Below the pieces are notes generated by a model. The model saw nothing but the letters and a program-made list of their open reading frames with translations. It ran no database searches and was not told the DNA's origin. The position numbers were made by a program, and so were the translations under genes. Positions 1 to 64,000 of a stretch of DNA of 64,000 nucleotides are shown here, one piece after another. Positions within the stretch are counted from its first letter, which is position 1; each line of letters begins with the position of its first letter. This stretch comes from Arthonia radiata (lineage: Eukaryota > Ascomycota > Arthoniomycetes > Arthoniales > Arthoniaceae): positions 2,239,453 to 2,303,452 of the forward strand of contig PSQN01000017.1 in NCBI GenBank assembly GCA_002989075.1, read 5' to 3'.

Positions 1-77
1 CTCAATACAGCCTCGTACCTCTCTCCTTTCCTCTTCGTCAGCATGGAGGCCGGGGAGACACTTCAAAAATCCAAAGG

Positions 78-1685
78 ATGTCGATGACGGCTTTGGAACA
101 TGCCAATGCGTTCTTGCGCGGCTACAAGAGATGGTTTGGTCTCGTTGCTTTCGTTCTTCTTCTTACGGTGTTGTTACCGAGGCGCGATAGCAGTCCAGGT
201 ACCGTGCGTAAGGTACGTGAAGAGTTTCATGGCTTAATACTTCGACATGGTGCAAGCACTGACATTGGTGATCTGCAAGCATGTAGGAGCTTTAATCGGT
301 AACGTGGATTACAGCCCGTACTCACAAATCAATGGTTTCGAGCATTTCAAGCAGACGCCAGACTGCAGCATGGACTCATTGCAATTGTACCGTCCCACCA
401 AGGCATTATGTCGGGAGCGTGCGAGCCTGATGAGTGCGATGTCCGAGGGCGGACGCATTGGGTTTGATGCACCGTATCAGACACGTGACTGTGGTGAGTA
501 CTTCCTGAATCCGTCCGTACAGCAGAAAACCCCAGGATAAAATGTGCGGTGATGAACGAGCCTTCTGCAAAAATTCCAGACGAGTTCAAGAGCATGTATC
601 ATCAATCTGGCTGAGGAACAGACACAATTATCGAAACTTCTACCACTGCAGCAACAGCATTCCAAATTGCACACCCCATGCTGCTCGTTCGGTTCGGATG
701 CATTGACTTGTGGTGCTCACCACTAACGATTACACTAGACATGCGCTGGTTCACCACCCCCGAACTCTGCACCATCCTCTCCCGCTTCTCCGCCGTCCAT
801 ATCGTCGGAGACAGCATGATGCGGCACCTTGCACAATCCATCAATCTCCTCCTGCGCGAGGACCTACCCAACGGAGCTCGCTCAACCTGGCGCTCAGGCA
901 ACCCCGACAAGCTCGACTGCACCTGCCACACGCTCTTCGACAACCACGACTGCGACACCGAAGGCTTTGTCGCCATCGGCACCGATGCGGTCTATACGTA
1001 TGACGCGCCTTCGATGAAGTGCCCACAGTCAACCACCGCGGTCGTCGATTTCTTGCCAAGTACCAAGGACCCTCCGCAACCGCGCGAGATCGAGGACTTT
1101 AAGAAGCAGATCAAGAGCAATGGGAAAGGCGAGGCCTTCGTTTTCGGCCAGGGCGGCTGGGATGACTTCGAGATCGAGCCAGCACAGCGATGGGTCAATG
1201 CATTTGAAACCGCGCTGGGCGAAGCGATCAAAGGCTTCGAACCGCCGCCTCCGCCAGTACCACCCGCACCTGAGAAGGGCGTGGACCCCTCGAAAGCGTC
1301 AGACGCGGGTCACACGACTGGCGTCCACCTCAACAAAGCCCGTCGCGCCAGCCCCGCTTCCGAAGACGACTGGCGCACCGAATTCATCAAGAAGCCCCGC
1401 GCAAAGGACCTCCCGCACCGCCTCTGGATCAGCCCGAACGCGCAGGGCCTGCACAAGAACCCGTTCTTCGTGCTGGGCCAGAACAACATCAAGCTCATGA
1501 CGTTCGAGCGGGACATGCGGGCGTGGCTGGACTTCCGCGGGTTCGACGTGCTGGGGATGTTCAATCTGACGGTGCAGAGCGAGAGCCTGGATGGGACGCA
1601 CGCGAGCATGGAGGCAAATTTGGTGAAGGCGATGATGGTGTTTAATTGGTTGGATTGGGCGGGGAGGGAGGAGGAGGGGGCCTGA
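78..1685 (+). CDS. PC-esterase/SGNH-like single-pass membrane protein
   Basis: Proposed exons are 78-212, 280-493 and 739-1685, giving 431 residues; phases agree and the introns begin GTACGT and GTGAGT. Residues about 20-33 form a signal anchor after a basic stretch, so the bulk should face the secretory lumen or outside. The body carries a GDSMMRH block (SGNH block I type) soon after a Cys-rich DCDMRWFTTPELC segment, and near the C terminus an LDGTHAS motif that fits the Asp/His pair of SGNH hydrolases. This arrangement is typical of fungal PC-esterase-like proteins, a family tied to cell-wall or capsule glycan O-acetylation. The substrate cannot be read from sequence. The second intron (245 nt) is long for this window and could hide a small extra exon. 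A Pro-rich loop (PPPPPVPPAP-like, near position 1240) interrupts the domain. Confidence 0.72.
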
Positions 1686-2516
1686 ATGGCATTGGTGACT
1701 GTGTTGGGACATTGTAAAGCTACGTGCTATCGCGTGGCGGCACGTGTCAGTGGTAGGAAAAGCGTGGAGGTGCACTCGTCTTGTGCCATCGGGATTGTTT
1801 GGCGCTGTTCGTATCTTCTGGGCTCGTCTCTTCCTTTTGTGTCATTGCATCGCTTCCCTGTAGTACTGTGTGTGGATAGCATTGCCCTGCGTCGGATTCG
1901 CTCTGCGACAATGTCGTTCACAGACAGCCTCGCTTACAGACGGCATCCTCACAGGCAGTATCGCTTACAGACAGACAGTATTGCTTACGGACGGCATCAC
2001 TCACAGACAGCATCGCTTACAGACGGCACTTCTTACAAACAGCCTCGCTTATAGACGACGGTGTCGCCTACAGACGGCATGTCTCGCAGATGGCGCCCCT
2101 CGCAAAAAGTACTTGTGGACAGCATCCCTCGCAGATATCATCGCCTGAGACAGCGCTCCCATCCCTCGCCGAGATCACCGTCCTTTATGTGACCCTACTC
2201 ACTCATACCTCTGCACACTCACGATACGCGTCTTTGCTCTTCGTCACAACCCAACCGCGCATCCAAGTCAAAGAAGACAGCACTCAGAACGAATTTCCAA
2301 TCCATTAAAACTACCACTCCAGTAGTATGTACGGGTATTCCATAGATCCCACTTCCACTTCCTCACTGCCACCCTTTCTATCCAATTCAATGAGCGTCAT
2401 GCCTGCTTCTCCTCATCTCCTTCCATTTCCTCTCACTCCATATGTCTCGATCTACCCCAAACACCAAAAATGCGGCGCAAGCGTAAGAATATCACAAAAC
2501 CCCCTAACACATCCAC
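1686..2516. other. Intergenic stretch between convergent genes, with a minisatellite
   Basis: This stretch separates the 3' ends of the esterase-like gene and the tyrosinase gene. Its only structure is the degenerate tandem repeat at about 1915-2160; small reading frames over the repeat are by-products of its periodicity. Confidence 0.6.
1915..2160. repeat. Degenerate minisatellite, unit about 16 bp
   Basis: About 14 diverged copies of a unit close to CGCTTACAGACGGCAT follow one another, with individual copies 15 to 21 bp long. Variants include forms with TCACAGACAGCAT and CGCCTACAGACGGCAT. Copies at the right edge (from about 2090) are the most worn. Confidence 0.75.
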
Positions 2517-5121
2517 TTACAACTCCCGATACGCAACCGGCTGCGCAGCGCAGTTGTTCCACCAGTCATACTGCATCCCATTCTGGAGACCACCCGCCTT
2601 GCCGTGCGTGCAGTTCGGCGCGGGCACACCGTTGCCGTACGTGGGCAGGCTACCAGCGTTGGCCGCCGGCATAACCTTCTGCGCGACGGCGCCGACCGTC
2701 AGACCAGGGACTTGCGAATTATCGACAACCTTGCCCGCGGCCGTCGCGACCTTCCAGTTGAGGTTCGCGGCCAGGTACGGGAGAACATCAGCTTCATCCA
2801 GCGACTTGAGCTGGCCGGCCGCGACCTTGCCGACGAGCGAGGTCGTGAGCGAGATCTGACCAGACACGAGCATGGTGTTCGAGGTGGGCACGCCCAGTGG
2901 TGCGAAGATGGAGTGCGCGCCACAGAAGTTGGGGTGGCCCGTCCAAGAATCAGGCGTGTCAGGGACATCCGTGCCCAGGAAGCCGAAGACGGTGTAGGTA
3001 CCGCCAAGGCCGTGCTTCTCGGAGACGACGTGGCAGGTGTAGTCGTGGGTGCGGCCCGTGGGGGTGAGGAGGCCGGGCAGATCGCTGCGGGAGGAGTTGG
3101 TGGTGGAGTTTCCGAGACCAGGGATCGTGCCGGAGACGGTGGGGAAGGGCGAAGAGCCGGTACCTGTGGGGGCGTTAGTGGCGCCGTTGGAGACTTGGAC
3201 TCCGGAGATGATGGAACCAGGGCCGCCGAGGTCGGAGGACGTGGGTAAGGTCGTTGTGATGGTTTGACCTTGGCTGTTGGTGGTGACGACGGTGGAGGCG
3301 CTGCCGCCCGAGGGCCCAGAGGGGCCCGAGGGAGCAGGGACAACGGTGGAGATAGTGGAGCCGGCGCTGTTGGTGGTGGTGATGGTCTGCGAAGAGCCCG
3401 GTCCTGAGGGAGCGGGGACAACAGTGGAAATAGTGGAGCCGGCGCTGTCGGTGGTGGTGATGGTTTGAGAGGAGCCCGGAGCCGAGGAGCCAGGGACAAC
3501 TGTGGAGATGGCCGAGCCAGCGCTGTCAGTGGTGGTGATGGTTTGGGAGGAGCCTGGAGCTGAAGAGCCAGGGACGACTGTGGAAACAGTGTTGCCTGCG
3601 CTATCGGTGGTGGTGACTGTGGACGATGACGCGCCAGTGCTGGAGCCAGAAATTGGTGACGCGGAAGTGACAGTTGAGCCTGCGCTGTTGGTGGTGGTGA
3701 CGATGGTAGACGAGCTGGCAGAAGTAGCACTGGACGAAGCGCTGGAGGTGGACGACGCAGAGCTGCTGCTCGAAGAACGCGAGGACAGCTGCTGCGGAAC
3801 GGCGTTGCTTCCATACAGGTTGTTGACAGTCTGGGCGAGGTTGCCGCTTGAGAGCTCTGGGTAGGTGTACGCAAAGACAGAGGTGTCACGAACGCTGTTG
3901 CAAGTGTGGGCTTGCCCATTAGCGCCGTGGAACGGTTCAAGCGCAGTGTTCGCGTCAACTTGCGCGTTGGCGTTGATTGTGAAGGTGGCACTGCTACCCT
4001 GGTTGCCTGCAGTCATGTAAGAACCCGGGTGAAGACCTTGCCAGATGGCGAATAGGCGGTCCACGTTGGCGTGGTGGAGGAAGAACGCAGGGTCAAAGGC
4101 CGCAAAGTTGTTGTAGGTCATATGTCCAGGCTGGTTCTGGCCACCAGTGAATGTGTGGATACCGTTGTGGATGGACTCGAGAGAAACACCACAGTTGGAG
4201 TTTTGCTCGGCCACCCCGTCATTGGAAATGTCGAGGAAGTTGGTGCAGGCAGTCAAGACACGGTAGACCTGAGCACGAGCCTGGGAGTTGTAATCACCAA
4301 GCTGTTGGACAGCCGCACCTTGATTTGAGCGAGCGCTTGCGTCTTGCGAGGTCGGGTATCGGAGCGTGCTTCCCCACTCATTCCAGTCACCGCCGCCAAC
4401 ACCGGAAAAGTCACTCTGGTCGTGGGGATTCATCTTGGTGAAAGCGTAGAGAGGGTTGGGAATGGTCTGTGAACCACTGGGAGTAGTGACTTGGATGGTC
4501 GCGTTGGTCATTGATTGAGGCATGGTGTCCGCGGAATTTCCAGAAGGAGGGATCTCAGCCCAATCCCTGTCCTCGTGTTAGCCATTTCAACCACATAGGT
4601 CTCCCAGTCGATATTGCTTACCAGTACGGGTGACGAAGCGTCTGCAGCGCCGTCTGGTAGGTCTGCGCATCGGCGCCCTGGAATTGGCCTGCGATCTGTG
4701 CCGCGTGGACAAGCATCTGCTGCTCCCACGCCGCAACGTAGGGTCGGTGCCAGCAAATGAACAGAGGTGAGCTATGAGGGCAGTATCCGGTGCCACCGTT
4801 GGGACCATTGACTCCATTCCAAGCCTCGTATGGCATGCCATGGATACCGGCGAGTTGATACCAAGACATCACGTCGGTGTGGTCTGAGTTCTGGAAAGCA
4901 TCCATGGCCAGCATGAACAAGTTCCACTGTGCGTTGTCCTGCTCAAGCTGGCGGATCTCTAGACGAGGCTGGACTGAACCGCCAGGACCAACAATCGCGG
5001 TCTGACTCTGTCTCTTCACGGGATGGTGCTGCGAGCCATGTCCAGTCGCTGCGACGGCGGTGGTCGCAAGGAGGGAGAGAGCCGCCACTCCGAGGCCACT
5101 GAGCCTCGTGAGAGCAGGCAT
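2517..5121 (-). CDS. Secreted tyrosinase with Ser/Thr repeat linker
   Basis: Exons 5121-4622 and 4566-2517 encode 849 residues; the 55-nt intron splits the tryptophan codon of the HPYW/DWAEI motif. Tyrosinases oxidise monophenols and diphenols to quinones, the first step of melanin formation. A signal peptide covers residues 1-24 and a KR processing site follows at 36-37. Copper-A ligands appear as His94 (GIHGMPYEAW), His116 (CPHSS) and His125 (CWHRPY). Copper-B ligands lie in SIHNGIH (about 300-304) and FFLHHANVDRLF (about 331). A Ser/Thr-rich linker with tandem units of about 26 residues follows (roughly 430-620). A Cys-containing C-terminal domain of about 200 residues then ends the protein and resembles the lid domain of fungal tyrosinases. 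The protein is much longer than usual because of the linker. Secretion and probable heavy O-glycosylation of the linker are inferred. Confidence 0.93.
3270..3690 (-). repeat. Coding minisatellite in tyrosinase, unit about 78 nt
   Basis: Five clear in-frame units of about 26 residues occur, with a core like SSQTITTTDSAG followed by STISTVVP and a variable GSSAPG or APSGPG spacer. On the plus strand they show as repeated 'gtggtggtgatggtttg' blocks. Units are well matched at protein and DNA level, so recent slippage is likely. Confidence 0.85.
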
Positions 5122-6900
5122 GATTACTATAGTTTATGTGCGGGATGCCGTAAATTTGTTGCAGGCTTATTAACGAGTGACAATTATGCTGTGGGGTGGT
5201 TATTGTTGCCAGATGGCACCCGGGATGGGGCGCTTTGCGGAGAAAGAAAGTGATGCTTTTGTTCAAACGAGGGAGTGTGAACAGCAACAAAGATTAGCGA
5301 CAATAGTATAGAGGACAAAGAAAGACGTGTAGAGGGGGAAGGAAAGGTGAGGATCGCAGCGAATACGAAAGGTAAAGAGTGAGATGGCGTCGAAAAGGGC
5401 TAAGGAGATGTTACGGCCAGCAGGGGGGGAGGATAGTTAAGGGCTAGGAGAGAACCCGAAACGAGACGTGTCTGTGCGCGTGAGGGTAGCGGCACGTTTT
5501 AGCTGCGCAGCGCGGCCGCCGACGGGTTGTCATTGGTCACCAGAGTCAACGTGGGGAGGAAGGCTCTGACTGGCGCTGGTCGCCAGCTTGCGTGAACTCC
5601 TGGTGAAGGTGGATGTCGTCGCTGTGTCAAGGCGCTGCCAGCCTGCAACACAGAGCGCTTAGGTGTGGTCCATCTCGTTTGATCCTGATGCGGTCACCCC
5701 ACAAGACCGATTTGAGCCTCATGATCGTGTATTAATCCTTCGCGGAGCAGGATCCCGCTGATCAGCCGGCTGACAGGTGAGAGCAACAGGGTCTGACAGG
5801 CGTGGCCGGTCGTGAGTGGAAGCCTTTGGACAAAGACGACGCCCAAAAAGCGAAATTGCGGCCAGGAGAAGACGCGCGAATTACCCGATCGGGCCAGTAT
5901 CACGACCAGGGTCCGAGTGACGATGGCGGCAATCTGGACGCTAAGAACTCAGGAGAAGACTTCTCGACGAGCATTCACCTGGCGCCCGAAACTGCTCGCC
6001 TTTCGCTTATACGAGCAACCTGCCTTCTTCGTCTTCTCGACATCGTTGTTCCCCGGTGGAGCACGCGCACCAGAGCTTGACGATTCACCCTTGTACACAG
6101 TTCTTGACTCTCAAAGCTTGCGTGCCGACTCGATCGCCGCGTTTGAGGACAGATCCGTTGTTTCACCAGACCACACAGATCTGTTCAATACCAGCTACCT
6201 CACCTTCGGCTTTACAAACGCTGCCGGACAATACTTCGACGATGCTGCTCAGTGTAGGCCTGGTGGCGTTCACAAGTCCCTGGATCTGGTTATTGAGTCT
6301 GACGTTCACAAGGAGTCCAGGCAGGTCGGCCAGCCATGCCGTTTCTGGTCTACTTTGCTCCAGCCTTGCGGGCGACTCGTAAGTGCCGCGTACTTCTTCG
6401 GACGTCGGTCTGTGTCTGTGCCTCTTGAGTCCTCGGCGAACGTGCTACGGATGCTGTACTGCACGAGCTTCATAAGGTCTGGTATACCCAAGCAACTTGG
6501 CTGTGTATTTGGAAACACTGGGCACGCAAGAAGAGCGACTCGGGACCTCTACCTCCCCACCAGCGACTATACAAGAACACGCTGTATGCATCAGGCTCTG
6601 CTTCCTTGTAGTTCCAGAATCGCAGTTGACTCGCATGTTCACTGATTGCATCGATGTCGTGACGTTGAGCAGGATAGTGTTTGAGCCAAGTCTAACGAAG
6701 ATGCCTCACAGCACGTGGAGCAGGAGTAGATATACTTGATTGTCAAATTATTGATTACCAACGCGCGCCGATACAGGTCCACGTTGCAAGAAACAGAGTA
6801 ATACACTCGATCTGCTCAAATCGTCAAATCTTTACAAAGCGTCAATCGTTCATGAAGGCCATCCAAGCGGGTTCCATTCCTATGCCCAGCGCCTGTCTCA
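5122..6900. other. Intergenic, no gene recognised
   Basis: This contains the tyrosinase upstream region (to about 5700) and the 3' flank of the RhoGAP gene. A long open frame at about 5812-6645 on the plus strand has no ATG at its start and no family resemblance, so I do not call it. Confidence 0.5.
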
Positions 6901-9615
6901 TCATCGCGCGTGAGGCTCCGTGCTTTCAGGCACTGCTTCGGTCGTGCGACCCCTGCTCTGGCCATGGCTCGGTCCTCCAGCAACAGCAGCGTCGAGACTT
7001 CGGGGCTGTCCTTCGGGATCGATGCGACTGAAGGACGGAGGGGGACTCTTCGCGCGCTCCTTCTCGGCTTCGCGCTCTTTGCGGGCTTGGATCTTGTTCT
7101 GAATCCATCCAATGGGCCCTCCTTTCTTCTCCGTTGGCCCGCCTTCTGCTTCACTGCCCGCCGTCAAATAGCCGGCTGAGTCTTTCGAGTCGTCTGTGAA
7201 CGACTTGCGTGGTAATCTGGTGAAGCTGCCGACAGAGCTGGTGCTACGATCTGCGTCTGTGCTACCGCCAATTTTGGGGCTCGTGTCTGTCTTCCCATCT
7301 TTTGCATCCTTTCGGTTCGCTGTCGAAAGTCGCCAGCGTGAATGCTTTTTCTCCTTTCTTGGTCTCAGCCCCTGCCCATCGGCCTGATCGTCATCAGTGT
7401 TTTCGCGAGATGAGAGCTCATCACCGGTCATCGATTGCGAGTGAGACTGAGGTGATCCGTGAGGCGACTTGTTTGGCTTAATGGTCGTGCTCGAGTCTCG
7501 ATTCTGCGTATCCTTCAAATGAATTGGCACTGGCTGACCCTGTGCTGTGGGAGCATGGCGGACCGTGCCGGATCGCTGAGGTCCTGGGCCCAGAGGCTGA
7601 GTATTGCCTCGAGGTGCAGCAAAAGCGCTTCCCCCAGCACTGTCGCCGGGCTTTGGAGTCTTCTCAAGCTGCGATGTTGCAGTAGAAGAGTCTCTCATTT
7701 GATCAATAGTTTCCGCTGGTGGCTCGGCATGCCTACCGTCGGCAGCATTCTGCCGCGGCGACATGAAATTGTGTGGAGCGGTTGCTGGCGACGGTGGGTG
7801 ACTAGCTCCACTGAGCGACGGGTTCGACGGCTGCGCGCCAAGATTGTACGCGCCGTCGGGACGACGCTTTTGCAGCTTGTTTGGCTTGCGCCCGTCTTTG
7901 CCAGGGTCAGCGGACGGTGAGCGAGCGCCAAGGTAATTTGAGAAGGGCCGCTCACGTGGAGATGTGCCAGTTCCCGGTGAAGCAGGCCCAAGCACTGATG
8001 GTGGCAGATCCATCTTAAGTTGTCGATCTTTGTTGGGCGAACGTCGATCTTTGACGGGTCTTAAATGTGGGGACAATCGCTCTGGATCTCGCTCGCGAGG
8101 TTGTGTTTGACGCGGCCGTGGTACCGCTTCGCTTGGCTTTGCTTGAATAGCTTGCGCTGAAGACCCTCGAGCAGGTGGAATTGGCGCAGTGTGGGGCTGT
8201 GGGACAGCAGTGACAGCGGCGCCAGTGATGCCTGCTTGTGGAGATCGTCGTTGGCTCTTTTCTCTTTCGAAGCGCGCCGTGCCGACTGAAGGCGAGTGTG
8301 ATGATTTTTTGGAGGGCACGGTATTGCTTCTGTACACGCCAGTGCCGCGACTGTAGGGACTTTCTGCAGGAGGTGTAACTGGGCTTGGTGTCTGTCCTGA
8401 ATGACGCGATTTCCGTGAACTGGTGGAGACGTTCCGTCGGACGCCGCCAAATTTGCGTAGGCTGTCTGCGCCAGCGCTGGCATTCGACGTCGATCTTCCG
8501 ATGTTTGCCTTCTGCTTTGAGCTGCCGCCTGAGCCAGTCGACCCTGCAGGTCTGTGTGCAATGCCAGCACCGCTTGAAACCTCTTGGATGGTCTTCTCGT
8601 CAGCAGCAGTGCCTTGCATTCCAACGAGAAAGTGATCTTGGTTGTCTATTAGGAAGATCAGGACATCTTGACTGAGTCTGTACTCGGCTGGTGCCATGTT
8701 GTGGGTTGGGTGTGAGAGGAGTCCAGGCTGGAAGATTGTCGCAAGATTGGGCGCGTTCATTTGGTTGATATCGGACTTTGACGCAAAGACTGCAAGTAGG
8801 TCCAAAACATAAAGCAGCAGTTGTCGGTTAAGGGGAGGGATCTCCGTAATGAGGCCTTGGAATGTCTTGATCGCAGACATCTGGTCAAAGTTTCCCACGC
8901 TAGGCTTTTGCTGATCGCCCATGTCTCCCACAGCTTGAGCTTGGTGGCCACGAATAGGATCTCGGAACCTCTCGTAGAAGTTGAGCGGAATGATGGGCTC
9001 AGGCAATTGATTGAAGTATCTTCGCAGTACGTTTGCTGCATCATGGACAGTAAACCCCGTCCAATCTAGGCCTTTGCCATATTTATCTGGCGAATTGAAT
9101 GTAGCTTGAAGCTCTTTGATGCGCCTTTCCGCACCAGCGAGACGGAAGATGCCCTCGACTTCGGTGGCTGCCTTTTTCATTAGCGCGAGGTCTCCTGGAG
9201 TGTACCTGACTACCGATACGCACCTTTCTCCTTCAAGAAGACACCGCATTTCGCGACGACAATGGGCACGTAGCCGTACGTGAAGCTTTTGCCATCCGAA
9301 TCGAGAAGTGAGATTGCGACGTTCGCGTACTTGATACTCGTCGAGAGCGGAATACCGAAGATACCGGCGTTGGGTGGAGGTGCAGCGACAGCTGTGCCTG
9401 GCTACTGTCAGTATCGAATTTATTATGGTGGTTGCTAGAGGAACATCCACGACGAAGGCGATCGCATTCGGACGAGGCATATTAATTGTGCACTACTAAC
9501 CTTGCTGCTTCTCTTCCTCCTGCTTCTCCCGATTCCTAAATCCCTTCCACCAAGACCTCAGGTCGCGTTTCGCCTCATGCGCGTCTCCTGTGCCCGCATT
9601 GTGTGCAGATGTCAT
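6901..9615 (-). CDS. RhoGAP-domain protein (Rho GTPase-activating)
   Basis: Exons 9615-9501, 9397-9224 and 9167-6901 give 851 residues; both introns keep phase 1. The start was chosen because it yields a Lys/Glu-rich leader followed by the conserved GIFGIPLSTSIKYANVAIS block that opens the RhoGAP fold. EGIFRLAGAERR (about residue 100-112) carries the arginine-finger arginine, and FTVHDAANVLRRYFNQLPEP and the NAPNLATIFQP segment complete the domain (to about 290). The remaining 560 residues are low-complexity, rich in Ser, Pro, Gly, Arg and Lys, with many SP/TP sites, and end in a short basic helix. By family it speeds GTP hydrolysis on Rho/Cdc42-type GTPases controlling polarity and wall growth; the exact target is unknown. 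It is divergent from TIM9. Confidence 0.93.
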
Positions 9616-10609
9616 GATCGTCGCGTACTGATCCTGAAACAGCGCAAACGCGCAATGCCTCCTAGCGACTGCTCAACAGATGCGACACTGCTGTTGGATT
9701 GCTATTATTTTCAATTTGCGACAGCAAACCTTTAGCCACCTCTTGAAGCCTTTGTCACCGAAGCGCCAGAGAAGCAGCGCTGCTCGCTATTGACTTTGAG
9801 GAGCCCAGGCGCGTGACGTCCCTAGCGCCAAGCTGGGCGCCACGATGAGAAAGTCGGATATTGCTATTGACTACGTTGCCAGGGTGGGCGTATTCTGCGA
9901 TCTCGGAGTTTCAGTCGCGCCAGCCGGCATTCGACAGTGAATATTGCTGGAAACGTTTCGCAACAAAGTGGAGGTAGACGCGTGCGATGATTGAAGGGCT
10001 GGGGCGGAGCTTCAGGTACAGACGCAAGAAGCGCGTGATAAGAACTGGGGTGTGGGGGAGCGGCGTCGTGAATGTCAGGAACCGAGCGCAAGTGCGATAG
10101 CTGGAGTGAGATAGAAGCTGCTCAGATAAGAGAGAAAGTGTGGCTTGGAAGAGTATGCAGGAGAAAGATGCGCGGCGGAGGGGTGGTGTGGTGGGAGAAG
10201 AGCTTGGATTGGAGCGTGTGGGAGAGCGATTCACCAAACAAAGAAGCGCTTCCATCACTGCGGTGTCATATTGCTCAACGGCCGACACCCGCAATCGAAT
10301 TGCCGGAAACAGAGCCTGGTGAGCATCTTTGGAGACTCAACCCTTGCCAGCATTTTCAAACAAATCGAGTTCTGGATTTTAGTACGAACAAGCGATCGTC
10401 CTCTCTTCTCCTGATTTCCGCCGTCGCACTCGATCTGTAGCTCCAGTCTGTGCCGTCTTGCATCGGTTTCGCGTTTTTCTTCTTGCAATTTGAGCGTATT
10501 GAAGCTTCCGAGAAATTGTCTCTTACCAGCTAGCGCCGAATAGCTTGCTCTCCGTCAAGCAAGAACTCAAGCCTCATACAGTTGGCAACATACACCATAC
10601 TAAAGCACC
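9616..10609. other. Divergent promoter region, RhoGAP and TIM9
   Basis: About 1 kb lies between two divergently transcribed genes. Several short frames exist on both strands but none has recognisable content. I see no repeat or RNA gene here. Confidence 0.5.
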
Positions 10610-11002
10610 ATGGACGCGTGAGTACCTCAAATGGACTTCCAAGGTTGTATAGACGACCGACGCTTACTTGCCTGCGCAGCCTAAACCAATCTGAGCAGCA
10701 AGAGCTCCAGAGTCGCATGGAGAAGAGGCAAATGAAAGACTTCATGGGCGTTAGTATCATCTCACCTGGTGAGACCGGGAATCGTTCAGCTGACTCGATT
10801 GTGCCCACAGATGTACTCTCGTTTAGTAGACAAGTGCTTCAACGACTGCATCGACGACTTCACCTCCAAGTCTGTCTCTTCCCGCGAAGAAGGCTGCATT
10901 CACCGATGTTGGGACAAGAACATGAAGAGTCAGGAGCGCATACAACTTCGGTTCCAGGAGCAGAACGAAGCAATGATGGCCAACGGCGGACGACCCGTCT
11001 AG
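10610..11002 (+). CDS. TIM9: Mitochondrial intermembrane-space chaperone Tim9
   Basis: Three exons, 10610-10617, 10680-10749 and 10811-11002, encode 89 residues. The first exon is only 8 nt (ATGGACGC), so the gene is easy to miss. The product begins [13 protein letters not shown] and contains [14 protein letters not shown], both very close to yeast Tim9. Twin CX3C motifs place cysteines at 35, 39, 55 and 59, which form the two disulfides of small Tims. Tim9 joins Tim10 in a hexamer that carries hydrophobic precursors across the intermembrane space to the TIM22 and SAM machineries. Introns start GTGAGT and GTTAGT and end CAG. The C-terminal RFQEQNEAM stretch is also conserved. Confidence 0.96.
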
Positions 11003-11401
11003 TCGTCTCATGTACAACACACCCAACGTCTTCCATTGAGGACCTGTATTATTACTAAAGCATCGCCGCCATATCAAACGACGCGAGCAGCGCATTGTCG
11101 CTTCAACCCTACGACGCGGATTCAGGCGTGTCATGTCTCTCGCAAGCGCACACCTAGCGGCTTTCTCCATTCCAATGATGTCTATTAGCCGGTACTGTAT
11201 CATGATATCTCGTACATGAAGCTCAGCATCCCCTAGTTCCTCTTCAGATTACATCTTGAAAACAGAAAGAGACCAAAACACGCAAAGCTGACGACGCCAA
11301 AAGCAAGCGATCAAAAGATATCGAGATGATCACGCAAAAAGACTTTCTTTTATCCAGCTCACGCCTTTGTACAATACCGCTCGAAAGCCGCTACAATCAC
11401 T
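11003..11401. other. Intergenic between convergent genes
   Basis: This holds the 3' flanks of TIM9 and the PQ-loop-like gene. I see nothing else in it. Confidence 0.5.
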
Positions 11402-12468
11402 CTACTCCTCCGCCTCTTCATGTCTCCTCAACAAATTCCGTTCTCCCTCCTCGGCCCTCGTCTCTTCCAACCGCACGCGCCCCTCCTGCCTCTCATACCA
11501 ATACCCCAAACCCAGCAATATCCCCTGACTCAACGCGTGGATCCCCCAATTCACCGCCACACCACCACCTCCAAAATACCACTGCATGCCCTCGTTCCCC
11601 CACCGGTCCTCCATCTCCACCGGCTCATAAGGGCCGGCGCTCAACCCCCATCCAACCGCCAACACCAGAAAGAGCACAACCTGTATCTGCAAGAACGGCC
11701 TGCTCAGACCGCCGGCATTGCGGTTCTGCCGCATTGAGATGATTTCCGGGATCGTCTGGGCGACACCGATGAAGCCGGCCAGTGGCACGAAGACCAGTAA
11801 CGGAGCCCACGGTGTGAGCACGAAGAATGCGAAAAGCGGCAGCATAAGCGTGATGAGAAACAGCGTCAACAGCGTGGACAGCCACTTCGTTTTGAAGGTC
11901 TTCCGTGCGCTCAGTTGCTCGACGATGTGGTCCATCGTCACGTCGGTGTCGCGCGTGAACTCAAGGCGGATGTGGTTGTAGCACCTGCTCCCGTTAGCCA
12001 GGCATGTCCACAGACCGACACAAGCCCAACCCGTCTCATCCCGTTGTGCAAGCCCACGACAGGACTGCGAGAACAGGCAAAGAAAGGAAGTAAAACTCAC
12101 CAAACCCCCGCACCAAACCACTGCACCCCCACCAGCGCCAACCCGAGCCAAAACGTCCACAATTCCCTCGGAGTCCCCACGCGCTCCGCCGCGAAATCTG
12201 TACACCCGAACACGGGGCCCCCGCTGATGTGCTGGCTGATTACCACCGCCAGCTGCAGGGAGCTGTACACCGAGTGCAGGAAGACGTGCCAGATGGAGCA
12301 GGCGGTGTCGGTGGGGTGCTTGAGGAGATGGCGGGTTTGGAGCTCGTAGGATACAGGAAGGAGGAGGAGGAGGCTGTGGATTTGTCAGTTCTGTCGTTAC
12401 CGGATTGGTGGGGGAGGTGATGGGAATGGGTAGGGGTGAAGATGATATTGAGGCGATGCGGTGGACAT
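11402..12468 (-). CDS. Multi-pass membrane protein with PQ-loop-like repeats
   Basis: Exons 12468-12401, 12373-12101 and 11984-11402 encode 307 residues with consistent phases. The first intron is very short (27 nt, GTAACG donor), so the N terminus (a Pro-rich MSTASPQYHLH leader) is the least certain part. About six hydrophobic segments are visible. Two loops look like PQ-loop motifs. LQTRHLLKHPTDTACSIW comes early, and IPEIISMRQNRNAGGLS about 110 residues later has Glu where the motif usually has Gln. Between them lies a conserved-looking CYNHIRLEFTRDTDVT loop. PQ-loop proteins include lysosomal/vacuolar amino-acid exporters and sorting receptors, but I cannot assign a substrate. The C terminus is a charged, Glu/Arg-rich cytosolic tail. 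Confidence 0.7.
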
Positions 12469-13062
12469 GTGATTGGGTGAGGGGACGCACGACGTGAGCA
12501 CAGTATTAGTCGGTAGCCGAAGGCCGTGATGGCAGCTCTGGAGGTCTATGATTCCACCAGTCATGTTTCTTGTGTATCTCAATGCGTGAATTGATTGTAA
12601 GGTCCAAGCGTGCGAGCAGCCTTTGGGGATCCATCGCGGTTTTGAGGGCCATGCTGAAGTTCCAAACTAGATTCCGGTTTGGTGTGAACAGATGGCCGCC
12701 CGCATGCATCCTTCTGAGCTGGCCACTTCGCGGTGGTGAGGATCGCACGGACGGGGCCGTTTTAAACGAGGCGTTTCAGATTACGATGCGGCTCGTCCGC
12801 CATGCTCTTTAGAATGCGGAGAGCTCGAGAAGATCCTGCTGCGATAAACGCAAGCATGAAATCATCGTTAATATAGACGAAAGAAGCTCGAAACAGAAAT
12901 GATGCTGCTGATGTCTCGTTCATCGGCACTGTTCATGCTCATGCTATTTGTACAGTAATTACACTCCGCTCGCCATGCCATTAATTATGCGACTCGTGAC
13001 CGTGATGCAATGTCGTCCTGTATACGACGATTTATTATGTCCATCTTGTTTTCTCATCTCTG
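12469..13062. other. Intergenic, no feature seen
   Basis: This lies upstream of the PQ-loop-like gene and downstream of the GPI-protein gene. No convincing coding or RNA feature is visible. Confidence 0.45.
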
Positions 13063-15244
13063 CTACAATAACGCGGCAACGCCTGCAGCGCCTGCCACCA
13101 GCGCGATCGCCTCTCTGCCGAACTTCCTGCTCTGTACTGCAACATTACCGGTGACGAGCGCGGGGTTTCCGTCGACGACTGGCGAGCTGGGATTAGCTGC
13201 GTTGCCCTCGTTGGGCGCGAGGACGGTCGGAACGATGACAGCGACGGATGTGAGCGTCTCTTGGGAACCGTCTGCGAGCGTGCTGGTGAGAACTTGGATG
13301 GAGCGGATGGGAGCGCCGCCCGGGTGGTAGGTCGTGGTGATGGTCCGGCCGGCTGCATCAGTGGTGGTGATGACTGCGCCGTCCGTGGCGCCGCTGAGCG
13401 TGACAGTCTCGCCGAACTCGTCCGTAGTGACAACGACGTTGTCGCTGCCGCTGATGACTGGACCTGCTGTAACTGAGGAGACCGGGACCGAAGTGAATGT
13501 GGTGATTTGCGAGCCTTGGCGGTCAGTGGTTGTAAATGGCACAGCGACACTGCCGCCAGAGGGTGCTACGGGAAAGCTGTATCTCGTGCTGCTGCTTGAT
13601 GAAGCGCCCGGTGGTAGAGCTGTGTTTGAGCTTGAAGCTGTAACAGAGTCAGAATCTTGTCCTTGTATAGATGAAGTCTTTGTAGCCTGAGCAGATGAGG
13701 AAGCGAATGCGGAGGAGGCGGATTCGGAAGGCTGAAATGCGAACGACGTGGCAACTGTACTCGACGAGCCAAGAGTTGGTACAACGATACCAGTCGTTCC
13801 AGAATCCTGAAAAGCTGCACTACTACCACTTGCCAATGTGCTCGCGCTGCCTCTTGCTGCCGAGCTAGCATATCTTGACGAGCTTCGAAGGGGATAATTG
13901 GGGTTGGAAGAAGCATCAGGGTAAATACCGGACTCTACCGCAGTAGCGTCGTTTGACGACTGCGCTACAGTGCCTACGAAGCTTTGCGAAGAGGCTTGCG
14001 AGAAAGCCTGGGATGAGCGGACGGTGGGGGCGATGGCCGAGGAGAAGCCGGCTGAGGAGAAATCTTGAGATCCAATGGCAGACGATGCGGCACTCGGGGG
14101 AGATGAGGGGACAGATGTACCTGCTGAGGAGAATCCAAAGTTTGAGGAAGATCCAGCTTGAATGGAGGTTGCGGATGAGGAGCGTTGAGTGCCAAAGGCC
14201 TGGGTGGAGGAGCCTTGGGATGTCCCACTCGGTTGTGAAATGGCCGCGGTCGAGCCGGTAGCTGTACGGGTTGCTGAAGGAAATACTTCTGCTGTTGCAG
14301 TCATTAGAGTCTATCATTGCCATACCCACCGGAGACTCCAAGGAAAAGCTCGAGACGCCGTGCCGAAGGTAGATGTGTGGTCGGTATGTGTACGGGGACC
14401 TGGTCCTTCTCTCCTCTACGATTGATGGATTCGCTAATGCTGTGGACGTGCAAAGTGCAGGTGGGTCGCCACGGCATAGTATCACTAGCGATACTCATCA
14501 CGAACACCAGATTGAAAGAAACATGCTCAGGCTCAGACGCGGAAAAACAAGGAGTGACTTACCAGTTGAGGAGGTTCGACTAGTATTTGGCGGTGGGGCA
14601 ACCACATTATTGGAGTTGCTTGTTGTCGCCCGTGTGGTGGATGACTGCGGCTGTGGCTGGTTGGAGGGTGGCAGATTGGACGGTGGCTGGTTGGATGTTG
14701 GCGGATTGGACGGCGGTGGGTTGGATGGTGGTTGGTTGGATGGTGGCTGGTTGGAGGGTGGCTGGTTGGAGGGTGGAGGGTTCTGACTGGGCGGCGGGTT
14801 TGGAGACGGCGAAGGAGATGGTGATGGCGAGGGCGAGGGTGAAGGCGATGGAGAGGGAGAAGGTGTAGGTGTAGGTGTCGGCGTGGGGCTCGGTGATGGC
14901 GTCGTCGTCGGCGTATCGGTGGGCGTAGATATTGTCGTTGGGCTTGTTGACGTGTAGGTTGTTGTTACCTCTGGAAGACTCAACGACTGAGTCGTCAGGT
15001 CGAGAGAAACGGAGGCCGAGACGTTGTCTTGTCGTTTCATTAGGTCAAATTGCGCCATCGATCCAAGCTCCGCGGTTGCATCTGAATCTTGCAGTTCCTC
15101 GTCTGACGCGCCTTCGACAGGCGGCTGTAGGTCAAGCTCATTCTGGAATTGCGCGTGTACGTCCTGAGCGTCGTCGGCGGCGGCCTGTAGAGCCAGACAA
15201 GAGACGGCGGTGAGGCTGATGGCGAGGTTGCGAAGAGAAGGCAT
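13063..15244 (-). CDS. Ser/Thr/Pro-rich GPI-anchored wall protein
   Basis: Exons 15244-14563 and 14291-13063 encode 636 residues; the intron starts GTAAGT and the junction reads TSSTAEVFPS. A signal peptide covers residues 1-23, cleaved near QAAADD. Next come an acidic stretch, a KR site, a (PS)n/(PT)n tract, PPSNQ repeats, and a long Ser/Ala/Thr region. A block with modules VVTTDEFGETVT and ITTTDAAGRTITTT follows. The C terminus is a hydrophobic tail (EAIALVAGAAGVAALL) after small residues, as in GPI signals. Such proteins are heavily O-mannosylated and sit in the wall or plasma membrane; adhesion or structural roles are typical but unproven here. The module resembles the repeat in the tyrosinase about 8 kb away. 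Confidence 0.8.
14645..14885 (-). repeat. Coding repeats: PPSNQ units and (PS)n tract
   Basis: On the plus strand, units of about 15 bp (ggttggatggtggct type) run from about 14655 to 14785 and encode PPSNQ/PPSNP. They are followed by a GGCGAx/GGTGAx hexamer tract (about 14805-14880) that encodes alternating Pro-Ser and Pro-Thr. Length changes in either would stay in frame when in multiples of three. Confidence 0.85.
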
Positions 15245-16235
15245 TGTGACGCGCTTTGGCGTGGCCGTAGCCGACGTGGGTGACCAAAAGATTTGCGGAC
15301 GCGAGAAGAGTCTGAAGGATTGTTAGAGGACCATATGGGCGTAAGAAAGACGGGGAGGAGTTACAAAGCTGACGTGAGGTGATGTTGAATAGGGTGGTTT
15401 CGTCTGGGCGGTCTTTCGGTGAGGCGGGTGGATGAGCCGTGGGAGGATCAGGGGCGAGTACTGTCTGAGGCTGCCCAGTAACTGAATGACGGCAACCTTC
15501 TCTGATCTTTCAACAACCAATAGAATGGAATGATTAGATGCACAAGAAACGAAGGAAGACAAATGGGCAACAAGCCAATGGGTTGTTGATGGGGAAGCAG
15601 ATGAAGAAGGGTGGTTTGGTTGGGGAGAGGTATTAATTCTGCCCGGACAGACTTCCGGTCTCCACATCCAGACGCAGCCAAGCTTCAATATCGCCTCATC
15701 CGGCATAGTGCACTTCCTTCTTCCTTCTTCCAGCCCAATGACGATACAATTCTCCATCCGCGACCAAAATGGATCGTACGGACCTGTCGAGCTCGGCTTG
15801 TAATGTGGTTTTGTTGACGAAGACCGTGACAAAGAAACATCTCAAGTGCTCAATTCCTACAGAATTTTCCAGCCGGCAATGAGAACTTGCAATTCTCGCC
15901 ACGATTGCTTTGCTTTTCTTCCTGCTCGAGCATGAGCATGAGCATGAGCATGCACGCGCGAGCGATCTGCGACGGTCTAGCTCCGACATCTCGACCTTCA
16001 GCTTCAAATCCCGCGTGAAGATCTCGAGGACCTTCAGTCGACTCTCGAGGCGTTCCAGACAAGCTATTTTAGGATTCGCATTCGCCATATCTCACTCGCC
16101 ATTGGGCGATTTCGAGAAGTGACTTGATCGTTTGCTCCCATTTGCGTTGCATAAATCGTTCTGAGTATTGTACATATCCTTTCACATCAAGCAGGACCTC
16201 CATGGTCCCTTATTGATGTCTACCAAATCCAAACC
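15245..16235. other. Intergenic with a hexanucleotide microsatellite
   Basis: No gene that I can support. The clearest feature is the (GAGCAT)4 microsatellite at 15928-15952. An open frame on the minus strand (16088-15696) begins plausibly but runs straight through the microsatellite and lacks family features. Confidence 0.45.
15928..15952. repeat. (GAGCAT)4 microsatellite
   Basis: Four perfect copies of GAGCAT plus one extra base. Confidence 0.9.
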
Positions 16236-17343
16236 TCAGCGGCGATCTGTCTTTGTGAAGAGCAGCTGCTCGTCGCTCTCCCGACTCATCTTTCTCATCT
16301 TGTCTGATCCGATTGTGCCCTTTGGAGATGGTCCGTTGCTGTACTCAGAGTATGGTGGGCTCGTGTCGACTGGGCCCTTCCGTCGAGTGAAAAGAGGTTT
16401 CATTGTGGGCACACAGGCATTGATGATACCCAATTGCACCTCAAGGTTCATGAACAGTGTCTGATATGCCTGGTTGTATGACGCGTCAGACTCGTCTAAC
16501 GTCCTGGCAAAGCCGAGCCGGGCGATATTGATAGCGCAGATGCTGGACGCTGTTAGCTATGAAATACAAGACATAGTGAAAAGATGTGACATACAAAAAG
16601 CCGAAGCCTAGGAGAGCCATGAGACCCAGCTTCTTCTGTTTCGGTAATTGCAAGCTCCACAAGATCGGCATGGGCATCACTATCACGATGAAGTCCTCGA
16701 CGGTGTTGATGATGGCCGTTGCGAACATTGCGCTCATGATGTTGCCGCAGTGTCCTGGTATTGTCTTGTCCCACAAGGTCCTGAACGGCCGACAGATGGT
16801 AAAGACGCACAGCATGCTTGCGACGCCATACACAGCGATGAATGCCATGAAGCCGTACGTAAACCGCCGGAAAGAGATCCTAATGTTGAAAATATCGAGG
16901 TAGAAGGCCAGCACTGACAGCTTCGCAATGTTTGTTGCGAAGATCCATGAGACGCTGTGAGCGGTAAAGCCCTGCACAATAGTTAGGATGCATTCGCAGA
17001 CGCTGCTTCGAGGTAAGTCCGCCTGCCTACCTTGAATAAACTCTCGATCTGTGGTGTGTTAAGTTGGTATATGTGCTGTCCGAGTCCACCTTGTAGCACC
17101 TCTTTATAGCTGTTAGCAATCGTAACAGCGAATTACATTTCCTAATGCTGACTGACCGTAGAAAACGGATACAAGTTGCGCAAGACCGCAGGCCAGCGCC
17201 ACGAGGATCAGAGTGTCGTGAAGCTTCCATGGCCTTTCTCGTATTCGCATGCCACAGAAGCGTAGCCCAACTGATGCAATGGCAAGAGTGTAGAAAACAA
17301 CAGGTATGACAAGTACAGCTTGCCCAAGCCCGGTGACGAGCAT
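16236..17343 (-). CDS. Fungal rhodopsin-like (PTH11-type) membrane protein
   Basis: Exons 17343-17157, 17101-17031, 16971-16595 and 16542-16236 give 313 residues. The first and third introns have a GCTAAC branch site just before the acceptor used. Six to seven hydrophobic helices are visible. Family marks are a GLGQHIYQL segment in the loop after helix 2, FATNIAKLSVLAFYLDIF in the middle, TICRPFRTLWD with a Cys, INTVEDFIVIVMPMPILWSL, and EVQLGIINACVPTMKPLF at the last helix. Family members are plasma-membrane or receptor-like proteins of unknown ligand, related to the seven-helix PTH11 group. An N-terminal CFEM domain, seen in some relatives, is absent. The cytosolic tail is short (about 60 residues) and Ser/Lys-rich. 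Confidence 0.88.
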
Positions 17344-18744
17344 GATGCCGGTGTTGTACAGTGCCCTCAGTTCAAGTCTAAGGATGCGGCATAGACAGCG
17401 TGTCGAACGCTCGTGATAATTAAGACAGAAACGAAAGTAAGAAGAATGTTACGACCACGCACGATTGACTACACACCGAAGCAAGAAGTATGGAGTAGTG
17501 AAGAGGATCTTACAAGATAACGGCAGGATGGGCGGGACCTTGAATTAGTACCATCCCATGAGCCCGGTGAAAGTGTAAAGCCCACCCGTGGATGCTCGCC
17601 CAGAAGAGCCAGCCCCATGGCGTACGTGAAATCGCGGACCCACGGCTCGTCCCTCTGTATAGATTGCACAATGTAGGCATGCTTTACAGGTGCCTACACA
17701 ACCCAAGTGTGGAGAGTACCTGAATGTTGTCCGTGGTGCTCGGGGAGCTCAAGGGCCGTGCATGCATTAGTCTGGAAGGAACAGTGAGCTGGTCTGGCGC
17801 CTGAGTGGCTGGAGACTGTACAAAGTCCTATTTATTGTAGGAGGCCCAGGACAAGCAGGGGCAGTGTACGCCACAAACCACGGTGGGTCGGAGGTCGCAT
17901 GCAATAGTGACCGCTGTGAAGGTAACATCATGAGACTCCAGGGAACCTTTCGACTGCAGTTTTGACGTCCTTCAGAGGCCACGGCTTAGACCCTACGCAG
18001 TGCCAAAGAAAGCCAACAAAGCTCACAACGGCAGTGCTCGTTGATGAGTAAGATTCCTTTTGAAAGAGATCCTTCAGCACCTCCAGCGGTGTTTCGATTT
18101 CGAAGGATTCTACGGACGCCGCAGGACAGATCCCGTCTTCCCGATGGTCGCGTATCGTAGCGTGCACGTGGCGTTCACTGGCGGGCTCCGGACTGGGCGG
18201 AAGCTTCCTTGCGAGCCCAAAAGGGAGCTGCCACGGACGCGTCAACATGCGTTTTCATCCTTGATTTGACCAGCTTGTCGTTTTCTTCGGCATCATCTTC
18301 GTAGAAGCTAAGATTAAATCACTGCCTTCTTTCCGTATCTCACTATCGACCAGACAAAGCAAGCATACGGCACGTAAAGGATAACTTTCGCTATCAAGGG
18401 TGGTAACGAAGCCTGATAGCGTCCCGCACCCAATGGCCGTACAGCTACCAAGCGAGCTCCGCTCGGGGGTGGTCTCGCCTGTTCTACAGTTCCTACCTCT
18501 GCTATCGTACAATCGTGAATGACACCTTCTCGTTGTTCCTTTACTTCCTGGTTTGATGCTGCGTGTAAGAGACGTGACGACGGGCTTCAGTGCCATGTGC
18601 ATGTAGATCGCACAGCTTTGGGGAGAGCCTGTACCGACACGCGATAATAGGTACATGACTTGTGAGGTACTGAGTAGTCACGCAGTGCAGAAGGAATACG
18701 TTCACACATAGCTTCATTCAACTCAAGCCATTCGTATTGTCAAG
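17344..18744. other. Gene-poor stretch upstream of permease and receptor
   Basis: This is a divergent intergenic region of 1.4 kb. Several open frames lie on the minus strand (for example 18248-17928) without family features. Around 17640-17520 one minus frame reads like a membrane segment (WGWLFWASIHGWALHFH), which could be a decayed exon, but I cannot build a gene from it. Confidence 0.35.
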
Positions 18745-20452
18745 ATGAGCAAGCGAAAAACGTCTGCGGTCGTCCGCCAGGGCTCCGTGGACGATGTTGC
18801 GGACGCCAACCTCGAACGAATGGGCTACAAGGGTGAACTTGCGCGAAACCTCTCCATGCTCTCAGTATTGGGCCTGTATGTTACTTTTCGTTCATCCGCA
18901 TTCACCACAACCTGATGGGCGACACTCATCATACCCCTACAGCTCTTTCGCCATCATGGCTGTCCCTTTCGGCCTCTCCACAACCCTCTACTACTCCCTC
19001 ACCAACGGCCAGTCCGTCACCGTCTTCTGGGGCTGGGTCTTCATATCACTCATGTCCCTCGCCATCGCCGCCTCCCTCGCCGAGATCTGCGCGGTCTTTC
19101 CCACGGCGGGCGGAGTCTACTACTGGTCTGCCATGCTCGCGACCCGCGACTGGGCGCCCATCACCTCCTGGATCACCGGCTGGCTCACTCTCGTCGGCAA
19201 CTGGACCGTCACGCTCTCCATCGTCTTCTCCGGCGCCCAACTCGTCCTCTCCGCAATCACGCTCTGGAACGAGGACTTCGCGGCCAACGCCTGGCAAACC
19301 GTCCTCATGTTCTGGGCCGTCATGATTCTCTGCTTGCTCCCCAACATCTTCCTAGCAAAGTACCTCGACCTCATCAACAAAATCTGCATCTACTGGACCG
19401 GCGCCTCCGTCCTCATTCTGCTCATCACGCTCCTCACCATGGGCCGCAACAACCTGCGCTCCGGCGAATTCGTCTTCGCGCACTACGACGCCTCCGCCTC
19501 GGGCTGGCCCAACGGCTGGTCCTTCTTCGTCGGCCTCCTGCAAGCCTCCTACACGCTCACAGGCTACGGCATGGTCGCCGCCATGTGCGAGGAAGTCACG
19601 CACCCCGAGCGCGAAGTCCCCAAAGCCATCGTCCTCTCCGTCGCCGCCGCAGGCATCACCGGCGTCATCTACCTCATCCCGATCCTCTTCGTGCTCCCCG
19701 ACGTGCAGACGCTCCTCAGCGTCGCCAACTCCCAGCCCATCGGCCTCCTCTTCAAAACCGTCACGGGCTCTGCAGGCGGCGGCTTCGGGCTGCTGTTTCT
19801 GATTCTGGGCATCCTGTTCTTTGCTGGCACGGGCGCCCTCACAGCAGCCAGCCGCTGCACGTACGCCTTCGCGCGCGATGGCGCCATCCCTGGCTCGCGA
19901 CTGTGGTCGAAAGTCGTGAACGTGCCCGGCTCGGGGGCCCTGCCTTTGAACGCGCTGCTCTTGTCCTTCGCCATCGACTGCCTCCTCGGCCTCATTTACT
20001 TCGGCAGCACCGCCGCTTTCAACTCCTTCACCGGTGTCGCCACTCTCTCCCTGAACGCCTCGTACGGGTTACCCATCCTCATCTCCGTCCTGCGTGGACG
20101 GAAGAGCGTGGCCAATTCGCCGTTCAGTCTGGGTCGTACGATGGGGTTCGTCATCAATATCACGACGATCGCCTGGATCGCGTTGGCGATTGTCATTTTT
20201 TGTTTTCCAGTGGCGAAAGCCGATTTAACGCCGCAGAGCATGAATTATGCGAGCGTAGTATTTGCGGGGTTTGCAACGATTAGCCTAGTTTGGTACATTG
20301 TAAGGGGACGGAAGGACTTTAGTGGGCCGCCCGTGGTGGTGCAGGACGGAGTGGGTGTGGATGTGGGTGTGAGGAGGGGGAGTCGGATGTCTGGGGAGGA
20401 GGCGGCGATGGACAGGAAGACGGATGAGATAGCAGAGACGAAGTATACATGA
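18745..20452 (+). CDS. Amino-acid/GABA/choline-type permease (APC family)
   Basis: Exons 18745-18875 and 18943-20452 encode 546 residues; the 67-nt intron starts GTATGT and splits a Leu codon in the MLSVLGLSFAIMAVPFG block. That block, with the preceding GYKGELARNLS, marks fungal GABA/choline/polyamine-type APC transporters. Twelve hydrophobic segments follow, including AEICAVFPTAGGVYYWSAML (the helix 2 signature) and MCEEVTHPEREVPKAI (the loop 6-7 signature with the acidic pair). Uptake of a small amine or amino acid across the plasma membrane is the family role; substrate is undetermined. The third-base composition is strongly C-rich, suggesting good expression. Confidence 0.92.
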
Positions 20453-20785
20453 TCAGCTACTCTGAACATTGGCGACAATTTCGGATCACAGTAGAGGAAG
20501 CAGATGTGTTTGATACCCTCATCATCATTCATCACAGCATAAGCCGCAATATATACGAGACCACAACAGACCGAAGGCGCATAAGCCTCTATCCCGAGCA
20601 ATCAGCGCCGCACAATCATCATCTACAGCTGTCGTACCCGCTCATGCTGAACCGTATGCCATGTATCGCTTGCGATGCAATGCTGAACGAAGCCCGCACC
20701 ATGCCCAACCCAGATTCCCACCAGCGCCCGAACGGTTGCCCTCTGACCGTACGAAAAATCATGGAACATACGCTGGCGAGCAGCG
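20453..20785. other. Short intergenic stretch between convergent genes
   Basis: This holds the 3' flanks of the permease and CDC14. Nothing else is seen. Confidence 0.5.
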
Positions 20786-22829
20786 CTATTGCTTCACGCG
20801 CGTCAGGTTTGCTACGCTTCCTGCACTTCCCACTCGTCCACTCGTTTTGCGCACGCCGCCAGATCGCTCACTCGCTTTTCGAATCGGACTGCTGCGCTTG
20901 CCCACGTTCAGACCGCCAACGGCAGCTCGTGCGGCGGGGGGTGTCTTCCTCGCTGTCGGGCTCGCCATGATTGTGTCCTCAGTGTCAGCATCAAGCAACC
21001 AAGATTCACGCTTCTCGGTAGTCGTGGTAGTCGTCATGCAGCTGACAGCGCGCTTCTTATGGCTGCCGCTGGGCGATCGGCTATCCTTGCGGTTAGCGCC
21101 AAGCATGCGCAGCTTGTACTCTTCGTCGCTTTCTGCCCCCTGTGGAATGTGTCGCTCCATTGTCACAATCTCTGTCTCTGGCTGGACGTACGGCTCGTTC
21201 TCGTTGTCGACGTAGGGTTGGATCGGGCCGGCGAAAAGCTTGCTGCCCTTGCGTGGTTGGCCAGGCGTTGGTGCAGGCAGGTTCTCTTCTCGCACGCCCG
21301 GACCAGCGTCGTTGTAGTCGAGCTCACCCAGAGCAGAACGCTTCTTGCTGCGACTACCGCTGGCGTGCTGTTGCTCCGGTGGTGTAAATGTCTGGCCGTT
21401 GCTGGCGAGGCGGTGAGTCTTGCGCGGTGGTGTCGACGCCTTTGCGAGTGCCATCTTCTCTTTGAAGCTGTCCTCGAACCACCATTGTCTGAATGTACCC
21501 TGATTGAGGTGTAACCAATGCTGCTGGGGTCCGACGACCATGCCAGGCCTCATGAAGCGCATGTAGGCAATGACTTCGTTGGCTGTGAAGCCGTAGCGGT
21601 AGATGAGGTATGCTCCGATCAAGCATCCTGTCCGTCCCAGACCAGCCTTGCAGTGGACAGCGATGGCTCTTTGCCGAGCAATCGTATCATGTGCTAGCTT
21701 GATGAAGCGTCTGACGACCTGCAATGAAGGGCACGTACCATCTTCAAAGATCATGTCCAGATGTGTCATGCCCAGGGCAGAGAAGTACGAAGGTGAGTAA
21801 AGCTCGGAGTTCAGACGGACCACTAGCCCGACCTTTCTTTGACGGAAGTGAGCGAGGACGTTCTTGAATGGTGTTGGCAGGTTGGACTTCATGATTTGGG
21901 AGGTGTTTCTAGGCAGAGTTGCGAATTCGTGTGATGAGGGCGGTATGACCGTGGTAGGCTGATGTTGTGGAGATGCGAAGGCGACAAAGTCTGGGGTGAC
22001 CCAATTGAAGTCGCCCATGTCAACTCGCTCGAAGGTCTCGTACCTAGAAGGATTTAGCGAAGGTCCATAAGACGTCCACAGCAGCAAGAACAAACTCAGC
22101 AAGATTGAAGCTCTTCAGACCACAAACACCCTCCTCTTTGGCTCTCCAAACACCATAAACCACATCTTGGATGTTCAGCACATAATCAGCTTGACTGTAG
22201 CCGGCGTCTCTGAAAGGCATCAGAGGCGGGTCCATCTGGGCGATAGGGGCGAGAGCGAGATGAGGTGCCCAATTCTGAATAAGAACCATGTAGCATGCGA
22301 GAATGCACGCGGCGTTTGCTCGACCTAGTGAATATGTTAGATATCCTCGCTCGATGTGGACTGCTGCGTTTACTTACTCCTTGAGTTTGCATCGCTCCAA
22401 AACACAACGACCTTGCCTTCATTCTCTTTTGCGCCGAGCACATCATGCAGTGCGACGGCGAATCGGTACAGGTGACCGATGTGTAATGGCCCAAAGTCTG
22501 CATGAAAAGCATTGTACAGCAATTCGTTCTCTATCGAGAAGTATACAGGTGACGGCTGTGACTGGCGCAGGTTGAGTTTGGACGACCGCTTGTTTGGGGA
22601 GCGTTCTTTCTTCGCCGGGTAGGGAAAAGGTGTGTATTCATCAGGTGGATGTGTGTATGATGCGAGAAATAGTCGATCTACAGCATAGCTCGTTAGCTAC
22701 TGCACGTTGGTTCAGACGGAAGTGGCGATGATGCGCACCTTCGATGTACTCGACGACCTGGCCAAAGCTTTTGCTCTCTGGTCGAGGCGAGTGAGCCGCC
22801 ATCTCATGCTGCATCACTCCGGAAGGCAT
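20786..22829 (-). CDS. CDC14: Dual-specificity phosphatase Cdc14
   Basis: Exons 22829-22739, 22677-22378, 22324-22096 and 22043-20786 encode 625 residues with all phases consistent. The third intron ends in CTAG, restoring FNLAEYETFERVD, a block conserved in Cdc14. Domain A lies at about 40-225 (YFSIENELLYNAFHADFGPLHIGHLYRF). The catalytic domain follows with the signature HCKAGLGRTG (nucleophile Cys338) and the MRPGMVVGPQQHWL segment that binds SP substrates. The C-terminal 230 residues are disordered, basic and Ser/Pro-rich, including possible NLS and NES regions. Cdc14 removes Cdk phosphates during mitotic exit, septation and, in filamentous fungi, conidiation and virulence. Length is usual for filamentous ascomycetes. 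Confidence 0.97.
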
Positions 22830-23119
22830 GCTGCCTTCGAGCCCCGTCTGCAGAGAGGTTAAGGGCAGCTACGTCAGGATTGTGTAATGGTTGTATAGTT
22901 TTCTGGCGCAAAGTCAATCGATGCGCTGGCAAGGTATGATGAGATACAGATAGATGCTGTGGTGTGCAGAGGATAGTATGCAGCCGTATGAATGTGCGAT
23001 GAAGAGAAGAGAGCTTGGGATGAGCAGTAGAATGGTCAGTGTTGGGGGAGTGTGGGGATATTCTATGCTAGTGGCATTGAAGCCAAACAACACAATCGGC
23101 TGGCCCAGCAACGGCAACC

Positions 23120-23491
23120 CTAAGGCATGCCCCTAGACAACCCACGCCAGCGTCCCGTCCGTTGTTTCTGCCTCCACACTTGATACCATTCTCCCTCTCG
23201 TGTCCACCACCACTTCCTTACTCGCAAAGACGCTCCATGTACTGCCGATTCAGTGAACATGGTGGCACCACTGTGCTTGCGAATGCAGGTTTCCTCCCAC
23301 AGAACGCAAGCTTCGCCACGTCGAAGGGTCCAGAAAGAAGGATCGTGATCGCATTGAAGCCATTGGCGACGCCGTTGGAATGTCACGTATTCTTTAAGAG
23401 CATCCCATAGCCCCCAACGATTCCAGGTCGAATTGAGCGAAGACATACGTCCCATCTTCGTGAATATACCCACTCGATAATTAGTGCTCAT
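23120..23491 (-). CDS. Hypothetical protein, uncertain
   Basis: An ATG-started frame of 123 residues begins MSTNYRVGIFTKMGRMSSLN and has a Trp-rich early part (WNRWGLWDALKEYV) followed by a basic, Trp/Arg-rich tail. I do not recognise it. The tail looks less protein-like than the front, so a splice site near 23290-23220 (a GTAAGG is present) may truncate it. It sits between the divergent CDC14 and amine-oxidase promoters. It could equally be noise. Confidence 0.28.
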   Translation of the reverse strand: MSTNYRVGIFTKMGRMSSLNSTWNRWGLWDALKEYVTFQRRRQWLQCDHDPSFWTLRRGEACVLWEETCIRKHSGATMFTESAVHGASLRVRKWWWTREGEWYQVWRQKQRTGRWRGLSRGMP

Positions 23492-23849
23492 TTTCAGAAC
23501 GTCGTTCCGCTCGGGATCTTTTCTACTTCTATTCTATCTTAGCCGTAAGACAAGCTAACAACGAGCCGTCGACAAAGCCTGCAGAGTCGCCACGTCGATA
23601 TAACCCGACAGCTTCGTATGCTCAGGCAGCGCTGACCATCACCATCGCCTGGCCCCTCGATAAGTAGATGGGAAGCTAGCTGTTCTGACTGTGCGCCCAA
23701 TCGTGGATCCGCGGATTGCCACGCCCAGGACACGTAGATGGTAAGCTCCTTGCATCAAATTGTGTCTCATGTCCTATCTACTATACCTGTATCCACCCTC
23801 GCCTCTCCATATCCCCACATAACCAAAGTCTCCGTGATTTACCCCAATC

Positions 23850-25633
23850 ATGGAAAGACATATGGCTCACTCGTGTGCTCACCAAAGTGACGGCGCGCCT
23901 AAAATGTCACGTGTCCACCAAGACAATCCCATCGTTGAACCAAGGTTCCCTATCGGTAGGCATCCAAGTGAGACCATGTTTCGACGCACGTTGGCCAGCA
24001 GTCGAAAGCTGCGCGTGTGTGTCGTCGGAGCTGGTGTGTCTGGCTTGCGTGCGGCAGATATACTGCTTCAGCATGGCGCGCAAGTTACAATGATGGAAGC
24101 GAAGGATCGCATTGGTGGTCGAGTAGGACAGACCAAGCTTGGCGGGCATCTCGTTGACCTGTAAGACCCGGCCTTCCTAGATTGCTCTCCTCGTAAATGC
24201 TTACTCATCATAATACCAGCGGTGCAAATTGGCTACATGGTGAAGCTGAAGGTAACCCAATCCTGGACCTCGTCCGCCAGACCGGCACAACGGTCCATTC
24301 ATGGGGTGAGCGACAGGCCGTCTTCGACGACCACGGCAAACCCGTCCCCGAGAAGGAAGTATCCGAGACCGCCGAGAGCTTCTGGGGCATCATCAGCGAA
24401 GCCTTCCAATACAGCAACGAGTTCTCCGAAACCATCCCACCCGAGCGCAGTCTCATGGACTATGTCGTCGAGAAAGCCAACCAAAAGTACAGCCACCAGC
24501 CTGCCGTCGTCCGAGACCACAAGCGCCGCCTCCTTCTCCAAGAAGCAGAAGCCTGGGGCGCTTTCGTCGGCGGTCCCATCCAACGCCAAAGCCTCAAGTT
24601 CTTCTGGCTCGAAGAGTGCATCGACGGCGAGAATCCCTTCATCGCCGACACGTACAGGAAGATCCTCGACGCCATCGCCAAGCACGCTCTCACCTCCGCG
24701 ACCATTAACCTCAACACCGAAGTCACCGCCGTCACCAACCTGCCCAACTCTGACGCCGTCGAAGTCCAAACAGCTGCCGGCCTTACTGAAGCCTTCGACG
24801 AAGTCCTCGTCACCCTCCCGCTCGGCTGCCTCAAACTCCAGAAGAACATCTTCACCCCACCCCTCCCCGCCCGCTTCACCACCGCCGTCGACTCCCTCGG
24901 CTACGGCTGCCTCGACAAAGTCTACGTAAACTTCCCCCGCGCCTGGTGGAACGACGCCGCGCCCTCCTCGCCCGCCACCAACGGCACCTTAAACGGGGAC
25001 GCCCATCTCACGTCTCCAAACCTCCGCACGCAAGCCGCGCCCCTGCACACGCCCTCGAAATCCACCTTCACGCCCCCGAAGGAAGAGTTCCCTGGCTTCA
25101 CGCACTGGATGCATCCGAAGTACGCGGACGCCACCAACCCCGCGCAGTGGAATCAGCAGGGTATTAACCTCGCTGCTTTACCGCCTGAATGTGCGCATCC
25201 ATCGTTGATCTTCTATATCTTCGGGGACTGCTCGCGGCATATCGCGAAACTGGTCGAGGGGAAGAGCCGGGAGAAGGCGATGCCGGAGCTCGTCGAGTGG
25301 TTTAAGCCTTACTACTCACGTCTGCCGGGGTACGACGAGGGCAATCCGGACTGCACGGTCAATGACATCCTGGCGACGGCGTGGGCGGGGGATAAGTACG
25401 CGGGTTATGGTAGCTATACTAATTTCCAGATCGGACTGACGGAGGGCGATCGGGATGTCGAGGTTATGCGACATGGGTTGCCCGAGCGCAGGATGTGGTT
25501 TGCGGGCGAGCATACGAGCCCGTTTGTGGCGTTGGGGACGGTCACGGGGGCGTATTGGGCGGGCGAGGATGTGGCGAAGAGGATTGCGGGGACATATGGG
25601 TTGAAGAAGGGGAGTGTGGATGCGTCGGGTTGA
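23850..25633 (+). CDS. FAD-dependent amine (polyamine-type) oxidase
   Basis: Exons 23850-24160 and 24220-25633 give 574 residues; the 59-nt intron lies in the Leu codon of HLVDL/GANWLHG. The dinucleotide-binding motif VVGAGVSGLRAAD (about 58-70) is followed by an acidic residue in MMEAKDRIGGRVG. GANWLHG is the typical second FAD block of polyamine oxidases and LSD1-like proteins. The C-terminal MWFAGEHTSPFVALGTVTGAYWAG closes the FAD site. Such enzymes oxidise polyamines or other amines, releasing hydrogen peroxide. A Ser/Thr/Pro-rich insert (about 300-345) interrupts the substrate domain. A later ATG (in SETMFRRTL) could start a shorter form. No SWIRM domain and no PTS1 are seen, so a cytosolic role is likelier than a histone demethylase. 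Confidence 0.9.
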
Positions 25634-25954
25634 TGAGGTGTTGGAGCGGGAGATGGGTGAGAAGATACGGGATGAGTTCTGCGTGTAGTGTGTTGATTAG
25701 ATCTGATTTATCCAGATGTATTTGAATACATATTGAACTCGCGTCTCGCTGACCAGACTTTGAGAGTCCGCTACTTTCCATGATGGTATGCTCAATGCTC
25801 ATGATTTCTCGACCGTGGTATTATCCTCCCTGTGCCGATGATTTAATCCGTCCCTTTCCCCCTTTGCTGAAATGCCGATATAGTCGTACATGCTTCTCCC
25901 AGGCCTTTTGTACCCCCGCTATGCTCTCAAAAACACAACCACTTCTATCACCGC
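25634..25954. other. Intergenic between convergent genes
   Basis: This holds the 3' flanks of the amine oxidase and the histidine-phosphatase-like gene. Nothing else is seen. Confidence 0.5.
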
Positions 25955-27055
25955 TCACCCCCTCGCCAACGCCCCCTCCTTCTCCCCCTCCTCCCTCTTC
26001 AACCTCGCCCGCAAAAGCACCGGCACCACCTCCCCCATCTTCACCGGCCACGCCCGATGCCCCACAACCTCCAACACCGTCCTAATCGTCTCCGCATGCG
26101 CCACCACAACCACATACCTCCCCTCATCTCTTTCGAACACCTCATCCAGCAGCCTCTGCGTCCTCGCCAGATGTCCCCCATACTCCTCCCGGTAATTCGG
26201 ATCCCACCGCGGATCCCCCTCGGGAAACCCCTCTTCAATCGCAAAGCCAGGGTAATGGTCTCGTATCCACGTGCGGCTCGACCGCTTGTCGCATAATCTT
26301 ACGCCGTGTGTCTCCCGCAGATCCTCTTTCACCACCGGTCGAAACGGGCGTTCTTCAGGTAACTCCAGGGTCCCAAACGTGCGCCGCGCGGTATCCAGCG
26401 TGCGGGCCAGCGGACTGACATAGTAGCTCTGCGGCGCGGGCATGCCCTGGTCTCGGAGCTGCTTCGCGAGGAACGCTGCATTCCTCTCCGTCTGCACGAT
26501 CCCACGGGTCGTGATCTGCGGGTCCGTCCAGTTGAACTGGGAGTCCCCCGGATGGCGGGACTTGTGCAGGTTAAAGTCATCGGCGCCGTATTTGCCTGAC
26601 GCGACGTTGTGTTTTGACTCCGCCGCACGCGCCAGGAAGAGGACGCGGAAGCTCTCGTCGGGGCCTGCGTGGCGGTTAATGTGTTCCAGGAAGGCGTCGA
26701 AGGCCTGCCAGGGCGTCTGCGCGTTACTGTTGTTCTCAGCGCCCTCCGAGAAGGTGTCGACGAGCCCGAAGTTTGCAGTTGTGAAGTCGAAGGCCCAGTC
26801 CTGCGTGCGGGTATCGGATTGGGCGAAGTAGCCGGTCACGGTGGTGTAGTCGAGGGGGGGAGCCGCGGGCCCGGTGCTGGCGAGGGCGGCGAGGGGGACG
26901 ATGGCGGTGATGGTGCCGCGGTAGTGGTAGACGAAGAGGGTGAGGATGAAGAAGGCGGCGGCGGCCCAGAGGGAGAACTTGAGGGTCTTGTCGCGGTGGG
27001 AGGCGGAGCCGAGGCCGTGGGCCGGGGGGTATGGTAGTTTTTCTTTCATGCCCAT
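25955..27055 (-). CDS. Histidine-phosphatase-fold protein with altered catalytic motif
   Basis: This single-exon gene encodes 366 residues. It has a basic N terminus and one membrane segment (about 28-43), then YTTVTGYFAQSD and FTTANFGLV, which are usual in fungal phosphoglycerate-mutase-like proteins. The fold continues with VSPLARTLDTARRTF, LRETHGVRLCDKRSS and VVVAHAETIRTVL (the second active-site His). The first active-site motif, normally L-x-RHG-x-x-x-HN, reads LARAAESKHN: Arg143 is kept, but the phosphate-accepting histidine is Ala144 and the glycine is Ala145. Both codons are GCG, so more than one base differs from a His codon. Family knowledge says this His is essential, hence it may be a pseudoenzyme, membrane-anchored in the secretory pathway. 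Everything else looks under normal constraint. Confidence 0.88.
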   Translation of the reverse strand: MGMKEKLPYPPAHGLGSASHRDKTLKFSLWAAAAFFILTLFVYHYRGTITAIVPLAALASTGPAAPPLDYTTVTGYFAQSDTRTQDWAFDFTTANFGLVDTFSEGAENNSNAQTPWQAFDAFLEHINRHAGPDESFRVLFLARAAESKHNVASGKYGADDFNLHKSRHPGDSQFNWTDPQITTRGIVQTERNAAFLAKQLRDQGMPAPQSYYVSPLARTLDTARRTFGTLELPEERPFRPVVKEDLRETHGVRLCDKRSSRTWIRDHYPGFAIEEGFPEGDPRWDPNYREEYGGHLARTQRLLDEVFERDEGRYVVVVAHAETIRTVLEVVGHRAWPVKMGEVVPVLLRARLKREEGEKEGALARG

Positions 27056-27477
27056 GCTCGTGGAATTTGAGGTGGTTAGGGGAGTGGGTGAACGAGTGTG
27101 TGTTTTGTTGAAGGACAGAGAGTCTTAGCGAGCGGCTGGATGTGGAGACATCTTAGTATGAGAAGAAAAGCAGGGATTTGGAGGGATCGGATGAAATTCG
27201 CGCACCACGGCACTACTGTAGAGAAAGTCAGGATGGAAAGTCAGGATGAAAAGGATGATGGATGATAATTTGGCGGTTCTGCAGTTGGGGGACGCGCCGG
27301 TGATCGCACTAGGCCTTTTTCTGGCTCGTGCGGACCCCTGATGCAAGGATAGTGTAGATCCTGTAAGACGCGTATCTGATTGAAGCAACTACTCGAGAAA
27401 TACTCCTCTCTTTCCAGATTCCGTGACGCGGACGGTGTAAACACGCCTACTATCTACACGAGCAGGTGTGCCATTGC
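27056..27477. other. Intergenic, no feature seen
   Basis: This holds the upstream region of the histidine-phosphatase-like gene and the 3' flank of MDM12. No coding or repeat feature is visible. Confidence 0.5.
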
Positions 27478-28674
27478 TCACACCAGGAACGTCCAAAAGC
27501 TAGGGTAGACAAGCTCCGTCTCGAAGATACGTCGGACTTGGTCCAGCACAAACTTCTCGACCTTGCCGATGTTCTTCAGCACTTGCTTGCCCTTCTCGCG
27601 CTCGCCAATCTCGCTTTCGACTCGGATCTCTTCGAACAATCCTCCGACGGGCTTGCGAGCAGCCGGCTGTGGCTTTGCTTGACTCTCCTGTCCAGCACCA
27701 TCAACACCGCCAGCATCATCCTCAAGGTTGTCGTCGGTATTGCCTCCAATCAGAGCATCAGCGTCTTCCGGTGCCAGGAAGCAGAAGTGAGCTTTGTGCT
27801 TAATGTACGCGAGTATAGCTACACCGTCAAAGGTCAAGCCCGTTACGTTGAGCTGCAGCGGTATTTCGACGAAACTCTGCATAGGGTAGTCGAATGCGAC
27901 CTCGGCAGTGAGCGAGAGCTTCACATTGCCATCGTACTTCAGATGCGTGACAATTTGCAAATCGTTCGATGTATCCTCTGTCCCGGGCGATGCAGGCATT
28001 TCAGGCGCGGCATCTGGCTCTGCATAGCTAGGACGTGATGGTGGAGGCATGGAATGCTGCAAGTTGCTGGCGGAGCTGTTGTGGTGGAGGTGGCCCATGA
28101 GACTTCCAGTGAACCGGGAGGCAGAGCCAGCCATGGGCGTAGAAGCTCCCGAGAGACCTGCACTCAAGGGCAGATGGAAGTAGCTCATGTTTGAAGTGCC
28201 TCCTGGAATGCCGGCTGTGGTGGCTCGCGGAAACACGGAAAACGAGGAGTCAGTGCCGCCTCTCCCATGCGCACCGCTGCCTCCCACGACAGTATTCAGA
28301 TGCGGCATTCGTGGCCTGTTCGCCTTTGATTGAGTAGCCGCGCCGAATGATTCTGATGGATCGCGGTGCTGATCTGGTGCTGGTCGACTCAGTTCCGGAA
28401 CCTGAACGCCTCCAAGCTGCCCATCTTTAGTATCATCGGGACTTTCGTCATCTTCATCACTGTCATAGAAGTCTGGCAAAGGGTCGCATACGTCCTTGAC
28501 CTCTACGTTCGGCGTGACGTCTCCGAACTGGAATGAGCGCGCCTGCACCGAGCGGATGAATCGCGGGAGTTGGACTTGCTGGAATCGATCATGAACAAAC
28601 GCACGAACCGTTTCTGCTAGAACTTCGCCATCAGGTCCTCCGGTCAAGCGATCCCAGTCGACCTCGATTGACAT
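27478..28674 (-). CDS. MDM12: ERMES subunit Mdm12
   Basis: This single-exon gene encodes 398 residues. The N terminus MSIEVDWDRLTGGPDG and the C terminus VYPSFWTFLV are hallmark Mdm12 sequences. The SMP lipid-transfer domain is split, as usual, by a low-complexity region (about 75-225) rich in Ser, Asp and His. FQFGDVTPNVEVKDVCDP and the YDGNVKLSLTAEVAFDYP block are both present. Mdm12 works with Mmm1, Mdm34 and Mdm10 at endoplasmic-reticulum/mitochondria contacts, moving phospholipids and keeping mitochondria tubular. It lies on the cytosolic face and has no signal peptide, as expected. No anomaly is seen. Confidence 0.97.
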   Translation of the reverse strand: MSIEVDWDRLTGGPDGEVLAETVRAFVHDRFQQVQLPRFIRSVQARSFQFGDVTPNVEVKDVCDPLPDFYDSDEDDESPDDTKDGQLGGVQVPELSRPAPDQHRDPSESFGAATQSKANRPRMPHLNTVVGGSGAHGRGGTDSSFSVFPRATTAGIPGGTSNMSYFHLPLSAGLSGASTPMAGSASRFTGSLMGHLHHNSSASNLQHSMPPPSRPSYAEPDAAPEMPASPGTEDTSNDLQIVTHLKYDGNVKLSLTAEVAFDYPMQSFVEIPLQLNVTGLTFDGVAILAYIKHKAHFCFLAPEDADALIGGNTDDNLEDDAGGVDGAGQESQAKPQPAARKPVGGLFEEIRVESEIGEREKGKQVLKNIGKVEKFVLDQVRRIFETELVYPSFWTFLV

Positions 28675-29383
28675 TGATCATCACGAAGGTGCGAAGGTGA
28701 TGAGGTGGACGCTTGGAATCTGATGAAGTGGAGAATGATTGAAAACAGTGCTTTTTGTGCTAAACCTGCCAGTAATTGAGATCTCCACACGTGACGATCC
28801 AATCATCGACCCAGCACGAAAACCTCACCCCTCAAAGCTCTCATACTTTTACCTGTAAAATCTGTTTCGGTCTCAACACTTCAACCTCAAGACTCGACAC
28901 TAAAACAACAACGAGAGTGTTTTGGAGGGGTGGTATCCAGTGAGCATAGCTCGCACTTTCGCCTCTGGCTGTACGTATCTAAATATAGAATTACTCTAAC
29001 ATGATCGTCCGAAGTATGACTGCCAAGCACTGCGGCTCTCACGAAACTGAAGACGAGAGTCAGGCGCCCGCAGGCAACAATGCCTCGCGACCCTCTCCGC
29101 GTTGAGAATTCGATGGAGTTGCGGCACTGGCTGCCATCGGTGGTCTCCGACAGGATCTGGTGTAGAAGGATTGCAAAAGCCACCCTAGCCTCTGTCCCTC
29201 CGCGTCCAATCTCGTTACAGGTGGGCGGCCCCAAATTTCATAATTGTCCGCACTCCGTGTCAGCACGCCGGGGCTCAGCACTTCTCGCGTGCGCTTCCAC
29301 CGTAACCTTTTCCTTCTCACGCTCTTTGACCTTTCTTCGGTCCTTCGCTGTTTCTGGAGTACGCTGCATCTTTTGTGCTTGTG
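28675..29383. other. Divergent promoter, MDM12 and glycosyltransferase
   Basis: This is 709 nt between divergent starts. A CCAAT box is present near 28800. No other coding content is supported. Confidence 0.45.
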
Positions 29384-30916
29384 ATGGCTTTTGACAAGCA
29401 TCGCGCAACCTTAGCCGGCCTCGGCGCCTTTCTTTTGACCTTTCTTCTTTTCCAAGGCTACAGTCACCCGCAGATATGGCAGAGCGCGCGGACGTTCAGG
29501 GGACTGGCGACGGCGGCGGATCCTGTGAGCATGGTGCGGCAACTGCTCATGCCGCATCTTGGAGACAGTCATTTCAGATATACGAGGAAGCACATTCGAA
29601 TAAGCCATGGGGACAAGCCGGACAACAGGTCGTTGCCGGCCATCGATCAGGCGTTCGATCCGTACTTCGTTGCGACCGCGGACCTGGGTCAGACGAGCAT
29701 CTTTGAGACGTTGAGACAGCTGGGCGAACCGCAGGCGTTGGACCTGGAGCTGCCTACGCCACAATACCGTGAGCACACCCCGAAGCTCATGTTTGGACTT
29801 GCGACGGACGTGCAGCGACTGAGCGACAACCTGGAGCACATGCGGCTTTGGATGAAGAACAAGGGCGTGGCGGTCTTCGCCTTGGTGCCTCCAGATGACC
29901 GAGCGAAAGAGATGGAGAAGGCATGGCGGAAGTTTGGGATCGACATCACCATCACAGAAGTCGACGCATCCTTCTTCGATCGCTTGTTGGGTCTTGTGCC
30001 CGCCATGCTTGAAGTTGGAGAGTCCAGATACAAGGACAACATTGACTGGTACACCATTTTGGACGACGACACGTTCATTCCATCAATAGCGCGCTTTTCG
30101 TCGACCCTCGCGGCATACGACCACGAGCGACCGTTTTACATCGGTGGATTGTCCGAGCCGAAGGCGGACCTGTCCGGCATTGGATATTTCGCATACGGCG
30201 GTGCCGGCATGATCTTCAGTCAAGCGCTTGTGAAAGAGCTGGCGCCCCAGATACCAGACTGCATCAAGACGGCGAATGTGAATTGGGGCGGTGACGGTCG
30301 CCTGGCGGAGTGTGTGATGCGCTATACACGCACTCGTCTGACCTACCTGCGCGACCTCCATCAGATGGATATCGTGGGCGACCAGAGCGGTATCTATGAG
30401 TCCGGCTTCAAGCCGCTTACCTTGCATCACTGGAGAGGCTGGGCCAACATTCCGATGCCGAAGGTAGCCGAAGTAGCGGCTGTTACTGGTGGCAGAGGCC
30501 TGTTCCAACGCTTTCGGTTCAGCGACGGGTACGTCCTGACAAATGGATACAGTCTCGTGCGATATGAAATACTAGCAGAAGCATCGAAACGTCGCCACGA
30601 GGACAGTTCCATAACAGACATCAGCCCTATCGACTTCAGCAAGATGGAGTTCACATGGACCAATGGGTAGGTTTTTGAGATTCTCGATTAGCTTGGGTAC
30701 AAATAGTACTGACACATTCCTTATAGCCAAATGTGGGAGTTCGATCACAGTCTCGGACCTTTTAGACCGCCACATACGCCAGCAGAGAAGAGGAGTTGGT
30801 TTTTCGTCGACAGCCTGGCGGAAGGCGGAGATGGCAGTGGACCGATCAGACAACTGTACCTTCGGAAGGTTGATGGCGAACTCCCCGAGGCGATCGAGCT
30901 CATCTGGACGTCTTAA
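29384..30916 (+). CDS. Glycosyltransferase family 31-like type II membrane protein
   Basis: Exons 29384-30666 and 30727-30916 encode 490 residues; the 60-nt intron splits a Gly codon in WTNG/QMWEF. The start is the first ATG in frame, since upstream codons in the same frame are not ATG. Residues about 9-25 are a signal anchor, placing the enzyme in the Golgi or endoplasmic reticulum lumen. KLMFGLATDVQRL opens the catalytic fold, YTILDDDTFIP (Asp227-229) is the metal/nucleotide-sugar DxD motif, and YFAYGGAGMIFS with NVNWGGDGRLAECV matches family-31/fringe-like (DUF604) enzymes. The acceptor sugar is unknown. The second exon carries a short conserved-looking tail with WEFDHSLGPF. Confidence 0.88.
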
Positions 30917-33907
30917 ATTTCAAGAAGGACTTGAGAGTTATGACATGTTGCATTTAGCGTTGGCGTTGGTGGAATCATCAAGGGATAGAACGCTGCATTT
31001 GCAAGATCGCCGCTGAGACCTGGAGACCTCAATGATGAAATGTGTTCTTGGACCAATGGCTTGAGCCTGCGGGTGTGGCGCTCCTCTCCTAAGCTCGGAT
31101 TTGACAGCTGACAAGTCGACCTGCGCAAGCGCATCGGACACCTGCAGCCCGACAGACCGGCGGTTGTGGTGCGACCATGGGGCAGACCGACGTGACTGCG
31201 GAGGAGAGCTTGGTAGGCGACTCGCTTGACAACACGCGCGCTGCGTGACTTGCCTCCCGAGGTAGCAAGTCGCCGACGTGCCCTTTCCACTCAAATTAGC
31301 ACCTTTCATGTCGTCTGATAATTGCGCCTGTATATCCTGTGCCAGCCATCACTCATCTTGCCTCACACCTCTGGCCATTGTGTTGACGTATGTGTTAATT
31401 GACAGCGCTCGTGGGGCGGTTGCTTCGCATCTGCGGAATTCCATGGACGGCCTCAAGCCGAGTCGGTAAGAGGGTGGACTCGCGACGTAGCTCCGCGTAG
31501 GCAATCGATCGCTTGAGTGCGCTCCTCATGGTCAACGTCTGCTGGGACATACTGTTGGTATTCCGCCTGGACGGCACCCCAGTTTTTAGGACGACTATGC
31601 ATTGGATACACAGGCTCTGCACAAGTCAGTCTACACTCATCAATGCTTGCTCAACGTGAACATCATTGCAAGGGATAAAATACCGTGTCATCCACCATCA
31701 CAATCGTCGCAAGGTCCTTGATGCGTGATGGTTCTCTCGTTCCGCTTCGTGCACGTCTTCTGCACCTTCGACTCGGCACACGGGTAGAACTGCTCGCTGG
31801 TGTGCTTGCAGGTATACACGTGTGTGACGTAGGTGCACATGATGACCGGTGATCAGTGTGCGTTTGAAGAGCTCGCTGGGACGTGACGCGTGAATCCCGT
31901 ACGAACGCTAGAATGGCTGCTCGAGGTACCGGACTGACTTGGGTACTGCGACTGGAGCAGATAGGCGTGATAGGGCGCTACCTTCACGCCGAGTGTTTGT
32001 ATAACTGACTGGAGGACATGGAGCTTTCTGAAGTGCTTCTTAGGGATGGACAGATTAAGAATTGCTCGGAGACCAGACAAGAAGTGGAAGGGCCAGGGGT
32101 GCTGGCGCGAGCTCGCTCAGTGTGGTAAATTTGCGGAATGGCGGAGAATTTATGTAGGGAGCTTAGCAGGAGATGACGCTCCAACGCAAGGCGGGTCCCA
32201 GGGAGCAGTCGCGACGGCACTCGCCACGGGCATGGAACGTGCGACCTTGCACTCGGTGGTCAGCGAGTGGAGGGAGTGGAGGGAGTGGTAGCCGTCTTAG
32301 CTGAACTGCTGACCCAGGAGCGTGGGCGAGGGAGTGTACACAGGGAGTATTGGAGATGGAAGAACAAGGAGCCAAGATGGGAATAATTGACGAGAAGCAA
32401 GCGAACAGCATTCTAGAAGACCAACACGAGCTGGAGCAGCAAATTACATGCTTTGGTGAGCATCTGGAGAATCAATTGAGCGCTGATGCGTAAGATAGTT
32501 AATTTGCTGCGGCAGAGGTCGCATGTGTGTACCCTTGAGCTTGTTGCCCACATCGAGCTAGTCTCCTTCAAGGGATACCCGTTCTTTTTGCTGCAGTGGA
32601 GTGTTTTTGAAGGCCTTGCGGCAATCAAACGGTTTTTCGTGACTCGTGCATCCTCATCCACTCCCTCTTTATTGCGTCTGGAATTCAATACTCCGGCATG
32701 GAGCCATTCGAATTCGTCCTCATCCTGTAGTTTCACCCCAATAAAGCTGTTGCGCTCTCAGCCGCAGCGCTGCCTCTCCAGGAAGCCCCGAGAGACACGA
32801 TTCGAGATACTTGACCTGTTTGCGACATGCAGCTACCTGGCCTGTTCCCGTCGATCATAATTGCACGATAGCTCCTTTTCGAGAAGGCGTGCAGCAGGGT
32901 ATAGCTCCCTAGAGCCGCAAAGGTCAAGCGTCCAGAGGCCAACGTCCGCTATCATATCTAGAGTTCGGAACCTTCGCGTCATCTCGAGTGCCCGCCTTGT
33001 TTCCTTGTTTCATAGTCGACATGCCGAGGATCGAAGCAGTCGAGAACCATGGTCAAGAGCCAGGCTGCGACTCATCAAGGTTGTTTGCAGAGATCGGAGC
33101 TGTAACGAAGCTAGTGAGTGTCTCTTTTGAAGAGCCGCGTCCATAGGGAGCGTTCAGGAGCAATTCGAGATCGCGCACGTCAGTACAGCGGCGTGTATCT
33201 CACACTCTGCGGCGACGAACCGGATTTTCAAGTGGACCCGGCTGCTGCTCTGTATATTGACAATTGTAGGCATAATAAACTCCGGTACAAAGGTACCAAA
33301 GTACAGAGTAGGTATCGCATTTGTCGCGAAACGACCTTACTCGGAGCTCTGAGACCCAGCTAGAATTGGCCCCGCCCTTGCACACTGTTGAGTCGTGGAT
33401 CAAGTCACCGTTTGGTACTGCGGCTGTAAGCGGCGGTAGAGCAGTCAAACGTGCAAGAAATTCTTATAGTTTCCAAGCGGTGAACACCGCTGACGGACTG
33501 CTGACTGCTTTTGACTTTGTCCACCGTAGCTCTCTAAACGCGTCCATCTGTCGGTCATCGCCCACGTGCACCTCAAGCACTGGGCATGCGCCAATCTAGA
33601 CACCATTGCTTTATCGTTGTTGGCCCCTCCTATCGCTTCCGGCGTTTTGGCTGCAGCAAAACGGTTGAGAGCCACCTGTCCGACTGTTCACTTCGCAGAG
33701 CTTTACGTCAGGAATAAGTGCTTAAAAGCTGGTAACGTCGCCGCTTCGCCCAATGGATCCTGCTTCATCCGTCTGACCCGTGATTTCGCTGCTCAAACCA
33801 CCCTGTATCATCATTTGTATTGAAGCACCACCAGCTCTTATTCTTGAAGGACCAAAGCGTTTCGTGCTGATTGAAAGAACATCTAAACACTTCTCCCTGT
33901 TCTCGCC
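30917..33907. other. Gene-poor 3 kb region
   Basis: This is the longest stretch in the window without a normal-sized gene. The one supported feature is the 50-residue Cys-rich gene at 31688-31840. Other short frames on both strands lack family features. No tRNA B-box, repeat array or transposon terminal repeat was noticed. Confidence 0.45.
31688..31840 (-). CDS. Small Cys/His-rich protein, 50 residues
   Basis: A continuous ATG-to-TGA frame starts MCTYVTHVYTCKHTSEQ and ends GPCDDCDGG. It has six cysteines (C-x8-C, then two single Cys, then C-x2-C) and histidines next to them, the layout of a small zinc-binding protein. I recall similar short fungal hypothetical proteins of the form 'C-x-H ... 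PC.....C.......CxxC', but cannot name a family. No signal peptide is present, so an intracellular role is likelier than an effector. Splicing could extend it at the 3' end. Function unknown. Confidence 0.55.
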   Translation of the reverse strand: MCTYVTHVYTCKHTSEQFYPCAESKVQKTCTKRNERTITHQGPCDDCDGG

Positions 33908-34162
33908 ATGACGTCCTCCTTCCTTTCCCTAGCTCCTCAAGTTCACGCAAGCTGGGAAGCCATTCCTTCACCCAAGAAGCCAGAATCCAGTGCACCGGAA
34001 CAAGCAGCGCTAGCTCCCATCAGTGAGGAAGATGATGAGCCTCGCAGCCGTAGCGTGAGTGTTGTCAGCACCGACAGCGCGCAAAGCGCCTCAAATGAGC
34101 CGACTTTCGTCGTCGGTAGCCCACCGAGGGGCAATACACACCAATTTCTGAGGATGGGCTGA
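33908..34162 (+). CDS. Small acidic Ser/Pro-rich hypothetical protein
   Basis: An 84-residue ATG-started frame begins MTSSFLSLAPQ and ends HQFLRMG. The middle is rich in Pro, Ser, Glu and Asp (ISEEDDEPRSRSVS) and is probably disordered. A clean pyrimidine-rich leader precedes the ATG. The short hydrophobic ends with a disordered middle resemble small fungal hypothetical proteins ending in a F-L-x-x-G motif, but I cannot name it. Function unknown. Confidence 0.5.
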   Translation: MTSSFLSLAPQVHASWEAIPSPKKPESSAPEQAALAPISEEDDEPRSRSVSVVSTDSAQSASNEPTFVVGSPPRGNTHQFLRMG

Positions 34163-34381
34163 GCATACTTTCGCTGATGACAGCTAGACCATAAGCTTCG
34201 AGTATGTGGACTGGCCCGGAAACCCTGCCAGTGCTCTGCTGACAGGCTGCAGTTGCCGCGCTTCAGCTCACCACGTCCGAATGACAGACGAGCTTTGTGA
34301 TGACTTAACGACCTCTGATATAACCATGTACGGCGTCGGTCGGGAGAGCCAAAAGACAGAGAGATGGGCGAACGGGTACTA

Positions 34382-35665
34382 TCACCGACTGGGTATGCGT
34401 CGTTTTCTCCATAGGTATACAGCGAGGAGTATGAATGAAACAGATCTTGCTGCTAAAGCTACGGCAACGCCTTTGCGCACGATGTCATAGTAGCCCTCCA
34501 GCATGGTGCCGATTGCGCTTGAGTTGAAGCCGTGCTGAGATGGAGCCTTCAGCCATGCGCGACTCCCAACGCTGTTGCCACTGATGCCAGCTTCAGGCTG
34601 ATTCTTGTCAAAACCTGCATCGTTGTCAGGGTTGATTGCATCCAAGCCGAGCTCAACGCCAGCTGGAGAGTGCAAGCGTCCAGACTGAACTTCGGCTTGT
34701 TTGCGTTGTCGGAACCGATATGACAGTGCCCAGATGATCGCACGCACATCTGGGGGCGAGAACGTCGGATACGTCCACAGCGTAAGCGCATTGTGAGGCG
34801 GTAGCAGATCCAGAAAGTCGGCGCAGACACCTAGAGTCAGACCCCATAAGAGTAGGGGAGGAGAGGGCGCTTTGGGATTACTTAAACCCTCTGGAATGAA
34901 GCCCGAGATGGACGAGCAATATTTCGAGTCGCTCGGTATCAATCGTATGGCGCTGAACAGCATCTGCCCCAGCATGAGCCGCAGAAACCATCTCTTGATC
35001 CCGAACTCTTGCTTCGCCAGTCGATTTGAAACGTCTTGATATTCATAGGTGCGGACGGAGGGCGAGAGTAATGCGCGCAATGGAACCCAGTGTGTCGAAG
35101 CTATCTCGGTCGGCTGCAAAGACTGGGAAGCGTTCGGATCGAGTAGCAGGAAGACGTAGGGACAGAGGACCATTAGCGGAACTTTGCCCCAGGAAGTTGT
35201 GACCACCCGTTGAGGAAGGTTCCCCACATGGAGAGCATGGCCTTCGCTTAAATCGAGTCCAACCTCTTCAGCTGTCTCTCTCACAGCAGTAGCCTGGTCA
35301 TCGGAATCATCGGCGTCCCGGCGCCCGCCTGGGAGGGCAACGTGCCCTTGCCAGCGGTCACCCTTTCGTGCAGCTCGCTTGATAAACAAGCCCTCTGGGT
35401 CTCCTCGACGGACCCAATCTTGGTCGAAGAATGCTTTCAAGGCTTCTTTTGCACGACTTGGATCGGCAAGATGGTCTGGTATGCCTCCATCAGCCCTATC
35501 CGGATAGTGAGGATTGATTCTGAGGATGAGGGCCACAGAGGCACGCTTATCGACTCCAGGAGGACAGTAGACAGTCGGAAATGGATGGGAGAGAAGGTTT
35601 TGAAGAACGCCATGAAGGCTGTCGGTGCTGCTACTACATCTCAAATGACTATCGTCAGGAGACAT
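34382..35665 (-). CDS. Nudix hydrolase with C-terminal membrane tail
   Basis: This single-exon frame of 427 residues is counted from the first ATG (MSPDDSHLRC). The frame stays open upstream to about 35791, so an upstream exon is possible. The Nudix box lies at about 112-138: LPGGRRDADD, then AVRETAEEVGLDL, which has the REx2EE core and a CoA-pyrophosphatase-like LPGG lead-in. The first acidic position reads Asp. The C-terminal third has a hydrophobic segment (LLLWGLTLGVCADFLDLL) and ends in a membrane helix followed by KRR (FILLAVYLWRKRR), as in tail-anchored proteins. Fungal CoA-type Nudix enzymes are usually soluble or peroxisomal, so the tail anchor is unusual. The substrate is unproven. 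Confidence 0.82.
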   Translation of the reverse strand: MSPDDSHLRCSSSTDSLHGVLQNLLSHPFPTVYCPPGVDKRASVALILRINPHYPDRADGGIPDHLADPSRAKEALKAFFDQDWVRRGDPEGLFIKRAARKGDRWQGHVALPGGRRDADDSDDQATAVRETAEEVGLDLSEGHALHVGNLPQRVVTTSWGKVPLMVLCPYVFLLLDPNASQSLQPTEIASTHWVPLRALLSPSVRTYEYQDVSNRLAKQEFGIKRWFLRLMLGQMLFSAIRLIPSDSKYCSSISGFIPEGLSNPKAPSPPLLLWGLTLGVCADFLDLLPPHNALTLWTYPTFSPPDVRAIIWALSYRFRQRKQAEVQSGRLHSPAGVELGLDAINPDNDAGFDKNQPEAGISGNSVGSRAWLKAPSQHGFNSSAIGTMLEGYYDIVRKGVAVALAARSVSFILLAVYLWRKRRIPSR

Positions 35666-36218
35666 GAGCCACGACCCGAGAATGGACCGCACAACGAAGG
35701 CTGTCTCTGCTGGAGACTCCTCATCAGATACAAAGGTTGCCTTTGTCAGCACAAGATCCCTCAGCCGGCCTGAACCAGACGATCGTAGCAATTAATCTCA
35801 TCTCTACTAGCTACACCATCGCGCATGCACTTGCCAATTCCATAATTCTACCCACGAGGTAGGTCAGCCGAAAGTCAACAATTCGCGGGTAAAAGTTCTG
35901 CCGAGATTCGCAACACCTGCAATGTAGTGGACGGACTATCTCGCCTGAGAAGGGTGCTGTAAGCATCCACATCTAGTGATATGCTGCGAGGCTACTTAGC
36001 TTCGCTTCAGCACCACAACTGCAACTAAGACGTATAAGACTATCAACGCCCCTGTTTGTTTTCGTCCTGGATTCGCAGACGAGAGACGCGGGCAAGAGCT
36101 GCCGACACTTAAAACCCCAGAGACTTTGGGCCAGGACTTAAAAGCACACCGTCCGCAGCTCTCAGTGATATGTTCCAGCCTCTTTGCAGTTCGTGCAAAG
36201 TGAACAATCGTTCTCAAT
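35666..36218. other. Divergent promoter, Nudix and DUF1479 genes
   Basis: About 550 nt lie between divergent starts. The first 126 nt may contain more 5' coding sequence of the Nudix gene. Nothing else is seen. Confidence 0.45.
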
Positions 36219-37915
36219 ATGACTATGCCACTATACAGTCTCGCACTTCGCCATCGCACATTGATCCAAGCTAACAAAGTCGCTCATCGTACTTTGACAA
36301 CGCCAGCTAAGAAGGAGGTAAGCTTCAGAAAGACGCCAAACAATCACGGCTAGCCATCGCTCACTGTCACGTGAAACAGGGAGATATCAGCGATTCATTC
36401 GCAAGCCTATCAGGTGGGTAAATCGTAAAGCATGCCTCTGTCACGTCTAGAAACAGGTGCTATAGGAAGTCTTAAACAGGGACTTTAGTAGTCATGAAAG
36501 GCTTAGGAATGTTTTCATGAGTGAGATCACTGACAATTGAGCTCATAGGACTTGAGTTCAAGCCATTGGACAGCAGATTCGCAAATCTAAAGAAGCGTCT
36601 GATTGCAGGGCATGAGGATCAAGTGCAAGCGTCTTGGGACAGGCTGCTTAACAGACTTCGAGAAGAGATCCCGACCATCACGTCTCTTGGCCCTGGGGCC
36701 ATACCTGAAATCGAATTCAAAGACATCACTCAGCCATCGCAGCTTTTCACTAAAGAGCACAAGAAGCGGGGCGTCGCCGTGATTCGGAATGCGCTGCCGC
36801 AAGAAGAGGCTCTGGCTTTAAAGGATGAGCTCCGCGCCTACATTAAAGCCAACCCTCACACGAAAGCTTTCCCTCCTGAGAGTCCGCAAGTCTATGAGCT
36901 GTATTGGAGTCCAACGCAGACGAAAGCACGCGGTCATCCCAACCTGATGAAGGTTTACAAGTTCCTTCTCGAGCATTGGCATTCGAAAGATCCGTCTGCC
37001 AACATCTCCGTGTCTCATCCGACTCTCTATGCAGATCGACTACGGATGCGTACTCCTGGGGACAGTCGTTTCGCGTTGGGACCTCACGTGGACGGGGGCT
37101 CAGTCGAGCGCTGGGAAGAAGATGGCTATGGATTAGGCCACGTCTATGACTCCATCTTTCAAGGACGATGGGAGGACTTCGATCCGTGGGAGATCTCCTG
37201 TCGACTACCTGTGAGGTCCGATCTTTACAATGGCCAAGGAGCCTGCTCAATGTTCCGTGCGTTTCAGGGTTGGTTGTCATTGTCGACTGCTGGCCCCTTC
37301 CAAGGCACTCTTCTGGTCAACCCTCTACTTGGACTAGCCACCTCCTACTATCTACTGCGCCCTTTTTTCGCTCCGAAAAGGGGAGAACCTTCATCCGGAG
37401 ATGACTTCCTGAAGCCTGCGAACTGGATGCTTCAACGACAGCCCGATTCCTGGCTTCAGGGTGCTACACCTGGAAACGGTCAAGAGCTACGCGATATTCT
37501 CCATCCGCATCTGCGTTTGAATAATTCCATGGTACATGTGCCGACGGTACAGCCCGGCGACTACGTCTCGTGGCATTGCGACACCATTCACGCAGTCGAT
37601 AAAATACACAATGGCCGCTCGGATAGTTCGGTGCTGTATATACCGACTTGCCCTCTCACCGAGTGGAATGCCGGATGTTTACTACGACAGAGGCGCGCAT
37701 TTCTCGATGGCACACCAGGACCAGATTTTCCTGGAGGCGAAGGAGAAAGCAGACATATCGGCAAGCCCACCGCGAACGACTTAGCAGAGTGGACAGGTCT
37801 GGAAGGCATGCGAGGCTTTGGTCTAGAAGCTTGGGATAGCACTGAGCCTGGCCTTTCCTCAGGTCAGCGTGAGGTGATGGATCGGGCCAACAAGGTGCTG
37901 GAGTTCTACGCGTAG
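36219..37915 (+). CDS. DUF1479 protein, 2-oxoglutarate-oxygenase-like
   Basis: Exons 36219-36317, 36380-36413 and 36549-37915 encode 499 residues; introns start GTAAGC and GTGGGT. The N terminus MTMPLYSLALRHRTLIQANK is basic, Ser/Thr/Leu-rich and free of acid, suggesting a mitochondrial presequence. The rest matches DUF1479 (YbiU-like) throughout: KRGVAVIRNALPQEEAL, YELYWSPTQTKARGHPN, and TLYADRLRMRTPGDSRF. Iron-type ligands are visible as HVDGG (His-x-Asp) and a distal His in DYVSWHCDTIHAVD. The family has a 2OG-Fe(II) dioxygenase-like fold with unknown substrate. The second exon is only 34 nt. Its mitochondrial location is an inference from the leader alone. Confidence 0.88.
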
Positions 37916-38294
37916 ATTGCGAGGTCGATGCATTGTGCGTATCCGACGGTGTGACCTCGTCAAGTTGATGATATGCCACTAGAAACAATGATCATCGTGC
38001 ATCTTTGCAGCTTTCCTTCTATGAACGAGACCGATGAAGAATGCATTCTGCCCATCCCTTTCATGAGGAAACGCTAATTTTGTGCCTCGGGATAGCGTAA
38101 CAAAGATTATCATGATCTCGACGCTCCGAGCCATCTGCACGCCGTAGTGTCACGTTGACCAACAATTAGCACCTCCGTAACAAACTTCCGATTCTCCGCC
38201 GAAAGCTGGAGGAGCTACAACATCGTTGCGTTCAAGCTCTTCGCTGCTTGTTGACTTGTTGTGTTTTGCTCGCCTGCCCGACTGCCTTCTCAAA
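37916..38294. other. Intergenic, ADK1 promoter
   Basis: This is a short region between tandem genes. No other feature is seen. Confidence 0.5.
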
Positions 38295-39300
<1,006 letters not shown>

Positions 39301-39768
39301 GGCCTATCGCCCCACTCTCTCTGACAAGCGTCTCCGAAAAGCAATGCGCCCAGTCTTATGCTTTGTTTCTTGCGAAGGCGTCGACGTGCGAAGGGCGTGT
39401 ACGTGTATGCTGAAGCGGTAGTTTGGCAGGCTGGCGGGACCGAGAGGAACAGTCTGACACCGAAAGCGAACCAATGATGTACTTGTAGATGTGAAGCGCT
39501 TCGCTGGTAATATGAGAGAAGCAACGACCCTCCATCCGCAACAGGAAATCAGGCCTATCTCAAGGTTATCGTAATAGCAGCATGTTCAAGCCGTAGAGGT
39601 TAAAACGCGTGGGTTTGGGTCGCGGCTTCTCAAACCGGCGGTGAAAACCTCCTTCCTGCGGAAAGTTTGACATGGATCTCAGAAATCTCTTCCTCTTTCT
39701 TCCCTCCACTTCTGTCTTCATCACACCTAGAGCTCGATGGCACTGCACTGACCGAGAGCAGTCATGGC
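39301..39768. other. Intergenic, no feature seen
   Basis: This lies between tandem genes. Nothing else is supported. Confidence 0.45.
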
Positions 39769-41570
39769 ATGGTGGATATGCTCACAAAGTCGGTGACATC
39801 AAAAGGATTGCTCTCTGCCTCTCGACTGACAACCAGTTCCTGCACAGATGCTCGACCAATCTCAGCACTCAAGCAAGCGGCGAGACGGTCTTTCCGGAAA
39901 TCTGCGCTTGGTGTGTCCGCTGAAGACCGCTCAATCCCTCCTCCACCTCCGCAGCCGTCTCGAGCAGAGCACCACCGTCCCTTCTCACCAGCTCTCGTTC
40001 GGTCAAGGTCGCCAGAAGCAACATCTGTACCATCAGTCTCCCACAGACGCTCGACAGATCCAGCCAAAAGACAGAGCATAGATCCGCTCGATGACAAGCC
40101 TTGGGGCACACCACCGGTAGACCGTCTGATCTGCATCATGGACGCTGAGGGATACGATTATGCGCAGATCATCGATCACATCAGACAAAAGGCAAGTCGA
40201 GCCTCCTGGTTTCTGTTATTCATGCCGTTCGATGCCAGAGCACGCACACGGCCAATTCAAGACGCGGCTCAACGTGGCATAGCTGACCGCTGTTCGTCCA
40301 GTTCCCTGCCTTGGCCCCTCGAATTATCACGATCGAGATGTTGCACTGCCGGCTGGCAATGTTGGATTACCGCATTGAGCTAGACTACTTCAGCAAGGGC
40401 ATGAGGAGGGCCACAAGAAAAGCCAAAGCCGCAGCTGATGGTACTCGAGCCATGAGTAAGTCGGAAGTCAGACAGAGACGTAAAGGCAAAGGCAAAGTCT
40501 CCGTCGCTGTTCCGGAGCGGCTTTCAGAAGCGGGAGAAAGTCTAGGCGGTGATGAATATGTTCAACGAGGCGGCAACGACCCAGGCCTAGAGTCTCGCGG
40601 TGCTCGCCACGGCAAGGCGGTCGTCGAACACGCTGTAGAGCCTCATGAGAATGATGGCATGATGCATGGAGACGTCGCAGGCCCTCTGCCTAGCTCTGCA
40701 TCGATCAATGACGCCACCAGCGGAAGTAACGGAGCGCGTCACGGCAGAATGATTCACAAGGAGCAGGACTCTAGGGACGAATTCGGTACCACATATCCAA
40801 TGTTCAACATCATGTCCAAGTCGAGTGGCCAGAAGGGCCGCGGCATTGAGCACGGGAAGGCGATCCATCACAACCGCAATCAGAGCAACGTTTCCAGCAC
40901 GGTGACCGGAACCACAGCTGTCAACCTCCCGAGCATGGACGAGACACGGACCTCGCCAGATGGCAATGCCTTCACCCGTCCCGTCACTCCGGCAATATCG
41001 GAAGCCAGCACTGCACGAGGTCAGATGGCGGCGTCCGCAATCCCGTTCAACCCAACACCGCCGCTGCCACCTCTCGATGATGACTTACCTCAAAGCCGGG
41101 CTGCAAAGCTTGGCCGTGCCATTCAATCGAGTGCGGGTCAAAGCTGGATTCCGACACCTAAAGGCAAGCTGCGCATCACCAATGGCGTGAACAAAGAGGA
41201 ACTACTGACATCTCCGCGCTCGACTCCAAGCCCAGCCGCAGCCATCGAAGACGGTCCGCCGCCGGGCAGTACTCCGGTCGAATTCAAGAGGAAGCGCAGT
41301 GTTGAAAAGTCTTCCTACACGCTGGCTAAAGAGAACCAAGCTGCGAGGGGTGCCTCGACACTCCTCGCACGCAAACCCGTGCCGGGCCTATCACCAGGCG
41401 TGCCGAAACCTCTCAGTATAAAGCGCCGCCCTAGTACCGCTCAGCAAGTAAGCAAAGGCAGTCCTGTGAGGAGCGCTGAGGAGCCCCCACCTCGTCGAAG
41501 TCATGAAGTAGTTGGCTCACCCAAGGCAAAGGTGGGGAATCACCGTCGCGCAGTCACACCTGCTGCATGA
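39769..41570 (+). CDS. Hypothetical disordered protein with HGKA repeats
   Basis: Exons 39769-40191 and 40302-41570 give 563 residues. The intron again has a GC donor (AAG/GCAAGT) and an acceptor CAG, with GCTGAC at 40282-40287 as a branch candidate; phase 0 on both sides. The only ordered-looking part is around residues 125-185 (DRLICIMDAEGYDYAQIIDHI then FPALAPRIITIEMLHCRL), which may form a small helical domain. The rest is Pro/Ser/Arg-rich. Four copies of a short motif are spaced along it: ARHGKAVVEH, ARHGRMIHKE, IEHGKAIHHN and AKLGRAIQSS. I do not recognise the family. Nuclear or signalling roles are possible given the basic, SP-rich content, but this is not supported further. Confidence 0.68.
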
Positions 41571-42174
41571 GCCATTACAGTGCTGAAAATCCGTAGATAT
41601 ACTCCAACAAAGCATGGGTCATGAAGGAGATAGCGCGAAGCAGAAGCTTACGCTATGGTTGCAGTCGGCTCAGCATTTCCAGAGAAAGTATGACTTTCTG
41701 AGGCCAGGTATAGAATACTGACATGACTTATGGAAAGCTGCGTCTGATCTCCCCTTCACACTCACATAGGTAGTGCTAGCAATGTCACAGAGTATCTTCA
41801 GGGATTCCTTTGTCAAGAGTTTCTCATCCTCCGTAAACCTTACTTTCCTGCCCTCACCCCACCACCCCAGCCTGTTCTCAGGCAAACTCTACAGCAGTCG
41901 ATGCCTACCTTTACACAGGTCGAAGAACATGCGCAGCCCGCCACCGTCCGTTTCGATACGCCCTCACCGTGTCAGACCTCGCTGATTGAAACTTAACATC
42001 GATGTAGCAGCGAGGCCGAAGTCAAAACAAGAGCGTTCACACTATGGCTGAATACATCACGAACATCATCAATACAAAGCATAGCAAATTACAGGCAAGC
42101 ACGAGCATCACATTCGGCAGGAAGAAAGAAGACCACTCCCCCCACCCAGGGGGACAAAACGACTCAATTACGAT
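41571..42174. other. Intergenic between convergent genes
   Basis: This is 604 nt with no recognisable feature. Confidence 0.45.
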
Positions 42175-43583
42175 CTATTTTGATTTGGCCAAGGGGACGG
42201 AGCGCTGTGGCTCCTGTCCGTCTTGACGGCGCCGGCGGTCCGTCTTCTTCATTCCTGATGAAGAAGGGGACTGCTCGACTTCCGCAGGCGCCTCGTTGAG
42301 GGTCGCTGCGGGGGTAGTGGCCTCGTCGGCCTCGTCGCAGGTGTGGTAGTCTTCTTCTGAAGACTCCACCTGGACGAGCGGAGACAGCCGGGAAGGCTTC
42401 GGTCTGTCCTTCGCAGCAGACTTTGCGTCTACGTCGAGGACAGCCGTAAGCACGGGCAAAGAGTCTGCACATTCGTCAGCGAGCACTCTGAACCACCTGC
42501 GATCAGCAGGCGCAGCAGCAGACCACGCCACGGTAACGAGCCGCTCCAGCTGCGCTTTGCAATGGATCGGCCCGTCGCCCTCGGCGTGGCAGCTCTTGCA
42601 GCCTTCACGGTTGCGGGTACGGTCGAAACTACCGTATCGCACCCACTTCATGCAAAGCGGACGAGTCGCGTCTGGTTCTTCCACCAGCGCTGCGTCTCGC
42701 CCGACTCCGCATGTGCGGAAGCGCTCCGGGTTGCTGACATACCATCCGTACGCATACAGGTATGCGGATACGCGATGGGTGCGCAAGGAACTGACGCTGC
42801 AGCTCTGCTTGCGGGCATGGCGGGGCCTTTGCATTATTCTATTGCAGAGGCGCAACTCGTCAATGTTGCCGTGCACAAAGCGCAGCTTGTGCATGGTAAC
42901 GATGACCGAGCCCGGAGGGTCACCCCAGTTCTGCGATTCGACGGGGGCTTCTTTAGAGCCCACGTGACGCGAAGTGGGAGCGGATGAGCCGACTTGAGGC
43001 CTACCACTCGATGGCGCGTCTTCTTTTTGAGACTTGCCGTCGGTTGGGGGCGTCGTGGCTAGCGTTGTAGCTGGAGTTCCTGCCGCGGCGCGCGTGGAAG
43101 CAACAGGGCATGAGCCTTGATGCAACTGCTTCGCTTTTGGCTTTGCCGTGAAATGATCACGCTGTTGCGGATCTTTCGATGGCTGTGACTTGGTCTTCAC
43201 TCTATTCGAGAGACTAGTCGCTAGCTCACGTGCAGCGGCGGGGCCGCTGAGGAGCCAGTTGGTGTAGTCCGGTGACGAACACACCGCCGGCGCTTCGACG
43301 TCCGATGGACGGAGCGAATGCCGCGAGTAGACGAGTTTAAGATCGTATTTGGCTACCACCTTATCGTCTGTGATGTGTGGAGGAAGACCATGTGATAGCA
43401 CAGGGTCGTTCCTAAACACGTGAAGGATCCGCGCGCGATATTCTTCGCTCGTGGGTCCTCCTTCACGATGTACGTTGCCTTGGTCTAGATCTATCCGATC
43501 TTCTATACCCTTCATGATTGTCAGCGTTGTTTGAGCAGGAAAGAGTCGAGCAAGGGGCGTGGACTTACGTGAGGTTGCGCCAT
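42175..43583 (-). CDS. Hypothetical protein with a C-terminal Cys/His cluster
   Basis: Exons 43583-43569 and 43509-42175 encode 449 residues, beginning MAQPH/GIEDRID. The 59-nt intron starts GTAAGT with a GCTGAC branch site 13 nt before the acceptor. An unspliced start at 43515 is the alternative. Residues about 10-90 look ordered (EEYRARILHVFRNDPVLSHG, then a YDLKLVYSRHSLRPSD segment). A low-complexity middle follows. After it comes a basic stretch (LRLCNRIMQRPRHARKQSC) and a Cys cluster, CMKWV then CKSCHAEGDGPIHC, separated by about 12 residues. That spacing resembles zinc-cluster-like motifs in many fungal hypothetical proteins. The C terminus is acidic then basic. Function unknown. Confidence 0.65.
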
Positions 43584-45119
43584 GGAGAGGAGAAAAAGAA
43601 TTTGGAAGCTTCGACGCGGTTTAGAAGCTCGGAGGAGGGGCTGCGTCTCCATGGCGACGAGGGGGGAAAGTGCGGAACCTTCCACCGTAAAATATATTGC
43701 CTATTGAGTCTGCTTCAAAATACTCATGTGCCCGAAGTGCGCGCGCCCACCGCTTCTTGCCCGAGCTTCACGTCTACTATCGCACATGTCTTTTCGGGTT
43801 CTCCGCGATCGGTGGACAAAGCAAGAATATCAGAATACTGGATGGTCGCCATCACTATCATTCGCTTCTATATTTCGCATTCCCACCAAGTGCGGCAAAG
43901 AATAGGTAGCTCGTCTCGTCCTTTTGCTGCTTTGGCTCTTGCCATGTTGATACACTTGGCGACGTAGGATCAACAGTCGGCAATGGACTTTGAACATGCC
44001 TTTTGCAGAGTTATTTCTCAGTGGAACTTTCAGATGATGAGACGATAATTAAGCTGGCCCGTGTGCAGAATGCACACAGCCGCTGACAAAGATTTGAGGC
44101 GTCAGCAGCACTATGACGACATGATGCTGCCATCTTACCAGGTGGTTCAGCGCATGTAGCAATGAGTTTCTGCAAGAAGTGATTTCCCAGTCATGCCGTC
44201 TACACGAAGACCGTAGGCTACGCCCAGCGATGGAGTCGCACCGTCATGTTCGGCAATGGTGTGGAAGTGTGACACAAAGGATCCAAGGCGACATTTGCTG
44301 CCAATCTGCAATGTTGCATATTGAGACATGCTTTGAGATGCCCACGTGAAGCGTTGGCGCCTACTTTGGGTTGACAACGCTGCATCCATCATGAGATACC
44401 GCAAGTGGCATAGCTTATAGCCCTTCGATCTCTTCGAGGCTAGGTGGCCATTTTCCTTGGCTTCCACAGGGGTCGACACCGTCACACCTTCCAAATCTCT
44501 AAGCATAGGTTTTCAACACCCAGACACTTGTTGAATGCGATGCGTTCCGATGCCATCATGCCTTTGGTGACCCTCACTTGCTCCAAGACCAACATTGAAT
44601 GGACTGAAAAGGCAATGACTAATGCAAGAGGATGCGGCGAATGAGATTCATGTGGTGCAGCGTTGAAGCATGGTTGCCACTAAGCATACTTTGCTCAATA
44701 TCAAGAGATCTCAATGCAAGCAATGGCTCAAATGCGGTAAATGGCTCCGTTGAGATACGCGAGTGAACGGAGGGCCATGCAATCTCCTCACTTAAATTTG
44801 TAACTTCACGTGTAGTACTTCTGTCATTGCACGCGATGATCTCCTGCAGCATAGCAGCATGCGACTACAAGCGAGGCAATGGATTGAAGAGACTCAAGAG
44901 AACATTAACAGTTGCAGAGCTTACATCTCTTGCGCGGGAGCGTCGGCCAGCGCGAGCGGGTCCGCTGACGGCACTTTTCAAATGTATGGTATCACTCATG
45001 AGCTTTTCACCTGGCTCTTGGCGGTCAACTTCTGTCAGGGGTTCTGCCGCACCTCGCCTACATTCGCATTCACACCTTTCTTCAGATTCACTCCCTACCA
45101 ATTGTCACTGACGGTCGTC
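43584..45119. other. 1.5 kb upstream of the BTB cluster, no gene supported
   Basis: Open frames such as 44506-44147 (minus, 119 residues) begin with ATG but show no family features and no resemblance to the neighbouring BTB proteins that I can see. This may include a decayed gene. Confidence 0.4.
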
Positions 45120-46043
45120 ATGGGCTCTCAAGAAGACCATTCAACTTGGCAGTATCTTCAAAATGCTCGCGAAACCTATCCAACCGACTTCACCATCATT
45201 TGTCCGTCGGGAAAAGTCGGCGTGCACAAAATGATTCTCGCACTTCGCAGCGAGTACTTCAGAACCCTATTCTCAAAGCCCGACCGATATGTCGAGAACG
45301 AGAAGAACCAACTTGATCTCCATGATGACAAAGATGTCGATGTTGGTTGCATGAAGGCACTTATCGAGATCCTCTACACGAACAAACTCCCGGCTCAGCC
45401 GATGAGCAAGCCCCCGGCCTCGCCGACGGTCAAAACCCCAGCTCGATCCACTATCAAACCCCCAGCTCAGCCCACTGCCAAAACCCTAGCCCAGCCGAGC
45501 CAAGCTCAAAGTCCCATGGAGTATCATCTCGGTATCTCTACGCTTGCCGATCGATTCCTTATCAAAGGCATCGACAACCTCATCGCGGATCTGATCTACG
45601 ATTGCTTCAACGACACCAACAGCGCCACAACACCGGGCAAGGGTCGCCAACTCAGGACCGACAAACCCTTCCTCGACGCCACGAAGGTCATCCTTGAGAA
45701 TGCAGGCAGAAACGACAGCCCGAAAGCAAAGACTAAGATCGCTGCGCTTTTCAACGATCATTTGCACTGCATCAAACGTGTGAAAGGTGTTCAAGAGTGG
45801 CTTCTCTCACAGCCGATCCTGACTGCAGAGTTGCTAAGCGAGCAAATGGAAGGACAAGAGAGGCTCATGTGTCCCCAATGCGGAGTTGTTCAGCGTGTAT
45901 CTCCGCGATCGCTTACGACAGGAACGAAGTATTATGGACGGGGATATCACTCAGGCGATGCGCAAGTCAAATGCACGCGATGCTCGTGCAGTACAGAAAA
46001 GATGAGTGCGTGGCGCAAAAAGTGGTTTTGCGAACCGGCTTGA
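45120..46043 (+). CDS. BTB/POZ protein with C-terminal Cys4 ribbon (cluster member A)
   Basis: This single-exon gene encodes 307 residues. The frame is open upstream, but the ATG at 45120 gives a compact BTB start (MGSQEDHSTWQYLQ). The BTB fold spans about 15-130: DFTIICPSGKVGVHKMILALRSEYFRTLF is the classic first half. A Pro/Lys/Thr-rich insert (about 95-140) with PPAxPTxK units interrupts it before STLADRFLIKGIDNLI. The C-terminal region has CPQCGVVQRV and, about 35 residues on, VKCTRCSC, a likely zinc ribbon. BTB proteins dimerise and often serve as cullin-3 adaptors; whether this one does is unknown. It is tandem with member B on the same strand. Confidence 0.82.
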   Translation: MGSQEDHSTWQYLQNARETYPTDFTIICPSGKVGVHKMILALRSEYFRTLFSKPDRYVENEKNQLDLHDDKDVDVGCMKALIEILYTNKLPAQPMSKPPASPTVKTPARSTIKPPAQPTAKTLAQPSQAQSPMEYHLGISTLADRFLIKGIDNLIADLIYDCFNDTNSATTPGKGRQLRTDKPFLDATKVILENAGRNDSPKAKTKIAALFNDHLHCIKRVKGVQEWLLSQPILTAELLSEQMEGQERLMCPQCGVVQRVSPRSLTTGTKYYGRGYHSGDAQVKCTRCSCSTEKMSAWRKKWFCEPA

Positions 46044-46331
46044 ATGGCTTGCACGCGTACGCCGACATGCACGTGGGTGGGGTGTAGGCACCATCGGCCT
46101 GGAGGTACAACGATTCCCTGTCTTCGCCAAGTCTTGGAATGATAGCAATAGCAGCTGCGTCGACTGTTTAGTTGCATAGATCATGGATCTAACCCTCACC
46201 TCAAGCCGGATTCTTCTGTCTTTCACCTAAGTAGCACGTGCCTTTCTCTAGCCTTCCCCTCGTAGCTCATTCTTGCTCTTCTCCTCCACTTCCACCTCAA
46301 GATTCCGGCTACAACAAAGCTCAAGCCCACA

Positions 46332-47405
46332 ATGGCGATAACACTGAAGCGCAAGCACTCCCTTCACTCCCAGATCACCTCTGCGTTATCCACAGGCAAA
46401 GCCTCAGACTTCGCGATCCACTCTCACGGCCACATCTTCCCCGTCCACAAATTCGTGCTGCGCCTTCGAAGCGAGTATTTCGAGAAGATCTTCAGCAATC
46501 CGCGCTTCACCGAAAATGACAGCAACCAGCTCGATCTGAACGATGAAGGGGTCGACCCGCGCGTGCTCAAGGCGCTGCTGCAGGCGCTCTACAGCGATGA
46601 CTACTGCCTCGATGCTGAGAAGCTGAAGGAAAGCAGCGCCGCCAAGGAGCAGAAGACCACGCAGGACTCAGATGGAGAAGGTGCTGCCGTCGAAGATTCT
46701 CAGGAGCAACAAGGCGACGAAGGATCACCCGATACCGACGAAGTGCTGAATGAGGAGTGGCCAAATCACAGCATCCTTGCCTTCCATGTCGGTGTCTCAG
46801 TACTCGCTGACCGCTTCCAAATCCCTGGCGTGGACAATCTGTGAGTTTTGCTGCTTGTATCGCAAGATAAGAGGGTGCTGCTGCTGACCCTGCGCAGAGT
46901 TGCTTCCAAGGTCTTCGCAGGCCTGAACGATTTCAACGCGACCTGGACCACAAACGAGAACCTCACGTTTGGCAAGCAGCACGAACAGCTGCGCACGGAT
47001 GCCGAGTTCCTCTCAGGATTGGCCATCTTGTTCACGAATGGAGGTCGCAACGATAGTAAGGAGGCGCAGCAGGCTATTGTGGACCTACTCTACGATCATA
47101 TGAACGACATCAAGGACGAAGAAGGCGTTGAGGAGTTTCTCTATGGCACGCCAGGTCTCGCAGCGGCACTAGTCAAAGAGCAGCTGCACGGGCCGAGGCG
47201 TATCAAATGTGCCACTTGCGGTAAGATCGAGCGGATCAGTTCCGCGACGTTGGGAGGCGAAGATATTGGCGGGGAGACTGGGAAAGCGAAGAAGATGGAT
47301 GCCTTCAAAGATGGGCATATGAAAGTTTGTGGGCGGTGTGGGGTGAGGGAGACTATGTTGCTGTGGATCCGGGCCTGGGATGGAACTTATGCGGTGCGTC
47401 ACTAG
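46332..47405 (+). CDS. BTB/POZ protein with C-terminal Cys4 ribbon (cluster member B)
   Basis: Exons 46332-46840 and 46898-47405 encode 338 residues; the intron splits a Leu codon after PGVDNL. BTB marks are SDFAIHSHGHIFPVHKFVL and LRSEYFEKIFSNPRF. An acidic insert of about 50 residues (Glu/Asp/Gln-rich) sits where member A has its Pro-rich insert. Both then share VSVLADRFQIPGVDNL-type sequence and FTNGGRNDSKEAQQAI (compare A: NAGRNDSPKAKTKI). CATCGKIERI and CGRCGVRET give the same paired-cysteine C terminus as A. A and B are clearly paralogues, though only B has the intron. Confidence 0.85.
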
Positions 47406-47576
47406 CAGCTGCACATGGAGTAATAGCGTTGAGGTTGGGGCAGTAGTGCTCCAGCGCCCTGACGGAGTGAAAATTGAGGTGTCTGAGGATAGCATGACCA
47501 TAGTGTGGCCGCTCGCCAACGAAAATGTTGTGTGTCATTCACCGAATGAGCCCTTAAATGAGCGACCAAGTCATCA

Positions 47577-48450
47577 TTAGACTGCGTTCCGAAGCTTTTG
47601 CTTCAAATCGAGATTACTACCGCAACCTGGACATCGCACCTTTGCGTTGCTATCATTCCATCGCCATGCGACACTCTTCCCGTCCATTTCTTTCACCGTG
47701 AAGCGGAATTCGGCTCCGCAATCGTGGCTGCACTTGAAATACACAAAGTTGTCGCAATGAGGAGCCATGTCTTTGATGAAAGCTAGAAGGAGCGCTGGAC
47801 AGCTCTTCAGCACTTCGTCGCTTGCTGCGTTCTGAACCATGTACGCCATGCACGATGCGAATTTGCGGGCAAGCCGCTGGACTGCTTCCTGGTCCTGGAA
47901 GTTCTTGCATATGTCGACGAGCAGAGTCATGCACTCATCTCGCTCGATACTATGGCCGTTGTGGAGGTCAATTCGCTCTAAGTGGCTGGCGCAGACATGG
48001 TCCAGCCCATGGATCAGGAAGCGTTTTGCCAGAATCATGACAGCGAGTTCCCTTTCGAAGTAAGGAATGGCCTCTTCTTCAGAGAGCGTGTCGTAGTCGT
48101 CTGTGTAGATGCCCAGAAGCAGGTCCCTCAAAGCTTCAGCGTCGACGTCATCAAGGTTGGCAAAACGGTCTTTGCTCTCCTGGAAACCGTCAGCTGTTAG
48201 GTCAGAGCAGTGTATTTGGTATTCCAATACCTTGAAAGGGCCGTTCATAAGACCTCGAAAATATCCGCTCCGAGTGCTGAGAATGAGACTGTGCACGTGG
48301 AATGTTTCGTCTGCGCAGACGAGTTTGAAGTCTGATGACTTCGGGTCATTGAAGATGCTTGATACATGAGCGAGCGCATCGAAAGAGGAGCTATGGTCAG
48401 CGCGCCTACCTTTTCATAGCCTCGTTGAGCGTGGCAATTGCTCGTGCCAT
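47577..48450 (-). CDS. BTB/POZ protein with C-terminal Cys4 ribbon (cluster member C)
   Basis: Exons 48450-48410, 48357-48231 and 48179-47577 encode 256 residues; exon lengths are 41, 127 and 603 nt. The small first exon and both introns are supported by exact correspondence with member D. The BTB core reads SDFKLVCADETFHVHSLIL, STRSGYFRGLMNGPFK, then DVDAEALRDLLLGIYTDDYD and AKRFLIHGLDHV. The C terminus holds CSHDCGAEFRF and VRCPGCGSNLDL, a paired-Cys ribbon framing a Trp-rich hairpin (VAWRWND). Transcribed toward member B, whose end is 171 nt away. Confidence 0.83.
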
Positions 48451-48813
48451 CTTCCAGTAGACGAATGCAGATGAGGAGGAGAATGACTGGAGTGATTGTA
48501 TTGGAGTATGTGTGCAAAAACGAAGTTGTAGGCAAGGAGAAGTGAGGCCATTGATAGCCAATATTAGATCCTCACCTCATGAGAGGCTTGGCAGTCGCAG
48601 TTATCATCACCTTTCCGATTATGGCTTGTCCAAGCGCTCAATCAAATTACATCATTGGCCAGTGAGACCAGTTTGGGCTCTTCAATAGCAGGTAGTCGTT
48701 ATCATTATTGTCTCGGCATGCCCTATCGAGTAGATGCGAACACTTCAGCATATCGAATCGCGAGATCAACCATGCCACCAGCCCTAAGCGAGGCTCTTAC
48801 TCTGCTGATGCCG
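48451..48813. other. Intergenic between BTB members C and D
   Basis: This is the promoter of C and the 3' flank of D. No other feature is seen. Confidence 0.5.
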
Positions 48814-49705
48814 CTAGGCCGCTCGCTTCTTGTTGGCTTTTCTCAACTCGGATCCAAGTTTCCACTTGTGGTTGCAGCCAGGACACTTCAACTCGTTAGT
48901 ATTCTTCCAGCGCCACTTCCCATCCTCGATCCGCAGCGTGAACCACGACTCGCTGCCACACTCAGCATTTGGGCATTTGAGATGCAACGTCTGCTTTGAC
49001 GAAGGAGCTCGTTGATATAGAGCCATCCAGAGAAGCTCTGGGCACCTGCGCAGCTCGCGGAAGCTGCAAAGCTCCATGAAACTCGGTGCAAGGTCCGTGA
49101 AGCACTTTGCCACTCTCAACTTGAGATCATGATCGACGAGCGTCTCACTGATGCGGAGGATCGCCAGCAACGAAATTTTGAGATTAACGTCCTTGAACAG
49201 CAGCTGTGAACCAAGATTCTCGAGGTTCTGAACACAAGCTTCGTCAAGGCCAGTGACAAGGAAGCGCCGGGTGAGCTGCAGGACCTGAGCTTCATGCAGG
49301 ACGCGCTGGTGTGGCGAGCCCATTCGGTTCGAGTCGTAGCCTCCGCTGTAGATACCAAGTAGCAAAGAACGCATAACCTCAGAGTTTATATCGTCAATGG
49401 TAACCATGTTTTCCTGCGCCTCCTACTCGCAACATCGTTAGCAGCGAAGCGACACACGGGCTAATCGAAAAACTCCAACGTACTTGGAAGCCACTGTTGA
49501 TGAGCGCCTTGAAATATTGGCTGCGTGTGTTGAGGATCAAGGTATGCACATAAAAGACAACTCCTTCGCAGTGGACTTGGAAGTCGGCAGTAGCGGCATC
49601 GTTGAAAAGACTGCATAGCCAGGTCAGCTCTGTGCAGATGGGTCTTTTGCTCGTCAGGCTATACCTTTTAACGGCGTTGCTGAGATAGCTCAAGGCGTCG
49701 GTCAT
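48814..49705 (-). CDS. BTB/POZ protein with C-terminal Cys4 ribbon (cluster member D)
   Basis: Exons 49705-49665, 49610-49484 and 49413-48814 encode 255 residues; exon lengths are 41, 127 and 600 nt, matching member C exon for exon. The first exon encodes 13 codons plus two bases in both genes. An in-frame ATG 123 nt upstream exists but has no counterpart in C. BTB core: ADFQVHCEGVVFYVHTLIL, NTRSQYFKALINSGFQ, DDINSEVMRSLLLGIYSGGYD, LTRRFLVTGLDEA. The C terminus has CPNAECGSESWFTL, a GKWRWKN turn, and LKCPGCNHKWKLG. Tandem duplication with C is the simplest origin. Confidence 0.85.
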
Positions 49706-49978
49706 GTTTGAGTGCGCCTCTGCTGATATGTGCTGCTGGAACGACACTTGCTGGCGAAGGGCTCCTGACTGAGCTGCTGGGGTTCTTTTGCTCGGAAGGT
49801 GAGCAAGCGAAGTCAAAGCATAGGTCATCAGTCGTTTGACACGGTATGATTATGAAGTTCCTTCAGGTTGCATGTGGGACTTGCTATCTTCACCTTGAAT
49901 GACGCTTGTGAGTGCTGAATCTGCAGGTACGACAATTACTGCTTTTTGCCTGTTGACAACCGAGGCGTGTCACGGCTC

Positions 49979-50612
49979 CTACTCCTCCTCATACCTATCG
50001 AAGCTCTCTTGATGTTTTTCACTCTCACATCCGAGTTCCCAAACGTGATAGCACCCAGGACACTTTAGCTCGTGCTCAGTACGCCAGGTCCAAGTGCGAT
50101 TCTCTCCTCTCAGTGTTGCCCAGACCTCGCATCCGCAGCCTGTTCCCGGACAGCGTTGGTCACGACTCGCGATGGGTCGGGAAATCGTTGTTTGAGCATG
50201 AATATCATTAGACCTGGGCATGCAGCCAAAACCTTTTCGTTTGAGGCGTCCTGCATGAAGCGAGGCGGGAAATCTTTCAGCCACGAAGCCAACGTCTCCC
50301 ACGCGGAGTGATTTTGCAGGCTCTGGTATACGGCGACGATGTGTTGTAGACGCTCCAATCTTGGTTTTTCGGACATCGAAACCTAGTCTTTGATGCCTTC
50401 GACGCGTTTGACGAGAGTGTTATCCACACCCACAACAAGGGATCGCCGTGTGAGCATGGCATTCTCCTGCTCATTAGATCGTCCTTCTCATCATCGCTTG
50501 CCAGATCGAAGTCGTCCGTGCACAGATACTGTAAGAGGGCTAGCAGTGCTGTCGGGTTGGCATCGGGAATGGTGACGGCCATTTTCTCAGCCTCATGAAA
50601 GCCCCCCGCATT
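49979..50612 (-). pseudogene. Decayed BTB paralogue (cluster member E), 5'-truncated
   Basis: Pieces aligned to member D appear in order but in changing frames. They are NAGGFHEAEKMAVTIP and LLALLQYLCTDDFD; LTRRSLVVGVDNTLVKRVEGI; then CPGLMIFMLKQRFPDPSR; and finally CPGTGCGCEVWATL with LKCPGCYHVWELG. At least two frame shifts (near 50455 and 50160) and one in-frame TAG (near 50383) separate them. The first half of the BTB domain and the start codon are missing: homology stops at about 50612, against the URA4 stop codon at 50617-50619. It is a host-gene relic, third in a tandem C-D-E series on the minus strand. A short spliced product cannot be fully excluded. Confidence 0.72.
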
Positions 50613-50616
50613 AAGG

Positions 50617-51756
50617 TCATTTCATCCATTCGATGCTCCACGTCTCTTTGCCACTTCTAAAGTTCACCACCTCGACACTTTCGCCAATACCCTTCACGCA
50701 CTCTTCGATAATATTCCGTTTGCTCTTCACGACAACATAATCTTTTTGACTTTCAGTTATCTTGTAGAAGCGATTCCCTCTCGCACTCAGGAACTCCCGC
50801 AACGCCTCTTCAGTCACTGCTTCTGGCGCAAACCACTTATTGATGACTCCATCTTCAAGGGCTGAAAAGACGAGCTGTGTTGCATAAGCTTGAGTGAAAC
50901 AACCGGCAGCAGCCTTCTTGTGAGGGCTGGCGACCTTAGCATCTCTGGGATGCGGTGCGCTATCACTACCGAAGAAGAACTTGCTGCTTGGGTCGATAAT
51001 CTCTCGTTGCAGCGCGACTCGATCTGAAGGCATCTTTGCAGTAGGCTTGCAAAATGCCCAACCGTCACCAATGACGTCGTCAACGGTCAGGAAAAGGTGA
51101 TGAGCCGTGATTGTCCCCGCAACAGTCGGACCACACTTGCGGACTGCCTCCAGTGCGGCTTGAGTACTGGCATGCTCAAGCACGATCCGCAAGCGTGGGA
51201 AGTCCTTGTGAAGCTTGCGCAGCGTAGGAAGAAACGCATGTTCAGCGTTCAAAACCGTCACAGCGCCAGGGTTTGCCGGATCCGTGCTGCTCTGCTCCAC
51301 ATACTCTGGCCCCGAGTCGCATGTACATCCGACCTCGCCATGTAGATTAAGCACCATGTCCACTTCCTGCATCTTCGAGATGACAGGATAGAACGGCTCC
51401 AGATCCACGACGCCTGCATCCGAGTTGGTCGTCACGCCTGCTGGATAGATCTTGACGCCAGCGATACCAGCTTTCTTTGCTTCGACAATCATCTCGGGTG
51501 TGATGCTAGGGTGCATATACAGGGTCATGAGATAGTTGACAGATGGGTCGATGGCGCGAAGCTCGTCGCGGTAAGATATTGCCTGCTGCACGGTCGTGAT
51601 AGGAGGCGTCAAATTTGGCATCACATACACAGTAGACACGCCACCGCGCCGTATAGTCGGTACGACAGTCCGCATGAGGTCGCCAGAGCGCAAATGGACG
51701 TGGAAATCGGACGTAGGCGGTAATTGTATACGGCTGAAAGGGAGTGAGGACGACAT
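50617..51756 (-). CDS. URA4: Dihydroorotase
   Basis: This single exon encodes 379 residues from MSSSLPFSRIQLP. It catalyses cyclisation of N-carbamoyl-aspartate to dihydroorotate in pyrimidine synthesis. The metal motif DFHVHLR follows the start closely, as in fungal and bacterial class II enzymes. Then come GVKIYPAGVTTNSDAG (with the lysine that is usually carboxylated), NLHGEV, LEHAST and TAHHLFLTVDD, and the catalytic Asp in FFFGSDSAPH. The frame is open upstream, and an ATG at 51897 would add 47 residues rich in Arg and Ser; other family members start at MSSSL-like positions, so I chose the shorter form. Its 3' end abuts the BTB relic. Confidence 0.95.
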   Translation of the reverse strand: MSSSLPFSRIQLPPTSDFHVHLRSGDLMRTVVPTIRRGGVSTVYVMPNLTPPITTVQQAISYRDELRAIDPSVNYLMTLYMHPSITPEMIVEAKKAGIAGVKIYPAGVTTNSDAGVVDLEPFYPVISKMQEVDMVLNLHGEVGCTCDSGPEYVEQSSTDPANPGAVTVLNAEHAFLPTLRKLHKDFPRLRIVLEHASTQAALEAVRKCGPTVAGTITAHHLFLTVDDVIGDGWAFCKPTAKMPSDRVALQREIIDPSSKFFFGSDSAPHPRDAKVASPHKKAAAGCFTQAYATQLVFSALEDGVINKWFAPEAVTEEALREFLSARGNRFYKITESQKDYVVVKSKRNIIEECVKGIGESVEVVNFRSGKETWSIEWMK

Positions 51757-52665
51757 TCTGACAACTGGCAGTCGGTGAGGCGTCTTTGCATGGCGAGACT
51801 GCAGAACACCCTTGACGATTGATGGGATGCGCCACGATGCTCTTCTGGCAAGTGACACTTGGGCCTGGTGCACGTGGGATAACACGAAGGCGCACATATC
51901 AGTCCCGTGAAAAGAGACGACATTACCCAGCTTGAAGAAGGCCAATTGGACACATCACGACATGGACGGAGTGAGAATAATGCCGACCCTATTTCGTGCG
52001 GAGAAGGGTGTTTTTCGAGTAGACATATTATCGAGGACGCGGTTAAGAAATGGCATTCACTGCGTTGGTGCGTTGGTAGTAGAACCGACTAGCCAGGCAC
52101 GCCAGGGGCAGGATTTGTCTAGTTTGGCACGCCTAACCCAGATAAGCCTAGCTACGAGATCTGCTATCTAGTATCGTGGCACCACGGCTAAACAAGAGAG
52201 AAGAAAGAATCATCCCTTCAGTGTCTATTGGCTTAATTGTACTGACGCAAGTAAAGCGTTGCGAAGATAAGGATGATCATCGTAGACGTCTGTACTCGGC
52301 TGGCAACAAAGCCATGGGCGCCGGAAGCGGACATGACCCTGCTGGGTTGTCGCCGCATGCGACCTGCTCTTCTTGCAAGAGAGTACCTGATGGTTCGAGG
52401 CAGAGCTTACCAGTGAACTAAAATGGGGCGTATAGGTACATGGCTCATTGATTCAACCTTTGAGGTGTGCACGCCGGATGCGGCCCATCATCAGCCCCTT
52501 TGTCCTCGAAAATGCCCTTTTGTTCCCTTGACTACCTGGCAGCCCAGCTGATGAATCGGTACCCTGAACTCATCGTGAAAACGGTGCTTCACTGGGACCT
52601 ACACTCTACGCCTCATGTTGCTTCCACAAGCCTAGACATTTCAGGGTCCAGCAGGCCATTCGAAG
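51757..52665. other. Divergent promoter, URA4 and kinase
   Basis: This is 909 nt. Around 52085-52175 there are several CTAG sites and two copies of GGCACGCC-like sequence, but no clear array. No gene is supported. Confidence 0.4.
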
Positions 52666-54183
52666 ATGAAGAAAGAACGCATATGGGATTACCTTATGCA
52701 AAACTTTGATGAAGAGGATGGATTCGAGAACATTGCGCAGTACAAGAAGGGGGGCTTTTGTCCAGTACATCTTGGCGAGGTCCTTGACGCTGGTAACTAT
52801 ACGGTTTCCGATAAACTCGGTCACGGCAACTCTTCAACCGTCTGGCTTGCGCGCGACAACCAGCACAATCCACAGTCAGAGGATCACCCCTACCGATATG
52901 TTGCTCTCAAGTTCCTTACAGCTGAGAGATCTCAAGACGTACGCGAGATTTCTATCTTACGGGAATTGCAGACACTGGTGTCAGGGAAATCAACTGTTAC
53001 TATCGACCCTGACCTTGCTCAATTCCGACAAAACATAGTACATCTCATCCGATCTTTCTCGCTCCAGAGTGCGAATGGATTACACACTGTGCTTGTACTG
53101 CCGGTCATGCGACGGTTTCAAGAGCTTGCTCTAATCTATGTCGATACGATGAGATACTATTACGAGATTGCACGACAACTTTTTGGAGCCGTCGCACTTC
53201 TTCACCAGCTCGGCTTTACTCATGGTGACCTACACATTAATAACGCAGGCTTCATATGCTCAGATATGGGCGACAACGACGTCCAGCGAATGGGTACACC
53301 TGGAGCAACACCCGTCGTGTTGTGGCGATATTCTACTGAGCATCCTTCCGCGACGTCCGCGTTTTCAGAAGACTTTGACGATCGATCTCTTGTAGCTTCT
53401 CCACTTGGCCTAGACAATGAAGCAGGTCTACCAAAGTACCTCGTCTCGTCACACACCTGGAATCGGTCGTGGAGCTTTAAAAGGTTTGGTATGAAAACGT
53501 GCGTCTGTATAGCAGATTTCGACCTTGCCTTCAAAATCAGCTCGCCACTTTCCGATCGACCTTTCGTTCTTACACCCCTATGCTACATTGCACCGGAGTA
53601 CGTATTTGCAACGCATGAGCTGAACACCAAGTCATTGTCTCCTGGCTTGGTCCGTCAGCGGAGACGCCATGGGGATGCACACGCCGCTCTAGGAGATGTT
53701 TGCCAAAAAGTCGACGTCTGGTCAGCTGGCTGTATTCTCTACGAATTCATCCTCGGGTCATCGCTAGTGAGCGATTTCGGCATCAATGTTAATCATGAAA
53801 AAAGACAGGTCCAGATCGACCCCAACGTTCCGGACGACTGGTCACCATTGCCAGCCGTAGCCATTGCGTCTGCTCCTGACGAGGCTGGAAAGAACCCCGC
53901 AGAGTCGAGCGCCGATTTCTGGTCAAAGACCCTGGGTGACATTGTCTTCATGATAGGGGCTAGATGTGAACAGAATTACCAATTTTCTGTGGGAATGAAG
54001 CGGGATACCCAGCCTGCTCCGGGAGCAATAGCGCGAGAAGACCTCGAAGAATTCACGAACTGCTTGAAGCTCGCGCTCAGGCTTGACCCACGACAGCGAT
54101 CTCAGGCTAAGGATATCTGTGCGCGGCTCACTGCGCGGGTTGAACAGTTGCCAGCAACGAAGATAACGCTTCCGACGGAGTAA
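52666..54183 (+). CDS. SRPK-like protein kinase, atypical catalytic motifs
   Basis: This single-exon gene encodes 505 residues. YKKGGFCPVHLGEVLDAGNY is the SRPK-type lead-in. Glycine loop LGHGNSSTVWLA and the ATP lysine in YVALKFL are kept. The catalytic loop reads THGDLHINN: the Asp and final Asn are present but the usual lysine is His. The metal motif reads ADFDLAF, with Asp in place of the DFG glycine. IAPEYVF matches the APE motif, and VDVWSAGCILYE is the helix F signature. An insert of about 95 residues separates the catalytic loop and the DFD motif, longer than a normal kinase linker but typical of SRPK-type inserts. Fungal genomes hold many divergent SRPK-like genes of unknown role; activity here is uncertain. 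Confidence 0.85.
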   Translation: MKKERIWDYLMQNFDEEDGFENIAQYKKGGFCPVHLGEVLDAGNYTVSDKLGHGNSSTVWLARDNQHNPQSEDHPYRYVALKFLTAERSQDVREISILRELQTLVSGKSTVTIDPDLAQFRQNIVHLIRSFSLQSANGLHTVLVLPVMRRFQELALIYVDTMRYYYEIARQLFGAVALLHQLGFTHGDLHINNAGFICSDMGDNDVQRMGTPGATPVVLWRYSTEHPSATSAFSEDFDDRSLVASPLGLDNEAGLPKYLVSSHTWNRSWSFKRFGMKTCVCIADFDLAFKISSPLSDRPFVLTPLCYIAPEYVFATHELNTKSLSPGLVRQRRRHGDAHAALGDVCQKVDVWSAGCILYEFILGSSLVSDFGINVNHEKRQVQIDPNVPDDWSPLPAVAIASAPDEAGKNPAESSADFWSKTLGDIVFMIGARCEQNYQFSVGMKRDTQPAPGAIAREDLEEFTNCLKLALRLDPRQRSQAKDICARLTARVEQLPATKITLPTE

Positions 54184-54655
54184 CCAACCTCGCCACCATA
54201 GCGGATTGTGAGTATTGTTTCCCTTTGTCCATTGTACGCTCTCTTTGCGATCGTTTGCTGCGAAAAAGCAATCAAGTAGAACCTTTCATCAATGCATTGT
54301 CTTGGATGTTGAGCCAAAGGACAAGAGACCAGAAATGTCACTGTTGGTTTCATCTGCCGTCTTTGTCGATGTTCATATATCAGCAGTCGCGCACCGTCAT
54401 GATGATAGTAGCTCAGTGGCATCAGCTTCGTTGCCGAGAAGAATTGAATCCATTGCCCAGTGCTATCGGCCTCATCGCTCAGCTACGTCGCCTTCACCAC
54501 TGAGTGGCATCAACTTCGTCGCTCTTCGATCCCAGCTTCACCGCCCGGGTTGATTGTCTTAGAAAAAGGAACCTAAGGTCAGCACCGGAGCGCACAGATC
54601 ACGAGGCATCGGTGACAGCTCGGACACTCCACAGCCCGCGCGAGACCGTCAAGCA
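54184..54655. other. Intergenic, no feature seen
   Basis: This lies between tandem genes; nothing is recognised. Confidence 0.45.
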
Positions 54656-55357
54656 ATGCCAGCAGATCCATTATTCTATTACAGCGTGGAATCAGCAAGG
54701 ACACCCACCGACCTCAAGGCAATATACTTCGACATCGATCCCGCCACATTCCTCCCAACGCCAGAAGCGCCCACTCAGCCCGCAGACATCGACCGGTGCC
54801 TGTGCATCTGCCACCGCTTCTTCAAAAGCCTAGATTCACAGAAAATCATCCCTCCCACTCACGCCAACAGCATCTTCGTCCGCGCGCTGACGCACAAGTC
54901 AGACGCATCGAACCCGCAGTACTCAGAGCTGGGGAAGCAGCGTGCCCACATTACCTTCAAGGTCTGCCTATACACGATCTTCGTCAACGGTCAGCCGCCG
55001 ACTCCCGCTGGATGCGAAGGCTTCTACGACTTTCATATCTTCACGGACGGCCACTACGGCACTGCGGGACAGTATGAGAAGTTCGTCGAGAAGCATGCGG
55101 ACCAGGTGGGATGGGCCTCGAAGCTGCTGGCTGCTGAGAAGCGAGGAAGGCTCTTCTGGGACGGCAGTCGACACGAGGTCCAGCGAGTCGGTCGGGCGCT
55201 GCGGGAGGATATTCGCGGTGGCGCGTGCAATACCATCACAGAATTCGTGGAAGTCTCAGCGGAAGCCACATCGGAAGCCACATCGCAAACCATAGCGGAG
55301 ACCACGCCGGGAACCACGCCGGGAACCACGCCGGGAACCACGCCGGAAATTATGTGA
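54656..55357 (+). CDS. Hypothetical protein with a 4-residue repeat tail
   Basis: This ATG-started frame encodes 233 residues. The first 200 look ordered and unrepeated: PLFYYSVESARTPTDLKAIY, an acidic FDIDPATFLP segment, CLCICHRFFKSLDSQ, KVCLYTIFVNGQPPTP and DFHIFTDGHYGTAGQYEKF. The tail is made of EATS and TPGT units encoded by a 12-nt repeat. I do not recognise the family. No signal peptide or membrane helix is seen. The repeat continues past the stop codon in another frame (see the repeat entry). Confidence 0.6.
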   Translation: MPADPLFYYSVESARTPTDLKAIYFDIDPATFLPTPEAPTQPADIDRCLCICHRFFKSLDSQKIIPPTHANSIFVRALTHKSDASNPQYSELGKQRAHITFKVCLYTIFVNGQPPTPAGCEGFYDFHIFTDGHYGTAGQYEKFVEKHADQVGWASKLLAAEKRGRLFWDGSRHEVQRVGRALREDIRGGACNTITEFVEVSAEATSEATSQTIAETTPGTTPGTTPGTTPEIM

Positions 55358-55450
55358 AAGTCACACCGACAGTCACATCGGAGGCCACGTCGGAAGCCAT
55401 ATCGGAAGTCACACCGACAGTCGCATCGGAGGCCACACCGGAAGATCAAC
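55255..55450 (+). repeat. 12-nt tandem repeat crossing a stop codon
   Basis: About 16 copies of a 12-nt unit, forms such as GGAAGCCACATC and GGGAACCACGCC, run across the end of the hypothetical gene. The stop lies at about two thirds of the array, and the last third is untranslated in the gene's frame. Confidence 0.8.
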
Positions 55451-56009
55451 CAGAGTCGTAACTTGGCGACGGTATCGAAGCTGCTCGAGATGAAACCTAT
55501 CGAAGCTTGGATGTAAGAAGATCTGAATGTAGCCGAGATAGGCTGGCATCTCACTGTGGCGTTTGTCCCGAATTGGAATATCACGGATTTGTACGCGAAT
55601 GCCTTGTGAGTACTGTATGGTAGATGCTTAAATGCATAAACGGATGATGTTTTTGCGAACTCGATGTCCTTGAGGTGCCGTGTCAATTTTGTACTTCTGG
55701 CTCCAGCAGTTGCGGGATCCTTTAGCTTCTCTGCCCGCAGATCCACACCGAGTTAGCTTGCAAGCGTGTTTATGCCCGTTCACGCGGTAGGTTAGGAGGC
55801 ACGAAACCGACATGGTCTGGCTCGCCGCCATCACAGATGCAGCTCAAATGATTTCGCCTCGAAAGCAGTCAAGGTTACGAGGTTCGGTCTATGTGCTGCT
55901 ATTCTGGCATGGATAGTCATCAAACATATAACGTTTCATTAGTAAAAAGGGTATCAAGAATGCTCTGCCGGCGCCTCCGCTATGCATGAAGCAACGTAGT
56001 GAAAATGTA
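55358..56009. other. Intergenic between convergent genes
   Basis: The first 90 nt are the rest of the repeat array. The remainder has no recognised feature. Confidence 0.5.
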
Positions 56010-58097
56010 TCAGCTGACTTCAATCACCAAACCACCGCTACTATCTCTCCTCGGAGTCAACTTCGGCTCCCACAACGGACTCTTCATCTGCATCTCCGGT
56101 GTCCTCGACCTGTACGCCGTCGAACTTGGCGGCTGTCTCCTACTGTCAACGCGCACAGGCAACTCACGCACCTTAGTCGCAGCTGCACTCGTGCTCCCAT
56201 TCGACCCCGTAATCCAGAGCGCCTTCTGCAGATCACTCGCAGCGTCTGAGCCTTTGCGCTTCTCCAAGAGACTGTTGCTCGACGCTGATTTCTTGAGGGG
56301 CCGGGACGTATGCTCATCCCGGCCAGCTCTCGTCGGCGAGCCGTTCCTCCTCACCGCAGACTGATTTGCTGGCCGAGGGACTTTGGGATACCTCAGTGTT
56401 GATATGGGCGATCGCTCTCCGCTGACTTCTGGCAGGGGCGAGAGCTGCTTACTCTGCTTTAGTTGCTGCTCCGGTGGCGTGGCGTCGATTTCGTCCTCGC
56501 TGGTCTCAAAGGACGTCATTGATGCTACAGACTCTGCTTTGCTCTTTTGGCTCGTTCTTCTTGTTGGAGGCGGTGGCGGCCGGTGAGTGACTTTGGGGCT
56601 ATTGCTAGACTTCATCGACGGTAGTGGAGTCTTCGGCTGATGATCATGTATCCACTCGGTCAGGTGTTTCCAAGAGGTCGGCGGTGATGTTGCGCTGTTT
56701 GCCTTTACCTTAGGCTCGATCTCCTTGTCAGTGTAGACAACAGGCTGCTGAGACGGTGATGGAGAAGCTCGATGTATTGGCCGAGGATTTAAAGGTAAGC
56801 CATACTGGCCTTTAGGAGGCGTTTTGAGCTTTGAAAGCGCCGAAGGTTGAGATTGAGCTGACGGTGGAGTCTGTGGCGTTGGTCGTGGTGACTTAGAGGT
56901 TGAAGCAACTGCCCGCTCAAAACCAATGGTTGGGCTGTCTTGATGGCTGGGAAGTGGCCTTGAAAACCTGCTCACAGGCGGGCTGAGTGGCGAGGCGCGT
57001 TTCGTGCGTGGGCCTCGAGGCTCTCGCTGGACAGTGCCTGGGGGTACCGATGGTGTTGGCACCGGCGGTGATGCTAGCTGAGCGGGCTCACTGTCTTGCA
57101 TATAGTAGCTTGGGATGTAGTCTCGAGTTTGTGTGTACAATCGTGGCCCCACCTGAGGGATTGCGTGGATTGCCTGTGGTGCAATCTTCAAAATCGATCC
57201 GCGAGCCGGAGGTGACATGGGCTCATCGTTGATGATGGTGTGCACGCTTTGTCTTGACTCGCGCGGAGCAATTCGAATGTTGTTGGTTGAACGCGGACCG
57301 ACGGCGACGGGTGCGGGCTTTGAAATTGTCAAGGGTGGCGGCCTGCTCGAAGGTCCTGCAGGCAGCTCAGCAGGAGGCACACGAGTCAACGTTGGCGTTG
57401 GCAGTTCGGCCGGGAGCACAGGACTGAAGTGCTCTGAATATGCGGATGGAGGGCTGACAGGCGTGATTGAATGTCGCCAATCGTTGCGCGCGTTGTTATC
57501 AGCTCTTCTATAATCGTTGACGTTTTGGGGTGGAGAAACGTGAAGCTGCGATGGAGAAACGGGGCCTTGGTTCGTCCACGGCGTCGCTGTCTGAGCACTT
57601 GATGGGGTTACGTCCGTCTGCGAGGGCGAGCTGACTGCAACTCCGATTTTTTCCGGATCTCCAATGGTTGGATACGCTCGAGCGATGTCGGTTTGATACG
57701 GCGGATGGAATCTTCTGTCTTGGCCTCTTTCCACGTCCGGAACGACTTCTTTATCCGAAGCACCGAAACGAGAGTTCGCTCGATGGTCATCATGCTGTTC
57801 AGTCTTCTGGCGCTTCCGTCGTCTACAACAGGATACCAGCCATCCTACCAAGAAGAAGACGATCACGGCTGCTGCTACACCAGAGATCGTGACGCCCGCG
57901 ATCTCGGCTGGAGTGAGTGTCGCTTGCTGCGCGGGAGCACTCGCTGGGCTTTGCACACTTGAGGATTCGCTCGAAGCTGATATTGTAGTTGAAGCAACTA
58001 GGGTGATGGAGGCCGCTGGCGCTGTTGCAACCTCAGTCGCCGTCGCAATCTCATTTGGATTCGTGATGCTTAGGGGCAATGTCGTCATTCCTCTCAC
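56010..58097 (-). CDS. Single-pass membrane protein with long disordered cytosolic tail
   Basis: An uninterrupted frame encodes about 690 residues; coordinates cover the main exon only. The coding frame continues upstream to about 58190 through APFCCHVSSGHYSPGKGHY, so at least one 5' exon, probably with the signal peptide, is missing from this model. A Ser/Thr/Ala-rich ectodomain precedes a membrane helix (IAGVTISGVAAAVIVFFLVGWL is longer than needed; core about residues 66-86) and a stop-transfer CCRRRKRQK. The rest is Pro/Ser-rich with many PxxP and SP sites. The layout resembles fungal stress-sensor or mucin-like proteins, but I cannot name the family. No kinase or SH3 domain is visible. 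Confidence 0.7.
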   Translation of the reverse strand: MRGMTTLPLSITNPNEIATATEVATAPAASITLVASTTISASSESSSVQSPASAPAQQATLTPAEIAGVTISGVAAAVIVFFLVGWLVSCCRRRKRQKTEQHDDHRANSRFGASDKEVVPDVERGQDRRFHPPYQTDIARAYPTIGDPEKIGVAVSSPSQTDVTPSSAQTATPWTNQGPVSPSQLHVSPPQNVNDYRRADNNARNDWRHSITPVSPPSAYSEHFSPVLPAELPTPTLTRVPPAELPAGPSSRPPPLTISKPAPVAVGPRSTNNIRIAPRESRQSVHTIINDEPMSPPARGSILKIAPQAIHAIPQVGPRLYTQTRDYIPSYYMQDSEPAQLASPPVPTPSVPPGTVQREPRGPRTKRASPLSPPVSRFSRPLPSHQDSPTIGFERAVASTSKSPRPTPQTPPSAQSQPSALSKLKTPPKGQYGLPLNPRPIHRASPSPSQQPVVYTDKEIEPKVKANSATSPPTSWKHLTEWIHDHQPKTPLPSMKSSNSPKVTHRPPPPPTRRTSQKSKAESVASMTSFETSEDEIDATPPEQQLKQSKQLSPLPEVSGERSPISTLRYPKVPRPANQSAVRRNGSPTRAGRDEHTSRPLKKSASSNSLLEKRKGSDAASDLQKALWITGSNGSTSAAATKVRELPVRVDSRRQPPSSTAYRSRTPEMQMKSPLWEPKLTPRRDSSGGLVIEVS

Positions 58098-59509
58098 GCT
58101 GCGATAGTGGCCCTTCCCTGGACTGTAATGCCCGCTTGAAACGTGGCAACAAAATGGAGCGTCAGCTTTGATGATGTCGATTATGGCCGACGCAGAAGCT
58201 GCTCAACAGCAATCGCAAACGGGTACCTTCAACGGGTGCTTTCGATTAGTCCGCGGATTTGGCCGTTGTCCGTAATGAATGGCTCGTGAGTACAAGAGCT
58301 GACAGAAAACTCTAGAAGAAGCGTGTGGAAATGTGTTGCGAATCTCGCATTTGTGTGGACTGATAATGAAGTATCCGGTAGTCTTGACAGTTTTCTTGCA
58401 GCTCTGTTGGAGGCAATGAGCCCACGACACTGACGAAGCCCAGAAATTCGTGCCACGGAGCGAAGAGAAAAAGAAGCAATTTGAAACACCCAAGGCACCT
58501 GGAATGCGGGTTAGTGATGTATACAAAGAGGCCAATACCGTTTGCGGTCCTGGGTCAGGCTGTTTTCCACTATCAGATTCAGAAGAGTACTTACCAGGCC
58601 TTCTTCTGCTGTACAGATTATTAAAAGCTCTAAAATGAAGGTCAGGCGAGCCGGTCAACGGCTGTGCGAAACGAAGGACAAAAGGAAAATCGATGAAATG
58701 GACATCAACGCATGACTACAAAGCAGCAGACACCAATGCCTCAGCAGGAGGTTGGGCGCTCGAAGGCCTATGTAAGTCACCATTATCGACTCAACGGGAA
58801 CACCAAACATGCAGGGGGCGCTACAGAAGTACTTTGCAAGAATAGAAGCCAGTCGAGAGTGTATTGGGAGGAGGTTAGGCGCTGTCCTGAGACGGAGAGC
58901 AGGCAATCAACGGAAACGCGCAGCTCTTGGCGCTTGCGTTCACGGCTCGGGCGCTAACACATCATTCTGCTCGTTGATTGGCTCCACGCCATTGAGCTGG
59001 TGAGATGTGCAATCTCAAGGGATTTGTTTACATTGCAGGATCAGTACACATGCTGTCTGGATCTGCGCGACGGTGAGCGACTGTAGAGTTGAGAACTAGT
59101 GTTGGTGGGTGTAAAGCAGAAACGGATGATAAAATGATGGTATGATAGTGAGGTCAACTTATGCCAGGAGAGCACGGACGAGTCATCGCTCAACTGGACG
59201 CGTAGTACTCTGATGAATGCTGTTACTTCGACAATGGGAAACAGGATATCGTATAGCCTTCAATTTGAGTATCGCTAAAAACTGTGCAGAACTACTCAAC
59301 CGCCCAAAGGTGATGCTGCTCCAGTGCCTTCAGCATAATCTCCTGCGCGCTGTACGCGTACGTCTCTCCATCAAACGTGACATATGTAATGCTGCTCTGG
59401 CGTAAACGCCAATGCAATGCTCTTGAATCGAATATCGTAGGGTGCAAGTGCGATTAGGTATCGAAGAAGTGGGTATCTCGAAATGCGGGACTGAGGCGGT
59501 TCGCTATCG
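58098..59509. other. Upstream region of the membrane protein
   Basis: The part below about 58640 probably holds one or more 5' exons of the neighbouring membrane-protein gene. A possible intron (GTAAGT at about 58595, acceptor at about 58500) is visible on the minus strand. Above that I see nothing. Confidence 0.4.
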
Positions 59510-59834
59510 CTAGTATTTGAGGATGATGTACAGTGCGTCTAGTGGACATGGCAATTAGCTCGAGCAACGAATCAATCTTTCAAAGCAACTTACAGATTAT
59601 GCCGGGAATATAACCCAAGCACGTCAAGATGATGCAGATGAGAAGGTCGACATTGCAACCGCGCTCAAGGAAGACACCTAGGGGTGGGAGCAGGATGGCG
59701 AAGATGATCTTGATGATGTCGCTGTATTCACGTCAGATGCTTGAACAATATTCCGAGCACATCATGCGCTTCCGGAGCTTCCAGTGACGAGAGTTGCGAC
59801 GGTTGGGGTGAGCTTACCTTCCAGTGAAAGGCAT
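59510..59834 (-). CDS. PMP3: Plasma membrane proteolipid 3
   Basis: Three exons, 59834-59818, 59721-59594 and 59538-59510, encode 57 residues. The product starts MPFTGSDIIKIIFAILLPPL, continues GVFLERGCNVDLLICIILT and CLGYIPGII, and ends ALYIILKY; this is the whole UPF0057/PMP3 family pattern with two membrane helices. Pmp3 helps keep membrane potential and salt tolerance. The first exon is 17 nt and splits a Ser codon. Donors are GTAAGC and GTAAGT and acceptors CAG and TAG. No frame in the gene is longer than about 45 codons, so automatic calls can easily miss it. Confidence 0.95.
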
Positions 59835-60463
59835 GGTTGCGAGTAGCAAGAAGCTGAAAAGCTTCTTTCTGTTTGTGAATTGGTCTCAAAGGTTTCGAGG
59901 AGGAAGCTGAAGAAGATTGCTGAGGCGTGCGGTTCAAGTGTGGACAAAGGGTGTCGTAAGGAAGTTGGGGAGATTGGGTATTTGTACAGGGCAGCCAACA
60001 TCATCAGCAGACGATCCTATCCGGGGATCTGCCAAGAAACGCGAGGCTGACGTCAAGTACCGTGGCGATGCAGAATCATTGTGAGCCTGCTGAGCCCGCG
60101 CCTAGGCGGATCGCATGCCTTGCATTTCTCTACACTGGGCTTGACGCCACATACAGACACAGCACAGCCACACAATTTGTGTCCCTGCTTCTGGCTGATT
60201 TATCCGTGAAGGCGTGAAGGCGTGAACGCTCGGATTGCACGTCCTTGCCACCAGCGCTTTCTTCCGAATTTTGGCAGCAGTCCGGCAGCAGTCCGGAAAA
60301 GCTGCGTTTGCAACACGCTTTCTTGCTAGCTTGTCCAAATCGGATCGCCGGAGCGGAGAAACGATTTCCGTTGTGCTACGCGTTGAAAAACATCCGCCTC
60401 AGTCACCCCCTACTTCAAGCCAGCTTGCTTGCGCGGACAACACGGCTTTGAAGTGTGCATGCA
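59835..60463. other. Divergent promoter, PMP3 and BMT6-like gene
   Basis: This is 629 nt with no coding feature. A short direct duplication (CAGTCCGG, twice) is at about 60280-60297. Confidence 0.45.
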
Positions 60464-61564
60464 ATGCCTCAAAAAGACCGTAGTGGCCAGCGCAAGTCGA
60501 CCGCTCAGCAGGGGTATGCAACTACGACGCATAATCGGCATACCTCAACCAAGCCTACGAGTCACAGGATAGTTCATGTGAACACCCAGCAGACTTTGCT
60601 CAATGTTTACCGTCGGACATTCCAGGATCTTCTCACTTCGCATGCACAACAGTCACAATTAGAGGCAAAGCTGCAACATGTGAAGACGCATCTATACAAT
60701 CGGAACTTCGCCGAGGCGTTTGGGAGCGTAGACCTGCTACGTGCGTATGCTGCGCGATGGAGCCCAACCCGTGCACTTGCTTATCACACTGTCTTTCAAG
60801 ATCTCGGTGCATACTTATCACCAACGCTCGAAACAGGTATCCTGAAAGTACTGTGCCTTGGAGGCGGCGGAGGAGCTGAGCTTGTTGGGCTTTGCGGCCT
60901 TTTCAACCAGTGGTTCCGCAGATACGAAGATGAGGAGCATATGGAGAGCGCGAGAGCACGGATGAACGTTACTATTGTTGACCTCGGTCACTGGTCGCCA
61001 GTGCTACGAGAGCTGCTCGACTGTTGTAGAAATGAGCTGGAAGCGATATACTCCATCGAGGGTGATGTTGCTTTCACGTCGATTCAGGAGAACCTGCTAG
61101 ATTCTGACATACTAGATGATGGGTATATGGCACGCTGTGTGACAGACACCGACTTAATTACCATCTTCTACACATTGAACGAGCTCTTCAATGTCTCTCT
61201 CCCAAAGACTCAGACTCTCTTACTAAACCTAACCCGCCGTGCCAAGAAAGGTGCCGTACTTGTAGTCGTAGACAGTGCGGGTAGCTACAGCACTGTGGGA
61301 TTGGGCGAGAAGAAGTCGTCAATCGCGTCGAAAGACGGTGCAGGTGATCAGGACATCAATCAACAAACACGCCAATACCCTATGGCGTGGCTCTTGGACC
61401 ATGTTCTCCTGAGGCTCGCTGCTGAGTTGTCGCCAAATAAGAAGTCGCCATGGTCGAAATTGGAGATGTGCGAGTCTCGCTGGTTTCGACTCTCCGACCA
61501 GCTTCATTATCCCATCAAATTGGAAGATATGCGATACCAACTTCACGTGTATCAGCACGGTTGA
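60464..61564 (+). CDS. BMT6: 25S rRNA uridine-N3 methyltransferase-like (BMT6-type)
   Basis: This single-exon gene encodes 366 residues. The first 35 are basic and Gln/Thr-rich, as expected of an rRNA binder. ARWSPTRALAYHTVFQDL precedes the S-adenosylmethionine site VLCLGGGGGAELVG (about 129-142), and NVTIVDLGHWSPVL holds the acidic residue after strand 2. The motif order and C terminus (PWSKLEMCESRWFRLSDQ) match my memory of fungal Bmt6, which makes m3U2843 in yeast 25S rRNA. The assignment rests on family recall and should be read as probable. It converges on EFM7, 82 nt away. Confidence 0.72.
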   Translation: MPQKDRSGQRKSTAQQGYATTTHNRHTSTKPTSHRIVHVNTQQTLLNVYRRTFQDLLTSHAQQSQLEAKLQHVKTHLYNRNFAEAFGSVDLLRAYAARWSPTRALAYHTVFQDLGAYLSPTLETGILKVLCLGGGGGAELVGLCGLFNQWFRRYEDEEHMESARARMNVTIVDLGHWSPVLRELLDCCRNELEAIYSIEGDVAFTSIQENLLDSDILDDGYMARCVTDTDLITIFYTLNELFNVSLPKTQTLLLNLTRRAKKGAVLVVVDSAGSYSTVGLGEKKSSIASKDGAGDQDINQQTRQYPMAWLLDHVLLRLAAELSPNKKSPWSKLEMCESRWFRLSDQLHYPIKLEDMRYQLHVYQHG

Positions 61565-61646
61565 AATCTGGACTGCATCTATGGCATACTAGGTACCGCA
61601 CACCGATCAGACGTAATGCTGCGAGAATCAAGCACCGAACACAACC

Positions 61647-62543
61647 TCAGCTCAGGCGCCATCTCACGCGGAAACCGAAGACAGTCCTGCGCAGGGTCTC
61701 GTCGCCTGTATCATTCTCAAACATGACCTTGCCCGTCATCCACCTCCCAAGCTCTTCAACTATTAGGCGTCCATCTTGACGCGCCAGATCAAAGAAAGCC
61801 ATGTCTTTTTGCAAGAGCCACGGTCGATAAGGAGTAAAGAAGACGAGTGCGCTCGCCTCTTCGTGGCGTGCAAGGGTCTCAACTATCGTTTTCAATAGAG
61901 CTTCATGACAAACATGGTTGAAGAGCAGATCCGCGAGGATGAGCGTGTCAAAACCTCCAGCAACCGTAGCTGGTGCGTATTCTGGCAGCAGATCCAGAAG
62001 AGACTTTGCATCTGCACCCCAGAGAAAGCCTTTCGCTACAATTGTCCCGAGCGGTGCATGAGCAGTCACGGGCCTCAAGCAATGGTCAATGTTGTACTCG
62101 AGGTTGTCAACAAGGTCATTATCTGGGTAATCTGTGACAACAGCCAGTTTTGCGCCGCACATGACTGCCAGGAGTGAAGGAAGACCAGCACCTGCACCAA
62201 GCTCTAGCACTGTTTTCCCACGGAGGTACCAATCTTTCTGCTCCTCCAGATACTTGGATATGATTACAGAGGCCTGCCACAGATGATGACCCTGAGCACT
62301 GGTCAGACTTTGGCAGAGGCTTTGGCACTGACCCTATCCGGCGTGGGTGTAGTGATTGGATGCCTATTCGAGGCGCTTTCTTACCCACAGTGGACTCTGA
62401 CCAACAAGCCGGAGGTGGAGCTCATGACCGTTTTGCGACGTGTACGACTGGAACGTATGCTCGGCCGGTTCTTGATAATATCCTTGCGGCTCATTGAAGA
62501 TACTGAGTAAATCATCGGCGCCGTCGTCGTTGTTGGCTGGCAT
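61647..62543 (-). CDS. EFM7: eEF1A N-terminal methyltransferase Efm7
   Basis: Exons 62543-62385 and 62291-61647 encode 267 residues; the 93-nt intron lies between SPLW and GHHLWQAS. Leader MPANNDDGADDLLSIFNEP and QGYYQEPAEHTF are typical of Efm7/Nnt1. The methyl-donor site is VLELGAGAGLPSLL (about 82-95), followed by the acid in VVTDYPDNDLVDNLEYNI. FDTLILADLLFNH and VFFTPYRPWLLQKD mark the rest of the seven-strand fold. Yeast Efm7 trimethylates the N-terminal glycine and dimethylates Lys3 of elongation factor 1A. Length matches the family. No anomaly is seen. Confidence 0.94.
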
Positions 62544-64000
62544 CTTTACCTCTTAAGTTTCCAGCACACAACATTCTAATACTCAGCCGAGTCTCCATAT
62601 GTGCATATCCAGCTCTTGCCGGATGTGGCAATCATAATCTATATCGCCTACGCGAGTCATTAGACCCTGCGGCTCTAAATTGGTCAGCCACCAGGCTCTA
62701 CTCCATGCGTTAATCCACTTCATCGCTGCATCTTGGTTAACCGTCCTGAAAGTGTCCAATTGCGATACCGTCGAGCTCCACTTTGACATTGATCTTGCGC
62801 CGTCTTATATTCAAATGCGTTGTAGAGCAAAGACAATTGGAGCGGCCAGGTCACTTTCTGAAGATGATGTCAAAACTTGCTCATGTTTCTGTAAGACGTC
62901 TCGAATCGTTCGAGAAGCCTTCTCCCCCTCCATCTCTCTCACAAAACCCAATCTGGTGGATCCATTTCCTCTTTCGTTGACAGCCCTTCCCCGCCAATGC
63001 CTGTGGCGCACCTACCTTGATGATCGTTCAGCCATCCCCAACTAGTGGACCAGCAACAGCAGTCTCCACCAAGTGCAACTACGACTGGGCTGTCAACAAC
63101 TGTATTACGCTCGCGTTGAATCATTACTGAGCGTGATCGAGCACGGCAAGAGCTAGTCATTCTCGTTCGCAGCCCTTTTACATCTCTCGTCGCCTCTTAT
63201 GCAGCGTTCCGACGCCATGGGCCTCGACACTCCTATACGATAGCTATCAGATCTTGCTGCAATATCAATAAAATCGAGCAATGATCCGGCTTGGCTTTAG
63301 CTGAGCACGGTTAGCAATGTTACTGCAGGTGCCCGGCACCGACCGAACTATCAGAGTTGCCTGGTTAGCGCCCTCAGGCCATTGGACCCCAGACGCTTTT
63401 GCTGATATTCTTTCACACCAGCAAGGAATGCATTTACGGTCATCGAGCACCCCATTGCGGTCACCTCGCCAAAGTTCTTGTCGAAGTTCGTGCGCCTGGC
63501 CGACCGCGAGTACGCTGCTTGCATGGCCGAGGCTATGAGGGCATAGATCGCTGCAGAACTTGCTTCCCAGCAGCAGCCTACGTCGTTCCTGGACACAGTA
63601 AGCGTTCTGGCGCAAAAATTTGTTCATTCCTGACTCCGCTAGAAACCAAGCTTGGAAAGTGTGAGTGTCACAGCAACCCAAAAGAACCGATCCGAGATGC
63701 AGAGAGGGCGCCTCAAGACATCGCCGAAGCACACGAGGACGAACGAGAGAAGGCGAAGGAATGGCGCAGGCTCAGAGCGACCAAAGGCACTCTACCTCAA
63801 GATTTGCAGCCGCCAAGTCATAAGAAGAGTATACCGGCTAGTCAATTCGCGAAACCCGAGACGCCAGGCTTTCAGAGCGGTCCAGGTTGCCCCAGCCTGT
63901 ATGCTTTCCCACAGTGATGATGTTCTTGGATCAATTGCTGACAGGAGTCTAGGCCTCGTTCTAGTACTCAATTTTTGCAGGGGTCAGCAAATCCTGGCTG
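62544..64000. other. Terminal stretch, no complete gene resolved
   Basis: A plus-strand frame at about 63399-63917 has no ATG. It encodes a Cys/His-containing part (ECIYGHRAPHCGHLAK, then CLHG, CRTC) followed by a charged tail (EDEREKAKEWRRLRATKG). It could be the main exon of a gene whose first exon I cannot place. Nothing else in the stretch is supported. Confidence 0.35.

Follow-up and report, generated by a model that had tools for sequence, protein, structure and literature searches.

Positions 45120-50621 of the window (the whole 64,000-nucleotide stretch of Arthonia radiata contig PSQN01000017.1 that was analysed) carry four intact BTB genes, A to D, and a decayed fifth, E. Genes A and B are on the plus strand and C, D and E on the minus strand, with the following models, whose splice sites were predicted from sequence alone:

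45120-46043, plus strand: gene A, single exon, 307 aa; BTB domain, P/A/K/T-rich insert, helical middle, C-terminal ribbon CPQC-x30-CTRC
46332-46840 and 46898-47405, plus strand: gene B, two exons, 338 aa; BTB domain, acidic insert, helical middle, C-terminal ribbon CATC-x36-CGRC
48450-48410, 48357-48231 and 48179-47577, minus strand: gene C, exons of 41/127/603 nt, 256 aa; BTB domain, helical middle, ribbon CSHDC-x28-CPGC
49705-49665, 49610-49484 and 49422-48814, minus strand: gene D, exons of 41/127/609 nt, 258 aa; BTB domain, helical middle, ribbon CPNAEC-x24-CPGC
about 50621-49979, minus strand: pseudogene E; the latter half of a BTB domain, helical middle, ribbon

The initial annotation had described five BTB paralogues with a common BTB core, which is true of A-D, whereas the core of E is incomplete. 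The decay of one member is confirmed, as the parts of E are spread over three frames with stops in between, and a search for its first exons and the first half of its BTB domain found neither. E adjoins the 3' end of a dihydroorotase gene. The inserts of A and B do differ in composition, that of A being built from eight-residue P/A/K/T repeats. All five genes have the two C-terminal cysteine pairs, as had been claimed; the proposed spacing of 30-40 residues fits A (30) and B (36) but is too wide for C (28) and D (24). The exon lengths given earlier are correct for C, and the third exon of D has 609 nt instead of 600.

The BTB family of Pfam (PF00651) matches A (E 3e-11), B (6e-14) and C (5.9e-15) above cut-off. 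For D, exon 3, the sole part of this gene included in the protein scan, reached 18 of the 20.5 bits required, just under cut-off, and exon 2 was matched by the same family in the genome search (C1:2288942-2289061, 24.9 bits). A profile of A-D searched against the PDB has SPOP as its best match, at profile positions 9-187 of 256 (179/256) with an E of 2.3e-14, and this match extends beyond the BTB domain. Judged by sequence, the BTB domain of A-D is thus followed by 3-box/BACK-like helices, in agreement with the middle helical region noted before; the BACK family of Pfam itself gave no match in the scanned A-D proteins.

A phi-x-E motif is found in A (YVE), B (FTE), C (FKE) and D (FQE), with its conserved E aligned to that of SPOP in the A-D profile alignment. 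Across the family, 24 of 28 rows have the motif 20-24 residues past the [VA]H step; a script counted 21 of them, and B, L010 and L018 were added on inspection. The remaining four rows lack this stretch or are truncated at a junction made by hand. An exon join runs through the motif in C, D and some other rows. Such a motif is frequent among BTB proteins and does not prove that they bind Cullin-3.

The C-terminal ribbon consists of two CxxC-type knuckles, present in A-E and in 17 further loci, separated by a loop of about 14-44 residues that is very variable in length and sequence. The four cysteines are invariant in all 15 aligned rows, which were chosen for having them, and identity between paralogues in this region is about 12-28%. 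None of the Pfam and NCBIfam families reached its cut-off on the ribbon in the proteins scanned. The weak matches are to generic C4 zinc ribbons: Zn_ribbon_4 ranks first in four of the 15 rows (lowest E 0.0023) and scores 16.5 of the required 30.3 bits in L020a, and the closest approach to any ribbon cut-off is NMD3 in L015, with 23.0 of 24.9 bits. Because all of these lie below cut-off, the ribbon is not assigned here to a named ribbon family. A C-terminal profile searched against the PDB weakly matched ribbons of RNA polymerase subunit P and eS27 (E about 0.002), and its top matches were C2H2 finger arrays (E to 1.9e-14), whose scores are raised by their repeated CPxCG. These comparisons suggest that the tail is likely zinc-binding, the zinc being held by the four cysteines.

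The BTB-ribbon architecture is widespread in this genome, with 22 ribbon loci found in 33.5 Mb, of which 17 are outside the window, and tandem islands of the family on C1, C2 (twice), C12 and C15. Of the 39 Pfam BTB hits outside the window, 12 have a four-cysteine motif close to where an open frame ends, at most 1000 bases downstream; among these, L031 looks like a chance occurrence. The antisense control on those stretches gave one of 39 (Fisher P 0.0015) and the upstream control six of 39 (P 0.18), of which four are ribbons that belong to an adjacent BTB or ribbon gene. Among open frames of at least 150 codons, the motif is present in 14 of 41 BTB-related frames and 4 of 173 others, or in 16 of 43 and 2 of 171 (P 6e-11) after two frames were re-assigned to the family by reading, a count biased upwards by the inclusion of four window frames and by a profile containing the ribbon having been used to draw the frames. 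The loosest test, with the motif anywhere within 1400 bases (18 vs 13 of 43), is uninformative alone.

A C-terminal profile built without the window rows recovered B (4.5e-10), A (3.3e-8) and C (4.1e-5), while D was not listed down to E 0.78. With a profile from the far islands alone, B and C appeared only at E 0.05-0.06 and A and D were not recovered. The ribbons of the window and those of the far islands are therefore taken to share an origin on the strength of the BTB tree, the introns and the position of the ribbon, and not of ribbon sequence. In the BTB tree (28 rows), A and B fall into a group of seven together with genes from C12 and C2 (98/95), and C and D form a separate pair (100/98). 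The first-intron acceptor is at the same place in eight of ten other BTB genes tested, and five of the ten (L029a-c, L027 and L022d) have a GT donor for the 127-nt second exon, as candidate sites; D was missed by the script used for this pattern, which was taken from its gene model.

The 41/127 exons, given in the initial annotation for the C-D pair, thus recur in BTB genes on other contigs, and the exon lengths were rejected as a mark of recent duplication. A and B are 38% identical (pS 0.75, pN 0.45) and C and D 35% (pS 0.81, pN 0.44), so these neighbouring paralogues are old or evolve fast. The proposed dN/dS comparison of C and D was carried as far as these values, no ratio being given because synonymous sites are saturated. 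These data do not support the local expansion suggested earlier, nor do they show the rapid local turnover, and local invention of the ribbon was rejected on account of the 17 outside loci. The family is larger and older than first thought. The combination of BTB domain and four-cysteine ribbon looks real and, as initially supposed, without a name in the libraries scanned. No relatives were found in two non-fungal collections, of viral contigs and of prokaryote genome contigs, and a literature search among open-licence papers found no published work on a fungal BTB-zinc ribbon protein.

Several known systems resemble A-D in part. SPOP, the closest solved structure to the A-D profile, likewise has a BTB domain followed by 3-box/BACK-like helices and a phi-x-E motif. 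SPOP takes its substrates through an N-terminal MATH domain; the Pfam scan found no MATH match in A-D, which have the C-terminal ribbon instead. The BTB-BACK-Kelch proteins KLHL3, KEAP1 and KBTBD2, also among the PDB matches, have the BTB domain, helices and phi-x-E motif, but A-D are far shorter, end in the ribbon and gave no Kelch repeats in the Pfam scan. The ZBTB factors are similar in their N-terminal BTB domain and C-terminal zinc-binding module (putative in A-D); A-D differ in having a single four-cysteine ribbon, and no C2H2 family was above the Pfam cut-off after the BTB domain in the proteins scanned. Large numbers of BTB proteins in one genome are reported in the available excerpts on Ochroconis mirabilis (PMC4738786) and Cryomyces antarcticus (PMC11412873), which mention no ribbon or architecture. 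Of the other papers retrieved, two touch on BTB in passing only (PMC4835772, PMC3828140), and in PMC4227064 BTB stands for the unrelated beta-tubulin.

The genome contains a cullin gene that is closest, over its first 352 residues, to human Cullin-3 (E 1.4e-29, vs 8e-14 for Cullin-4). According to the excerpted text of PMC3616122, the phi-x-E motif of KLHL3 contacts Cul3, and E85A in this motif abolished measurable binding. Among eight BTB proteins of Neurospora crassa tested, BTB1 (NCU04838), likewise a fungal BTB protein, strongly bound Cul3 (PMC2996332, in part); a strong binder reported for one of eight counts against general binding.

Here it is proposed, with a probability of roughly 0.55 for both parts jointly, that A-D belong to a large, old fungal family combining a BTB domain, an SPOP-like helical region (3-box/BACK-like) and a C4 ribbon, and that they are Cullin-3 ligase adaptors with the zinc ribbon as a structural or substrate-binding tail. 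We infer that the BTB domain would dimerise and, with the helices after it, dock on the N-terminal domain of the fungal Cullin-3. One zinc ion between the two cysteine pairs would hold the ribbon, which may cap the helices and present its variable loop to help bind a substrate, which would then be ubiquitylated.

The ribbon could instead do no more than stabilise the fold by capping the last helices, leaving substrate recruitment to the inserts or the helical region. This is consistent with its repeated loss or damage in relatives that look intact in other respects: L012b and L012c terminate just short of the ribbon, L014 and L016 retain one cysteine pair, and L020b is minus one cysteine. On the tree, 18 rows with a ribbon and 10 without or with a broken one require 8 changes, compared with a mean of 8.4 for shuffled labels, a scatter indicating that the ribbon is often lost or not essential. 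The invariance of the four cysteines at such low identity and the retention of the ribbon in most members examined make this reading unlikely. Slightly less likely still is a role as nuclear regulators on the model of ZBTB factors, with a dimeric BTB domain recruiting partners and a ribbon, here of the C4 type, binding DNA or RNA. The C-terminal profile does match RNA polymerase subunit and TFIIE-alpha ribbons and ZBTB C2H2 arrays; however, SPOP beats every ZBTB chain for the A-D profile, with a match continuing past the BTB domain, phi-x-E is retained, and a single short ribbon whose loop is so variable in sequence and length (14-44 residues) is improbable as a sequence-specific DNA reader.

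The least probable reading is a fast, recent, lineage-specific arms-race family, for example of self/non-self or effector-related adaptors. Several tandem islands, a pseudogene, the unlike inserts of A and B and the many broken ribbons would suit it, but the low identity of A to B and C to D, with pS saturated and pN lower, and the exon structure common to several contigs speak against it. The adaptor reading may be extended, as a speculation rated no higher than the nuclear one, to a large unrecognised class of fungal Cullin-3 receptors with a zinc ribbon loop of changing length as recognition surface, multiplying in tandem islands, repeatedly lost or broken, dozens per genome, and possibly tagging foreign or selfish proteins.

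The cluster probably encodes BTB proteins that act as adaptors selecting proteins for destruction. Current Pfam annotation of the ribbon BTB proteins in this genome is 'BTB' only. If the ribbon is a zinc-binding substrate module, a sizeable share of the BTB proteins of a fungal genome would have a common architecture and gain a testable role as ubiquitin-ligase receptors, and the terminal ribbon would join MATH and Kelch as a substrate module of Cullin-3 ligases.

The window corresponds to C1:2239453-2303452 in a genome of 33.5 Mb on 16 contigs, whose introns, gene content and Cullin-3 gene are consistent with a fungus. The window segment 45120-50621 contains four intact BTB genes (A-D) and a decayed one (E), in agreement with the initial annotation of five paralogues, two on the plus and three on the minus strand, one of them decayed.

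BTB cluster and adjoining gene
Gene A, plus strand, 307 aa
Gene B, plus strand, 338 aa
Gene C, minus strand, 256 aa, exons of 41/127/603 nt
Gene D, minus strand, 258 aa, exons of 41/127/609 nt
Pseudogene E, minus strand, adjoining the 3' end of the dihydroorotase gene
50617-51954, dihydroorotase gene (PDB match, E 1e-78)

The exon lengths first given hold for C, and the third exon of D is 609 nt rather than 600 nt. Two Cys pairs, a putative C4 zinc ribbon, are located at the C-terminal end in A-E (5/5), as had been read, with a spacing in A-D of 24-36 residues instead of 30-40. The inserts of A and B also differ as described, that of A (window 45372-45500) having imperfect eight-residue P/A/K/T repeats in 24-nt direct repeats, typical of growth by replication slippage, and that of B being acidic. 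Ordinary neighbours are a Gig2-like protein (PF07350; window 36521-37912, plus strand) and a NUDIX-domain protein (window 34385-35791, minus strand).

The architecture was considered to lack a name, and this stands: only BTB passes the curated Pfam cut-off in the five window pieces and six other proteins scanned, no NCBIfam cut-off was reached by the four family members scanned, and no account of BTB plus ribbon in fungi was found in a search of open-licence papers. Here the family is regarded as BTB adaptor-like with an unnamed terminal ribbon; BTB expansion itself has been reported in other fungi, namely Ochroconis mirabilis (PMC4738786) and Cryomyces antarcticus (PMC11412873).

The proposal of a local ribbon family did not hold. 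The Pfam BTB profile gave at least 43 genome matches at E 0.001, a figure that counts matches rather than genes, and in the frames read around them the ribbon was found at 22 loci, 17 of them outside the window.

Ribbon loci by contig (L-numbers, BTB loci elsewhere in the genome; letters, genes within a locus)
C1 (window): A-E
C12: L020a, L042
C2: L015, L009a, L009b, four in L022, three in L012
C11: L010
C15: L029a, L029b
C4: two in L028

Of the 17 loci outside the window, 13 belong to tandem islands, of which two are on C2 and the others on C12 and C15. L028:3117-3566 comprises the middle region and ribbon, its BTB part not having been located, and in L012e and one L022 gene the ribbon sits in a separate frame, taken as an exon by assumption. 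L020b is short of one cysteine, L014 and L016 retain one pair, and the BTB gene at L033:1300-1800 has an in-frame TAG between its two pairs, which could be an intron or decay; the ribbon is absent in L012b, L012c, L029c, L011, L027 and L018. L012 (C2:1803500-1813400) is a tandem of five BTB genes, in which L012b and L012c stop just short of the expected ribbon start, and L020 with L042 (C12:128400-132750) forms a tandem of three BTB genes resembling A and B, in the second of which a cysteine is missing from the first pair (CPKF). Two more dense BTB groups with interrupted frames were seen in the part of C15:1772000-1825000 that was read.

Outside the window (n=39 matches), a four-cysteine motif near an open-frame end occurs within 1000 bases downstream of 12/39 Pfam BTB matches, versus 1/39 on the antisense strand and 6/39 upstream. 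Four of these six belong to the ribbon of an adjacent member of the family, and one of the 12 downstream motifs is probably a chance occurrence. A looser count around all 43 matches gave no signal (18/43 vs 13/43). A C-terminal profile built without window rows finds B (4.5e-10), A (3.3e-8) and C (4.1e-5) and does not recover D. A profile built from the far islands alone reaches no better than 0.05-0.06 for B and C. The link between window and far-island ribbons therefore comes chiefly from the homology of the BTB domains, from introns and from position.

In the BTB tree of 28 rows, which was rooted at the midpoint, has long branches and includes several hand-joined sequences, one side comprises nine rows (99/94), namely the C and D pair (100/98) and seven rows in which A and B group with C12 and C2 genes (98/95); the placement of A and B as nearest sisters is weak (82/40). 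In single-protein searches, A matches L020a best apart from itself (107 bits), followed by B, whose two exons score 71 and 64 bits, with C at just E 0.019; C finds D best, then C11 and C15 genes. Identity is 38% for A-B and 35% for C-D, with synonymous sites saturated in both pairs. The 41/127 pattern is not particular to C and D and is an old structure shared with other BTB genes: their layout (short first exon, acceptor 61 bases before the V-H codon) recurs in 8/10 other BTB genes tested, and the candidate first exon measures 38-47 nt in seven of these and either 32 or 59 nt in L033. In five of the other genes tested, a GT donor would yield a 127-nt second exon. Ribbon presence requires 8 changes on the tree, much the same as with shuffled labels (8.4); the ribbon may have been gained repeatedly, and our reading is that it was ancestral and then lost repeatedly, because ribbons occur at the same position on both sides of the root.

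Among solved structures, SPOP, a known Cullin-3 adaptor, is the best match of the A-D profile, with an alignment extending beyond the BTB domain. The phi-x-E motif is present in 24/28 family rows; in KLHL3 it touches Cul3, and E85A removed measurable binding (PMC3616122). As the genome also has a Cullin-3 gene, and in N. crassa, with eight predicted BTB proteins, BTB1 was found to bind Cul3 strongly (PMC2996332), a role of the A-D family as Cullin-3 adaptors is the best-supported of the possible mechanisms. The top PDB matches of the ribbon profile are C2H2 arrays, which we attribute to repeated CPxCG. From its four cysteines and weak ribbon matches, the ribbon would act in such adaptors as a zinc-binding cap or a substrate surface.
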